NCBI GenBank assembly: GCA_020428005.1
Contig: JAGQNP010000001.1
Coordinates: forward strand, 1 to 48,815
Direction of reading: 5' to 3'
DNA: 48,815 nt
From: Candidatus Saccharimonadota bacterium
Lineage (GTDB): Bacteria; Patescibacteriota; Saccharimonadia; Saccharimonadales; JACQNP01
Program-made: the position numbers and the translations under genes
The notes under the pieces: model-generated
The model's database searches: none
Told to the model about the DNA's origin: nothing
The model's input: the letters and a program-made list of their open reading frames with translations, nothing else
In this document: one piece after another, positions 1 to 48,815 of the stretch
Layout of the letters: every line of letters begins with the position of its first letter
Numbering within the stretch: position 1 is the first letter of the stretch

Positions 1-248
1 TCGCTATCTTTGTCTGACTTACTTTTATCGGCATCTTTAACGATAACTTTTTCTTTGACGACTTCTTTTGTTATTACAGTGGGCTGTGAATCTTCGGGTT
101 CTTCAATTATTGGATCATCTTCTGATTCTTCCTGCTGATCTTCACCATTGTCTTCTACATCACTTTTATTAACTTCTGTCTCTTCATCAAGATCTGGAAT
201 TTCAATTATTTCATCGTCATCATCAAATTTTGATTTCTCATCCACCAT
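1..248 (-). CDS. Acidic low-complexity protein, N-terminal part
   Basis: The gene reads leftward off the window edge, so only the first 82 codons are present and no stop is seen. The start ATG at 248 follows a GAGGGC ribosome-binding site with about six bases of spacing. The visible part is almost entirely Asp, Glu, Ser and Lys, beginning with a run of Asp (FDDDDEIIEIPD) and ending in alternating Lys/Val/Asp. There is no signal peptide or membrane segment in this part. It looks like a disordered acidic head of a larger protein. It follows the 204-residue membrane protein on the same strand with a 38-base gap. I do not recognise the family and cannot give a function. Confidence 0.7.
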   Translation of the reverse strand, partial: MVDEKSKFDDDDEIIEIPDLDEETEVNKSDVEDNGEDQQEESEDDPIIEEPEDSQPTVITKEVVKEKVIVKDADKSKSDKDS

Positions 249-286
249 TTTATTGCCCTCTTATAATCTTAAGCAAAACTATATGC

Positions 287-901
287 TTAAGAAGAACTTT
301 TGCCAACGTTTTTTGCTGGTTTTGAGAATTTTTTACCTAGCTTGAATCTGATAAGCACATAAAGCAATAAACATATCAGAAGTATGTAAAGTGCAAAGCT
401 ATAGCTTGCAAATGTCCAATCATCAATTACAAGCAAAGTTATAGTTGCGCTTAAAGCGCCGTTTCTGAATACTGCATGATGCTCTGTTTCTGGTTCTTTC
501 CAAGACTTCACAATAGTTGGTATACCAGCTAGCAAATCAGCAATTATACTAAACATAATTGCAATTACTCCAGTTCCTGTTAAGTACCAAAAAAGTAGTG
601 CAAGAAGCGACGTTATTCCACAAATAATGTCTAAATTTGAAATTTTCCAATAAGCTTTTCTGTCTATAAATGACACCGTAAAGATAACTAGTGGTCCAAA
701 TCCAACCATGAAAGTCATAATTGATGCCCAGGTAACGCCTTCATTAATCTGTGCCGCGAAAGCAATCAAAGGAGCAAGAGCCCACAAAAACCAAGTTACC
801 CTATTAGGTTTAGTCCTGCCTTTAAATGTGTTCCACGCATAAGTAGAGCTACCCATTAAATTTAATGCAGCACCAACAAGTACAAATTTTTCGTTTATCA
901 T
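287..901 (-). CDS. Polytopic membrane protein, about seven membrane segments
   Basis: The protein has 204 residues and about seven hydrophobic segments, with a basic, Ser-rich C-terminus (KLGKKFSKPAKN). Its start overlaps the stop of the upstream oxygenase gene as ATGA (898-901), so the two are translationally coupled. The first third contains a TKPNRVTWFLWAL stretch after a short polar loop. This faintly resembles the PQ-loop half-repeat of SWEET/PQ-loop transporters, and seven segments would suit that fold, but the canonical Pro-Gln pair is absent. The family assignment is therefore only a suggestion. No catalytic residues are evident. Function is unknown. Confidence 0.75.
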   Translation of the reverse strand: MINEKFVLVGAALNLMGSSTYAWNTFKGRTKPNRVTWFLWALAPLIAFAAQINEGVTWASIMTFMVGFGPLVIFTVSFIDRKAYWKISNLDIICGITSLLALLFWYLTGTGVIAIMFSIIADLLAGIPTIVKSWKEPETEHHAVFRNGALSATITLLVIDDWTFASYSFALYILLICLLLYVLIRFKLGKKFSKPAKNVGKSSS

Positions 902-1557
902 TTATTCATCCATTCTAAACGTTTACCTAACAAATATCTATCAGGACCGAACTCTGGTGGACTGCATTCATGTGCAAAGCTATAGTTTATGCTTACTCTT
1001 GATAAGTTAGAGCTTTTAGGAACACCACGAACATAATGTGGGAGTACTTGTCCGTCAAACAAAGCAATTGTATTATTCTTTGGCTTAACAACCCACGCAT
1101 CTTCCTCAATTTCGATGATAGTTCTTGCTACTGGATTTTTTGCTATCACTAGCTCACCACCGTCGTTTGAGCACTGCAGAAACCAAGTTACAGATGGATA
1201 GTAGTCAACGTGTGCTTCAGATGACTCATCTCCCGGATGATACACATGACCAACTGTAGTTATTGGAGAAGTAAGTCGTGAGGCGCTCACATCTAAAAAT
1301 TTTCCCACTAGTCTAGCTAGTCGATTATAGACTACCCCCTCAACCAACCTATCATCTGCAAACGTATAGGGTGGCGTTCTACGAATCATAGAATTAGTTC
1401 TCTCATCTCGAGATGTAAAAAAACTGTGATTTAACATAGTCGGCTCAGCCAGTGACTGAACACATGAAGAAATATAGTTAACGTCGGGGCCATTGTCACT
1501 AATGAATGGGCACAGTTCTTCCATGCCTATTATTCTCGGCTCGTATTCTTTTGTCAT
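898..1557 (-). CDS. 2-oxoglutarate/Fe(II)-dependent oxygenase-like protein
   Basis: From the chosen start this is a 219-residue protein. The double-stranded beta-helix signature is visible: iron ligands His116 and Asp118 (EAHVDYY), the distal His174 (VLPHYVRGV) and Arg187 (LSRVSIN), which would bind 2-oxoglutarate. These are the features of prolyl-4-hydroxylase-like oxygenases. The substrate cannot be read from the sequence; a protein side chain or a small molecule are both possible. The reading frame is open upstream to 1653, but ATG 1557 is preceded by AGGAGA at ideal distance. The longer form would also run into the divergent TrmB-like promoter. It is coupled by a 4-base overlap to the downstream membrane protein. 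Confidence 0.8.
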   Translation of the reverse strand: MTKEYEPRIIGMEELCPFISDNGPDVNYISSCVQSLAEPTMLNHSFFTSRDERTNSMIRRTPPYTFADDRLVEGVVYNRLARLVGKFLDVSASRLTSPITTVGHVYHPGDESSEAHVDYYPSVTWFLQCSNDGGELVIAKNPVARTIIEIEEDAWVVKPKNNTIALFDGQVLPHYVRGVPKSSNLSRVSINYSFAHECSPPEFGPDRYLLGKRLEWMNK

Positions 1558-1587
1558 TATTCTCCTTTTATGAGTAACTTGCTTATT

Positions 1588-1616
1588 TTGATATTTTGTG
1601 TCAAAAGTGTTAAACT
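1588..1616 (+). promoter_or_regulatory. Promoter of the TrmB-like gene, probably leaderless
   Basis: A TTGATA -35 box (1588-1593) and a TAAACT -10 box (1611-1616) are separated by exactly 17 bases. Only seven bases separate the -10 box from the ATG at 1624 and no Shine-Dalgarno is present. Transcription would therefore begin at or next to the start codon. Confidence 0.6.
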
Positions 1617-1623
1617 GTTCACC

Positions 1624-2403
1624 ATGTTGGACAACAAGAACACTTTTGTACAATACCTTAATGCTTTGAATCTCAGTGGCAACGAAGCAACTTTGTACTT
1701 AGAACTTTTAAAAGAGCCTCAAACTCATCTGGAACTTGCTCGCGTCACAGGCATTAACCGAACCAAGGTTTACCGTCTTGTTGATGATATGGAAAAACGC
1801 AGTTTGGTTTCCCGTCGAACCGATGATAGAGGTACTTTCATAACTGCTAGTGATCCTAGAACACTTGAGGTAGAACTAGTAACTGAGGAAGAAAAGTTAA
1901 AAGGAAAACGCGCTGTTTTTAACAAACTTTTACCCGAACTAAAGCATTTACAATCTGCCGGAACGCATAACCCAGAAAGTTTTGTAGTAGAAACTTATGA
2001 GGGACTAGAAGGCTTCAAACAAATGCTGTGGCATGAACTAAAAACTAAAACAGAAGTTGTTATTTTTGGTAGTGGATCTATAGAAAATTTGGTAGAGAGT
2101 AGACGTTGGGCCGAAAAACACCGCGCAATGAGTGTCGAGGCTGGGTATAAAGTTAGGGAAATACTAAACCCAGGTAAAAAAGCGTCCGACTTTACAAAAA
2201 ATGAAGAGTTTAAGAAACAGTACAATAAAAGACTCATTGACCCAAAGAAGCTTCTCTTAGAACACCAGATTGTTGTTTACAACGATACGGTTGCAACTTA
2301 TTGCTGGAGAGGTAATCAAAAAGTTGGCTTAGAAGTTATAAATCATGCAAACGCAGAAATGATGCGACAGCTATTCGAGCACTATTGGAAACTAGCTAAG
2401 TAG
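1624..2403 (+). CDS. TrmB-family transcriptional regulator
   Basis: This 259-residue protein starts with a winged helix of the TrmB type (about residues 10-80; LARVTGINRTKVYRLVDDM is the recognition region) and a basic wing (SLVSRRTDDRG). A short helical linker follows. The second half (about 120-259) contains FVVETYEGLEGFKQML and VVIFGSGS, as in the phospholipase-D-like effector domain of TrmB proteins that bind sugars or other ligands. It is transcribed divergently from the oxygenase gene, so it may control that operon and itself. The open frame extends to 1570, but the promoter lies inside that extension, so ATG 1624 is chosen. The gene ends 12 bases inside the convergent hydrolase gene. 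Confidence 0.85.
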   Translation: MLDNKNTFVQYLNALNLSGNEATLYLELLKEPQTHLELARVTGINRTKVYRLVDDMEKRSLVSRRTDDRGTFITASDPRTLEVELVTEEEKLKGKRAVFNKLLPELKHLQSAGTHNPESFVVETYEGLEGFKQMLWHELKTKTEVVIFGSGSIENLVESRRWAEKHRAMSVEAGYKVREILNPGKKASDFTKNEEFKKQYNKRLIDPKKLLLEHQIVVYNDTVATYCWRGNQKVGLEVINHANAEMMRQLFEHYWKLAK

Positions 2404-2931
2404 CTTTTCAACTATTGGAAGCTCTGTATAGTCTGGGTCTTTGCTGGAGCCGAAGTGACCATCGTTTCTAATGATTAAGGTTCCGCCAAGCTCATCGAAT
2501 AACTTGCGACCTTGTTTATCATCACAGCCCCATGGATCATTAACAGAGTTTAGGATAAGAAAATCTTCGGCATTAGATTTGATCTTTTTCCAATCATAGC
2601 TTTTTTGTAACACAACATCAGTATCTGCAAACGGCAGTGGCTGACAAAAACCTGCGACTAGCACAGCTTTTGAAATCTTCTGATCTATATTTTCAAGAAT
2701 GCTGAGTATCAGGGGAACACCTGCCGAATGACCAATCAGTAAGGTTTCTGAATTAAATGTATGGTTTTCTAAAACTTTGGGAATAAATTCTTTAATTGGA
2801 GTTCTGTTAATATCTGAGTAATGAGGCAAATCAACTTTGTAACCCTTTTCTTCTAGTCTATCTTCCAGCCATGAATACCAAAAGTCTTCTGGCTTACAGT
2901 CAGTTCCGTGAAAAATGATGGCGTTTTTCAT
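2392..2931 (-). CDS. RBBP9/YdeN-type serine hydrolase
   Basis: This 179-residue alpha/beta hydrolase belongs to the small RBBP9/YdeN group. The nucleophile elbow GHSAG gives Ser69, and Asp132 (SVNDPWG) and His159 (NDGHFG) complete the catalytic triad. The start FHGTDCKPEDFWYSWLE is typical of the group, whose members hydrolyse esters or amides of mostly unknown physiological substrates. It has no signal peptide and should be cytoplasmic. It follows the RidA pair by 12 bases on the same strand and probably shares their transcript. Its 3' end overlaps the convergent TrmB-like gene by 12 bases. Confidence 0.88.
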   Translation of the reverse strand: MKNAIIFHGTDCKPEDFWYSWLEDRLEEKGYKVDLPHYSDINRTPIKEFIPKVLENHTFNSETLLIGHSAGVPLILSILENIDQKISKAVLVAGFCQPLPFADTDVVLQKSYDWKKIKSNAEDFLILNSVNDPWGCDDKQGRKLFDELGGTLIIRNDGHFGSSKDPDYTELPIVEKLLS

Positions 2932-2943
2932 TAATTCAAGTTC

Positions 2944-3351
2944 TCACTTTTTTACAATTGCTGTTACTTCAATTTCAATCTTGGCACCATCACGTGTCAT
3001 TCTGTTAACTTCAACTAATGTACTGACAGGCATTGCGTTTTTGAAATATTCTCCTCTGATTGCCGAGATCTTATCAAAGTCATTCATATCAGTAATGTAA
3101 ATAACCGCCTTTGTAACATCATCGATTGAAGCCCCAGCTTGGTCCAGTATTTTTATGATGTCTTCAAAAACTAACTTTGTTTGTTTCTCTACATCATCTG
3201 TTACAACTCTATGGTTATCATCTTTTGGCGCTTGAACACCAGAAACATATATTTGGTAAAAATCTCCTAGATCGATTTTTTTAGCAGGTGTATAACTCCC
3301 ACGAGTTTTATAGTCCCCAGGAACGATGTCCTCTACAAAATCTCTACTCAT
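2944..3351 (-). CDS. RidA-family protein lacking the catalytic arginine
   Basis: The 135-residue protein has the YjgF/YER057c/UK114 chorismate-mutase-like fold (YVSGVQAP near 44, AVIYITDMNDF near 92, VEVNRM then KIEIEVTAIV at the end). RidA enzymes use an Arg in the PARSCVEV motif to bind the imino acid. Here the aligned position is Ser110 (PVSTLVEV), so imine deaminase activity of the classical kind is unlikely. It resembles the Rid subfamilies whose role is unknown. It lies one base downstream of a second Rid gene that keeps the Arg. The two may form mixed trimers, which is inference. Confidence 0.88.
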   Translation of the reverse strand: MSRDFVEDIVPGDYKTRGSYTPAKKIDLGDFYQIYVSGVQAPKDDNHRVVTDDVEKQTKLVFEDIIKILDQAGASIDDVTKAVIYITDMNDFDKISAIRGEYFKNAMPVSTLVEVNRMTRDGAKIEIEVTAIVKK

Positions 3352-3352
3352 T

Positions 3353-3733
3353 CTATTCCTTTGTTGCGATTACGCTTATCTCAATTGTCGCACTTAATGG
3401 TAGCTCTTTTACGCAAACTGCCTCACGGACAGGATATGGTTCAGAGAAGTAGCTTGGATATACTTCATTAAGTTCTGACATTTGTGACATATCAGTCACA
3501 TAAATAACAACTTTAACTACACTGTCCAATGAGCTTCCAGCAGCAACTAGAACGTTCTTAGTATTTAGCATTATCTGATCTAATTTATCTTTGACTGAAC
3601 CCTCTACCAAAGTCCCATCCGGTTTATTGTGTATTTGACCTGAAACGAATACAAAGCCATTGCTCTCAATAGCTTGTGACAATATATGTGGCGCACTAGG
3701 TGCATCATTGGTTAAATGCTGTTTTTTACTCAT
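3353..3733 (-). CDS. RidA-family enamine/imine deaminase
   Basis: The 126-residue protein matches RidA throughout. VFVSGQIHNKPDG lies near 28-40, VVIYVTDMSQM near 85, and the substrate-binding Arg103 sits in YPVREAVCV, followed by TIEISVIA. RidA hydrolyses reactive 2-aminoacrylate and related imines made by PLP enzymes, protecting the cell. It is the first gene of a probable RidA-RidA-hydrolase operon. A perfect TATAAT box (3745-3740) lies seven bases before the ATG and there is no Shine-Dalgarno, so its message is probably leaderless. Specificity cannot be deduced. Confidence 0.9.
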   Translation of the reverse strand: MSKKQHLTNDAPSAPHILSQAIESNGFVFVSGQIHNKPDGTLVEGSVKDKLDQIMLNTKNVLVAAGSSLDSVVKVVIYVTDMSQMSELNEVYPSYFSEPYPVREAVCVKELPLSATIEISVIATKE

Positions 3734-3739
3734 AGTTTA

Positions 3740-3745
3740 ATTATA
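3740..3745 (-). promoter_or_regulatory. -10 box of the RidA operon
   Basis: On the minus strand this is a perfect TATAAT. It ends seven bases before the ATG at 3733. No convincing -35 box is visible at 16-18 bases; that stretch lies just beside the end of the ABC permease gene. Confidence 0.55.
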
Positions 3746-3751
3746 GCTTAA

Positions 3752-4513
3752 CTAGCTTTTACGATAACGCCAGATTGAGAGAGGAACAAATATTAGTAAT
3801 ATACCTGCTACCCAGGCCAATAAATACCAAAATGCACTGTTCATTGGCGATCCAAGCGCAAAACTGCGTGCCGCATTTACAGCGTGAGTAACTGGTTGGT
3901 TATTTGCAAAAGCCTGTAACCATCCAGGCATATATTGAACTGGTACAAATGCAGAACTAGCGAATGTAAGTGGAAATATAAATACGAAACCAGCTAATTG
4001 TGCAGTTTCGGAATCCTTAACAGTAAGTCCTACAAAGGCTGCTACCCATGATATTGAGAAGCTAAAAATTAGAGCCGTTACGAACATCATTATTGCGGGT
4101 AAGAAGCCGTTCATGAAGCGAAACCCATATATAGTACCAACAATAAACATGATTGCCATGACTACGACATTACGAAGCATGTCAGACATAGTTCTACCTG
4201 CCATTACAGCAGCTCTACTCAGTGGCAAACTTCTAAAACGATCAATAATCCCCTTGCCCATGTCTTCAGCTAGACCTATTCCGGTATTTAATGATCCGAA
4301 GAGTGTTGTTTGGATCATGATTCCTGGCAGTAAGTAATTAATATATGCACCATACGGTGAATTTTGGCCAAGCGCGCCACCAAAAACAAAGTTAAATAAT
4401 GTAAGAAATATGACTGGCTGTATAGAAGAAAAGAATAGTAGCTGCGGTAAGCGAATGTAGCGCAAAAGGTTACGCTTGGTAATTGCCCAGGTGTCCATCA
4501 TTGTGTTAACCAC
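3752..4513 (-). CDS. ABC-2 type permease (DrrB-like)
   Basis: From the chosen start this is a 253-residue integral membrane protein with six hydrophobic segments and the ABC-2 pattern: an amphipathic N-terminus (WAITKRNLLRYIRLP), a LLPGIMIQT loop, GKGIIDRFRSLPLSRAAV after segment two, and FVPVQYMPGWLQ before the last segment. It pairs with the DrrA-type ATPase encoded just upstream and would export a hydrophobic drug, lipid or polymer. The start is debatable. GTG 4513 is preceded by GGGAGG six bases away and is chosen. ATG 4501, ATG 4498 and a far upstream ATG 4567 are alternatives. The chosen start overlaps the ATPase stop by eight bases, which suits translational coupling. Confidence 0.87.
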   Translation of the reverse strand: MVNTMMDTWAITKRNLLRYIRLPQLLFFSSIQPVIFLTLFNFVFGGALGQNSPYGAYINYLLPGIMIQTTLFGSLNTGIGLAEDMGKGIIDRFRSLPLSRAAVMAGRTMSDMLRNVVVMAIMFIVGTIYGFRFMNGFLPAIMMFVTALIFSFSISWVAAFVGLTVKDSETAQLAGFVFIFPLTFASSAFVPVQYMPGWLQAFANNQPVTHAVNAARSFALGSPMNSAFWYLLAWVAGILLIFVPLSIWRYRKS

Positions 4514-5489
4514 GAGGGACCTCCCGCTTCTTTGACTTCTGGATTGTTTGGTCTTTAGCTCGTTCACCAGTTAGTGCTAGAAATACATCATCGAGCGAAG
4601 GTTCATGAAGCGAAATTGTCTGAAGACTAATTTTGTTAGTATCTAGTGCTCTGACAACCTCCAATAGACCTTTTGGACCATTCTTTACAGGAACAACGAT
4701 GTTGTTTTCCTCGATAGTTGGATCTTTTGCGGCAATCTTTGTGATTGCGCTAATCGCTTTATTAACTTCATTGGACTTGGAAACTTTAAACTCTACTACA
4801 TCTCCACCAAGTTTATTCTTAAGTTCTTTGCTTGTACCTTCTGCTATTACACTACCGTGATCGATAACAGCTATTTTGTCAGCTAATTCATCAGCTTCTT
4901 CAAGATATTGTGTCGTCAACAGAATACTTGTACCTTCTTTGACCAAGTTTCGTATTACTTCCCATAGTTCCAAACGAGTCCGCGGATCTAAACCTGTTGT
5001 TGGCTCGTCCAAAAATAACATTTTTGGTTTGCTGACTAGACTTGCACCTAGATCAAGTCGTCGTCGCATACCACCAGAGTAAGTTTTCACCTGTCTGTTG
5101 CCTGCCTCAACTAAATTAAACTCCTCAAGTATTTCATCAGCACGTTTTTTAGCTGCCTTATGACTCATATGATACAAACGTCCAACCATATATAAATTCT
5201 CGCGACCTGTCAGAAATTCATCAACTGCTGCATATTGACCAGCTAGCCCGATGCTTTCGCGCACCTTTTCGGCTTCTGCTACCACATCGATCCCTAGAAC
5301 TTTTAGTGAGCCAGAATCTGGTTTAAGCAAAGTGCTGAGCATACGAACTAAAGTAGTTTTACCTGCTCCGTTTGGGCCAAGCAGACCAAAAATTTTTCCT
5401 TCTTCGGCAGCAAGTGAAACATTTACTAAAGCTTTGATATTTCCATCAAAGGTTATGTTCACATTATTTGCTTCAAATGCTTTACTCAC
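4506..5489 (-). CDS. Daunorubicin-resistance type ABC ATPase (DrrA-like)
   Basis: The 327-residue ATP-binding subunit shows Walker A GPNGAGKTT (near 38), the signature YSGGMRRRLDLGASL (near 140), Walker B MLFLDEPTTGLDP (near 160) and the LLTTQYLEEADELAD switch region in which Gln stands where most ABC proteins have His, as in DrrA. The C-terminal extension (about 225-327) ends in LHEPSLDDVFLALTGE, also typical of DrrA. It energises the permease encoded downstream. Its start overlaps the S51 peptidase stop by eight bases, so peptidase, ATPase and permease form one coupled operon. The exported substrate is unknown. Confidence 0.92.
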   Translation of the reverse strand: MSKAFEANNVNITFDGNIKALVNVSLAAEEGKIFGLLGPNGAGKTTLVRMLSTLLKPDSGSLKVLGIDVVAEAEKVRESIGLAGQYAAVDEFLTGRENLYMVGRLYHMSHKAAKKRADEILEEFNLVEAGNRQVKTYSGGMRRRLDLGASLVSKPKMLFLDEPTTGLDPRTRLELWEVIRNLVKEGTSILLTTQYLEEADELADKIAVIDHGSVIAEGTSKELKNKLGGDVVEFKVSKSNEVNKAISAITKIAAKDPTIEENNIVVPVKNGPKGLLEVVRALDTNKISLQTISLHEPSLDDVFLALTGERAKDQTIQKSKKREVPRG

Positions 5490-6108
5490 CTGATGATACT
5501 ATCACTTTCTTATCACCATTAACAACATATGCTTGGTCATCATTGAGAATTATTGCATTTGGATCATCTTTGTACATTTCAAGCATTGGAACTAAGGCGG
5601 GGCCTAAACTTATATTGTCTGCATGGGGGATTATTATTTCTGATATTACTCCAATTCCTTCCCAGATAATATTTCCGCTAAACTCAGGTTCATCGGCAGT
5701 TTCCGTACCTTTTAAAGTTGGACCAACAACTATCGCCCCAGCGCTATCACCGCCATAAACTACTCCACTTTTAAGTAGTTCAGAAAGAATGTCGTCAAAT
5801 CCACTTTTATGCATTGCTTCTCGCAGACAGAAAGTATTGCCACCCGCGGCCCAAATTAGATCAAATTCTTGTAGTTTTTCTTTTAAATCGTCTTTTTTGT
5901 ACTCATTTAAATCAACTACTTCGGGTTTGAGTCCAACATCTTGCAAGAAAGTATTAACCACATTTATCTTAAAATTCCGGGCTCGCTCTGAATAATAATC
6001 TTTGGCGTTTGGAATATGCGCAACCATAATATTCTCGGGCTTTTTCCCAACCAGTTTTATCAAATCATCTGGAGTCGGAACCCTATAAGAAGCTAAATAG
6101 AGTTTCAT
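5482..6108 (-). CDS. Peptidase family S51 (dipeptidase E-like)
   Basis: The 208-residue protein has the S51 layout: AAGGNTFCLRE near 87-97 and the nucleophile motif GGDSAGA with Ser122. Family members such as dipeptidase E cleave N-terminal Asp dipeptides; cyanophycinases are related but longer. Length fits the dipeptidase E/PepE-like group. It has no signal peptide. Its ATG overlaps the stop of a small membrane protein gene as ATGA, and its stop overlaps the ABC ATPase start. The operon context does not reveal a specific substrate. Confidence 0.87.
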   Translation of the reverse strand: MKLYLASYRVPTPDDLIKLVGKKPENIMVAHIPNAKDYYSERARNFKINVVNTFLQDVGLKPEVVDLNEYKKDDLKEKLQEFDLIWAAGGNTFCLREAMHKSGFDDILSELLKSGVVYGGDSAGAIVVGPTLKGTETADEPEFSGNIIWEGIGVISEIIIPHADNISLGPALVPMLEMYKDDPNAIILNDDQAYVVNGDKKVIVSSGE

Positions 6109-6335
6109 CTGTTGATTTTGTTACTTCGTAGCCCTAAAGCTATAAAACATATAAAAATCATGAAAAAGCTGAATAACGTTAAAAATGCAAAGAATGACTG
6201 TCTTTCAATTGTGTTTATAAAAATGACGCATAATACAAAAATACCCACAAATACTTTTCCAACTATTTCAATTATTGCAGATATTTTATCTTCACGATTT
6301 GAAAATATCTTAAAAATAGAATTAATGTCTTTCAT
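6105..6335 (-). CDS. Small membrane protein, two transmembrane segments
   Basis: This 76-residue ORF has a charged N-terminus (KDINSIFKIFSNREDK), two hydrophobic helices (about 22-42 and 48-68) and a basic C-terminal tail (RSNKINR). An AGGGAC sequence sits eight bases before the ATG. It is coupled to the S51 peptidase by ATGA, which supports it being real. No family is recognised. Confidence 0.65.
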   Translation of the reverse strand: MKDINSIFKIFSNREDKISAIIEIVGKVFVGIFVLCVIFINTIERQSFFAFLTLFSFFMIFICFIALGLRSNKINR

Positions 6336-6363
6336 ATTTGTCCCTATATTGCTTTCTGCTTAA

Positions 6364-7005
6364 TTATATAATCATTTCCTTAAATTCTTTCCAATTGACA
6401 AGCGTAAGTCCAGATTGCTTAATGTAACTTTTTATCTCAGAACTGCAAATAGACTTAAGCTCTTCTTCTCTAGGATCATTGTATGAACTGTGTTCACGCA
6501 GATAATCATCCGAATAACCAACATGGCACATTAACTCATTATATTCATCAGTTGCTTGATCAATTGCTTTCTTTAGTCGTCCAACTGATAGATCACCTTC
6601 AGATCTAAAACCAAAAAAATCCTCGATAAATTTTGCGTGGCCAAAATTACGCACCGGAGTTTTATGATTTTTGGCATAGGATTCTAAAGCTTCTTTAACA
6701 CCTTGAACATCTATGGATCGTTTATGTGTGTCTATGTGATCTGGTTCTCTACCTACAATAGAATTAAACTTTCGTAATTGCCTACCTAATTCTTGCTTAA
6801 CGTTACCCTCTGTACTAATTTCAAGATGCAAGCCAATAGATAAGTTTGGAAACTTAACCAAATCTTTTGCCTCTTGAGCTGCAATTGAATCAACTAAAAC
6901 CGAAGTACTAGTTACGATTCCATTTGTGTGCGCTTCAATAATCCCCTTGTTAACACTATAGCTATACCCAAAATCATCCGCATTAACAATCAAGTACTTA
7001 TTCAT
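6364..7005 (-). CDS. ChbG/YdjC-type carbohydrate deacetylase
   Basis: The 213-residue protein has the three YdjC/ChbG motifs: NADDFGYS with metal/catalytic Asp10 and Asp11, GLHLEIS with His60, and HIDTHKR with His90 and His94. Known members remove one N-acetyl group from chitooligosaccharide or similar sugars in the cytoplasm, using a divalent metal. It is slightly shorter than E. coli ChbG (about 250 residues). The upstream neighbour on the same strand ends four bases before the start. No chitobiose transport or phosphotransferase genes are nearby, so the substrate could be any acetylated sugar. Confidence 0.87.
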   Translation of the reverse strand: MNKYLIVNADDFGYSYSVNKGIIEAHTNGIVTSTSVLVDSIAAQEAKDLVKFPNLSIGLHLEISTEGNVKQELGRQLRKFNSIVGREPDHIDTHKRSIDVQGVKEALESYAKNHKTPVRNFGHAKFIEDFFGFRSEGDLSVGRLKKAIDQATDEYNELMCHVGYSDDYLREHSSYNDPREEELKSICSSEIKSYIKQSGLTLVNWKEFKEMII

Positions 7006-7009
7006 TAAT

Positions 7010-7390
7010 CTATTCTTCTGAGAAGTAATTTTGCTCTTTATTAATATAATGGGTGAGTTTGAACATTTCTTTCATTTCTTCGGGAGTATTAAGTCTAATT
7101 ATTTCGAAAGTGCCCGAAGTTTCTTTCTTAATGTAATCATGTTCAATCGACCTTATATAACATAGTCCCCAATAAATCCATTTTCCATCAATATCTTCAA
7201 CTAGGAAATTCCTTACTGGCGGAACTTTATAAATACGAATATCTGGCTTCGACTTAAATTTATAAACCTTTCCAGATATAGAGTCTAATTTATAAGGTGT
7301 TTTTAAATGTGTTTTGAGGTCAAGTTCTTGGGGAAAACCCTGTTCTTTATTTATCCTTAGGGTGTCGTTGATTTCTATAAATGCTCCCAT
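7010..7390 (-). CDS. Conserved-looking protein of unknown function
   Basis: The ORF encodes 126 residues rich in beta-strand-forming and aromatic residues. It begins MGAFIEINDTLRI and has a central GKWIYWGLCYIRSIEHDY stretch. There is no signal peptide or membrane helix. A good GAAAGGAAAG ribosome-binding region precedes the ATG. It lies between the aldo/keto reductase and the deacetylase with gaps of 12 and 4 bases, so it is probably co-transcribed. I do not recognise the family. Confidence 0.7.
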   Translation of the reverse strand: MGAFIEINDTLRINKEQGFPQELDLKTHLKTPYKLDSISGKVYKFKSKPDIRIYKVPPVRNFLVEDIDGKWIYWGLCYIRSIEHDYIKKETSGTFEIIRLNTPEEMKEMFKLTHYINKEQNYFSEE

Positions 7391-7402
7391 ACTTTCCTTT
7401 CA

Positions 7403-8287
7403 TTAAGGTTTACAATCCGCCTCGTAATCTAATGGCACAGCGTCAGAAGCAAGTTTCTGATCCGGAAATTCCTTCCGAATTTTCTCAATATCTTCGTCAG
7501 ACAAGCTCCACCCAATAGAACCTAAATTTTCATCTATATGTGCAATGCTATTAGTTTTAGAAATGGTAACTACATTCCTTTGTGATATTAACCAGTTAAA
7601 TGCAACTTGCATGGGAGTTTTGTTATATTTTTCTGCCAATTCAGTTAATAATTTAGCTTCTTTAATTTTGCCATATTGGACTGGGCGCCAAGCAACTAGT
7701 AAAATATCCTCTTTTTGACAAAAATCTAATACTCCTTTGTCTTCAATTTCACGATATTGAACATTGTAATGAACTTGGTTGCAAACCAACTTGTTCTTCG
7801 TGTATTTCTGAGCTTCTTTAAATCTATTTGGGGTAAGGTTGCATGCCCCAATATTTTTGATAGCTCCTTGATCAACAAGATTATCCAAGGCTTTCATGGT
7901 GTCTTGAATTGGTATTCCTGGCCTTGGGTAACTATGCAGTAAGTAAAGGTCTATATAGTCAGTGCCAATTCGCTTTAAGCTTGCTTCAAATGATCTATTT
8001 AGGTCATCATAATTTTGATTCTCTCCCGCAACTTTTGTAGCTATTAGCAATTTCGATCTATCATAACCTTTGATTGCCTTGCCTAAAATCTCTTCGGAAT
8101 GTCCTTGTCCATATTTTTCGGCAGTATCAAAATGTGTAATCCCTTTGTTGATTGCGTCTTGTATTGCCGCGATTTCTTGATCGTCTTCCGTTTCATCAAT
8201 GCCCTGTAAATATGAATATCGCCACAAACCCATACCGTACACCGGTAGTTCAAAACCACTTTTTAACTTTTTTGTTGGTATGTTCAT
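7403..8287 (-). CDS. Aldo/keto reductase
   Basis: The 294-residue NADP(H)-dependent reductase has the full catalytic tetrad: Asp54 and Tyr59 (FDTAEKYGQG), Lys85 (IATKV) and His118 (LLHSYP). The cofactor-binding end VVTISKTNSIAHIDENL near 240 is also clear. Such enzymes reduce sugar or lipid aldehydes and ketones; specificity cannot be read from sequence. Its ATG overlaps the stop of aspS by one base (TAATG), so it is translated with the synthetase. The link between the two is probably only shared transcription. Confidence 0.9.
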   Translation of the reverse strand: MNIPTKKLKSGFELPVYGMGLWRYSYLQGIDETEDDQEIAAIQDAINKGITHFDTAEKYGQGHSEEILGKAIKGYDRSKLLIATKVAGENQNYDDLNRSFEASLKRIGTDYIDLYLLHSYPRPGIPIQDTMKALDNLVDQGAIKNIGACNLTPNRFKEAQKYTKNKLVCNQVHYNVQYREIEDKGVLDFCQKEDILLVAWRPVQYGKIKEAKLLTELAEKYNKTPMQVAFNWLISQRNVVTISKTNSIAHIDENLGSIGWSLSDEDIEKIRKEFPDQKLASDAVPLDYEADCKP

Positions 8288-10062
8288 TAGTCCTCAGCTT
8301 CTGATAATTCAACACCTAGTTCACCTAGTTGCAATTCATCAACTGGACTTGGTGAATTCATCATCAAATCAACCCCTGAACCATTCTTCGGGAAGGCAAT
8401 AACTTCACGAATATTATGCTCACCAAGAAGCACCATAAAGATTCGATCAATCCCAAATGCACAGCCTGCGTGCGGAGGTGCTCCATATTTGAAGGCATTA
8501 ATCATGGCGCCAAATTTTTCATCAACATGTTTTTTGTCATATCCGATTGAAGCAAATGCCTTATACATAACTTCGGGGTTATAGTTTCTGACAGCTCCTG
8601 AACATACCTCATATCCATTCATAACTAAGTCAAATTGATCAGCAATAATCTGAAGCAATTTCTCATCATTATCGACGTCTTTGAATGCATCAACCCCACC
8701 TTTTGGCATGGAGAATGGATTATGCCCAAAGTCTACCTTTTGGCTCTTGTCATCCCACTCGTAAAACGGAAAATCAACGACCCATGCCAATGCAACAATG
8801 TTTGGATCTTTCAGGTTATAGTGATCGGCGAATTCACTCCTAAGCCTTCCTAAAACTTTATTTGCTACCATCCGAGTATCTGCACCAAAAAATACAATGT
8901 CGCCGTCTTTGGCGTTAGTTTTGGTCTGAATTATTTTTAGTTCGCTATCACTTAAGAATTTCGCAATCGGTGATTTAGCTTCGCCGTCTTGGAAAGTGAT
9001 ATATGCCAATCCACCGGCTCCTTCTGATTTAGCAATGTCGGTGAATTTATCAATTTGGGATCGCGATAAATCACTTCCACCCTCAACGCGAATTGCTTTC
9101 ACGACACCGCCCTGAGAAATAGCGTTCGTAAATACTCCAAATTCACAGTTTGTTAAATCATCTGTTAGATCAACCAGCTCCATACCAAATCGCAAATCTG
9201 GCTTATCTGACCCATATTTATCCATAGCTTCTTGGTATGAAATTCTAGGAATGTTTTTAGTCAGTAAATTCTTTTTGCCAAAGTCTGTTACTAGATCTAA
9301 GATCAATGGTTCCATAGTATTACGAACTTGTTCGCCATCATCAACAAATGACATTTCAAGATCTAATTGATAAAAATCTCCATATAACCGGTCAGCTCTG
9401 GGATCTTCATCACGGAAGCATGTAGCAATTTGATAATAGCGATGAATACCACCAACCATTAATAGTTGTTTAAACTGCTGAGGGGCTTGGGGTAGGGCAT
9501 AGAACTTACCTTGATGTAGTCTGGACGGAACCAAAAAATCACGTGCACCTTCTGGACTTGAGTTTGCCAAAATTGGTGTTGTAACTTCTGTGAATTCATT
9601 CTTCTCCATATAGCCACGAATGACCTTGTAGTAATCCGCACGCTTTTTTAGAGTTTCTTGCATTTTGGAACGTCGTAAATCCAAAAAGCGATATTTTAGC
9701 CTGACTTCTTCGCTAGAAACACCTTCGCCATCTATTTGTATTGGTAAAGGTTCGGACTTATTAAGAATACTTAACTTGTTAACTTTGATTTCTAGTTTAC
9801 CAGTTTTTAGATTAGGGTTTACTAAATCATTGGAGCGCTCAACCACAGTTCCTTCGGCTGAAATAACATATTCATCCCTAACATGCTCGGCTTGTGTAAA
9901 TGCATCTTTATCATCTGGCTGAACTACTAATTGGACAATCCCCGTATGATCCCTAAGATCAACAAATATTAAACCGCCATGATCTCTCCTATTTTGAACC
10001 CAACCCTTTACTTCTACTGTTTTACCCACTTTTTTTGTTGTGTCTTCACTGTAAGTTCTCAC
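8287..10062 (-). CDS. aspS: Aspartyl-tRNA synthetase
   Basis: The 591-residue class II synthetase charges tRNA-Asp. An N-terminal OB-fold anticodon domain (about 1-110; VKGWVQNRRDHGGLIFVDLR) is followed by the catalytic core and the bacterial GAD insertion (about 290-410). Motif 2 reads CFRDEDPRADRLYGDFYQLD and motif 3 GCAFGIDRIFMVLLGEHN. The motif-2 loop is one residue longer than the usual RADRQPEFTQ form and has Tyr for Thr. The start is GTG, supported by AGAGGAG five bases upstream. A structured leader precedes it. Whether the enzyme is discriminating or also charges tRNA-Asn cannot be decided here, as no gatCAB genes are present. Confidence 0.97.
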   Translation of the reverse strand: MRTYSEDTTKKVGKTVEVKGWVQNRRDHGGLIFVDLRDHTGIVQLVVQPDDKDAFTQAEHVRDEYVISAEGTVVERSNDLVNPNLKTGKLEIKVNKLSILNKSEPLPIQIDGEGVSSEEVRLKYRFLDLRRSKMQETLKKRADYYKVIRGYMEKNEFTEVTTPILANSSPEGARDFLVPSRLHQGKFYALPQAPQQFKQLLMVGGIHRYYQIATCFRDEDPRADRLYGDFYQLDLEMSFVDDGEQVRNTMEPLILDLVTDFGKKNLLTKNIPRISYQEAMDKYGSDKPDLRFGMELVDLTDDLTNCEFGVFTNAISQGGVVKAIRVEGGSDLSRSQIDKFTDIAKSEGAGGLAYITFQDGEAKSPIAKFLSDSELKIIQTKTNAKDGDIVFFGADTRMVANKVLGRLRSEFADHYNLKDPNIVALAWVVDFPFYEWDDKSQKVDFGHNPFSMPKGGVDAFKDVDNDEKLLQIIADQFDLVMNGYEVCSGAVRNYNPEVMYKAFASIGYDKKHVDEKFGAMINAFKYGAPPHAGCAFGIDRIFMVLLGEHNIREVIAFPKNGSGVDLMMNSPSPVDELQLGELGVELSEAED

Positions 10063-10085
10063 AAATTCTCCTCTGTGCTGTTATA

Positions 10086-10165
10086 TTTTCAGACTAAACG
10101 GACCGTTAGAACATAGTCGCCTGAACTATGACCTGGTCCCGATATTATTATCTGAATTCTGAAAA
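10086..10165 (-). ncRNA. Structured leader RNA of aspS (candidate cis-regulator)
   Basis: Between the CNNM gene and aspS the minus-strand RNA can fold into three nested helices. The outer 8-bp helix joins TTTTCAGA (10165-10158) and TCTGAAAA (10093-10086). A 5-bp GGACC/GGTCC helix lies inside it (10139-10135 with 10104-10100). The innermost 6-bp CATAGT/ACTATG helix (10130-10125 with 10117-10112) closes a 7-base loop TCAGGCG. A TATAAT box (10177-10172) lies just upstream. The AGAGGAG ribosome-binding site and GTG start follow the outer helix by about 20 bases. It lacks the T-box sequence. Regulation by AspRS or another ligand is inference. Confidence 0.5.
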
Positions 10166-10191
10166 CGTAACATTATAGGGGTTATTATAAC

Positions 10192-11289
10192 CTATTTTTC
10201 CTCTGTTGTATCTTCTTTTTCAGTATCATTTTTTGGCTCTTTTTCGTCAGTATTATCTTCTTCGTCAACATGTGAGTTTTTCTGATGTTCTTGATGTTCT
10301 GCTTTCGCCATCTTAGAAGCAACTGCTCTAATGTCATCATATTGATCAAATTCATCAACAAGCTGACTGCCAATAATCTGTTCTATTACATCCTCTACAC
10401 TAATTATTCCAACATACTCTTCGAAATTATTAACAACAATGAAAAGATGTTGACGAATCTTAATCGCTGCCTGCAAAACTTGGTAAAGAGATTCTTCTTC
10501 ATGAATATAAAAAATGCCTTTTCGCGTATATTTACTAACCTTGCCGCCATCTTCTTTGTCGGCTATGTCCCTAAAGTACAAAATCCCAACGATATTATCT
10601 TTTTTACCATCATAGACCGGAAACCTAGAGTGACCACTCTTGTGTAATTCATCTATTAGGACTGGCCCTACTGAATCATTTATGGAAACACTTTTTACAG
10701 TGCGCCTTGGTATAAGGTAATCAGCCACTATTTTGTCGCCAAATTTGAGAACATGCTTAACCATTTCTAACTCAGCCTTGTCTATTCGGTTTTCGGTCTG
10801 TATTTGTTGCTTATCAATAAGTTCTATGAGGTCTTCTTTTTCGTACAAGCCAGTATGAATACTGAGTGGGCGATGAGACTCAATGTAATTTCCAATTTTC
10901 TGAACAAAAGGATGAATGTATTCCAAAAGCCAACCAAATAATGGCGCCAGTTTCACAGCAAACCAATTTCCATATTTAGTAACATCTCGCGCTGGTAACC
11001 ACAAAAAGCCAAACCAAACCACAGCAATAATTGCAAATGCCGCAAACCAAACTGGTGAGTTATTTACTAAATATATAAAGAAAATTGTGTTTGTTATTGC
11101 AATAAGACCCCAAAGTACAACCTTCAAACTAGGCCCATAGCTTACTGCTCTGTACAGCATATTGGCCATCTCATCGCCAGATCTAGCACGGCGTTTTAAC
11201 TCCTTAGGAGGTACTCGGCGATAAGTTCTTTCCAGACTTATTGCCAACAAAGCCACGGAAGCAAGTATTATGTTTATGATTATATGCAC
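10192..11289 (-). CDS. CNNM/CBS-domain membrane protein (CorB/HlyC-type)
   Basis: The 365-residue protein has an N-terminal DUF21/CNNM membrane domain (about 1-125, three or four helices), an acidic-basic connecting helix (EDLIELIDKQQIQT near 155) and a pair of CBS domains (about 190-315; SRFPVYDGKKDNIVGILYFRD and YVGIISVEDVIEQIIG). It ends in a very acidic tail (about 335-365). Related CorB/CorC/CNNM proteins move or regulate Mg2+ and other ions, with the CBS pair sensing nucleotides. The C-terminal CorC_HlyC domain of many relatives is missing and the acidic tail takes its place. It is transcribed divergently from the DsbA-like gene. Confidence 0.88.
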   Translation of the reverse strand: MHIIINIILASVALLAISLERTYRRVPPKELKRRARSGDEMANMLYRAVSYGPSLKVVLWGLIAITNTIFFIYLVNNSPVWFAAFAIIAVVWFGFLWLPARDVTKYGNWFAVKLAPLFGWLLEYIHPFVQKIGNYIESHRPLSIHTGLYEKEDLIELIDKQQIQTENRIDKAELEMVKHVLKFGDKIVADYLIPRRTVKSVSINDSVGPVLIDELHKSGHSRFPVYDGKKDNIVGILYFRDIADKEDGGKVSKYTRKGIFYIHEEESLYQVLQAAIKIRQHLFIVVNNFEEYVGIISVEDVIEQIIGSQLVDEFDQYDDIRAVASKMAKAEHQEHQKNSHVDEEDNTDEKEPKNDTEKEDTTEEK

Positions 11290-11379
11290 ATTTAAATATT
11301 AGATTGATTCTCAGTATTTTCAAAGTCAGTGTTGGTAAGGTACTATAGTACTACTAACTTGGAGGAGTAGTTCCAAAAA

Positions 11380-12033
11380 ATGAATAACCGATTTGTTTTA
11401 ATTCTAGCAGCCTGTGTCGTAGCCTTTTTCGGGGTATTATTTTTCACAAAAAAAGATAATAGTTCTAACGGTCCTACATCAGGACAGCTTTCAAATCATA
11501 CTGTTGGAAAAGGTTCTACTGGTGTCGTACTAGTTGAATATGGCGACTTCGAATGTTCAGCTTGCTATCAATACTACCCAATTATCAAACAAATTAAAGA
11601 AAAGTATAACGATCAAATTACCTTCCAGTTTAAACATTTACCTCTGTTTCAAATTCAGTCGCACGAGAATGCATTACTAGCAGCAAAAGCAGCTGAAGCA
11701 GCTGGTTTACAAGGTAAGTTCTGGGAAATGCATGATTCCCTCTATGAGAATCAACCTACCTGGGGTGAAGTAAGTGACGCGCAACCACTATTTGAGCAAT
11801 ATGCTAGTCAACTTGGTTTAGACGTAGAAAGGTTTAAAGTCGATATGAAGGGTGAAGAGGTTAATGGCATTGTTCAAGCTGATCTAGAGGAAGCTAAGAG
11901 TCTAAAATTCAATAGCACACCAACCTTCGTGCTTGATGGAAAGAAGCTGGAAGATTCCAGAAATACAGTTGAATACTTTACTGAACAAATAGATAAAGCA
12001 ATCGCTGAAAAACAAAAAAGCGGACAACAATAA
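11380..12033 (+). CDS. Membrane-anchored DsbA-like thiol oxidoreductase
   Basis: The 217-residue protein has an N-terminal membrane anchor or uncleaved signal (about 5-22) and a DsbA-type thioredoxin domain with active-site Cys59-Ser-Ala-Cys62 (YGDFECSACYQYYP) and the STPTFVLDG segment carrying the cis-Pro. It resembles BdbD/DsbA proteins of Gram-positive bacteria that form or isomerise disulfides in exported proteins. The secreted protein at 39380 contains many Cys and is a possible client (inference). GGAGGAG lies upstream of the ATG. No DsbB or VKOR partner is present in the window. Confidence 0.9.
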   Translation: MNNRFVLILAACVVAFFGVLFFTKKDNSSNGPTSGQLSNHTVGKGSTGVVLVEYGDFECSACYQYYPIIKQIKEKYNDQITFQFKHLPLFQIQSHENALLAAKAAEAAGLQGKFWEMHDSLYENQPTWGEVSDAQPLFEQYASQLGLDVERFKVDMKGEEVNGIVQADLEEAKSLKFNSTPTFVLDGKKLEDSRNTVEYFTEQIDKAIAEKQKSGQQ

Positions 12034-12044
12034 TCCGCTTTATA
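12014..12044 (-). terminator. Intrinsic terminator for the 30-codon transcript
   Basis: A perfect 8-bp stem (AAAGCGGA at 12017-12024 with TCCGCTTT at 12034-12041) has a 9-base loop. On the minus strand the stem runs into a U-tract (six U counting the stem end), which is the canonical arrangement. On the plus strand no U-run follows, so it is a weaker stop for the DsbA-like gene, whose stop codon lies within the loop. Confidence 0.75.
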
Positions 12045-12062
12045 GTTCATCCGCATTTCTAA

Positions 12063-12155
12063 TTAATAGCTGATGAATTCTTGCCAGCGAGGCCGGCGAA
12101 CCCTGACTTCTACTGGCGTAACTTCAGAAGCCATAACTCTTACTTTAATTGGCAT
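12063..12155 (-). CDS. 30-residue basic peptide of unknown function
   Basis: This short ORF starts at ATG 12155 and ends with TAA. It begins MPIKVRVMASEVTPVEVRV and ends in a basic, aromatic tail (RRPRWQEFISY). The support is contextual: a strong GGGAGG four bases before the ATG, a structured leader between it and the upstream gene, and a canonical intrinsic terminator just downstream on the same strand. There is no other gene in this transcript, so it is not a leader peptide for a downstream gene. I know no family for it. A structured non-coding RNA that happens to carry a start is the alternative. Confidence 0.5.
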   Translation of the reverse strand: MPIKVRVMASEVTPVEVRVRRPRWQEFISY

Positions 12156-12293
12156 AATGCCTCCCTGAACACAAAACAGCAAAGCTGATCGTGTTTTTGT
12201 TTTTTATTGTTTTTGTCTTCAGTAAAAGCCGTCTCGCACCGACTCTACCAGAAGTGTAGTTTGATACTACCAATAATTGTTATGGTTTGCAAA
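12156..12293 (-). ncRNA. Structured leader of the 30-residue ORF
   Basis: The minus-strand RNA shows three possible hairpins in order: GTAGT/ACTAC; a bulged stem closed by GTAGAGTCG with CGGCTTTTAC, followed by an A-rich linker; and AACAC..CAGC-TTT-GCTG..GTGTT ending two bases before the GGGAGG site. The last hairpin could present or hide the ribosome-binding site. The structures were found by eye and have not been checked for covariation. Confidence 0.4.
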
Positions 12294-12773
12294 CTATTTT
12301 TGTTTTTTGCTAAGTGGATTTATTTTGTTTAACATATCCTCAGCTTGTCGGCGAATATTTTGGCGACGCTTATGTTCTTGCTCGATTTTTTCGTGAAGTT
12401 TATGAAGAGCTTTAGTTGAAAGTTCCTTTTCGTGGAGTTGACGAAATTCGTTATCTAATTCGGCAAGTTCGGCATCATCTAAATCCTCAATATCAATAAA
12501 AGAATTCCTGCCTTTCGTAGATCGTATTAGCTCATCAAGTTTTAGTTGCATAGCTTTTCCATCACGGTTTTGTGTATTTTGTATGAGAAAAACCATCAAA
12601 AATGTAATTATGGTCGTGGCAGTATTAATAACTAATTGCCAAGTATTCGAGTAATTAAAGAAGTGCCCTGTCAAAGCCCATAAAATAACAAAACTAAGTG
12701 CAATAAGAAAGGCGGCTGCTGTGCCAGTCGCATAGGAAATCTTATTGGCAATCTTACGAAAAGTCTCTTTCAT
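12294..12773 (-). CDS. Low-affinity iron permease family protein
   Basis: The 159-residue protein has two membrane helices (about 17-38 and 46-66) and the characteristic core TATTIITFLMVFLIQNTQNR followed by KAMQLKLDELIRSTKGRN and an acidic patch. The second half is a long charged helix, probably coiled coil, ending in Lys. The family is named after yeast Fet4-type low-affinity iron permease, but bacterial members of this size have no proven transport role. It lies upstream of the 30-codon ORF on the same strand and is divergent from the CPA2 antiporter. Confidence 0.88.
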   Translation of the reverse strand: MKETFRKIANKISYATGTAAAFLIALSFVILWALTGHFFNYSNTWQLVINTATTIITFLMVFLIQNTQNRDGKAMQLKLDELIRSTKGRNSFIDIEDLDDAELAELDNEFRQLHEKELSTKALHKLHEKIEQEHKRRQNIRRQAEDMLNKINPLSKKQK

Positions 12774-12829
12774 TTTTACTCTTATGCTTATATGTTGTAG
12801 AATACATCTGATACGTTAAAAAAACAAAT

Positions 12830-14515
12830 ATGCATCACAATGTTTTCGCCGAACTAAGTATTATCATAGCCATAGCAACTGGTATTTCACTAGTAATGAG
12901 ACTATTGAGGCAACCATTAATTATTGGTCATATTATTACTGGTATTATTGTTGGACCTTCCGTTTTTCATTTGGTTCAGTCAGCTGAGACAATTGAAGTT
13001 TTTGCCAATATTGGTATCGCCCTTTTGTTATTTATTATTGGTCTTGGACTAAATCCCAAAGTCGTTAAGGAGGTCGGCAAAGTTGCCGGATTGACAGGTA
13101 TTTTGCAAGTAGCGGCTACTGCTGGCTTTGCCTGGGGTGGTGGAATAATCTTAGGGATGTCAAAGACTGAATCAGCGTTCTTCGCAGTAGCTATTGCCTT
13201 CAGCAGTACAATTATTATCCTTAAATTACTTAGCGATAAAAAAGAACAAAACCGTTTATATGGAAAAATTGCCATCGGTATCTTATTAATTCAGGACGTC
13301 CTTGCAACTATTGCATTACTGTTTGTCACATCAAGAAGTTCTGGTGGTTTTTCGGCTGGACAACTGCTCTACCTTGCAATAAAGGGAAGTATTATAGTTA
13401 CTCCACTATTTATCATAGGTAACAAGGTAATTCCTAAACTTCAGAAATTAATTGCTGGCAGTCAGGAATTTCTGTTCCTTTTTGCGATTGGCTGGGGATT
13501 TGGTACCGCAGCCTTGTTTGAACTTGCTGGATTTAGCATTGAGATTGGGGCACTAGTTGCTGGAATATCATTAGCAAGCTTGCCGTTCACACAGGAAATT
13601 AGCGCTCGACTGCGACCACTTCGTGACTTTTTCATCATTGTGTTCTTCATAGCACTGGGTACAAGAATAGGTTTTGATAACTTACAAGCTCTATTGCCAG
13701 CAATAATTATGGGATGTGTTATCACAATTTTCTTTAAACCACTTGTGATATTAACGATAATGGGGTTGTTGAGCTATACAAAAAGAACTAGTTTTAAAAC
13801 AGCAGTATCGATGGCTCAAATTAGTGAATTTTCTTTGGTGTTTGTTATTCTGGGCAATCGTCAAGGACTTGTTTCGGACGATCTGGTAGGAATAACTACA
13901 ATGATAGCCTTAATCACAATTGCAATTTCCGCTTATCTAATAATCTATTCAGACAAATTATTCACAATGTCAGAGGAATTTCTATCAATGTTTGAAAGAC
14001 GTAAGACCCACTTTGAACATGAGTCAAAGCACCATTATGATTTAGTGCTATTTGGTTATCGTAAAGGTGGCCACGAGTTCATTAATGTGTTTAAGTCAAT
14101 GAAGAAACGCTACGTCGTCATTGATTACGATCCAGAGATTATTGATGTATTAGAGAATAGAAAAATTGACTATCTGTATGGTGACGCAATGGATATAGAA
14201 CTACTCGAAGAAGCAGGACTTGATAAGGCAAAGTTAATCGTTTCTACAATTACTGATCACGAAACTAACAAGTTTTTAGTCCATTTACTTAGTGAGATTA
14301 ACCCAGGTGCAGTCATAATTTTGCATGGTGAAAATGTGCACCAAGCTTCAGAATTATATGAAATGGGTGCTAGCTACGTAATTATTCCTCATTATATTGG
14401 TAGTGAGAAAATTGGCACCCTCATAAAGAAAAGTCATCTCAGAAAATCAGAGTTTAAAAAATTCCGCGAAAAGCACCTAGCATATCTGGAAACTCATTTT
14501 TCGCCAGTAGAATAA
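12830..14515 (+). CDS. CPA2-family cation/proton antiporter with TrkA-N domain
   Basis: The 561-residue protein has an N-terminal Na+/H+ exchanger domain of about 12 helices (about 5-385) and a cytosolic Rossmann TrkA-N/RCK domain (about 400-515; LVLFGYRKGGHEFI, then VVIDYDPEIIDVLENR and YLYGDAMD). This is the KefB/YbaL layout, in which NAD(H) or glutathione state gates K+ or Na+ exchange for H+. The GIALLLFIIGLGL and SFSSTIIILKLL helices are typical. There is no Shine-Dalgarno; TTGTAG and TAAAAA boxes lie close before the ATG. The 3' end overlaps the convergent nadD gene by 22 bases. Confidence 0.92.
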   Translation: MHHNVFAELSIIIAIATGISLVMRLLRQPLIIGHIITGIIVGPSVFHLVQSAETIEVFANIGIALLLFIIGLGLNPKVVKEVGKVAGLTGILQVAATAGFAWGGGIILGMSKTESAFFAVAIAFSSTIIILKLLSDKKEQNRLYGKIAIGILLIQDVLATIALLFVTSRSSGGFSAGQLLYLAIKGSIIVTPLFIIGNKVIPKLQKLIAGSQEFLFLFAIGWGFGTAALFELAGFSIEIGALVAGISLASLPFTQEISARLRPLRDFFIIVFFIALGTRIGFDNLQALLPAIIMGCVITIFFKPLVILTIMGLLSYTKRTSFKTAVSMAQISEFSLVFVILGNRQGLVSDDLVGITTMIALITIAISAYLIIYSDKLFTMSEEFLSMFERRKTHFEHESKHHYDLVLFGYRKGGHEFINVFKSMKKRYVVIDYDPEIIDVLENRKIDYLYGDAMDIELLEEAGLDKAKLIVSTITDHETNKFLVHLLSEINPGAVIILHGENVHQASELYEMGASYVIIPHYIGSEKIGTLIKKSHLRKSEFKKFREKHLAYLETHFSPVE

Positions 14516-15099
14516 AGATTGTTTACTCTTATGTACTTCTCGACTGACTCGTGAAGCCCGAGCGGTTTCTTGTTTTGTCTTAAACACTTTTTTAGCTCCG
14601 CAGAGCTAAGTTCATAGCTAGAAGGTTTAAATATATGGGCTTGGAGTTTGGTATTTTTGACTTCCTCGATGGTTGTCATAACTTGTTTTATATGATTTTC
14701 ACTGTATTTTCTTATTCCAATAATAAACTTCATATTAGCTGTTAGCTCTTCAATACTAGGCCAGTCAATAAAGTGCTCAAGTAGATCATCACCCATCAAC
14801 ATGTAAAGCTCTGTACCCTCAAATCTATTCCTAAGTATAGGCATTGTTTCTTGGGGCGTAAATCTAGCCTGCTCAATTGTTATCAGGCCTAGTTTCTCAT
14901 TATCCTTAATTGCTAAGTTAACCATTTTTATACGATGCTCAAAAGCTTTTACACCTTGTTTCCTCCTAGGTCTAGGCTCAGGTAAAAAGAATATTTTATC
15001 TATTCCATATAACTCTGCGGTTTCAGTCGCAAAAGCTATGTGACCATTATGTATTGGATCAAAAGTCCCTGAGTAAATTCCAATTTTCTTCATATTCAT
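14494..15099 (-). CDS. nadD: Nicotinate-nucleotide adenylyltransferase
   Basis: The 201-residue nucleotidyltransferase carries GTFDPIHNGH (with the HxGH motif) near 11-20, FLPEPRPRRK near 39, FTPQETMPILRN, MGDDLLEHFIDWPSI near 105-119 and a YELSSAELKKCLR end motif. NadD joins nicotinate mononucleotide to ATP to give deamido-NAD, the last shared step of NAD synthesis before NadE. Starts at 15099 and 15093 are both possible (MNMKK). The first overlaps the upstream stop by four bases. No other NAD genes are nearby. Confidence 0.92.
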   Translation of the reverse strand: MNMKKIGIYSGTFDPIHNGHIAFATETAELYGIDKIFFLPEPRPRRKQGVKAFEHRIKMVNLAIKDNEKLGLITIEQARFTPQETMPILRNRFEGTELYMLMGDDLLEHFIDWPSIEELTANMKFIIGIRKYSENHIKQVMTTIEEVKNTKLQAHIFKPSSYELSSAELKKCLRQNKKPLGLHESVEKYIRVNNLYSTGEK

Positions 15100-15788
15100 A
15101 TTGCCCTTAGATGCTTTGCTAGCCTTTGTTCATGTCTACTAATATGTTTGGTAGTAGATGCAATAAGTAATATTACTCCGGTAATTTCTAGTCCTTCTTC
15201 GACTATAACTATGCCCAAACTATAAATCGAAAGAGATTTATCAAAAGGAATACTTATATACTCAAATATCACTGCGCCAATAAGAAATACTGAAAATCCT
15301 ATCATTAATGAACGCTTAGTATCACTAGGTACAAAACTCTTTATTATTTTTATGCCAATAATTGCAAAAAATAAGATTAGGGGCAGAACTATCAACCAAG
15401 CGTTTGCTATCAAACTCTGCCTACCCTCACCAAACTGAGCAAGTATATGAAGCCCTTGAAGCAAAAGTTCATGTAGAGCAGCAACTTCGTCAATTGAGGC
15501 CAAAAACCCCGTTATAGCTAACAATAACCAACCAAATGATTGTTTTCCTTTGTGTTGTCTTGATATAAGTAAGCATAGCGTACCAAAGAACAACCATAGT
15601 ATTGAACTAAACCAAGTAGTAACGCTAAGTTCAGCATCTAAGTTGAATCTCCCATGGATATCAGCCAATATTCTGTTTTCAGGAAAACTATTTGCTATCA
15701 ACCATGTAATTGAATGGGTAAATATTACAATAAGCAATACAATTTTTATTAGGTTAAGGATCGATTTCTTACTAGTGATTATTTTCAT
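15096..15788 (-). CDS. Integral membrane protein, six segments, unknown function
   Basis: The 230-residue protein has about six hydrophobic helices (near 12-30, 57-77, 86-105, 127-148, 160-182, 190-213). A conserved-looking acidic stretch after the third helix (ASIDEVAALHELLLQG) and a short Glu pair in the last helix (VIVEEGLEITG) could line a membrane cavity or bind a metal. The tail is basic (RHEQRLAKHLRA). It precedes nadD with an ATGA overlap and follows the 534-residue gene by five bases. It may therefore be under the same cobalamin-riboswitch control, which is inference. I do not recognise the family. Confidence 0.75.
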   Translation of the reverse strand: MKIITSKKSILNLIKIVLLIVIFTHSITWLIANSFPENRILADIHGRFNLDAELSVTTWFSSILWLFFGTLCLLISRQHKGKQSFGWLLLAITGFLASIDEVAALHELLLQGLHILAQFGEGRQSLIANAWLIVLPLILFFAIIGIKIIKSFVPSDTKRSLMIGFSVFLIGAVIFEYISIPFDKSLSIYSLGIVIVEEGLEITGVILLIASTTKHISRHEQRLAKHLRAI

Positions 15789-15793
15789 TTATA

Positions 15794-17398
15794 TTATTGT
15801 ACTGTTACGGGTTCTTTTGTGTTAGAAAAAACTTTAGTTTTTTCAATTTCGTTATCAATAATATTTTGTAGTTCTATCTCTACCTCATCTTCAAAAATTG
15901 AAGCTACGATTTCCTTGAATTTGAGGTCAGTAGACTGAGGTCTAGATTCCTCAATTGAAATTCGTTTTGTTGGGTCTTCTCCTTTATCAAATTTTGCCTG
16001 ACAATTCCTACAAACACTACAAGGACCAACTTCAGTTTTTTTGCCACAAGATTTTATTCGACAAACGCCCTGCTTCCACTTCCAGCTTTCACTGCTATTT
16101 TCATTATCTTCAGTTTGTAATGTAATATTTGAATCTAAAGGCGACTTCTTTCCAAAAATATCCTGACTATTGCCAGAACAACCACCACCTACAGTGATAT
16201 TTTGTCTTGCAATTAATCTGTTATTCTCAGCTTCTAACGTATGGTAGTCCATACCATTTTGGCGAGCAATCTGAATTAGCGCCTCATTTTGCTGTATTTT
16301 ACTTACAACCTGTAGATCCATTTGATTGACTACACTAGGATTGTCTACTACAGACGCTGCCCCACTCCAAAGTGTGTTTTGTTTTGCTCGTTCCAAAACA
16401 GCAGCCAGCTCACGGGACATTCGATAACCTCCGTCCGAATTCTCATGATGTTTAATAACCGCTAGGTCTTCCTCGCTCCAAAATTCTTGCAAAATCCCAA
16501 TAAACCGCTCTGTTTCAAAGTTAGCCTCGTTATTATACAGGCTCTCTGCCAATGATAGTTCAAACTCTAACCACTGATCTGCTTTATCTTCTGCGACACG
16601 CCGCATAGTTTCTTGATCGTCACCGAATAATTTAACTTGCTCAATAACACCCTTCCTAAGTTGGGGATCGGCTATGTAAGGGATAACTGCCGCAACTATA
16701 TCTACTGGTCCATTTTTTAGTCTATCTAGTGGCAACTCTAGTTCCCTATGAACCTTCATAATCGAAAGCGCAGAACCATCATCAGTCACGTCTATTGCTT
16801 TGCCAAAAATATTGTTTTCATCACCGAGCATTGCAACCCAAGCTTCAAAGGGAATATCCCGAACCAAAAGTGACTGCATGATCCTATGGCTAACTTCGCC
16901 CTGATTATCAGTTTCAAACCAGCTAACACGAATTGAATCCTCATCTCCGAGATGCTCACGTCTCGCTTCGGCCAATCTGGCATCATTTCGAGTCATTCTT
17001 GGAGATATAAGCACCTTTGCAACATTTGGCTTCATTGATTCGTCAGAATATCGTGCCTCGTCAACCTCCACATCCACACGCGCCCGAGCTGCTGGAAGTT
17101 TGTGGAATCGATATCCTGACATGGCATTCTGAACAGCGGTTCTGCCAAGCCATTTTGTGGTTTTTAAACCTGTATCTGGGTTATTCTCAACCTCGTGACG
17201 GGTTGTTGTAACTGCAAACGGCATTGCAGCTTCCTGCACCGCGGGAATGAGGTTAGTCTTTATATCTTCAAGATATGCCTGGTCTATAGATCCATCGGGA
17301 TTGCGATGATTTAATATGTGATCAACTTCTGTTAAAACCCGTTCGCTAAACGGTATTACTTGTCTGTCTATTTCTGGTGAGAAGGATGCTTCGTCCAA
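15794..17398 (-). CDS. 534-residue protein of unknown function under a cobalamin-type riboswitch
   Basis: The start is TTG 17398, seven bases after AAGGG; no closer ATG exists. The first 360 residues are soluble, charged and mostly helical (LPAARARVDVEVDEARYSD near 100, EFELSLAESLYNNEAN near 275). A helical or coiled stretch follows (near 365-395), then a Gly-Cys segment (VGGGCSG), then a four- to six-Cys cluster (CRIKSCGKK and CSVCRNCQAKF, near 450-475) that probably binds zinc or another metal. The tail is acidic. There is no signal peptide or membrane helix. A cobalamin riboswitch and terminator lie directly upstream, implying B12-dependent expression, but no B12-binding motif (DxHxxG) is visible. 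The 5' half looks more GC-rich than its neighbours. I do not recognise the family. Confidence 0.8.
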   Translation of the reverse strand: MDEASFSPEIDRQVIPFSERVLTEVDHILNHRNPDGSIDQAYLEDIKTNLIPAVQEAAMPFAVTTTRHEVENNPDTGLKTTKWLGRTAVQNAMSGYRFHKLPAARARVDVEVDEARYSDESMKPNVAKVLISPRMTRNDARLAEARREHLGDEDSIRVSWFETDNQGEVSHRIMQSLLVRDIPFEAWVAMLGDENNIFGKAIDVTDDGSALSIMKVHRELELPLDRLKNGPVDIVAAVIPYIADPQLRKGVIEQVKLFGDDQETMRRVAEDKADQWLEFELSLAESLYNNEANFETERFIGILQEFWSEEDLAVIKHHENSDGGYRMSRELAAVLERAKQNTLWSGAASVVDNPSVVNQMDLQVVSKIQQNEALIQIARQNGMDYHTLEAENNRLIARQNITVGGGCSGNSQDIFGKKSPLDSNITLQTEDNENSSESWKWKQGVCRIKSCGKKTEVGPCSVCRNCQAKFDKGEDPTKRISIEESRPQSTDLKFKEIVASIFEDEVEIELQNIIDNEIEKTKVFSNTKEPVTVQ

Positions 17399-17400
17399 TT

Positions 17401-17427
17401 AAAAACCCTTACTCCGTGAGCGAGGGG
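17401..17427 (-). terminator. Riboswitch expression-platform terminator
   Basis: On the minus strand CCCT..CTC pairs with GAG..AGGG around an ACG loop and is followed directly by TTTTT and, two bases on, the TTG start. The 3' arm also carries the GGAG/AAGGG Shine-Dalgarno, so the hairpin could block either transcription or translation. The GAGCG just upstream (within 17453-17446) can pair with CGCTC in the 5' arm, giving a possible antiterminator. Confidence 0.65.
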
Positions 17428-17580
17428 CCAAAAAATTACTTTTCACCGCTCCTGCTCGGGAGTCTTACAAACCGTATCTGGCTATAACAGTTGCGGCACA
17501 GCTCAGGACTTACACCTGATTCCGGTATTTTTATTGTTAATAGTTAGTATGGTAGCATGCTTTGCCTACGCTACATGTAG
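17428..17580 (-). promoter_or_regulatory. Cobalamin riboswitch aptamer
   Basis: The core is read on the minus strand. GGAATCAGGTGTAAGTCC is followed by the TCAGG/CCTGA stem (17519-17515 with 17507-17503). Next comes AGCTGTGCCGCAACTGT (17503-17487), close to the near-invariant GCUGCCCCCGCAACUGU of RF00174. Then AACTGT can pair with ACGGTT (17475-17470) around GCCA, and finally GAGCAGGAGCGG (within 17458-17446) resembles the B12 box AGCCAGGAGACC. The 5' boundary is uncertain and probably includes the GTAGC/GCTAC hairpin after the stop of the upstream gene. The L5-L13 pseudoknot was not assigned. Established members bind adenosyl-, methyl- or hydroxocobalamin. Confidence 0.82.
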
Positions 17581-17589
17581 TATTTTTTG

Positions 17590-18321
17590 CTATTGTTGCG
17601 GTGCAGGTTCAGATGCTTCTGGTGCACCAACAATAACAATCACATCGGCACCATCTGGTTTATTTTCACCTTCTGGTAAGTTACCTACTTTACCATTTAA
17701 CACCTCAGCCAATTTTTTTGCTTGATCTGGATATTTGCCCGATATGTCAATAATTGTTACTCCTGAATATGCATTTTTGGCGTCACCCTTCGACACAACT
17801 GTAACTTCGTTATTAAAGGTTGTTTTGATTGTTTTTTCAGCTGAATCTCTTACAGATTCAGGTCCAATAATGCCTATCGATAGTGTGTTCTGTACAGTAT
17901 AGGGTCGAACGTCAACGAGTCTATCCTCGGAAGGCCTGTACAACAAAGCAAGTTTTGCTTTTTCGTAAATTAAAATGTAATCACCGTTTTCGGCCTTTTG
18001 AAAGAATTCTTGCTTCTTATAATCTTCGCTAAGCTTATCTTTATCACTTACAAAGAATATTGTTGGTTCCTCATCCTTAGGCAAAGCATAGAGTTTCCCC
18101 ACGCTTGCAATAATTCTTTGGTTTTCTTGTTTTTGCGCTTCTTGTGATGAAACTGGGTTCTTTTTTATATCATTGTATTGCTTATAGAAATAACCAGCAA
18201 AGCCAGCAAGGCCTACAAATAGCGCGACTAACAAAACTGTTTTGGCTGCTTTCCAACCCTTTTTAGTTTTGGTCTTCTTAACACTTGTTTGTTTTGGCGT
18301 CTCTTCAGTTTCTTTTGCCAT
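17590..18321 (-). CDS. Membrane-anchored protein with LytR-C-like domain
   Basis: The 243-residue protein has a Lys/Thr-rich cytosolic head (about 1-25), one membrane helix (about 28-47) and an extracytoplasmic part. The last 105 residues (SIGIIGPESVRDSAEKTIK to ADVIVIVGAP) look like the LytR C-terminal domain seen attached to or beside wall-polymer ligases. The LCP catalytic domain itself is absent. The middle (EPTIFFVSDKDKL to LLYRPSEDRLVDVRPY) is not recognised. The ATG at 18321 is chosen over an in-frame TTG at 18327 because an ideal promoter lies seven bases before the ATG, implying a leaderless message. A cell-wall role is inference. Confidence 0.8.
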   Translation of the reverse strand: MAKETEETPKQTSVKKTKTKKGWKAAKTVLLVALFVGLAGFAGYFYKQYNDIKKNPVSSQEAQKQENQRIIASVGKLYALPKDEEPTIFFVSDKDKLSEDYKKQEFFQKAENGDYILIYEKAKLALLYRPSEDRLVDVRPYTVQNTLSIGIIGPESVRDSAEKTIKTTFNNEVTVVSKGDAKNAYSGVTIIDISGKYPDQAKKLAEVLNGKVGNLPEGENKPDGADVIVIVGAPEASEPAPQQ

Positions 18322-18328
18322 AATCAAT

Positions 18329-18357
18329 ATGATACGTACTTATGATTAAGTCGTCAA
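18329..18357 (-). promoter_or_regulatory. Promoter of the LytR-C-like gene, leaderless
   Basis: On the minus strand TTGACG (18357-18352) and TATCAT (18334-18329) are exactly 17 bases apart, and seven bases separate the -10 box from ATG 18321. No Shine-Dalgarno is possible in so short a leader. The -35 box overlaps the stop of uppP. Confidence 0.7.
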
Positions 18358-19148
18358 CGTGCCAACAAGAGTAAAACAACAAGTCCCAAACCAATCCTGT
18401 AATAGGCGAATATATTCAGACTATGTTTACTCAGATATTTGATTAAAAAACGAATGGCAAAAATACCACTTATAAACGCGGAGAAAATACCAGCAACAAA
18501 AACTCCTGCATCTGAGCCAATGTGATTTATTGTTTGAGAATCAATCATAATCTTAACTATGGCTCCAAAAGTAATTGGAACTGCCAAAAGAAATGAAAAA
18601 CGCGTTGCACTTATCCTATCCAAACCCGCGAAAATACCTGCTGTTATAGTGCTCCCCGACCTAGATACACCCGGTATCAATGCTATTACCTGAGCAAAGC
18701 CGACAATAAGACCCTGTTTTCGGCTCATCTTATCTATGCTGCTTTTTTTCTTCAGGTTACTAGAATAATTTTCGGCCCATATCATTGCAAAAGCAACCCA
18801 TATAAGATTAATGCTGACGAGAAATGAGGACCTGAACGTAGACTCAGCTAAATCTTGCAATAAAACACCACCGATAACAGCAGGTATTGTTGCGATTACT
18901 AATATCCAAGCCAACTTTTTCATTTCATTTTTACCTAAAATGCCTAACATGAGCTGCCGGATTTCTCTGTGAAAATATAAAATCAATGCGATAAAGGTAC
19001 CTATGTGCAATGCAACATCAAACGCCAAACCATTATCAGAAATTCCCATGGCGTTATGCACCAATAAAAGGTGACCGGAGCTAGAAACTGGTATAAACTC
19101 AGTTATTCCCTGTATTAACCCAAGAATAATAGCTTGTAGGACTGTCAT
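18354..19148 (-). CDS. uppP: Undecaprenyl-diphosphatase
   Basis: The 264-residue membrane phosphatase of the BacA/UppP type shows ITEFIPVSSSGHLLLVHN near 15-32 and PGVSRSGSTITAG near 160-172, the two halves of the active site. It recycles undecaprenyl diphosphate to the monophosphate carrier needed for peptidoglycan and for the glycan made by the locus at 20-48 kb. Length matches the family (about 265). Its start overlaps the LexA-like stop as ATGA, so it is the third gene of a GtrA-LexA-like-UppP operon. Confidence 0.96.
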   Translation of the reverse strand: MTVLQAIILGLIQGITEFIPVSSSGHLLLVHNAMGISDNGLAFDVALHIGTFIALILYFHREIRQLMLGILGKNEMKKLAWILVIATIPAVIGGVLLQDLAESTFRSSFLVSINLIWVAFAMIWAENYSSNLKKKSSIDKMSRKQGLIVGFAQVIALIPGVSRSGSTITAGIFAGLDRISATRFSFLLAVPITFGAIVKIMIDSQTINHIGSDAGVFVAGIFSAFISGIFAIRFLIKYLSKHSLNIFAYYRIGLGLVVLLLLAR

Positions 19149-19606
19149 TTCTTAACCTTTTTCTTAAGTTCTGTGAGTCTTGGTATGAAAGCTTGAGATG
19201 CTCCTTCGAGCCCAAGTACTTTAAGTGCTCCTATTAATACATAAAGTTCATCAAGTTTGGTCTGCTTTACTAACGAGCTACCCTCTAATTCAACAAAAAA
19301 ATAGTCTACTTTTTCGATAAGCCATTTCTCTTCCTTCGGTTTTATTTCATTACTCTTTATTGGAGAAATGTCTGTTAAGTCATTATTAACCACTTCTATT
19401 GACCTTGCTGACCTACCACGTTTTTGTATATGGCCCCTTTTTTCTAAGCTACTAACATGGAGCGAAACCGTTGCAACAGAATTATAATCAAGTGCTTTCA
19501 TAATTTCTCGATAACTTGGACTATAACCATGCTCTTTTATAAACGCATCAATAAATACTAAAAGTTCCTTTTGTTTTTTTGTTGGTCGTATTGTTTCTTT
19601 ATTCAT
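19145..19606 (-). CDS. LexA-like winged-helix protein without peptidase domain
   Basis: The 153-residue protein begins with a LexA DNA-binding domain (about 8-72): RPTKKQKELLVFIDAFIKEH, then YSPSYREIMKALDYNSVATV as recognition region and RGHIQKRGRSARSIEV as wing. LexA proteins then have the AlaGly cleavage site and a Ser/Lys peptidase; here an unrelated charged helical tail follows (about 95-153; LIGALKVLGLEGASQAF). It cannot self-cleave as LexA does. ATG 19606 is chosen because the longer frame lies wholly within the GtrA gene. It overlaps GtrA by eight bases (ATGAATAA) and uppP by four. It may be a fixed repressor or a regulator of envelope genes. Confidence 0.85.
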   Translation of the reverse strand: MNKETIRPTKKQKELLVFIDAFIKEHGYSPSYREIMKALDYNSVATVSLHVSSLEKRGHIQKRGRSARSIEVVNNDLTDISPIKSNEIKPKEEKWLIEKVDYFFVELEGSSLVKQTKLDELYVLIGALKVLGLEGASQAFIPRLTELKKKVKK

Positions 19607-20009
19607 CTTTAAATACCCAAAGCTTATACCATATGTAATTCCAAAAGGTGAAAAATCCAGCTGAGATAAACTGAGCAAACCAAAGTGGAACACCAAAGTT
19701 CTCATTCAACAATTTCAATATACCGAAGCTTATCAAGAAGTTAAATAGAGTAAGGGTTATGAATTTTACTCCTGAGTTAAAGATATTCTTTCCGGGAAAA
19801 GCCCAGAATCTTTGCGCAAGATAATTCAATAACACACCTATTGTGTTACCTATGATATTTGCCCACCAGAGCCCAATATATTGTGTTCCAAAAGTTATTA
19901 TTAACCAGGCGCTCCAGAAATACGCTCCACCGCCCGCAACATAACCAATCATGCTTCTTTTGGTAAAAAATGGGGTCTTGTTTTTAGCTTTTGAGGACAT
20001 TTTTGACAT
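19599..20009 (-). CDS. GtrA-family membrane protein
   Basis: The 136-residue protein has four membrane helices and the GtrA pattern (IGYVAGGGAYFWSAWLII, NIIGNTIGVLLNYLAQRFWAF, ISAGFFTFWNYIWYKLWVF). GtrA proteins are thought to flip polyprenyl-phosphate-linked sugars across the membrane. It shares an operon with uppP, which acts on the same lipid carrier, and is divergent from the polyprenyl glycosylphosphotransferase gene. A second ATG (Met4) is a possible start. A second GtrA gene lies at 30660. Confidence 0.88.
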   Translation of the reverse strand: MSKMSSKAKNKTPFFTKRSMIGYVAGGGAYFWSAWLIITFGTQYIGLWWANIIGNTIGVLLNYLAQRFWAFPGKNIFNSGVKFITLTLFNFLISFGILKLLNENFGVPLWFAQFISAGFFTFWNYIWYKLWVFKDE

Positions 20010-20086
20010 AAGCTTGATCGCTTTTAGTTCAGTATATCATTGATGCTACCAAGCTACACTAGTGATACAATTATAAACAGTCATTT

Positions 20087-21508
20087 ATGAAAAATAACGC
20101 ATCTCTTGTATACGCACTTTTTCTTGTTGTCGGCGATTTTCTTGCACTTGTTGCTGCTTTTACTTCAGCATATATTTTACGTGTTAAATTTGACCCCCGA
20201 CCATTAATAGCTCAGATACCTGCTCTGACCTTTTTATACGCATTTTTAGTTATATTACCTGTTTGGATATTTATTAATGCTTTCTTGGGATTATATAACC
20301 ATGAGATATACGAAAAACGCTTCGTTGAGATCGGCAAGCTATTAGTCAGTTCTTTCTTGGGTATTTTGGCATTTATTGGATATGATTTTGTATCAAATGA
20401 GGCTCTATTTCCAGCTCGTTTGGTGCCAGTTTACGGATTGTTTTTAGGCTTTACTTATCTTTTGATATTCCGAACCTTAGCTAGATTTATTAGACATTTG
20501 TTATTCAGGTATGGAATCGGCATAAGTAATATACTGCTGGTTGGTGACACAGATGCTACATCTGAGATAGCTCACTCGATGAGTAACACCAAACGTACAG
20601 GATTGAAGATCATTGGGACAGTCGGCAGACGTGTCCACAAAATTCCTAGTTTTCAGGACTTCACAGATGCTTTGGAAAAACTAAAAGAAAAACCACACGG
20701 CGTTATTCAGACAGAACTATTTAAGAATCAAGACAAAAATAACGAAATCATCAGGTTATGTCAGTTAAACCATATGTCATATAGATTTATTCCGGGCAAT
20801 AGTGATATGTTTGTTGGAAACATAGAAGTTGAATTGTTTGCTGATCGTCCTGTTATTGCCGTACACCAGACATCATTAATTGGTTGGGGTAAGGTTATTA
20901 AAAGACTTTTTGATCTATTTATTTCAATTCTTATTGTCATTGTAACGTCACCAATAATGCTAATAGTTGCAATAATGCTTAAGTTGTCGGATCCGAAAGC
21001 ACCTGTATTTTTCAGGCAAACCAGGCTTACAAGATTTAATCGAGAATTCATGGTATTCAAATTCAGAACACATAGAGCAGACATTAGCGGCTTGAGTGAC
21101 AAGGAGGCATTCGAGAAAATAGGTAAACCAGAGCTATATGAAAAATATAAAGCAAACGGTTACTCATTAAATAAAGATCCTCGTATCAGCAAAATTGGTA
21201 ACTTTTTGCGAAGAACAAGCCTTGATGAACTACCCCAATTATTTAATGTTCTTATTGGAGACTTAAGCTTAGTGGGACCAAGAACACTTATTGCCGCCGA
21301 ACTAAATACATACGAACGAAAGCACGATATTTTGAGTGTCAAAGCTGGTATAACTGGTTTGGCACAAATTTCTGGACGCGAGGACATAAGTTTCGACGAA
21401 AGACGAAAACTTGATATTTACTATGTCCAGAACTGGAGTTTTTGGCTCGATATAACAATTTTGGTAAGAACACTCCGAGCAGTAATTACTGGCACCGGGG
21501 CAAAATAA
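20087..21508 (+). CDS. Polyprenyl-phosphate glycosylphosphotransferase (glycan initiation)
   Basis: The 473-residue protein has four or five N-terminal membrane helices (about 8-130), a nucleotide-binding-like middle (ILLVGDTDATSEIA near 155) and a C-terminal bacterial sugar-transferase domain (about 270-473). Key motifs there are APVFFRQTRLTRFNREFMVF, SLDELPQLFNVLIGD, LSLVGPRTLI and ITGLAQISGRE. It moves a sugar-1-phosphate from a UDP-sugar to undecaprenyl phosphate and so starts the surface glycan. The KFRTHRAD segment has His where most relatives have Met/Ser. It heads the glycan locus; the next gene starts two bases after its stop. Confidence 0.94.
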   Translation: MKNNASLVYALFLVVGDFLALVAAFTSAYILRVKFDPRPLIAQIPALTFLYAFLVILPVWIFINAFLGLYNHEIYEKRFVEIGKLLVSSFLGILAFIGYDFVSNEALFPARLVPVYGLFLGFTYLLIFRTLARFIRHLLFRYGIGISNILLVGDTDATSEIAHSMSNTKRTGLKIIGTVGRRVHKIPSFQDFTDALEKLKEKPHGVIQTELFKNQDKNNEIIRLCQLNHMSYRFIPGNSDMFVGNIEVELFADRPVIAVHQTSLIGWGKVIKRLFDLFISILIVIVTSPIMLIVAIMLKLSDPKAPVFFRQTRLTRFNREFMVFKFRTHRADISGLSDKEAFEKIGKPELYEKYKANGYSLNKDPRISKIGNFLRRTSLDELPQLFNVLIGDLSLVGPRTLIAAELNTYERKHDILSVKAGITGLAQISGREDISFDERRKLDIYYVQNWSFWLDITILVRTLRAVITGTGAK

Positions 21509-21510
21509 AA

Positions 21511-22620
21511 ATGCAACAAATTGCAAAAAATAAAAAAGTAGCTATTGTTTGTGATTGGTTAACCGGTATTGGTGGCGCTGAGCGTGTAGTACTCGAGCTC
21601 CACAAGATGTTTCCCGAAGCCCCAATTTACACATCTCAGTATGATCCCGAAAAAATTGACTGGTTCAAAAATGCTGATATACGTGTAGGATGGCTACAAA
21701 AAATACCTAAGCGCCTTAAAAAATTCATACCGGTTTTTAGAGCTTGGTATTTTTCTAGATTAGATCTTAGTGAATACGACATTATAATTTCCAATACTGG
21801 CGCTGAAGCAAAAGGAGTTAAGTTTGGCCCAAGTACAACTCATCTGTGCATATGTAACGCCCCCACACATTATTACTGGAGCCGATACGAACAATATTTG
21901 AAGGAACCAGGGTTTGGAAAGTTCAATTGGCTCGCTAGGTTGGGTTTAAAAATGTTAGTTTCACCAATGAGAAAATGGGACTTTAGAGCTGCCCAAAGAC
22001 CGACTGAGTTAATTGCAATTTCTTCACATATACAAAAAGAGATTAAGAAATATTATAAGCGGGACAGCGCCATGATCTTCCCTCCAGTAAAATTAGAAAG
22101 ATTTAACAAATTATCGAGTAAGACTAAAAACGGTTTTGTTATAACTGGTAGACAAACACCTTACAAAAGAGTTGATTTAGCAGTCGCAGCTTGCACAAAA
22201 CTAAATTTGCCATTGACTGTTGTGGGAGACGGGCCAGAACATCAAGAATTAATTAATATGTCAGGAACTTCTATTAAATTCATTACAAATGCGACTGACA
22301 AACAAGTAAATGATGCTATTTCATCGAGTGAAGCATTCATATTTCCGGGTCTAGATGATTTTGGAATCTCGCCTGTAGAAGCAATGGCAGCAGGGTTACC
22401 GGTTATTGCTTATAGAGGAGGTGGGGCCTTGGACTACGTTGTTCCAGGAAAAACAGGCGAATTTTTTGACAATCAAAACACAGATTCTTTATGTAGAGTT
22501 TTAGAGGACTTTGAACCCCAAAAATATTCATCGGATGATATAAAACGTGAATCAAAGCGTTTTTCTGTCGAAAATTTCCAAAAATCATTGATTGATAAGG
22601 TAAATCAAGTTGTAAAATAG
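21511..22620 (+). CDS. Glycosyltransferase family 4
   Basis: From ATG 21511 the protein has 369 residues and a GT-B fold. The N-terminal motif DWLTGIGGAERVVLELHKMF binds the acceptor side, and FGISPVEAMAAGLPVIAYRG near 300 contains the nucleotide-sugar-binding Glu pair. CNAPTHYYWSRYEQYLKEPG resembles WbaZ-like mannosyltransferases that act early in O-antigen synthesis. The donor cannot be fixed from sequence. The open frame starts at 21442 inside the initiating transferase, but ATG 21511 gives normal spacing. It probably adds the second sugar of the chain. Confidence 0.92.
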   Translation: MQQIAKNKKVAIVCDWLTGIGGAERVVLELHKMFPEAPIYTSQYDPEKIDWFKNADIRVGWLQKIPKRLKKFIPVFRAWYFSRLDLSEYDIIISNTGAEAKGVKFGPSTTHLCICNAPTHYYWSRYEQYLKEPGFGKFNWLARLGLKMLVSPMRKWDFRAAQRPTELIAISSHIQKEIKKYYKRDSAMIFPPVKLERFNKLSSKTKNGFVITGRQTPYKRVDLAVAACTKLNLPLTVVGDGPEHQELINMSGTSIKFITNATDKQVNDAISSSEAFIFPGLDDFGISPVEAMAAGLPVIAYRGGGALDYVVPGKTGEFFDNQNTDSLCRVLEDFEPQKYSSDDIKRESKRFSVENFQKSLIDKVNQVVK

Positions 22621-22647
22621 CCCCGCACAAATAAAAGAAAGGAAAAC

Positions 22648-24471
22648 ATGTGCGGTATTGTTGGTTACATAGGAAATCGATCAGCTATTGAACCCGTGAT
22701 TGAGGGTCTGAAAGCACTAGAATATAGAGGATACGACTCTGCAGGAATTTCTATTATTGATAAGAATAATGCAAAGTTAATAAAAACCGCCGGTAGAGTT
22801 GAAAGACTATCAGAAGAGCTCAGTGGGCTTAAAGAAAGCTATGGACTAGCCATCGGTCATACAAGATGGGCAACACACGGAAGTCCCACTAAAGCCAATG
22901 CACATCCCCATACCAATTCTAAAGGCAATATTTTTGTGGTTCACAATGGAATTATCGAAAATTACCAGGATCTAAAACAATTTCTGATCAAAAAGGGTTA
23001 TAGATTTAAATCCAACACGGATACAGAGGTAATACCACAACTTATTGACTATCACTTAGGCAAAACGAAAATTTTCCTGGAAGCCTTTAAGCAAACTCTT
23101 AGAGAATTGCGAGGAGCATACGCAATTGCGGCAGCTTATCAAGACGATCCTAGGAATGTTTATGTTGCAAAACTTTCTAGCCCACTCGTTATTGGTGTTG
23201 GCAAACATGAGCATATAGTAGCCTCTGACATTAGTGCTTTAGGCAGTGATACAAAAAAAGTATTTTATCTTGAAGATTATGAATTAGCTGTTGTGAGCTC
23301 AGATTCTCTTCGTATTCATGACTATAAAAAATCCATGGATATAACAAAAAACCCTGAGAACATTCAAGTTGATTCAAAGGAAACATCTCTTGGTGATTTT
23401 CCTCACTATATGCTGAAAGAGATCTTTGAATCACCGCAGACTGTTCAATCTGCAATAGTTGGTAGAATTAAACCTAACGAAAATATTGTTAAACTTGGTG
23501 GGCTAGAATCAGTTGCAAATCAGCTTCAATATATTGATCGAATAATTATAGTAGCCTGTGGTACATCTTACTATGCTGGTCTAGTTGGTGAATATTTAAT
23601 AGAAGAAGTTGCCGGAATACCAGTAGAAGTCCAATTGGCATCTGAATTCAAATATCGAAAAGAACCTTTATCGCGAAGTACGGTAGTAATTGCAATTTCT
23701 CAATCAGGTGAAACTGCAGACACCATAGCCGCACTTAACAAGGTTGAGGACTATGGAATTTTAAGGCTAGGCATCGTGAATTCTGTTGGCTCCACAATTG
23801 CTAGAATGACTGATGCTGGTGTATATTGCCACGCCGGACCAGAAAAATCAGTAGCAAGCACCAAGGCTTTCATTGCTCAGGTAACAGTACTTGCGGAAAT
23901 TGCACTTTACCTATCAAATGGAAATAGTAGTCTATATAAACCTGTTGTAAATGAATTGGTTAACGTACCGACTAAAATAACTGAGATTCTAAGACAGTCT
24001 GAAAAAATCAAAAAGATAGCTCTAAAGTATTCGAAGTATCGTGACTTCCTATTCATTGGACGTGGTTATATGTATCCTTGTGCCTTGGAAGGAGCATTAA
24101 AGCTTAAGGAAGTATCGTACATTCATGCTGAAGGATACGCAGCTGGTGAGATGAAACATGGACCTCTCGCAATGATAGAAAGAAATTTCCCTACATTAGC
24201 ATTACTTCCTAACGGAAATCTGTTTGAAAAAACTATCTCTAATCTTGAAGAAATACATTCTAGAAAAGGACCAATAATAGCTATCCATTCGCAAAAATCT
24301 AGAGTTCAAATGAACATTGAAGACTCTATAGAAATACCAGAAACAATTGAGCAACTTCAGCCATTACTATTCGCTACAGTATTGCAGCTTTTTTCCTACT
24401 ATATAGCTGTTGATAAAAAGCTAGACGTCGACAAACCTCGTAATCTAGCTAAATCAGTTACCGTAGAATAA
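22648..24471 (+). CDS. glmS: Glutamine-fructose-6-phosphate aminotransferase (isomerising)
   Basis: The 607-residue enzyme has the N-terminal glutaminase with nucleophile Cys2 (MCGIVGYIGNRSA), GHTRWATHGSP near 73, and two SIS domains (ACGTSYYAGL near 303, AISQSGETADTIAAL near 350, RGYMYPCALEGALKLKE near 475), ending in LAKSVTVE. It makes glucosamine-6-phosphate, the source of UDP-GlcNAc for wall and glycan. AGAAAGGAAAAC precedes the ATG. The 27-base gap to the upstream gene is too short for a glmS ribozyme. Length matches the family exactly. Confidence 0.97.
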   Translation: MCGIVGYIGNRSAIEPVIEGLKALEYRGYDSAGISIIDKNNAKLIKTAGRVERLSEELSGLKESYGLAIGHTRWATHGSPTKANAHPHTNSKGNIFVVHNGIIENYQDLKQFLIKKGYRFKSNTDTEVIPQLIDYHLGKTKIFLEAFKQTLRELRGAYAIAAAYQDDPRNVYVAKLSSPLVIGVGKHEHIVASDISALGSDTKKVFYLEDYELAVVSSDSLRIHDYKKSMDITKNPENIQVDSKETSLGDFPHYMLKEIFESPQTVQSAIVGRIKPNENIVKLGGLESVANQLQYIDRIIIVACGTSYYAGLVGEYLIEEVAGIPVEVQLASEFKYRKEPLSRSTVVIAISQSGETADTIAALNKVEDYGILRLGIVNSVGSTIARMTDAGVYCHAGPEKSVASTKAFIAQVTVLAEIALYLSNGNSSLYKPVVNELVNVPTKITEILRQSEKIKKIALKYSKYRDFLFIGRGYMYPCALEGALKLKEVSYIHAEGYAAGEMKHGPLAMIERNFPTLALLPNGNLFEKTISNLEEIHSRKGPIIAIHSQKSRVQMNIEDSIEIPETIEQLQPLLFATVLQLFSYYIAVDKKLDVDKPRNLAKSVTVE

Positions 24472-24485
24472 ACTATATATATTCT

Positions 24486-25502
24486 ATGAATAAAGTATTG
24501 GTTACTGGTGGTGCTGGGTATATTGGATCTCATACAGTAGTAGAACTACTCGAGGCAGGCTTCAATCCAATAATTGTAGATAATTTTGAAAATTCAGATC
24601 GTTCAGTTCTAGAAAAATTAAAACTACTAACTAGAAAAAATATTACTTTTTACGAAGGTGACTTTGGTGACAGTAGACTTTTAACAGAAGTGATAAAAAA
24701 TGAGAATGTAAGTAGTATTATTCACTTCGCCGCTTATAAAGCAGTAGGCGAATCAGTGAAAAATCCCTTGAAATATTATCAAAATAATGTGTCTGGGCTT
24801 ATTAATTTACTTAGGATAATAGGAAATTTTAATGTTAGTTCTTTTGTTTTTTCTTCATCTTGTACAGTTTATGGTGAAGCAAAGATTCTACCAATCACAG
24901 AAAATGAAGAAATTAAACCTGCATCATCCCCCTATGGTTCAACAAAACAAATGGATGAAACAATAATTAAAGATTTCGTTTTGGCTAGCAATTCTCTAAA
25001 AGTAGCCTCTCTTCGATACTTTAATCCAATTGGCGCGCATCCTAGCTCACTAATCGGAGAATTACCTTTGGGAATACCAGCAAATCTTGTACCATTTGTC
25101 ACCCAAACTGCAGCAGGAATAAGAAAAGAGTTGGTTATTAATGGCAACGACTATCCGACACCAGATGGTACCTGTATTCGCGATTACATACACGTAGTTG
25201 ACCTTGCCAAAGCACATGTTAATGCTTTAAGGCACTTACTTAATCAAAAAGAAGGATACTATGACACATTTAATATAGGGACCGGCAAAGGTAGTAGTGT
25301 TTTAGAAGTAATTAAAAGCTTCGAAAAAACAACCGGAAAGAAAGTTACCTACAAAATTGGCCCTCGTCGTCAAGGAGACATAATTAGCGCATATGCGGCA
25401 GTCGATAAAGCAAAGTCTATTCTAGAATGGCAACCTACTTTGAGTCTTGAAGATGCGCTTAGAGATGCCTGGAATTGGCAACAAAGTATCAGTCGTACGT
25501 AG
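24486..25502 (+). CDS. galE: UDP-glucose 4-epimerase
   Basis: The 338-residue extended SDR shows the NAD motif TGGAGYIGSH near 7-16, SSSCTVYGEA near 123-132, the YGSTK catalytic Tyr/Lys and RYFNPIGAHPSSLIGE, all typical of GalE. It interconverts UDP-glucose and UDP-galactose, or the N-acetyl forms. It lies 14 bases after glmS and is converging on the small nucleotidyltransferase gene one base away. Nothing seen distinguishes UDP-Glc from UDP-GlcNAc preference. Confidence 0.94.
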   Translation: MNKVLVTGGAGYIGSHTVVELLEAGFNPIIVDNFENSDRSVLEKLKLLTRKNITFYEGDFGDSRLLTEVIKNENVSSIIHFAAYKAVGESVKNPLKYYQNNVSGLINLLRIIGNFNVSSFVFSSSCTVYGEAKILPITENEEIKPASSPYGSTKQMDETIIKDFVLASNSLKVASLRYFNPIGAHPSSLIGELPLGIPANLVPFVTQTAAGIRKELVINGNDYPTPDGTCIRDYIHVVDLAKAHVNALRHLLNQKEGYYDTFNIGTGKGSSVLEVIKSFEKTTGKKVTYKIGPRRQGDIISAYAAVDKAKSILEWQPTLSLEDALRDAWNWQQSISRT

Positions 25503-25503
25503 T

Positions 25504-25941
25504 CTATTTTTGATGTCCAAGTTCTTGATTAATCCTGGTGGATGAATCTGTTTTTTTAATACCCCCAACTCCGTAAGCCATTATTACCCCCAATTCATTG
25601 CAAACCGCAGTTTCAGGTGTAACTATGTCTGAGTCTCTGTCACCACCATTGGCAAATATTAATTCATCGTCAGCATAAATATCAGCAATTTTTTTAAGTG
25701 TTTCTATCACTGACGAATCATTGTCTATAGCAATCACAACTTCATGTACTGGCCTTAGGGCATTCATCAGTCTAGCTCGATTGTTTTGGTCAAGGATTAT
25801 TTTTCCTTTTTTAATTCGTTGTTGATCGTCATTGTTTACAATAACTATCAGATAATCTCCAAGTTGTCCGGCGGCCTCAATCATATCCAAATGACCACCA
25901 TGAAGTGGATTAAAATATCCGCTAACAATTACACGTTTCAT
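25504..25941 (-). CDS. Cytidylyltransferase-like nucleotidyltransferase
   Basis: The 145-residue protein has the GYFNPLHGGHLDMIEAA motif (HxGH), VNNDDQQRIKKGK and an NGGDRDSD segment. It belongs to the family of TagD, HldE-C and related adenylyl/cytidylyltransferases that activate sugar- or polyol-phosphates. It could make ADP-heptose-, CDP-glycerol- or FAD-like products; no partner kinase is visible, so the substrate is open. ATG 25941 follows GGGAAA and is preferred to TTG 25953. It is the only minus-strand gene in this part of the locus and is divergent from the phosphohexomutase gene. Confidence 0.85.
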   Translation of the reverse strand: MKRVIVSGYFNPLHGGHLDMIEAAGQLGDYLIVIVNNDDQQRIKKGKIILDQNNRARLMNALRPVHEVVIAIDNDSSVIETLKKIADIYADDELIFANGGDRDSDIVTPETAVCNELGVIMAYGVGGIKKTDSSTRINQELGHQK

Positions 25942-25995
25942 GTATTTTCCCAATTCATAAGTAAAGTATACTAGAATGTGAAATTAGGAGATTTA

Positions 25996-27339
25996 ATGGA
26001 TTCACTAGATAAAATATTTCTTGCGTACGATGTGCGTGGCAAAGTAGGATCAGAACTAAATAAAACTACTGTGGGCCAAATTGGCCGAGCTTTTGGTGAA
26101 TGGCTGCCTGATAAAGGTACTGTTGCAGTAGGTCGTGATATGCGTCCGGATTCGGCTGAATTAGCAAAAGCTGTTATAGATGGTTTAAGAAAACAAGGTC
26201 GAGATGTCTGGGATATTGGCGAAGTAACTAGTGACATGATTTATTTCACGGTTGGCCACTATGAGCTAGCTGGTGGCATCATGATCACTGCTAGTCATAA
26301 TCCTGGTGAATATAATGGTATTAAGTTCTGTCGTGAAGGTGCAAAACCAGTAGGTATAGAAACTGGTTTAGCAGATATACGAGAGCTAGCAAAACAAGAC
26401 AATATTGAATCAGATAAAAACCTAGGCAAATATGAGACAAAAGACGTTGTTGAAGATTGGATTGAACATGTCCTCTCATTTGTTGACAGCAAAAAGTTAA
26501 AGCCCCTTAAAGTTGTTGTTGATGCGGGAAATGGAATGGCAGGCAAAATATTTCCTGAGCTTGAGCCATATGTCCCATTTGAAGTAACAGAGATGTATTT
26601 TGAGCTTGATGGTACATTCCCAAATCACATTGCCAATCCAATAGAACCAGAAAATATTAAGGACTTAATCGAGCGAGTAAAAAAAGAAAAGGCTGACGTC
26701 GGCATTGCATTTGATGGCGATGGAGATCGTGCAGTCTTAATTGATGAGCAAGGTAACGCTTTATCGGGAACGACAATGACAGCCATGCTTGCAGATTATT
26801 TCTTGCAAAAACAATCTGGAACAACAATTCTTTATAACGCGACTTGTGGTTGGATCGTGCCCGAAACTATAGAATCAGGTGGCGGCAAGCCAATTCGTAC
26901 TAAAGTTGGACATTCCTTTATAAAAGCCGATATGCGGACACACGATGCGTTGTTCGCTGGTGAAAGCAGTGGACATTATTACTTCCGGGATAACTTCATG
27001 GCTGATTCAGGTCTGATTGCAGCCGTAGTGGGCCTCGGACTTATATCAGAAAGTGGTCAATCTGTTTCAAAGATAGCTCAAAATTACCGAAAATATTATC
27101 ATATCCCAGAAACAAATTTTGAAGTTTCAGATAAACAAGCTGTTATTGATAAATTGTCCAAGGAATTCAGCACTAAAAAACAAGATATGCTAGACGGTTT
27201 AACCGTTTATACTGAAAATTCCTGGTTCAATGTTAGACCAAGCAACACCGAACCGATTTTGCGCTTGAATGCAGAAGGCAAGGACAAAGAATCTCTTGAT
27301 TCACTTGTTGCCAAAGTTACTGCAGTTATTAAGTCGTAG
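25996..27339 (+). CDS. manB: Phosphomannomutase/phosphoglucomutase
   Basis: The 447-residue phosphohexomutase has the phospho-Ser loop MITASHNPGEYNG with Ser100, metal loop DGDGDR near 241, FAGESSGHYYFRD near 318 and the C-terminal phosphate loop VRPSNTEPILR. It interconverts hexose-6- and -1-phosphates. Here it could feed Glc-1-P to RmlA and Ugd precursor synthesis or Man-1-P to GDP-mannose. A TATACT box (25967-25972) starts a short leader holding AGGAG five bases before ATG 25996. The GTG at 25978 would lie at the transcript end and is rejected. Confidence 0.93.
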   Translation: MDSLDKIFLAYDVRGKVGSELNKTTVGQIGRAFGEWLPDKGTVAVGRDMRPDSAELAKAVIDGLRKQGRDVWDIGEVTSDMIYFTVGHYELAGGIMITASHNPGEYNGIKFCREGAKPVGIETGLADIRELAKQDNIESDKNLGKYETKDVVEDWIEHVLSFVDSKKLKPLKVVVDAGNGMAGKIFPELEPYVPFEVTEMYFELDGTFPNHIANPIEPENIKDLIERVKKEKADVGIAFDGDGDRAVLIDEQGNALSGTTMTAMLADYFLQKQSGTTILYNATCGWIVPETIESGGGKPIRTKVGHSFIKADMRTHDALFAGESSGHYYFRDNFMADSGLIAAVVGLGLISESGQSVSKIAQNYRKYYHIPETNFEVSDKQAVIDKLSKEFSTKKQDMLDGLTVYTENSWFNVRPSNTEPILRLNAEGKDKESLDSLVAKVTAVIKS

Positions 27340-28371
<1,032 letters not shown>

Positions 28372-28941
28372 ATGACTTTTGATCCTCAAAATTATAATGA
28401 GCTCGAGGTAAGCGAAACACAAATCCCTGGTTTCTATGTAATCAAACTTGCTGTTCATGGCGACAATAGGGGTTGGTTTAAAGAAAATTATCAGAAGGAA
28501 AAAATGCAAAAATTGGGACTTCCAGAATTTGAAGTTGTGCAAAATAACTTTTCATTTAACAAGGAAGTTGGTGTAACAAGAGGTTTACACGCTGAGCCTT
28601 GGGAAAAATTTATATCCGTTGCAAATGGTTCTGTTTTTGGTGCGTGGGTTGATCTGAGAGCTGGTCAAAATTTTGGCAAAACATTTACTCTTGAGATTAA
28701 CCCTGGAGTGGCAGTTTTTGTGCCTAGAGGAGTAGCTAATGGTTATCAAACCCTTGAAGAAAACGTTACTTATACTTACCTGGTTAACGAACATTGGTCA
28801 CCAGACAGTGCTTATACCTTCGTGAACTTATTCGACAACGAATTAAATATACCCTGGCCAATCAAAAAGGAAAAAGCCGTTATTTCAGAAAAAGATACTA
28901 TGCACCCTGCCCTTTCAGAAGTTAAACCAATGGAGGTATAA
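28372..28941 (+). CDS. rmlC: dTDP-4-dehydrorhamnose 3,5-epimerase, actinobacterial-fusion-like type
   Basis: The 189-residue cupin keeps catalytic His73 (TRGLHAEPWEKF) and the GAWVDLRAGQNFG and YLVNEHWSPDS segments. The usual FAHG motif is VANGYQTL, with Asn123 for His. From memory, this variant resembles the epimerase half of the fused RmlC-RmlD proteins of Actinobacteria and related Gram-positives, rather than free-standing enterobacterial RmlC. Here the two halves are separate genes four bases apart. It epimerises the keto sugar at C3 and C5 in L-rhamnose synthesis. Confidence 0.9.
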   Translation: MTFDPQNYNELEVSETQIPGFYVIKLAVHGDNRGWFKENYQKEKMQKLGLPEFEVVQNNFSFNKEVGVTRGLHAEPWEKFISVANGSVFGAWVDLRAGQNFGKTFTLEINPGVAVFVPRGVANGYQTLEENVTYTYLVNEHWSPDSAYTFVNLFDNELNIPWPIKKEKAVISEKDTMHPALSEVKPMEV

Positions 28942-28945
28942 CCAA

Positions 28946-29800
28946 ATGGATAGTTCAAGAATATTCATCGTAGGAGCAAATGGTCAACTAGGCACCGCAT
29001 TAAAACAACAATACCCTGACGCTCAGTCTGCCGACATTGATGAACTTGATATTACAAATAGAGACTCAGTCAACAACTATGATTGGTCAAAGGTTGATAT
29101 TATCCTCAACGCTGCAGCCTATACAAATGTCGACGGAGCAGAAACTGATGAAGGCCGAATAGCTGCATGGAAAGTTAATGCAGAAGCTGTTGGTAATCTT
29201 GTTCGAGCGTCATGGCAGAATAAACTTACAATTGTTCATATTTCCACTGATTACGTTTTCGATGGCACTAAAACAGAACATACCGAAGATGAAGCGTTTG
29301 CTCCACTGTCAGTTTATGGCGCTAGTAAGGCTGCTGGTGACCTGCTAGTCTCGCAAATTGGAAAACACTACATATTACGTACAAGTTGGGTAATCGGTGA
29401 GGGTAATAATTTTGTGAGAACTATGCTTGGTGTCGCAAAAAAAGGAATAAAGCCAACTGTTGTTGCAGATCAAATTGGTCGTTTAACCTTTACCTCTGAG
29501 CTAGTTAGGGCTATTGATCACCTGTTATCAAACAATTGTGATTTTGGTACATATAATGTGACTAGTTCGGGCGATCCGGTGAGTTGGGCAGATATAACAC
29601 GTAAGATTTTTGAATTGGGTAATTATGATTTAAACGTGACCAACACAACGACTCAGGAATACTTTAAAGGCAAGGAAGGTATTGCCCCTCGTCCTCTTCA
29701 AAGTACCTTATCTCTTGATAAAATAGCAAGGACTGGCTATAAACCAGTCGATTGGAAAGAAGACTTAGAGAAGTATGTACGGAAGGAGCTAGCAAAGTGA
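28946..29800 (+). CDS. rmlD: dTDP-4-dehydrorhamnose reductase
   Basis: The 284-residue SDR has [18 protein letters not shown] near 9-26, [15 protein letters not shown] near 52, [12 protein letters not shown] and [10 protein letters not shown] (Tyr/Lys). It reduces the RmlC product to dTDP-L-rhamnose with NAD(P)H. Length matches the family. A GGAGG ribosome-binding site lies just before, at the end of rmlC. It overlaps rmlA by four bases. Confidence 0.95.
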
Positions 29801-30654
29801 AGGGAATAATTTTAGCAGGTGGCTCGGGAACTCGTTTGTATCCAATAACAAAGGGTATTAGTAAACAATTGATGCCAATTTATGATAAGCCGATGATTTA
29901 CTATCCACTAAGCACACTTATGAGTGCCGGAATTCGTGAAATCTTGATTATTACCACTCCTGAAGACCAAGATCAATTTATAAGATTGCTAGGTGATGGC
30001 TCTGAAGTAGGTATTAATTTAGAGTATGCTGTTCAACCAAATCCTGAAGGGCTAGCTCAAGCTTTTATTATCGGTGAGAGGTTTATTGGAAGCGACAAGG
30101 TTGCTTTAATACTTGGTGATAATATTTTTCATGGGCATGGATTTGGTGATAGCCTTAAAAAATGTGTAGATCCCGAGGGCGGCATTGTTTTTGCTTATCA
30201 AGTTTCTGATCCCGAAAGATACGGGGTAGTTGAGTTTGATTCTTCATTCAAGGCATTATCTGTTGAGGAGAAACCAGCCAAGCCAAAGTCAAATTATGCT
30301 GTTGTTGGCTTATATTTCTATGATAATAATGTTATAGAAATCGCTAAAAACATAAAACCCAGTGATCGTGGCGAGCTTGAGATTACTACAGTCAATGAGG
30401 AGTATTTGAAGCAAGGCAAACTCAAGGTTAAAATTATGGATCGTGGTTCAGCTTGGTTGGATACTGGAACATTCGGTTCTATGAATGATGCCTCAGAATA
30501 CATACGTGTGGTAGAGAAAAGAACTGGACTTAAAGTTGGCTGTATTGAAGAAATAGCGTATAGACAGGGCTTCATCGACTCATCACAACTCGAGAAGTTA
30601 GCAGAGCCACTACATAAGTCTGGCTACGGAAAGTATTTGATATCAATTAAGTAA
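29797..30654 (+). CDS. rmlA: Glucose-1-phosphate thymidylyltransferase
   Basis: The 285-residue nucleotidyltransferase has [57 protein letters not shown] and a [15 protein letters not shown] motif. It makes dTDP-glucose, step one of the rhamnose pathway. The start is GTG 29797, overlapping the rmlD stop as GTGA and preceded by GGAAGGAG. The open frame beginning at 29752 lies inside rmlD and is not used. The operon order is B-C-D-A. Confidence 0.95.
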
Positions 30655-30659
30655 ATTCT

Positions 30660-31076
30660 GTGAAAAAAGTAAAACCCTTTCTATTATTTTTGTACAAACA
30701 TCACTTCATTCGTTATTTATTTGTTGGCGGATCAACTTTTATAATAGATTTTTCGATACTATACATATTGCACGAGCATTTATATGTAAAGATTGCAGCT
30801 GCGACATCAATCGCTTACTGGGTTTCTATTACCTACAACTTCTTGCTTAATCGATATTGGACTTTTGATATACGTGAAAAAGAGAGTCTGCAAAAACATA
30901 TAACTACCTACCTCCTTTTACTAATATTCAACTACTTCTTTGTAGTTTTATTTGTCAGTGGCGCAAGCCACTATATAAACTTCATAATTGCAAAAGCTAT
31001 TGCTGTTGCCATACAGATGACATGGACGTATTACTTATACAAAAACCACATATTTGTAAAAAATCATAATGATTGA
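30660..31076 (+). CDS. GtrA-family membrane protein
   Basis: The 138-residue protein has four helices and GtrA features (FIRYLFVGGSTFIIDFSILY, YWVSITYNFLLNRYWTF, TWTYYLYKNHIFV). It would flip a polyprenyl-phosphate-sugar. The start is GTG, five bases after the rmlA stop. It could serve the GT2 at 35510 that makes such a donor; that link is inference. Its 3' end overlaps the convergent UDP-xylose synthase gene by 13 bases. Confidence 0.87.
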   Translation: MKKVKPFLLFLYKHHFIRYLFVGGSTFIIDFSILYILHEHLYVKIAAATSIAYWVSITYNFLLNRYWTFDIREKESLQKHITTYLLLLIFNYFFVVLFVSGASHYINFIIAKAIAVAIQMTWTYYLYKNHIFVKNHND

Positions 31077-32014
31077 TTTTTGAAATACTCGATTGTTTTT
31101 TGTAATCCAGTTTCAAGATCAATAGTTGGTTCCCAATTCAATTTCTTTTTGGCAATTTCAATAACTGGTTTTCGCTGTAATGGGTCATCACCCGGCAGCG
31201 GTGAATAAGTTATCTTTGATTTACTGCCTGTCAAACTTAGTACCTTTTCTGCAAGTTCATTTATGGTGAATTCGCCTGGATTACCTAGATTTATCGGATT
31301 GTGTTCATTTGATTCAATCAATTTGATTATTCCGTTCACTAGGTCATCTACATAACAGAAACTGCGTGTTTGAGTACCATCACCGTAAATAGTTAAAGGC
31401 TTATTTTTTATTGCTTGAACAATCAAATTGGAAACTACTCTTCCATCATGAGGATCCATTCTAGGTCCATAGGTATTAAAAAATCGAGCGACTGTGGTAT
31501 TAACTCCATATTTTTCGTGATAAACATAAATTAGAGCCTCAGCATATCTTTTAGCTTCGTCATACATGCTTCTTGGGCCATAACAATTAACGCTACCTTT
31601 GTATGATTCAGGTTGAGGATGAACATCAGGATCACCATATACCTCACTAGTTGATGCGTGGAAAAAGCGAGCTTTGTCTTTTAACGCCTTTTCTAATAAA
31701 TTTTTTGTTCCTTGCGATCCAACTTCTAAAGTTTCAACTGCAAGTCTCTGGTAATGAGGCGGACTTGCTGGTGAAGCCATATTCAAGATAAAATCATATT
31801 TTTTGTCAGAAATATCTTTTGGAAGTTTTTTTGTAACGTCATGTTGTGTGTAACTAAATAGTCTGTTGTTCAATAAATGTTTTACGTTATTCTTAGATCC
31901 CGTGGACAGATTATCAAGACAGTCAACAAAATAATCTTGTGAAACATAATAATCACAAAGGTAGGATCCTAAGAACCCTGATCCGCCCGCAATAAGTATA
32001 TTTCCTTTGCTCAT
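31064..32014 (-). CDS. UDP-glucuronate decarboxylase (UDP-xylose synthase)
   Basis: The 316-residue SDR has GGSGFLGSYLCDYYV near 10, NMASPASPPHYQ near 79, STSEVYGDPDVHPQPE, GPRSMYDEAKRYAE (Tyr/Lys) and FFNTYGPRMDPHDGRVVSN, a combination specific to UXS. It decarboxylates UDP-glucuronate to UDP-xylose. The gene overlaps ugd, whose product supplies UDP-glucuronate, by four bases (ATGA). The pair is divergent from the following epimerase operon. Confidence 0.92.
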   Translation of the reverse strand: MSKGNILIAGGSGFLGSYLCDYYVSQDYFVDCLDNLSTGSKNNVKHLLNNRLFSYTQHDVTKKLPKDISDKKYDFILNMASPASPPHYQRLAVETLEVGSQGTKNLLEKALKDKARFFHASTSEVYGDPDVHPQPESYKGSVNCYGPRSMYDEAKRYAEALIYVYHEKYGVNTTVARFFNTYGPRMDPHDGRVVSNLIVQAIKNKPLTIYGDGTQTRSFCYVDDLVNGIIKLIESNEHNPINLGNPGEFTINELAEKVLSLTGSKSKITYSPLPGDDPLQRKPVIEIAKKKLNWEPTIDLETGLQKTIEYFKNQSL

Positions 32015-33330
32015 AATGTAACCGTATTTCTTCCGATACTTTCGTAATAAAACCCCTGATTCTTCATAAATTTTGGTTCGTATAAATTTCGTCCATCAAA
32101 TACTATTGGTTTTTTAAGTAGTTTTTTAATTTCAGCAAAATCTGGTGCCCTAAATTGTTCCCACTCTGTTGCGATAATTAGAGCGTCAGCATCTTTAAGT
32201 GCTTCGTACTCATTTTCTACAAAACTAACATCTCTATTTTCTTTAAAAATTTTTCTTGTATTTTCAATCGCTTCCGGGTCAAATGCGACTACGTTTGCCC
32301 CTTCTTGAGTAAGAGTTTGGATGATTTCTAGGGCTGGGGCTTCTCTAATATCGTCAGTATCAGGTTTAAATGCCAACCCCCAAAGAGCAAAAGTTTTCCC
32401 TGATATGTCGCCTTTGAAATAGTCTCTTACCTTGTTGGCGAGTCGTTTCTTCTGATAACTATTAACATCCATGACGGACTCAAGAATTTGGAAAGTGTAA
32501 TCATGTTCTTGGGCTGTTCGATTTAGCGCTAATACATCTTTAGGAAAACAACTGCCGCCGTAACCAATTCCTGGAAACAAAAAGCGTTTTCCTATTCGTT
32601 CATCAGAACCAATGCCAAGTCTTACGGAATCGACATCGGCACCGGTTTGTTCACACAAGTTGGCCACCTCGTTCATAAAACTGATCTTTGTTGCGAGGAA
32701 AGCGTTAGCAGCATACTTGGTCATTTCGGCAGATTTTTCGTCCATGAAATATATTGGGTTGCCTTCTCTGACAAACGGACTATAGAGTTCTTCAAGTAGT
32801 TTTTTAGCCTTTTCTGAACTCGTGCCAATAACTACTCTGTCGGGGTTCATAAAATCCGAAACAGCAAAACCCTCTCGCAAAAACTCTGGATTTGAAACAA
32901 CATCAAAATCAACTTTTATATTCTTCGCAATTTGAGAGCTTACTTTGTCGGCTGTTCCAACTGGTACAGTACTTTTATCAATAACTATCGCATAATGGTC
33001 AAGGATCTTGCCAAGTTCTTCAGCAACTCCAAGTATATAAGAAAGGTCAGCCGAACCATCATCGCCTGGTGGTGTTGGTAAAGCTAGAAATATGAACTGT
33101 GCTTTTTTTACGCCTTCCCTCAAATCTGTTGTAAAAGAAAGTCTGTTTTCATCAATGTTCTTTTTAAACAAATCCTCTAATTCTGGTTCATATATAGGTA
33201 TTCTTCCTTTTTGAAGTTTTTTAATTTTTACTTCATCAATATCTACACAGCTAACATTATTCCCCATTTCTGCGAAACAAGTACCAGTTACCAACCCCAC
33301 ATAGCCGGTGCCAACTACTGTAATATTCAT
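32011..33330 (-). CDS. ugd: UDP-glucose 6-dehydrogenase
   Basis: The 439-residue enzyme has VVGTGYVGLVTGTCFAEMG at the N-terminus, LPTPPGDDGSADLS near 85, the catalytic Cys in GIGYGGSCFPKDV near 260 and GLAFKPDTDDIREAPAL near 320. It oxidises UDP-glucose twice to UDP-glucuronate with NAD. It is paired with UDP-xylose synthase. TTGTAA (33367-33362) and TAAAAT (33344-33339) boxes are 17 bases apart, and the ATG is eight bases beyond, suggesting a leaderless message. Confidence 0.96.
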   Translation of the reverse strand: MNITVVGTGYVGLVTGTCFAEMGNNVSCVDIDEVKIKKLQKGRIPIYEPELEDLFKKNIDENRLSFTTDLREGVKKAQFIFLALPTPPGDDGSADLSYILGVAEELGKILDHYAIVIDKSTVPVGTADKVSSQIAKNIKVDFDVVSNPEFLREGFAVSDFMNPDRVVIGTSSEKAKKLLEELYSPFVREGNPIYFMDEKSAEMTKYAANAFLATKISFMNEVANLCEQTGADVDSVRLGIGSDERIGKRFLFPGIGYGGSCFPKDVLALNRTAQEHDYTFQILESVMDVNSYQKKRLANKVRDYFKGDISGKTFALWGLAFKPDTDDIREAPALEIIQTLTQEGANVVAFDPEAIENTRKIFKENRDVSFVENEYEALKDADALIIATEWEQFRAPDFAEIKKLLKKPIVFDGRNLYEPKFMKNQGFYYESIGRNTVTL

Positions 33331-33338
33331 TCTGTATT

Positions 33339-33367
33339 ATTTTATTGTATGTAATTAGTTCTTACAA
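33339..33367 (-). promoter_or_regulatory. Promoter of ugd, probably leaderless
   Basis: TTGTAA and TAAAAT are spaced 17 bases on the minus strand, with eight bases from the -10 box to ATG 33330. It overlaps no coding sequence and lies back-to-back with the promoter at 33369. Confidence 0.55.
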
Positions 33368-33368
33368 A

Positions 33369-33397
33369 TTGACTGTCTGAATCTCACTAACTATACT
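33369..33397 (+). promoter_or_regulatory. Promoter of the epimerase/GT2 operon
   Basis: TTGACT (33369-33374) and TATACT (33392-33397) are separated by 17 bases, a near-consensus housekeeping promoter. Transcription would begin near 33404 and give a 20-base leader with AAAGAGG before ATG 33425. Confidence 0.7.
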
Positions 33398-33424
33398 GTG
33401 ACTGTAGTAAATAAAGAGGTTTAG

Positions 33425-34474
33425 ATGAAAGCACTTGTAACGGGCTCTGGTGGGCTCATTGGTTCAGAAGCTGCAAAGTTTTTTGCAAGTAAGGGTTTTG
33501 AGATTGTAGGTATTGATAATAATCTAAGAAGTTATTTCTTTGGCGATGAAGCCAGTACTGAATGGAACCGCAAAAAAGTAGAAGACGAGCTTAAAAAAGC
33601 CTATACGCACTATAATGTCGACATTCGTGACAACGACGAAGTAGAAAAGATATTCAAAAAACATAAGTTTGATCTGATAGTACACACAGCAGCACAGCCT
33701 TCCCACGACTGGGCTGCCAAAGAACCTTTTACTGACTTTACCGTAAACGCTAATGGCACATTGGTAATGCTAGAGAACATGCGAAAACACTGTCCAGATG
33801 CAGTATTTATTTTTACTTCAACAAATAAAGTTTATGGTGATAAGCCGAATGAACTTCCACTACTAGAATTAGATACAAGATGGGAGCTACCAGAGAATCA
33901 CCAGTACTACAATGGCATTGATGAATCCATGAGTATTGATGATTGCAAGCACTCAATTTTTGGGGCGTCTAAAGTAGCAGCAGATGTTATGGTGCAAGAA
34001 TATGGTAAGTATTTTGACTTTAAAACAGCAGTATTTAGAGGTGGTTGCTTAACCGGTCCTTCTCACTCCGCAGCAGAGCTACATGGTTTCTTAGCGTACT
34101 TAATTAAATGTATTGCTTCTGGTAAAAAGTACACTATATTCGGTTATAAGGGTAAACAAGTTCGAGACAATATCCATTCACATGATCTCGTAAATGCTTT
34201 CTACCATTTCTACAAAAAACCTCAAGCTGGTGGCCAAGTTTATAATATCGGTGGTGCACGCCAATCGAATATTTCTATGTTGGAAGCGATCACCAAAATA
34301 GAAAAATTACTAGGGAAGAAAGCTAACTACGAACTTTCCAACCAAAATCGAATCGGTGACCATATTTGGTACATATCTGACGTTTCTAAGTTTAAAAACC
34401 ATTACCCGGACTGGGACTTCGAATACGATATTGATGCCATATTACAAGAAATGTGTGCGGCGGTAAGTAAATAG
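33425..34474 (+). CDS. CDP-paratose/tyvelose-epimerase-like SDR with Phe for catalytic Tyr
   Basis: The 349-residue extended SDR has [16 protein letters not shown] at the N-terminus, [13 protein letters not shown] near 95, [33 protein letters not shown] and [15 protein letters not shown], as in NAD-dependent epimerases related to CDP-paratose 2-epimerase (Tyv). The usual Tyr-x3-Lys reads HSIFGASK, with Phe179 and Lys183. Tyr normally starts hydride transfer, so chemistry may differ or another residue may help. No CDP-sugar synthesis genes are nearby, so the substrate is open. It is first in an operon with the next four genes. Confidence 0.88.
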
Positions 34475-35541
34475 TGAATTACAAGCACATTGTAATTACA
34501 GGTGGCGCAGGATTTGTCGGATCAAATTTGGCTATCAAACTAAAGACTGATTTCCCTGAGCTCAATATTACTTGCTTAGACAATCTTAAGCGGCGCGGAT
34601 CAGAGCTAGCAATCAAACGCCTAAAGGATCTATCTATTGATTTTATTCATGGTGATATCAGGAACAAAGAAGATCTTGTTTTTGATAACGTTGATTTGCT
34701 AATTGAATGTTCGGCTGAACCTTCTGTCCTCGCAGGTATTAATTCTGCTCCTGATTATCTAATAAATACAAATCTCACTGGAACATTAAATTGCTTGGAG
34801 GTAGCCCGCCAGCATCAATCACATGTTATGTTTTTGTCGACAAGCCGTATATATCCAATAAGTTATATTAACAACCTAGATTTCAAAGAAACCGAAACCC
34901 GCTTTGCGATCTCGGATAATCAAAAAATTGCTGGAGCGAGCAGCCTTGGAATTGCTGAAAACTTCCCTCTCGACGCATCGCGTTCATTATACGGTGCTAC
35001 CAAGCTAGCTTCTGAGTTATTTCTAACTGAATATATTGATACCTATGGGTTAAAAGCAATCAATAATCGATGTGGTGTGATTACTGGGCCATGGCAAATG
35101 GGCAAAGTAGACCAGGGTGTTTTTGTACTTTGGGTTGCTAAACATTACTTTAATAAACAACTAGCATATATTGGTTATGGTGGTGAAGGAAAACAAGTTC
35201 GTGATTTCATACATATTGATGACTTATATAGAGCTATCGCTACTGAATTAAAAGATTTTGATACCTACGCCAACGACACCTGGAACATTGGTGGCGGATT
35301 AGAAAATAGCGTCTCTTTAAAAGAGCTTACTGCACTGTGTGAAGAAGTAACTGGAAACAAAATTACAATTGATTCTATAAAAGAAGATCGCCCAGCAGAT
35401 CTTAGATTTTTTATCACTGATAGTACAAAGTTTCTTGAAAAATCTGGCCTAAAATGGGAAAAGGACGCAAAAGCAACTGTTACTGATATTTATGAATGGA
35501 TAAAATCGAATGAAAAAGACCTCGAGCCAATCCTTGCCTAA
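34474..35541 (+). CDS. CDP-paratose 2-epimerase-like SDR, second copy
   Basis: The 355-residue extended SDR has TGGAGFVGSNLAIKLK, CSAEPSVLAGINSAPDY near 88, LSTSRIYPIS (the Tyv-type replacement of the usual xVYG), SRSLYGATKLASE with an intact Tyr/Lys, NNRCGVITGPWQMGK and GEGKQVRDFIHIDDL. It starts with GTG sharing one base with the previous stop (TAGTG). It is a distant paralogue of its neighbour rather than a copy. The two may act in series or as a heterodimer on the same nucleotide sugar (inference). Confidence 0.9.
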   Translation: MNYKHIVITGGAGFVGSNLAIKLKTDFPELNITCLDNLKRRGSELAIKRLKDLSIDFIHGDIRNKEDLVFDNVDLLIECSAEPSVLAGINSAPDYLINTNLTGTLNCLEVARQHQSHVMFLSTSRIYPISYINNLDFKETETRFAISDNQKIAGASSLGIAENFPLDASRSLYGATKLASELFLTEYIDTYGLKAINNRCGVITGPWQMGKVDQGVFVLWVAKHYFNKQLAYIGYGGEGKQVRDFIHIDDLYRAIATELKDFDTYANDTWNIGGGLENSVSLKELTALCEEVTGNKITIDSIKEDRPADLRFFITDSTKFLEKSGLKWEKDAKATVTDIYEWIKSNEKDLEPILA

Positions 35542-36295
35542 ACAACCATTGTTGTCGTTAGTAATCCCAGCTTATAACGAAGAGGCTGTTATAGAAAAAA
35601 CTGTACGTGCTTTTCATGACGAATTAAAAAAAGAAAAAATCCCTCACGAGATACTCGTGAGCAACGACAGCAGTAAAGATAAAACAGAGGAAATATTAAA
35701 GCGACTAACAAAAGAAATAAAAGAAGTCAGATACGTTAACAATGTGCCGCCTAATGGATTCGGCTTTAATGTGCGCAACGGCCTAGAAAATTATAATGGT
35801 GATTGTGTTGCTGTTGTCATGGCCGATATGTCGGACAGACCAGTAGATCTTGTTTCCTATTACAGAAAAATGCAGGAAGGAAATTATGATGCTGTATTTG
35901 GTTCTAGGTTTATTAAGGGTGGTAAAACTATAGACTATCCAAGGAATAAAATTTTTCTAAACAGATTCACCAATAACATAATTAGGGTGCTTTTTGGTGT
36001 TAAATATAACGATGTAACTAATGCTTTCAAGCTATACAAACGAGAGACTATCGACGGCGTAAAACCATTCTTAAGTCACCATTTTAACTTGACTGTCGAG
36101 TTACCTCTTAAAGCAATTGTAAGAGGATATACCTATGCAGTTGTTCCAAACTACTGGACTAACAGAGCAGTCGGAGAATCAAATCTCAAAATCAAAGAAA
36201 TGGGTAGTCGTTACTTTTATATAATTCTTTATTGTTTAATTGAAAAGTGGCTGTCAAGGGGTGATTATAAGAAAAAAGAGGAGGCAAATTTATGA
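35510..36295 (+). CDS. GT2 glycosyltransferase, polyprenyl-phosphate sugar synthase-like
   Basis: The 261-residue protein has LVIPAYNEEAVIEKTVRAF at the N-terminus, SNDSSKDKTEEIL near 51, the acidic metal site VVMADMSDRP near 104, AVFGSRFIKGG near 129 and NAFKLYKRETI. This is the DPM1/ArnC layout without membrane helices. It would transfer a sugar to undecaprenyl phosphate for later use by a membrane transferase. Its start lies 32 bases inside the preceding gene. It is followed by a methyltransferase with a 4-base overlap and then by a large membrane protein. Confidence 0.88.
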   Translation: MKKTSSQSLPKQPLLSLVIPAYNEEAVIEKTVRAFHDELKKEKIPHEILVSNDSSKDKTEEILKRLTKEIKEVRYVNNVPPNGFGFNVRNGLENYNGDCVAVVMADMSDRPVDLVSYYRKMQEGNYDAVFGSRFIKGGKTIDYPRNKIFLNRFTNNIIRVLFGVKYNDVTNAFKLYKRETIDGVKPFLSHHFNLTVELPLKAIVRGYTYAVVPNYWTNRAVGESNLKIKEMGSRYFYIILYCLIEKWLSRGDYKKKEEANL

Positions 36296-36969
36296 AAGAC
36301 TATGTTTTATCCATTTACGCTGATCGCTTTGACAAGAGTGTGGCAAAAAGAAACATAATGTGGGAAGTTTTATGTGAAGATTTTTTTCAAAAATTTATCA
36401 ACGAGAATGACGTCGTGCTTGATCTTGCTGCAGGCTACTGTGAGTTTATTAATAACATTAATTGTAAACAAAAGATTGCTGTAGATTTAAATATAAAGAC
36501 AAAAAAAATGGCTAATAAAGACGTGGAAGTGTTCCAAGCTTTGAGTACCAAACTCCCTAAAAAACTAACGAATAAGGTTGATGTTGTGTTTACAAGCAAT
36601 TTTTTTGAACACCTAGATAGTAAAAATGAACTTATTGATACTTTAAAAGAAATACATAGGGTACTAAAGCCCGGCGGTAAATTAATGGTCTTGCAACCAA
36701 ATATTCGATTAGTTGGAAATCAATATTGGGACTATATAGACCACACGTTGCCAATCACAGAAAAAAGTCTTGCTGAAGCATTTCATCTTACAAATTATAC
36801 TCAAACATATCGCAAAGTAAGATTTTTGCCCTATACCGCTAATTCTAAAATACCTGCTACAAAGTGGTTGATAAAATTATATCTAAAAATTCCTCTAGCC
36901 CAGTTATTAATGGGTAAGCAAACTTTCGCAATTGCAACAAAGAATAAACGTGCCAAAAAAGAGAAATAA
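36292..36969 (+). CDS. Class I SAM-dependent methyltransferase
   Basis: The 225-residue protein shows motif I VLDLAAGYCEFINN near 43, SNFFEHLDSKNEL near 102 and the VLKPGGKLMVLQPN motif near 123. The fold is that of small-molecule methyltransferases. GGAGG lies before the ATG, which overlaps the GT2 stop (ATGA). It probably methylates a sugar or a lipid-linked intermediate made by its neighbours; the acceptor is not deducible. The C-terminus is basic (KNKRAKKEK). Confidence 0.87.
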   Translation: MKDYVLSIYADRFDKSVAKRNIMWEVLCEDFFQKFINENDVVLDLAAGYCEFINNINCKQKIAVDLNIKTKKMANKDVEVFQALSTKLPKKLTNKVDVVFTSNFFEHLDSKNELIDTLKEIHRVLKPGGKLMVLQPNIRLVGNQYWDYIDHTLPITEKSLAEAFHLTNYTQTYRKVRFLPYTANSKIPATKWLIKLYLKIPLAQLLMGKQTFAIATKNKRAKKEK

Positions 36970-36971
36970 TT

Positions 36972-38705
36972 ATGGAATTCTTGTACTTCATATTCATACA
37001 TATTGTTTTCCTACTTCCCTCTTTCGGTTATGTTTCAAAAATAAAAACATTAGATAAGAAACCAGTTTTAAGTATATGTGTTGCCTATTCAATGAGCTTA
37101 TTTGTTTTCATGATGGGTGGAATTCTAGAATACGCAATTGATATACCCGCTGGCTATTTAACTATCTTGTTATGGATTTATATTGTATCCGGCAGTTTTC
37201 TATTTATTAGAGATAGGTCTTGGAAACAATTAATTTCAGCTAGACTAATAATCGCTTGCTTTCTATTGATGACCCTATTGCCAGGTTTACTTTTAAATCT
37301 TACATTGATTAGTACTTCAGATTCTTCATATATTCCTGACCCGGCACCAATCGAAAATAGAAACTACAATGTGTTAAATGTTAAGGTATTGAATTTTGCT
37401 CATACTCAAGCTAACGATAACTACATCCCATATCGCCAAGCGCAGTTCTTTCAAAACAATCTGGATCCTGCAAAAAACTCCTTTATAGAAGAATGGGATG
37501 TTAATTTCTTTCAAAGAACTATATTGATGGGTTCTGTTACTACTTCCTTTTATAACCTACTTGGAGACCAAACACCAATACCGTATTTGTGGTCAAATGA
37601 TGCAAGTGATAATGATAGAACTTATGTGAAATTCCAAATAATTTCACATATTCTGAATTCAATTCTAATCTTTCCCGCTTTTTTGTTAATAATTAAGTTC
37701 TTTGGCAAAAGAACAGCTTACATGACGCTACCATTTTTTGTAATAAGTAGTTTTTTTGCTTACAACTCAATATTCTCTTGGCTAAAATCACTAGTAGCAT
37801 TTTTTATTCTGCTGTCTTGGGTTTTCTTATTAGACAAGCAGCCAAGGAACTATATATATTTGTCTGGTTTAGCTGCTGGAATGGCGTATCTTACTCATGA
37901 TCTAGCTCTTATATATATTGCTACGTCAGGTTTATACCTATTGATCAAAAAAAGGTATTTTGACCTATTTAGGTTTTCTAGCTTAGCAATACTATTTATG
38001 ATCCCATGGGTTTTTGTGTCATCAATTCTATACAAGAAACCGAGTACTTTTATATATTATCCGCTTTCTCTTGATGGCATACCTAAAACCAATGATGGAA
38101 GACAAATCATCAGAGAATTTTTAGCTACTAGCCCACTTAAAATAATCTGGGTGCGACTTAACGGTTTAATGTACCTGGTCACACCACGCCAATTACTTTT
38201 CCCAAATGAAAAACCTTTACCTACCCAAATTTGGGCCCTGGGAATATATTCAATTCCAGGATCCTTGGGGATTGGTCTAATGTTCGCTTTCTTTGCGGGT
38301 TTAATAAAACGTATTCCTTCCCGAAAACTATTTTGGTTTCTTATAATTACACCCGTTATATTAACAACTATTATGTTCGGAAACCCAAAGATTCTTGGTT
38401 CTCTACACTTTAGTGCTGCTTTATTAATTTTGATGATGGGTTATTCGATAAAATCACTTTTGTCATTTGAAAAAATAGGAAACAAACTGGTTTTTATAAT
38501 CCTCGGTGTTAATGTTTTGTATTTGTTATATTTTATTGGTTATAGTTTTAACTTTAAACTATCTTCCTGGATTAATAACATTAATGATGTTGTTTCTGTT
38601 TTGGGCATCATCTTAGTGATAGGATTTTCTGCTTATGTTGCCATGTTGATTAGTAAAACAACTGACCGAAAACTCAATACACAAAAAGATTTCACATCTT
38701 TTTAG
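36972..38705 (+). CDS. Large polytopic membrane protein, possible GT-C transferase
   Basis: The 577-residue protein has about 12 hydrophobic helices spread over its length. One large extracytoplasmic loop after the fourth helix (about 112-215) is rich in Asp, Asn, Tyr and Phe (STSDSSYIPDPAP, NDNYIPYRQAQFF). A conserved-looking AGMAYLTHDLALIYI lies near 300. The layout suits a GT-C glycosyltransferase using polyprenyl-phosphate sugars, and the genomic place after a DPM1-like GT2 supports that, but the signature motif is not certain. It has no Shine-Dalgarno of note and follows the methyltransferase by two bases. Confidence 0.75.
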   Translation: MEFLYFIFIHIVFLLPSFGYVSKIKTLDKKPVLSICVAYSMSLFVFMMGGILEYAIDIPAGYLTILLWIYIVSGSFLFIRDRSWKQLISARLIIACFLLMTLLPGLLLNLTLISTSDSSYIPDPAPIENRNYNVLNVKVLNFAHTQANDNYIPYRQAQFFQNNLDPAKNSFIEEWDVNFFQRTILMGSVTTSFYNLLGDQTPIPYLWSNDASDNDRTYVKFQIISHILNSILIFPAFLLIIKFFGKRTAYMTLPFFVISSFFAYNSIFSWLKSLVAFFILLSWVFLLDKQPRNYIYLSGLAAGMAYLTHDLALIYIATSGLYLLIKKRYFDLFRFSSLAILFMIPWVFVSSILYKKPSTFIYYPLSLDGIPKTNDGRQIIREFLATSPLKIIWVRLNGLMYLVTPRQLLFPNEKPLPTQIWALGIYSIPGSLGIGLMFAFFAGLIKRIPSRKLFWFLIITPVILTTIMFGNPKILGSLHFSAALLILMMGYSIKSLLSFEKIGNKLVFIILGVNVLYLLYFIGYSFNFKLSSWINNINDVVSVLGIILVIGFSAYVAMLISKTTDRKLNTQKDFTSF

Positions 38706-38729
38706 AATTCGAGTAAGCACAGAGTACTA

Positions 38730-38767
38730 TTGATTTTTTATATCTCTTATGCTAAAATAATAGCATA
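38730..38767 (+). promoter_or_regulatory. Promoter overlapped by a perfect palindrome
   Basis: TTGATT (38730-38735) and TAAAAT (38753-38758) are 17 bases apart. The perfect inverted repeat TATGCTA-AAATAA-TAGCATA (38748-38767) covers the -10 box and the likely start point, the typical place for a repressor operator. A hairpin in RNA is also possible, but no U-run follows on this strand. Confidence 0.55.
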
Positions 38768-38796
38768 GTATTAATCTTTCATTAGAAAATGTAAAA

Positions 38797-39375
38797 ATGA
38801 CTAAATACAAACACAAAAAGCAATCTAAAACCAACCCTGGAAAAAGATATGTGCTTCTTTTGCTACTAGGCGTTGCCATTTTAGTGAGCGGATACGCTTC
38901 GTTACGATATTTCAACAACAAATCAAACGTTAATTCTTCTCCGTCGAATGTAGATTCAAATGGCGACTATCTGAATCTAAATCCACCTACTGAGGAAGAA
39001 AAACAACAAGCAGATAATAATAAGAAAGCCTTGAGTAAAGACGAAAATGAAAATTCAAATAATACAAATACCAACAATAGTTCTGCGGTTGTTATTATTA
39101 GTCGATTAGGTACCTATGAAGGCCAAGTAGAAGCAGCCGGATATGTGCAAAATGTTTTCGAAGATGGTGGTAAATGTCTATATACATTTACTAATGGTTC
39201 TTCGAAACTAACACGAGAAGTAGATGCTTTTCGGGATGTAACAACAACTATCTGTTCCGGTGTCGAAATACCAATAAGTGAATTTGCAAACAAAGGAAAA
39301 TGGCAACTAACAATATCCTATAAGTCATCGCTTTATGAGGGTAGTTCTACTCAACAAGATATAGAGGTACAATAG
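38797..39375 (+). CDS. Membrane-anchored extracytoplasmic protein
   Basis: The 192-residue protein has a Lys-rich cytosolic head (about 1-22), one membrane helix (about 23-40), a long Asn/Ser/Asp-rich linker (about 41-100) and a compact beta-rich domain (about 105-192). That domain has two Cys (GGKCLYTF and TTICSGVEIP) that could form a disulfide. It looks like an Ig-like surface domain on a stalk. The gene lies four bases before the secreted repeat protein and shares its promoter, so the two probably work together at the cell surface. Confidence 0.75.
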   Translation: MTKYKHKKQSKTNPGKRYVLLLLLGVAILVSGYASLRYFNNKSNVNSSPSNVDSNGDYLNLNPPTEEEKQQADNNKKALSKDENENSNNTNTNNSSAVVIISRLGTYEGQVEAAGYVQNVFEDGGKCLYTFTNGSSKLTREVDAFRDVTTTICSGVEIPISEFANKGKWQLTISYKSSLYEGSSTQQDIEVQ

Positions 39376-39379
39376 GTTT

Positions 39380-41134
39380 ATGGTTTTCTTTAGCACACAG
39401 AACACAAAAAGATTCATGCTATTTTTTTTAGCTGTTTTGTTTAGTTTTTCAGTTTTTACTTCGCTGCAAAGAGTTTCCGCACTATCTGGTAACGATTTCA
39501 GAGCTGGGCGCATTATTGATGATCATATATTTTTTGATAGTAATGCCCTAGGGGTTTCTGATATTCAGGCATTTCTAAATAGCAAGGTGCCTTCTTGTGA
39601 TACAAATGGCACACAGCCTTATAGTGGTACTACACGTGGCGCCTATGGCACAAGTCGTGGATACCCACCTCCATATACTTGCTTAAAAGACTATCAACAA
39701 AACGTTCCCTATATGCCAGCTGACAGTTACTGCAGTGGAGCTGTAGGTGGTGGAACAAAATCAGCAGCACAAATTATTAAGGATGTATCTGTTGCTTGTT
39801 CAGTTAGTCCTAAAGTTATGCTTGTATTGCTGCAAAAAGAGCAAAGTCTTTTAACAGATGATTGGCCTTGGTCAATCCAATACACAAAAGCCACTGGATA
39901 TGGATGCCCTGACAGCAGTCTACCCGTCAGTGTTGATGCTAATCAAAATGGCTGCTATGACGATGTTGAGGGCTTTTTCAATCAGATTTATTATGCTGCT
40001 AGACAATACCAAAGATACTCAAAAGATGCTTCTTCTTTTAGTTATCGATTTAATAGGACAAATTACATTCAGTATAACCCTAATACTGGATGTGGTGGTA
40101 CCAATATTTTTATCGAGAATCAGGCAACTGCAGGGTTGTATAACTATACTCCTTATCAACCAAATTCTGCTGCTCTAGCAAATTTGTATGGTACTGGTGA
40201 TGGATGTAGTGCTTACGGAAATCGAAATTTCTGGAGATTATATACTGACTGGTTTGGCTCCACTGTAAGTGGTGTCTGCTATAACGGTGTAACACAAGTT
40301 AAAACAGATGTTCAATTTAGTAAGTACGACTCAGATGCTGACACTGCAAATCTAATAATCTATTCCGGAACTGGTAGCGGTTGTGTTGAATCACATGTTT
40401 GGAATCCTGGTTTCACAAGCTGGAAGGCACATATAGCTAGTAATCAACCAGGTGTAGTAGCAGCAAATAACAAGGTTTTGTTTGCAGATCTTGATGGAAA
40501 TAAGAGAGATTACCCCCTGCTTGTTGGCTTACAAGGTACAGGTTCCGGAAAAGTTGAAACGCATATCTGGACAAAGCCATGGTCATATTTCTTCTCGCAA
40601 AAGGCAAGCCCTCATTCAGCTATTGATCCTGCGACCCGCGAGGTTCTTATGGCAGATCTGAACGGGAATGGAAAAGATGAGGCAATTCTCGTGGCATACA
40701 GTGGTACTGGCTCTGGAAAGGTTGAAATTCATGGATGGAATATTGCATCAACTAGTTTCTTATACAACAAAGCGACTAATCGGCTTGCGGTTGACTCAAC
40801 CAAACACAAGATTAGATTCGCTGATCTTGATGGAGACGGAGATGACGAGGCAATTCTAGTATCTCTCACCGGAACTGCTTCGGGTCGGGTTGAGTTTCAT
40901 GTTTGGGCACCCGGGGAGAATTCTTGGTTATCCCATACTGCATCAAATATGCCAATAATAAACCCGACAGACGCTAAGGTTGAGTTTGGTGATGTTGATG
41001 GAGATGGCCGTGACGAGGCAATCCTTGTTGGATTGCGCGGAACTGGAAGCGGTAAAGTTGAATTTCATGTTTGGAACTATGGCTTTACTTCTTGGAAATC
41101 ACACGCAGCCTCAAATCAAATTGTTCTTCCGTAA
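39380..41134 (+). CDS. Secreted protein with lysozyme-like head and five FG-GAP-like repeats
   Basis: The 584-residue protein has a signal peptide (about 1-34, cleavage after RVSA). The head (about 35-300) contains VACSVSPKVMLVLLQKEQSL, whose Glu154 sits where transglycosylases have their catalytic Glu, then WSIQYTKATGYGCPD and NQIYYAARQYQRY. A lysozyme or glucosaminidase activity is only a suggestion. About ten Cys suggest disulfides. Residues about 303-584 are five repeats of roughly 56 residues with DxDGDGxDEAILV and GTGSGKVEFHVW, as in FG-GAP/VCBS beta-propeller blades with Ca-binding loops; the first repeat is degenerate. It likely contacts host or neighbour cells. Confidence 0.82.
   Translation: MVFFSTQNTKRFMLFFLAVLFSFSVFTSLQRVSALSGNDFRAGRIIDDHIFFDSNALGVSDIQAFLNSKVPSCDTNGTQPYSGTTRGAYGTSRGYPPPYTCLKDYQQNVPYMPADSYCSGAVGGGTKSAAQIIKDVSVACSVSPKVMLVLLQKEQSLLTDDWPWSIQYTKATGYGCPDSSLPVSVDANQNGCYDDVEGFFNQIYYAARQYQRYSKDASSFSYRFNRTNYIQYNPNTGCGGTNIFIENQATAGLYNYTPYQPNSAALANLYGTGDGCSAYGNRNFWRLYTDWFGSTVSGVCYNGVTQVKTDVQFSKYDSDADTANLIIYSGTGSGCVESHVWNPGFTSWKAHIASNQPGVVAANNKVLFADLDGNKRDYPLLVGLQGTGSGKVETHIWTKPWSYFFSQKASPHSAIDPATREVLMADLNGNGKDEAILVAYSGTGSGKVEIHGWNIASTSFLYNKATNRLAVDSTKHKIRFADLDGDGDDEAILVSLTGTASGRVEFHVWAPGENSWLSHTASNMPIINPTDAKVEFGDVDGDGRDEAILVGLRGTGSGKVEFHVWNYGFTSWKSHAASNQIVLP
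40290..41131 (+). repeat. Five tandem coding repeats of about 168 bases
   Basis: Each unit encodes a DxDGDG calcium-binding-like loop, a hydrophobic strand (EAILVG), GTGSGKVE and HVW followed by a variable segment ending with His-x-Ala-Ser. Units two to five are most alike and the first is diverged (YDSDADTAN). The repeats are similar in protein but clearly different in DNA, so they are old rather than recently duplicated. Confidence 0.7.
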
Positions 41135-41187
41135 ATTTAACTGGCAACTAGAATCAATGTATCAATTTTTGGTATTATAGGTTACAT

Positions 41188-43770
41188 ATGTCTCAACAAA
41201 AACAGACACTATCTTGTCTAATAATTACTTATGGACCCGTACCTACTCCTCAATATCAAACAATTGAAGGTGGCGGCATGCGAGCCTGGGGACTAGCAAA
41301 AGGACTGCTTGCTAATAATATAGATGTGACAGTCGGTGTAAACAATTCTTTCTCACAAGAGTTAAGTGAGCATGATGGAGTAAAACTTGTAAATTGGAAT
41401 CTGGATGAACAATTCATAAGTCTAATGAACAGTTTTGACAGTGTGATAATAAGCTACTGCATGGGTGATCCTTCCATTTTTGTGGCCAATAACATATCAA
41501 AAGAGGTTCAGCTTATTCTTGATTTATATGTTCCTATTTATGTTGAAGTTTCTGCTCGGGAATCAAAAAATGTTGAACAAGAGTACAAGAACTATTTTTC
41601 GGATCTGTCACGACACAACAATACATTATCTCGTGGCGATTATTTCCTTTGTGCAAGTGAGAGCCAAAAGATATTCTATACCGGTGTTCTTTCTAGCCTA
41701 GGCATTATTAATCCTCGAACCTACAGAGAGTCTCGATTATTAATTGTTCCATTTGGCATACATAGTAATAAGATAAAAAGCAAACTTGATCCTTACAAAG
41801 AACTAGGATTAAGAAAAAAAGATGATAAACGGATTCTGTGGTTTGGTGGTATGTACCCTTGGTTTCGTGTTGATGAATTTATTAAGGCGATTTCTATTCT
41901 TTCGAAAGAAGATGCAAGTTACAAATTTGTCATTGTGGGTGGAAAAAACCCGTTTAATCCTAATCCCGATTTTAGTCGGCAATATGATGCCGTTTATGAT
42001 TTTGCAAAAGATAGCAAGCTTTTGAATAAGAATGTGTTTTTCGTAGATTGGGTTGATTTTGATACACGTATTAATTGGTATGAATATGCTGATTTTGTGA
42101 TTAGTATCAATCAGCCCGGCGAAGAAAACATTCTCTCGTGGCGCACTAGAGTAATGGATTATGTGTGGGGCGAGGTGGTAACACTAACAAATGGCGGCGA
42201 TACATTGAGTGAAGATCTTCTTAAGTCGGGTGCTGCTTTAAAAATGGACGACTTGTCTTCTGAGAGTATTGTTAAATCAATTAATGATATATACAAGGAA
42301 AAGGGTGTCTTAAGTGGTGTAAAGAAATCCCTCACTGACATTAAACCCAAGTATTATTGGGAAAACGTGACTGAACCTCTTTCAAAAATAATAACTGAAA
42401 AATTGAGACCGTCTGTAAATGAAAAAGAATTTCGTAAAGAAATTGGTTTTAACAACAATAATTATTCACAAATAGATCCTTCAAAAAACACAGTATATTT
42501 TGGTAAGGCCCGGAAAGCTGTGAAGCTAATTCCAAAAGCTTTAGTTTATGCTAAGAATAAAGGTCTTAGAGAATCTTCAAAATTAGCACTTAACACTTTA
42601 AAAAACCAAACAGCAAAAAAAGTAAGGCCAAACCATAAACAATATATCTTTCTATCACATCCTATTGATAATAGCGGTGCGCCTGTTGTTTTGTTGCAGG
42701 TTATTCATGACCTTATTAGCAAGAACCCAAGTATTCGTAAGTCAATTAGAGTAATAGCACCCTTGGTTAACAAAAATCGTAAAAAAGAACTTTTAGATAT
42801 GGGTATTGTTGCAGAAAAAGCAGCCCATGGACTGGGTGGATCATTAACAGGAGCTCAACTAAGTATCAAAAAAAACGATTTTGTATTATTGAATACTGTT
42901 GCTATTTTTGATAATTATCGTAACTACATCTTTAATCTGCTTGGTGCAAATCGGTTAAACCATGCGTACTGGTTTATTCACGAAGATGTTGAACAAACAA
43001 AGGTTGTCGCACCTCAGTTGCTAGCCCCAGAAAACATTAAAAAGATACATAAACTAGTGGAGAGCGAAAAACTAACCATATTCGTGCCTTCTAAAAGAGT
43101 TCAGGTTGATTACAATAGGCTACTGCAAACAGAGAAAGTCAAACAAGTTAATTTAAGGGTAGATGTTGAAGAAAAGTATCTTACGAAACGTCCTCCTGGT
43201 AACTATCAAAAAATTAACTTTTTGTTATCAGGAAACGCGGCAGATGGTCGCAAGGGCCAGTTAGTAGCGCTGGCTGCATTTCAAAAATTCTTACTATCTT
43301 ATCAATCAATCAGTCCAGATAAATATAGAGATTTTTCAGTCAGTTTCGTGGCAGTTAATAATGATTATTTGTCCCAACAAATTAAGTCAGTTGGTAAGGC
43401 AGTTTTGGGTGATAAGTTACTGATATATCCATCCTTACCAAGAGATAAAGCTATGGAGATCACATATAATTGTAACGCTGTTATATGTTGTTCACTTAAT
43501 GAAACGTTTGCATTGTACGTAGCTGAAGGCATGGCAATGGGACATATAGTTCTTAGAAATAATTCTGCAGGTGTTGATGAACAGCTTATTGATGGAGTTA
43601 ACGGATATTCAATAGATAGTGATAATATCAACCAATTTGCGGAAATAATTGAGAAAATATTGAATAAAAGTACTTTGGATAAGCAACTGTGTGAAATGGG
43701 TTCCGAGTCACAAAAAATCGCTGCAGGATTTTTGAATCAAAACTATTCTAATGAAATAAAACTTTATTGA
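41188..43770 (+). CDS. Double GT-B glycosyltransferase
   Basis: The 860-residue protein appears to hold two GT-B units joined by a basic linker (about 430-480). The first (about 1-410) has GGMRAWGLAKGLLANNIDV and KRILWFGGMYPWFRVDEFIK. The second (about 485-860) has LSHPIDNSGAPVVLL, YWFIHEDVEQTKVV and the Glu-pair motif NETFALYVAEGMAMGH. Double transferases of this kind polymerise the repeat in ABC-exported O-antigens such as those of E. coli O8/O9. Gene position before the WbdD-like and Wzt/Wzm genes fits that. A TATTAT box (41174-41179) is eight bases before the ATG, without Shine-Dalgarno. Confidence 0.87.
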   Translation: MSQQKQTLSCLIITYGPVPTPQYQTIEGGGMRAWGLAKGLLANNIDVTVGVNNSFSQELSEHDGVKLVNWNLDEQFISLMNSFDSVIISYCMGDPSIFVANNISKEVQLILDLYVPIYVEVSARESKNVEQEYKNYFSDLSRHNNTLSRGDYFLCASESQKIFYTGVLSSLGIINPRTYRESRLLIVPFGIHSNKIKSKLDPYKELGLRKKDDKRILWFGGMYPWFRVDEFIKAISILSKEDASYKFVIVGGKNPFNPNPDFSRQYDAVYDFAKDSKLLNKNVFFVDWVDFDTRINWYEYADFVISINQPGEENILSWRTRVMDYVWGEVVTLTNGGDTLSEDLLKSGAALKMDDLSSESIVKSINDIYKEKGVLSGVKKSLTDIKPKYYWENVTEPLSKIITEKLRPSVNEKEFRKEIGFNNNNYSQIDPSKNTVYFGKARKAVKLIPKALVYAKNKGLRESSKLALNTLKNQTAKKVRPNHKQYIFLSHPIDNSGAPVVLLQVIHDLISKNPSIRKSIRVIAPLVNKNRKKELLDMGIVAEKAAHGLGGSLTGAQLSIKKNDFVLLNTVAIFDNYRNYIFNLLGANRLNHAYWFIHEDVEQTKVVAPQLLAPENIKKIHKLVESEKLTIFVPSKRVQVDYNRLLQTEKVKQVNLRVDVEEKYLTKRPPGNYQKINFLLSGNAADGRKGQLVALAAFQKFLLSYQSISPDKYRDFSVSFVAVNNDYLSQQIKSVGKAVLGDKLLIYPSLPRDKAMEITYNCNAVICCSLNETFALYVAEGMAMGHIVLRNNSAGVDEQLIDGVNGYSIDSDNINQFAEIIEKILNKSTLDKQLCEMGSESQKIAAGFLNQNYSNEIKLY

Positions 43771-43806
43771 AATATTATCTACCTTTTACGACATATTTTA
43801 TTCTTA

Positions 43807-43867
43807 TATAATAGGATCCGACATTGGTATTTAATGAAACTGGGGAAAGATTATTAAAAGCGGCGAT
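43807..43867 (+). promoter_or_regulatory. Promoter and leader of the WbdD-like gene
   Basis: A perfect TATAAT is at 43807-43812; the -35 region is poor. The leader to TTG 43868 holds two tiny ORFs. TTG 43824 gives 15 codons (LVFNETGERLLKAAI) whose TGA overlaps the TTG start as TTGA. ATG 43834 gives seven codons. The overlap could couple translation to the large gene. Confidence 0.4.
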
Positions 43868-45775
43868 TTGATTGAAAAAGTTGGCAACGTAAAACTTATT
43901 GCAGTTAGTGAGGGCATTGATACTTCATATGACGGCTACAGTGATGGTGATGCTGAAGATGTATTATTGGATATCTTTAAAAGTAAGGACAGTGGTCGTA
44001 AGATTGCCAGGGTACTTAGTGACAATAATTCTTGGCCACTCACCTACCATTTGTCTCCAGAAAGAGGAAATATTGTCGATTGGTATGATTTCAAGCAAAA
44101 TACTAAAGTATTAGAAGTAGGATCAGGTTGTGGCGCAATTACAGAAGCACTTATTAAAAAAGATATTCTTTTGGATTCTCTTGAATTAACTTATAAGCGT
44201 TCACTGATCAATGCTAACCGGAATAAGAAAAGTCAAAATCTTAGGATTCTTGTAGGAAACCTTGAGGACTACTCCAGTAATCAACTCTATGATTACGTGG
44301 TTTGTGTGGGTGTATTAGAGTATGCAGGAAGTTTTATTTCCGGACCTAATCCATATAGCAAATTTTTAAAGATATTGAGATCTCATCTAAAACCAGGAGG
44401 TAAGTTAATTCTAGCTATAGAGAACAGGTTAGGATTAAAGTATTGGTCTGGCGCACACGAAGATCACACAGCGCTGGTTTTCGATTCAATTGAGAACTAT
44501 CTAGGTGATAAAAAAGTTCAAACATTTGGAAGGTTAGAATTACAAAAGTTACTTGAAGAACATTTCGAAACAACAGATTTTTACTATCCTTACCCTGATT
44601 ACAAACTACCCCATATGATCTATAGTGATCATTATCTACCAGGAACAAACTGCGATTTCCCCTTGGGGCAACTACCAAGTCCTTCGCCTGATAGGTCTCG
44701 AGTTTACCTATATTCAGAAACACTCGCAATGAAGTCAATAGAAAAAAACGAGTTGTTTTCAAATTTCTCTAACTCTTTTTTAGTTGTTGCGGGACAAAAG
44801 CAAGAAAAAACTCAAGCAAAATTTTCAGTTTTTCAAAACAAACGTCGAAATAACTTCCAACTTTCAACCAAAATTTACGACAACTACTCAATTAAGACGG
44901 CCATGAGCAATGAATCAAGTGAACATATAGATCAGATGTTAAAAACATACGAGACTTTAGAGAAAAGCCCTCTTAAGAAAAAGATTAACGTAGTCATGCC
45001 GAGACAGATTAGTAAAACACGACTGCGTTTTGATTTTGTAGAGGGAGAAACTTTAGAGAACGAGCTACTACAAGCGATACTAGATAACAACAAAAGTAAG
45101 GCCAAAAGTATACTAATGAATTATTTAAAAATGTTGGATGCATTGCCCAAAGAAAAAACGAACCCGTCTGAGAACGGTGAATATATAAAGATCTTTGGAG
45201 ATAAATATAACAAGAAAGTTTCGTGTTATAAATATGTCCCCATAGATCTTAATCTAGATAATATTATCACTAATAAAAATCAGCTTCATCTTATTGATGT
45301 GGAATGGTTTTTTGAGTTTCCTGTTCCTGCAGAATACTTGTTTGGTAGATTTGTTTACTGGTTCTTTATCAGTCGTTATCGTGATATTTTTGCGCTTATA
45401 AGCAATAAGTATGGGTTCAAAAACTATGACGATTTGGCTTTTATACCACCGTACCTAATTGATGTTATAGAACCATATTTAGACAAGGAAGTTCTTTACA
45501 GGGTTGTAGCTAATGAAGTAGCTTTTCAGTATTATGTAACTGGAAATGAAGTATCGGTCACAGATATGCTCTATAAGTGGTCAGATAGACGCATAAATGT
45601 TCGTGAGTTAATAGATAAGGTTAATGATGTAGAATCGAAGCTTTCCGCTCAAAATGAGTTGGTTAGCTACATGGAAGAAGAGATTAAGAAATTACTTCAT
45701 AGCATAGAACTGATTAAAAAGTCGCGCACGTACAAGTTGGCACAAAAACTCCAAAAGCTGCGGCCAAAAAAGTAG
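43868..45775 (+). CDS. WbdD-like methyltransferase-kinase with C-terminal coiled coil
   Basis: This is a 635-residue protein with three parts. Residues about 60-230 are a class I SAM methyltransferase (VLEVGSGCGAITEAL near 80, VGVLEYAG near 150, LKPGGKLILAIENR near 175). Residues about 330-520 look like a protein-kinase-fold phosphotransferase: STKIYDNYSI as N-lobe, FVEGETLENEL as hinge, IDLNLDN (about 459-465) as catalytic loop and LIDVEWFF (Asp near 477) as metal motif. Residues about 583-625 are a heptad-rich helix (DVESKLSAQNELVSYMEEEI), then a basic tail. WbdD of E. coli O9a has the same order; it caps the chain end with phosphate and methyl and its coiled coil sets chain length. The TTG start is uncertain; an ATG at 43834 would need a frameshift. 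Confidence 0.8.
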   Translation: MIEKVGNVKLIAVSEGIDTSYDGYSDGDAEDVLLDIFKSKDSGRKIARVLSDNNSWPLTYHLSPERGNIVDWYDFKQNTKVLEVGSGCGAITEALIKKDILLDSLELTYKRSLINANRNKKSQNLRILVGNLEDYSSNQLYDYVVCVGVLEYAGSFISGPNPYSKFLKILRSHLKPGGKLILAIENRLGLKYWSGAHEDHTALVFDSIENYLGDKKVQTFGRLELQKLLEEHFETTDFYYPYPDYKLPHMIYSDHYLPGTNCDFPLGQLPSPSPDRSRVYLYSETLAMKSIEKNELFSNFSNSFLVVAGQKQEKTQAKFSVFQNKRRNNFQLSTKIYDNYSIKTAMSNESSEHIDQMLKTYETLEKSPLKKKINVVMPRQISKTRLRFDFVEGETLENELLQAILDNNKSKAKSILMNYLKMLDALPKEKTNPSENGEYIKIFGDKYNKKVSCYKYVPIDLNLDNIITNKNQLHLIDVEWFFEFPVPAEYLFGRFVYWFFISRYRDIFALISNKYGFKNYDDLAFIPPYLIDVIEPYLDKEVLYRVVANEVAFQYYVTGNEVSVTDMLYKWSDRRINVRELIDKVNDVESKLSAQNELVSYMEEEIKKLLHSIELIKKSRTYKLAQKLQKLRPKK

Positions 45776-45778
45776 CAT

Positions 45779-47005
45779 TTAATCATTAACAGTAATCGAG
45801 TGTGGTAGGAAAACTTCGCCACGTGCAGTGTTTAACCACCCACTGGAAGTAAAGTTACATCCGTTCTGAAAACGATATAAGACTTTTGTACGATCTGAAC
45901 TAGCAACTGCCCCAGAAATGTAGTATTTTCCATCAACGAATACGTTTTTAATTCTGAATGTAACGGTCATTTGTTTACCTTTACTAAGTTTTCCTGTTGA
46001 CACTTTCATGTCCATTGTATTTGTTGCAAATAGAGGCTTAGCCGCAGCGTCTAGGATTACTAAACCAAAAACCGGGTTGTCTAGATCTTCTTTTGGAATT
46101 ATTGTATAGGTTACATTTATATGTTCTTCTGGGGAGAAAACTTTTTTAGCCCCTTTATCATCTGAAAAAGTTGAAACTTTTCTTAAGTCCAAGAATCCGT
46201 AATCCTCGGCATTTACCTTAGCATGAAGTTTACCACCTGTTTTTTCGCTTTCCAATCTATTTGCATTTATCTTGCCGTATTCTTCTAGTACAGTTGCGAT
46301 TGAACCATATTCAACTATCTTGCCTTTTTCAACTAATATGCCCTTGTTGCAATACATCTGTAATGCGTTAACATCATGCGAAACAAAAATAACTGTCTTT
46401 TTGATAGATTGTAGATATTTGAAGTATTCGTAGCACTTTTGCTGGAATGTATAGTCTCCGACTGCTAATACTTCATCAAACAGATAAACATCACCTTCAG
46501 ACTGAATAGCGATAGAAAAAGCTAAGCGAACCTGCATTCCTGAGCTATAATTTTTCAGTTTTTGGTCCATAAAGCGCTCTAGTTCAGCAAAAGAAACGAT
46601 CTCGTCATATTTTTTTTCCATTTCTTTGCGACTAAAACCAAGTAGTGCTCCATTAAGAAATACATTTTCGCGTCCTGTAAGCTCAGGGTTAAAACCTACT
46701 CCCAATTCAATAAAAGGGGTTAGTCTGCCATTTACTTCTACGAGACCTTCTGCTGACGTGTAAATGCCAGCAAGTATTTTTAGTAAGGTGCTTTTTCCAC
46801 TTCCATTTCTACCAACAATACCAAAAAATTCACCTTTTTTTACTTCAAAAGATATATCTTTAAGTACTTCTTGTTTTTCGTATGTTTTTTTCGTCCTGAA
46901 CATGCCTATCAACAGACCTTTAATTGATGTCTGTTTTTCATGCGGCAATTTAAATGACTTGCTTACATCAGTCACTTTTATAGCGATATTATCTTTGATG
47001 CTCAT
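45779..47005 (-). CDS. wzt: Wzt-type polysaccharide ABC exporter ATPase with carbohydrate-binding domain
   Basis: The 408-residue subunit has an ATPase domain (about 1-245) with GIVGRNGSGKSTLLKILAG, the signature YSSGMQVRLAFSIAIQ, Walker B VYLFDEVLAVGD and VIFVSHDVNAL. It also has a Wzt-C-like beta-sandwich (about 265-408; VNVTYTI-like strands, NVFVDGKYYISGAV, GEVFLPH). In E. coli O8/O9a this second domain binds the methyl-phosphate-capped chain end and licenses export. Its presence beside a WbdD-like gene argues for a cap-dependent system. It overlaps wzm by one base (TAATG) and converges on the WbdD-like gene three bases away. Confidence 0.94.
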   Translation of the reverse strand: MSIKDNIAIKVTDVSKSFKLPHEKQTSIKGLLIGMFRTKKTYEKQEVLKDISFEVKKGEFFGIVGRNGSGKSTLLKILAGIYTSAEGLVEVNGRLTPFIELGVGFNPELTGRENVFLNGALLGFSRKEMEKKYDEIVSFAELERFMDQKLKNYSSGMQVRLAFSIAIQSEGDVYLFDEVLAVGDYTFQQKCYEYFKYLQSIKKTVIFVSHDVNALQMYCNKGILVEKGKIVEYGSIATVLEEYGKINANRLESEKTGGKLHAKVNAEDYGFLDLRKVSTFSDDKGAKKVFSPEEHINVTYTIIPKEDLDNPVFGLVILDAAAKPLFATNTMDMKVSTGKLSKGKQMTVTFRIKNVFVDGKYYISGAVASSDRTKVLYRFQNGCNFTSSGWLNTARGEVFLPHSITVND

Positions 47006-47808
47006 TACAGATTCTCCGCAAAGTCTGGTGCTTCTTTTCTAAAATACAAAATACCTATCAATAATGTTATGACTGTTATTGCTAAGGGAATTAGGAGTGC
47101 TAGTGATGAGCTATACACCTCTCCAATTGTCAAGGTCTCGTGTGTTACAAAAACATTTCTAGCGCCTTGTATTGATTGAGCCATTGGATTTATTAGTAGT
47201 ATTTTTTGGATAGTCGCATTCGCAATGAGTGTTAATGGATAAAGTATTGGTGTTGCATAGAATCCTGCCTGAAGTAGCACTTCCCAAATAAAACTGATAT
47301 CCCGATATTTAACAAATAGTGCAGATAGTATTAGTGATAAGCCAAGAGAAAATATATATATCTCTACGATGAACAGCGGGAAAAGTATACTGGAGCTTAA
47401 AAAATTCATTCCAGATATAGCCGCAATGATAAGCACAATTATCATATTCAAACTAAGGTTAATCAGGGCAGATATACTGGTAGAAACAATTATCATCCAC
47501 CTTGGAATTCGAATTTTCCTGATCAAATCGCCCCTTCCAACAATCGCGCCAAGACTTTGTGATGTCATTTCTGTAAAAAAGCTCCATAAAACAATACCTA
47601 TGAACAGGTATATTGGGTAGTTTGGTATTTCACTTCCTAGTTTAAAAACACCTGCGAATACTGCATATAAGATTACGAACATAAACAAAGGCCTTAGTAA
47701 TGACCACGCGTAACCTATAGCAGAACCTTGATAACGAAGTTTAAAATCGGTTCTGACAAGCTCCAATAATAAAGCTTTGTTCTTCTTTGAAAGCAATTTA
47801 TTTATCAT
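47005..47808 (-). CDS. wzm: Wzm-type polysaccharide ABC permease
   Basis: The 267-residue ABC-2 permease has six helices and an amphipathic N-terminus (LLLELVRTDFKLRYQGS). The AIGYAWSLLRPLFMFVILY, GIVLWSFFTEMTSQSL and KIRIPRWMIIVSTSIS segments are typical of Wzm/TagG. Together with Wzt it moves lipid-linked glycan out of the cytoplasm. AAGGAA precedes the ATG by three bases. It is divergent from the GT2 gene at the right end. Confidence 0.94.
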   Translation of the reverse strand: MINKLLSKKNKALLLELVRTDFKLRYQGSAIGYAWSLLRPLFMFVILYAVFAGVFKLGSEIPNYPIYLFIGIVLWSFFTEMTSQSLGAIVGRGDLIRKIRIPRWMIIVSTSISALINLSLNMIIVLIIAAISGMNFLSSSILFPLFIVEIYIFSLGLSLILSALFVKYRDISFIWEVLLQAGFYATPILYPLTLIANATIQKILLINPMAQSIQGARNVFVTHETLTIGEVYSSSLALLIPLAITVITLLIGILYFRKEAPDFAENL

Positions 47809-47846
47809 GAATTCCTTGGATGTATTATATGATAAGTCTATCTGTT

Positions 47847-48815
47847 ATGAAAACTAAGATTGCAGTAGTTATACCAAATTGGAATGGCAAAGACGTAATA
47901 AAGTCGTGTCTTGATTCGCTTCTGTCTCAAAAAGCGGAAGCAAAAATAGTAGTTGTAGAAAATGCTTCTATAGATGGTTCTTTGGAATTTGTTAAAAATA
48001 ACTATCCTGATGTTGTAGTCCTTGAACAGGGTAAAAACTTAGGTTTTGCTGGTGGGGTCAACATGGGAATTAAATATGCAATGAAAAATGACTATGAATT
48101 TGTAGCTCTCTTCAATAATGATGCTGTTGCAGATAAAAATTGGCTAGGTTACTTAATAAAAGAGTTGGAGGAAAATTCTGAAACAGGTATAGCAACTTGT
48201 AAATTTTTAACAACAGATGGTGAAAAAATTGACAGTACAGGTGATCTCTATACTTCCTGGGGATTGCCTTTTCCTCGAGGTAGAGACGAAAAAGAGGATG
48301 GTCAGTATGATGCAAAAAATGAAGTTTTTGCGGCCACAGGTGGAGCAAGTCTATACAGACTTTCAATGCTTGAACAGATTGGTTTATTTGATGAGGACTT
48401 CTTTGCCTATTTTGAAGATGTCGATATTAGCTTTAGGGCTCAATTAGCAGGATGGAAGGTAAGATATGTTCCAAAAGCTATTGCCTATCACAAAATTGGA
48501 GCAACCAGTGGAAAAATAAGCGGATTTACTACCTTCCAAACCCTTAAAAACCTCCCTTGGGTATATTGGAAAAATGTTCCATTATCAATTGCAATACCAA
48601 TGTTTCCAAAAATATTCATTGTTTATTGGGCGATTTTTGTTCGTGCAATCCTTAGAGGTGAAATTTTCATTGCCATAAAGGCAACTATTATCTGCCATGT
48701 TTTTATTCCTAAAAAATTATTCTATCAACGATTTAAAATAATGAGACTAAAGAGGGTTGGTAACAACTATATAAAATCTATCATCTACAAAGGACCACCA
48801 CCTAACGCAAAAAAA
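47847..48815 (+). CDS. GT2 glycosyltransferase, rhamnosyltransferase-like, 3' end outside window
   Basis: The frame stays open for 323 codons to the last base, so the stop lies beyond the window. The start IAVVIPNWNGKDVI is followed by ENASIDGSLEFVK, NLGFAGGVNMGIKYA, the metal-site LFNNDA near 90 and FFAYFEDVDISFRAQLAGWK near 185. This is the WbbL/RfbF rhamnosyltransferase pattern of family 2. The C-terminal part (about 240-323) has two hydrophobic stretches and may sit at the membrane. It would use dTDP-rhamnose made by the rml genes at 27-31 kb. Confidence 0.92.
   Translation, partial: MKTKIAVVIPNWNGKDVIKSCLDSLLSQKAEAKIVVVENASIDGSLEFVKNNYPDVVVLEQGKNLGFAGGVNMGIKYAMKNDYEFVALFNNDAVADKNWLGYLIKELEENSETGIATCKFLTTDGEKIDSTGDLYTSWGLPFPRGRDEKEDGQYDAKNEVFAATGGASLYRLSMLEQIGLFDEDFFAYFEDVDISFRAQLAGWKVRYVPKAIAYHKIGATSGKISGFTTFQTLKNLPWVYWKNVPLSIAIPMFPKIFIVYWAIFVRAILRGEIFIAIKATIICHVFIPKKLFYQRFKIMRLKRVGNNYIKSIIYKGPPPNAKK

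Follow-up and report, generated by a model that had tools for sequence, protein, structure and literature searches.

Among described cobalamin riboswitches, that of metE in P. megaterium represses in response to corrinoid, and when corrinoid is absent the 3′ side of its P13 acts as an antiterminator (PMC10653944). The switch studied here lies on the minus strand of a 48,815-nt stretch of contig JAGQNP010000001.1 from a Saccharimonadota bacterium (hereafter the window). It has the same P13-terminator layout as the metE switch, but its U-run extends right up to the start codon and its hairpin carries a likely Shine-Dalgarno sequence in the 3′ arm, so that translation may be controlled too. With the AdoCbl-II/Cbl-II class (RF01689) it shares the P3-P6 core, a near-invariant GTGCCGC segment, a short peripheral part and a P13/L13 hairpin followed by a terminator; unlike in that class, the target family lies outside the usual B12 synthesis, uptake or isozyme genes.

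Genes for DUF4430/transcobalamin-like and DUF6580 proteins, also of this phylum, lie under a switch of the same model, and their products are likely to act in B12 supply. These products are either exported or membrane-bound and belong to known Pfam families, whereas the window family is soluble, unrelated to them in sequence and found mostly in genomes without DUF4430. PduO-type (PF01923) and BtuR-type (PF02572) cobalamin adenosyltransferases (ATRs) are operon partners of the window family or co-occur with it, and a B12 context is common to both; the family protein, however, does not resemble an adenosyltransferase and occurs alongside ATRs of either type. No relevant report of a cobalamin riboswitch in Saccharibacteria or Patescibacteria was found in the literature, and the phylum holds a large set of such natural switches.

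The riboswitch and its expression platform

The AdoCbl-II aptamer is the sole Rfam match within the window and is located 66 nt upstream of the TTG start codon (Table 1). When 22 switches were aligned, 96.6% of the cells in P3, P4, P5, P6 and P13 were paired and 58 cells carried double changes. The covariation value of 0.443, with double changes in 11 pairs, was matched by 0 of 500 shuffles. P6, for instance, occurs as CGG/CCG or CTG/CAG, and P13 as CTCC/GGAG or CTCT/AGAG. The UGC of L5 can pair with the GCA of L13; both are near-invariant and hence show no visible covariation. A hairpin with a U-run near the start codon was present downstream of the switch at 22 of 27 loci. In the window, the 5′ arm of this hairpin is complementary to the loop and 3′ arm of P13. 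Across loci, these P13 segments match the hairpin downstream in the same genome better than hairpins taken from other genomes (p 0.002). The folding energy of the whole 5′-UTR was not below that of shuffled sequences, so energy alone lends no support.

Because this layout matches that of the repressing metE switch (PMC10653944), the conclusion that the window switch represses, and that the gene would be on when B12 is scarce, is well supported by analogy. With corrinoid bound, L13 would kiss L5, P13 would hold and the terminator would form immediately before the start codon. Without corrinoid, the 3′ arm of P13 would pair with the 5′ arm of the terminator, and the gene would be read and the protein made.

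Table 1. Features of the switch-controlled locus, in window coordinates.
Feature	Position	Strand	Basis
AdoCbl-II (RF01689) aptamer, P3-P6 core	17465..17539	-	Rfam 39.8 bits vs cut-off 36.5, E 4e-6 for the window
P13 hairpin CTCC-CGAGCA-GGAG, putative partner of L5 in a kissing interaction	17449..17462	-	Conserved with variants at nearly all loci read
Terminator-like hairpin, U-run 17401-17405, ends 2 nt before start codon	17406..17427	-	22/27 loci alike
B12-switched family protein, soluble, 534 aa	15794..17398	-	ORF call and homologues
Residues 64-179, beta-beta-alpha-alpha-beta-beta-beta domain, suggested PAS-like topology	16862..17209	-	AF2 pLDDT about 88-98
VGGGCSG, lone invariant Cys407, flexible linker	16172..16192	-	Family alignment and AF2 model
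Five-Cys cluster, residues 446-466, zinc-ribbon-like	16001..16063	-	Cys positions, profile comparison
230-aa membrane protein, no Pfam match, between family gene and nadD	15096..15788	-	ORF call
nadD-like cytidylyltransferase	14494..15099	-	PF01467

A fast-diverging protein family with an invariant Cys pattern

The sequence-only reading had described a soluble 534-residue protein with a TTG start, a VGGGCSG segment and a CxxxxC..CxxCxxC cluster, encoded by a gene with a GC-rich 5′ half, and these points were borne out. The ORF is intact, with its start at 17398 on the minus strand; the cysteines are located at residue 407 (VGGGC407SG) and at residues 446, 451, 460, 463 and 466; and the 5′ half of the ORF has a GC content of 44.4% against a window mean of 37.0%, 0.8% of 800-bp windows being equally high. 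The window protein contains no transmembrane segment (maximum hydropathy 1.09 over 19 residues) and no visible signal peptide, and is therefore not itself a transporter.

Modelling followed by a Foldseek comparison, as that reading had proposed, gave a confident AlphaFold model (pLDDT 85, pTM 0.75) with no significant PDB or viral match. The model begins with two helices at the N-terminus, followed by a sheet domain and a half made of helices; a flexible linker that contains the lone Cys then leads to a small domain formed by the Cys cluster. A weaker model (pLDDT 63) of a distant member, from genome G597, showed the same order of elements. Foldseek returned nothing at E 0.001 or better against PDB for either model, or against viral predictions for the window model; the weak matches were recurrently PAS or GAF domains, of low probability and not significant. 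The topology of the sheet domain suggests a PAS-like arrangement, and we use this term as a topological label because neither model has a significant PDB match.

Searches of Pfam, NCBIfam, PHROGs, PDB sequences and PDB and viral folds found no relative of the window protein, and a Pfam/NCBIfam scan of 27 members gave no credible family, including the known B12-regulated enzymes and transporters. Among the members scanned there was no match to the ATR domains PF01923 and PF02572, which are found on separate genes, or to the DUF4430/transcobalamin-like PF14478, and no B12-binding fold or motif was recognised in the family. The earlier statement that the protein has no known B12-enzyme motif thus held in Pfam, NCBIfam, PHROGs, PDB profile and fold searches. 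Matches of the window protein to DUF4269 of Pfam (E 0.05), PHROG 35712 (E 0.002) and FimY (E 0.1) were below cut-off and absent from its relatives. Those to OAM_alpha, part of a B12 enzyme (E 0.005 in 1 of 27 members), and to the D-ornithine aminomutase S component (E 1.5 in the PDB profile search) were at chance level given the number of tests. No relative was found in viral contigs, and a viral or mobile origin of the family was rejected on this ground.

Divergence within the family is very fast, with identities of ~10-20% between taxonomic families of the order. Profile-profile comparison nevertheless joined the window clade A2 to the A4 set over the N-terminal 200 residues (probability 94.7%, E 6e-8) and to A5 over the zinc-ribbon-like end (99.1%), and A5 to A4 (100%, E 4e-41). 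Near-constant positions are E56, R107, E111, the lone Cys and the cluster Cys. All 46 complete proteins have the lone Cys followed, ~20-60 residues on and near the C-terminus, by a cluster of 4-5 Cys, which from its sequence may plausibly bind metal. The C-termini of members often read -AA, -LAA or -AV (FTLAA in G006, KKAA in G058, GVAA in G040, VLAA in G582) and recall an ssrA-type tail.

Recurrent linkage to the switch and adenosyltransferase operons

Of 61 genomes of the order searched by protein sequence, 13 had a relative, and the RF01689 search gave a match in 23 of the order's genomes. When the DNA around the matches was read, a switch was seen upstream of every protein relative, including six missed by the Rfam search. 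The family gene was downstream of the switch at 42 of the 43 order loci read; the exception was G036, in which the switch with the best RF01689 score precedes an unrelated acidic 559-aa protein with a single Cys. With our own covariance model, R1, 169 of 295 order genomes scored positive for the switch, in a large-scale search whose strict filters mean that absences are not firm. In nearly all order genomes examined, the family is the only B12-controlled gene. The gene had also been called the only clear target of the switch, which stands for the window itself but not for its genome (G000), where a second switch (contig C47, 4002-4130, minus strand; 64.6 bits with R1) lies upstream of a second family member. 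With its nadD-like and KefB-like genes this locus mirrors that of the window; the 5.5-kb contig could be a paralogous locus or a bin contaminant.

Across the phylum, R1 matched in 95 of 380 genomes, and its targets were DUF4430/transcobalamin-like genes, members of the present family or further genes specific to single lineages. A search of the same 380 genomes with a profile of the family gave 10 full-length matches, all 10 with the switch upstream, and an eleventh, weak match (G472) that also follows a switch; no full-length member lacking the switch was found in this search. The family is thus limited, as far as searched, to Patescibacteria and stands under an AdoCbl-II type switch. The survey of homologues suggested at the outset therefore revealed recurrent linkage, both within the order and in other orders.

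In three genomes (G597, G582 and G552) the gene order is riboswitch, PduO-type ATR, family gene, and in two more (G411 and G554) an ATR adjoins the family gene. The ATR genes of G597, G411 and G554, the three that were scanned, matched PF01923 with E values of 1e-52 to 1e-60. No other evidence ties the family to B12 metabolism as firmly as these operons do, and we regard the link between the family and B12 as strong. The proposal of a novel B12-regulated protein, B12-related or metal-handling, gained support from the recurrent linkage, the lack of a known family and the ATR operons.

Other genes accompany the switch elsewhere in the phylum. In other Patescibacteria (L071 and L089 in G522, L072 in G624, and L073, L076, L077, L080, L083 and L085) the same switch precedes DUF4430 (transcobalamin-C-like) genes, genes for DUF6580 membrane proteins, and genes for long, transcobalamin-like barrel proteins of the SQHop-cyclase kind; together these probably constitute a regulon for B12 capture and uptake. 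A VirD4/HerA-like ATPase gene, usually preceded by a small Pro-rich protein, comes after switch-controlled genes at L087 (3095-5473, G597), L109 (G582), L088 (G411), L089 (3712-6075, G522) and L091 (G373). The G597 protein matched PF01935, PF10412 and PF02534, and that of G411 was assigned by sequence.

A proposed role of the family in the B12 economy of episymbionts

Episymbionts of this ultra-small kind are not known to make B12. The window genome encodes one B12-dependent ribonucleotide reductase, NrdJ (600 bits against a cut-off of 400), and a BtuR-type ATR; it has no DUF4430 gene, and DUF4430 was detected in 3 of 59 order genomes. Gene absences here rest on targeted searches: the PduO-type ATR was found in 0 of 295 order genomes, and a BtuC-type permease exceeded the cut-off in 1 of 61. 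With the BtuR type present, the idea that the family replaces the PduO-type ATR in the order was rejected. Strong NrdJ was found in 151 of 169 switch-bearing genomes and in 20 of 126 without the switch (151/20/18/106, Fisher 1e-39, 295 genomes), and the switch was also associated with BtuR (46/5/2/8, p 2e-5), both statistics being correlations among related genomes. The order-wide association with NrdJ is driven largely by family f35, most members of which have neither switch nor NrdJ. Within f35, among the genomes listed as its members, 6 of 6 switch-bearing genomes have strong NrdJ and the switch occurs in 0 of 56 genomes without it (6/2/0/56, p 4e-7).

These data led us to a reading that we hold with about even confidence, namely that the family protein is a cytosolic corrinoid-acquisition or -handling protein that feeds the adenosyltransferase and thereby NrdJ. 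The protein would bind, reduce or deliver salvaged corrinoid by means of its tethered Cys and zinc-ribbon-like domain; the corrinoid would then pass to the ATR (BtuR in the order, PduO-type elsewhere), and AdoCbl to NrdJ. More tentatively, and with the balance of judgement somewhat against it in this full form, the family may be a new class of such proteins, composed of a PAS-like domain, a tethered Cys that possibly ligates or reduces cobalt and a zinc-ribbon-like domain; host-dependent Patescibacteria would make such a protein when B12 runs short, so as to convert salvaged corrinoid to AdoCbl for NrdJ. Several findings count against a corrinoid-handling role: the lack of a recognised B12-binding fold or motif, the lack of a visible signal peptide or transmembrane segment, order neighbours (nadD and uppP) that are not B12 genes, the VirD4/HerA-like ATPase gene that follows the family gene in G597, G411 and G582, the 20 strong-NrdJ genomes in which no switch was detected, and the weight of f35 in the NrdJ association. 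Most of the episymbionts tested carry the B12-dependent reductase that DNA synthesis requires, and almost no BtuC-type importer was found. Since the family is the sole B12-controlled gene in nearly all order genomes examined, it is the obvious candidate for the missing step, and a direct handle on what episymbionts take from their hosts.

The Cys-rich domain and the PAS-like topology could also belong to a regulator or adaptor of B12 starvation, in which a PAS-like sensor and a zinc ribbon bind nucleic acid or protein and slow DNA synthesis or reprogramme the cell once NrdJ is without its cofactor. Many proteins that bind nucleic acids contain zinc ribbons, both models show the topology, PAS and GAF names recur among the weak fold matches, and several members end in a protease-tag-like -AA or -LAA. 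However, the fold matches are not significant, no DNA-binding domain was recognised and the ATR operon is better explained by cofactor handling, which makes a regulator unlikely. Rather less probable still is export, in which an episymbiont lacking B12 would make the protein and send it into its host by way of a type-IV-like machine. The very fast divergence would suit it, as would the VirD4/HerA-like gene downstream of the family gene in three genomes and after other switch-controlled genes in G522 and G373; yet at the order loci read the family gene has no such neighbour, no signal for export was recognised, and adenosyltransferase is an intracellular enzyme.

Cobalamin riboswitches often control B12-independent isozymes, and the co-occurrence of the switch with NrdJ would also fit a protein that bypasses the NrdJ reaction, or some other step that depends on B12, without needing the vitamin. 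We consider this improbable, as neither profile nor fold searches revealed similarity to a ribonucleotide reductase or radical enzyme and no ten-stranded barrel is predicted. Within the order the family gene keeps a constant position between cell-envelope genes and nadD, as might a conserved gene unrelated to B12 that came under the switch by chance or history. Such an origin is very improbable: in other orders switch and gene stay together at unrelated loci and with an ATR, every full-length member found has the switch, and this recurrence at different loci contradicts chance linkage.

In the order the neighbours of the family gene include nadD and uppP, with cell-envelope genes on one side and nadD on the other, and a nadD-like gene lies downstream at most loci; the 230-aa membrane protein of the window is an inconstant neighbour across genomes. 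Upstream of the switch, on the minus strand at L017, L023, L025, L026, L028 and L029, there is a divergently transcribed, variable gene (313-390 aa); the one tested had no Pfam match, and the NHG-D and LSFPRT motifs give these proteins the look of a PlsC-type acyltransferase.
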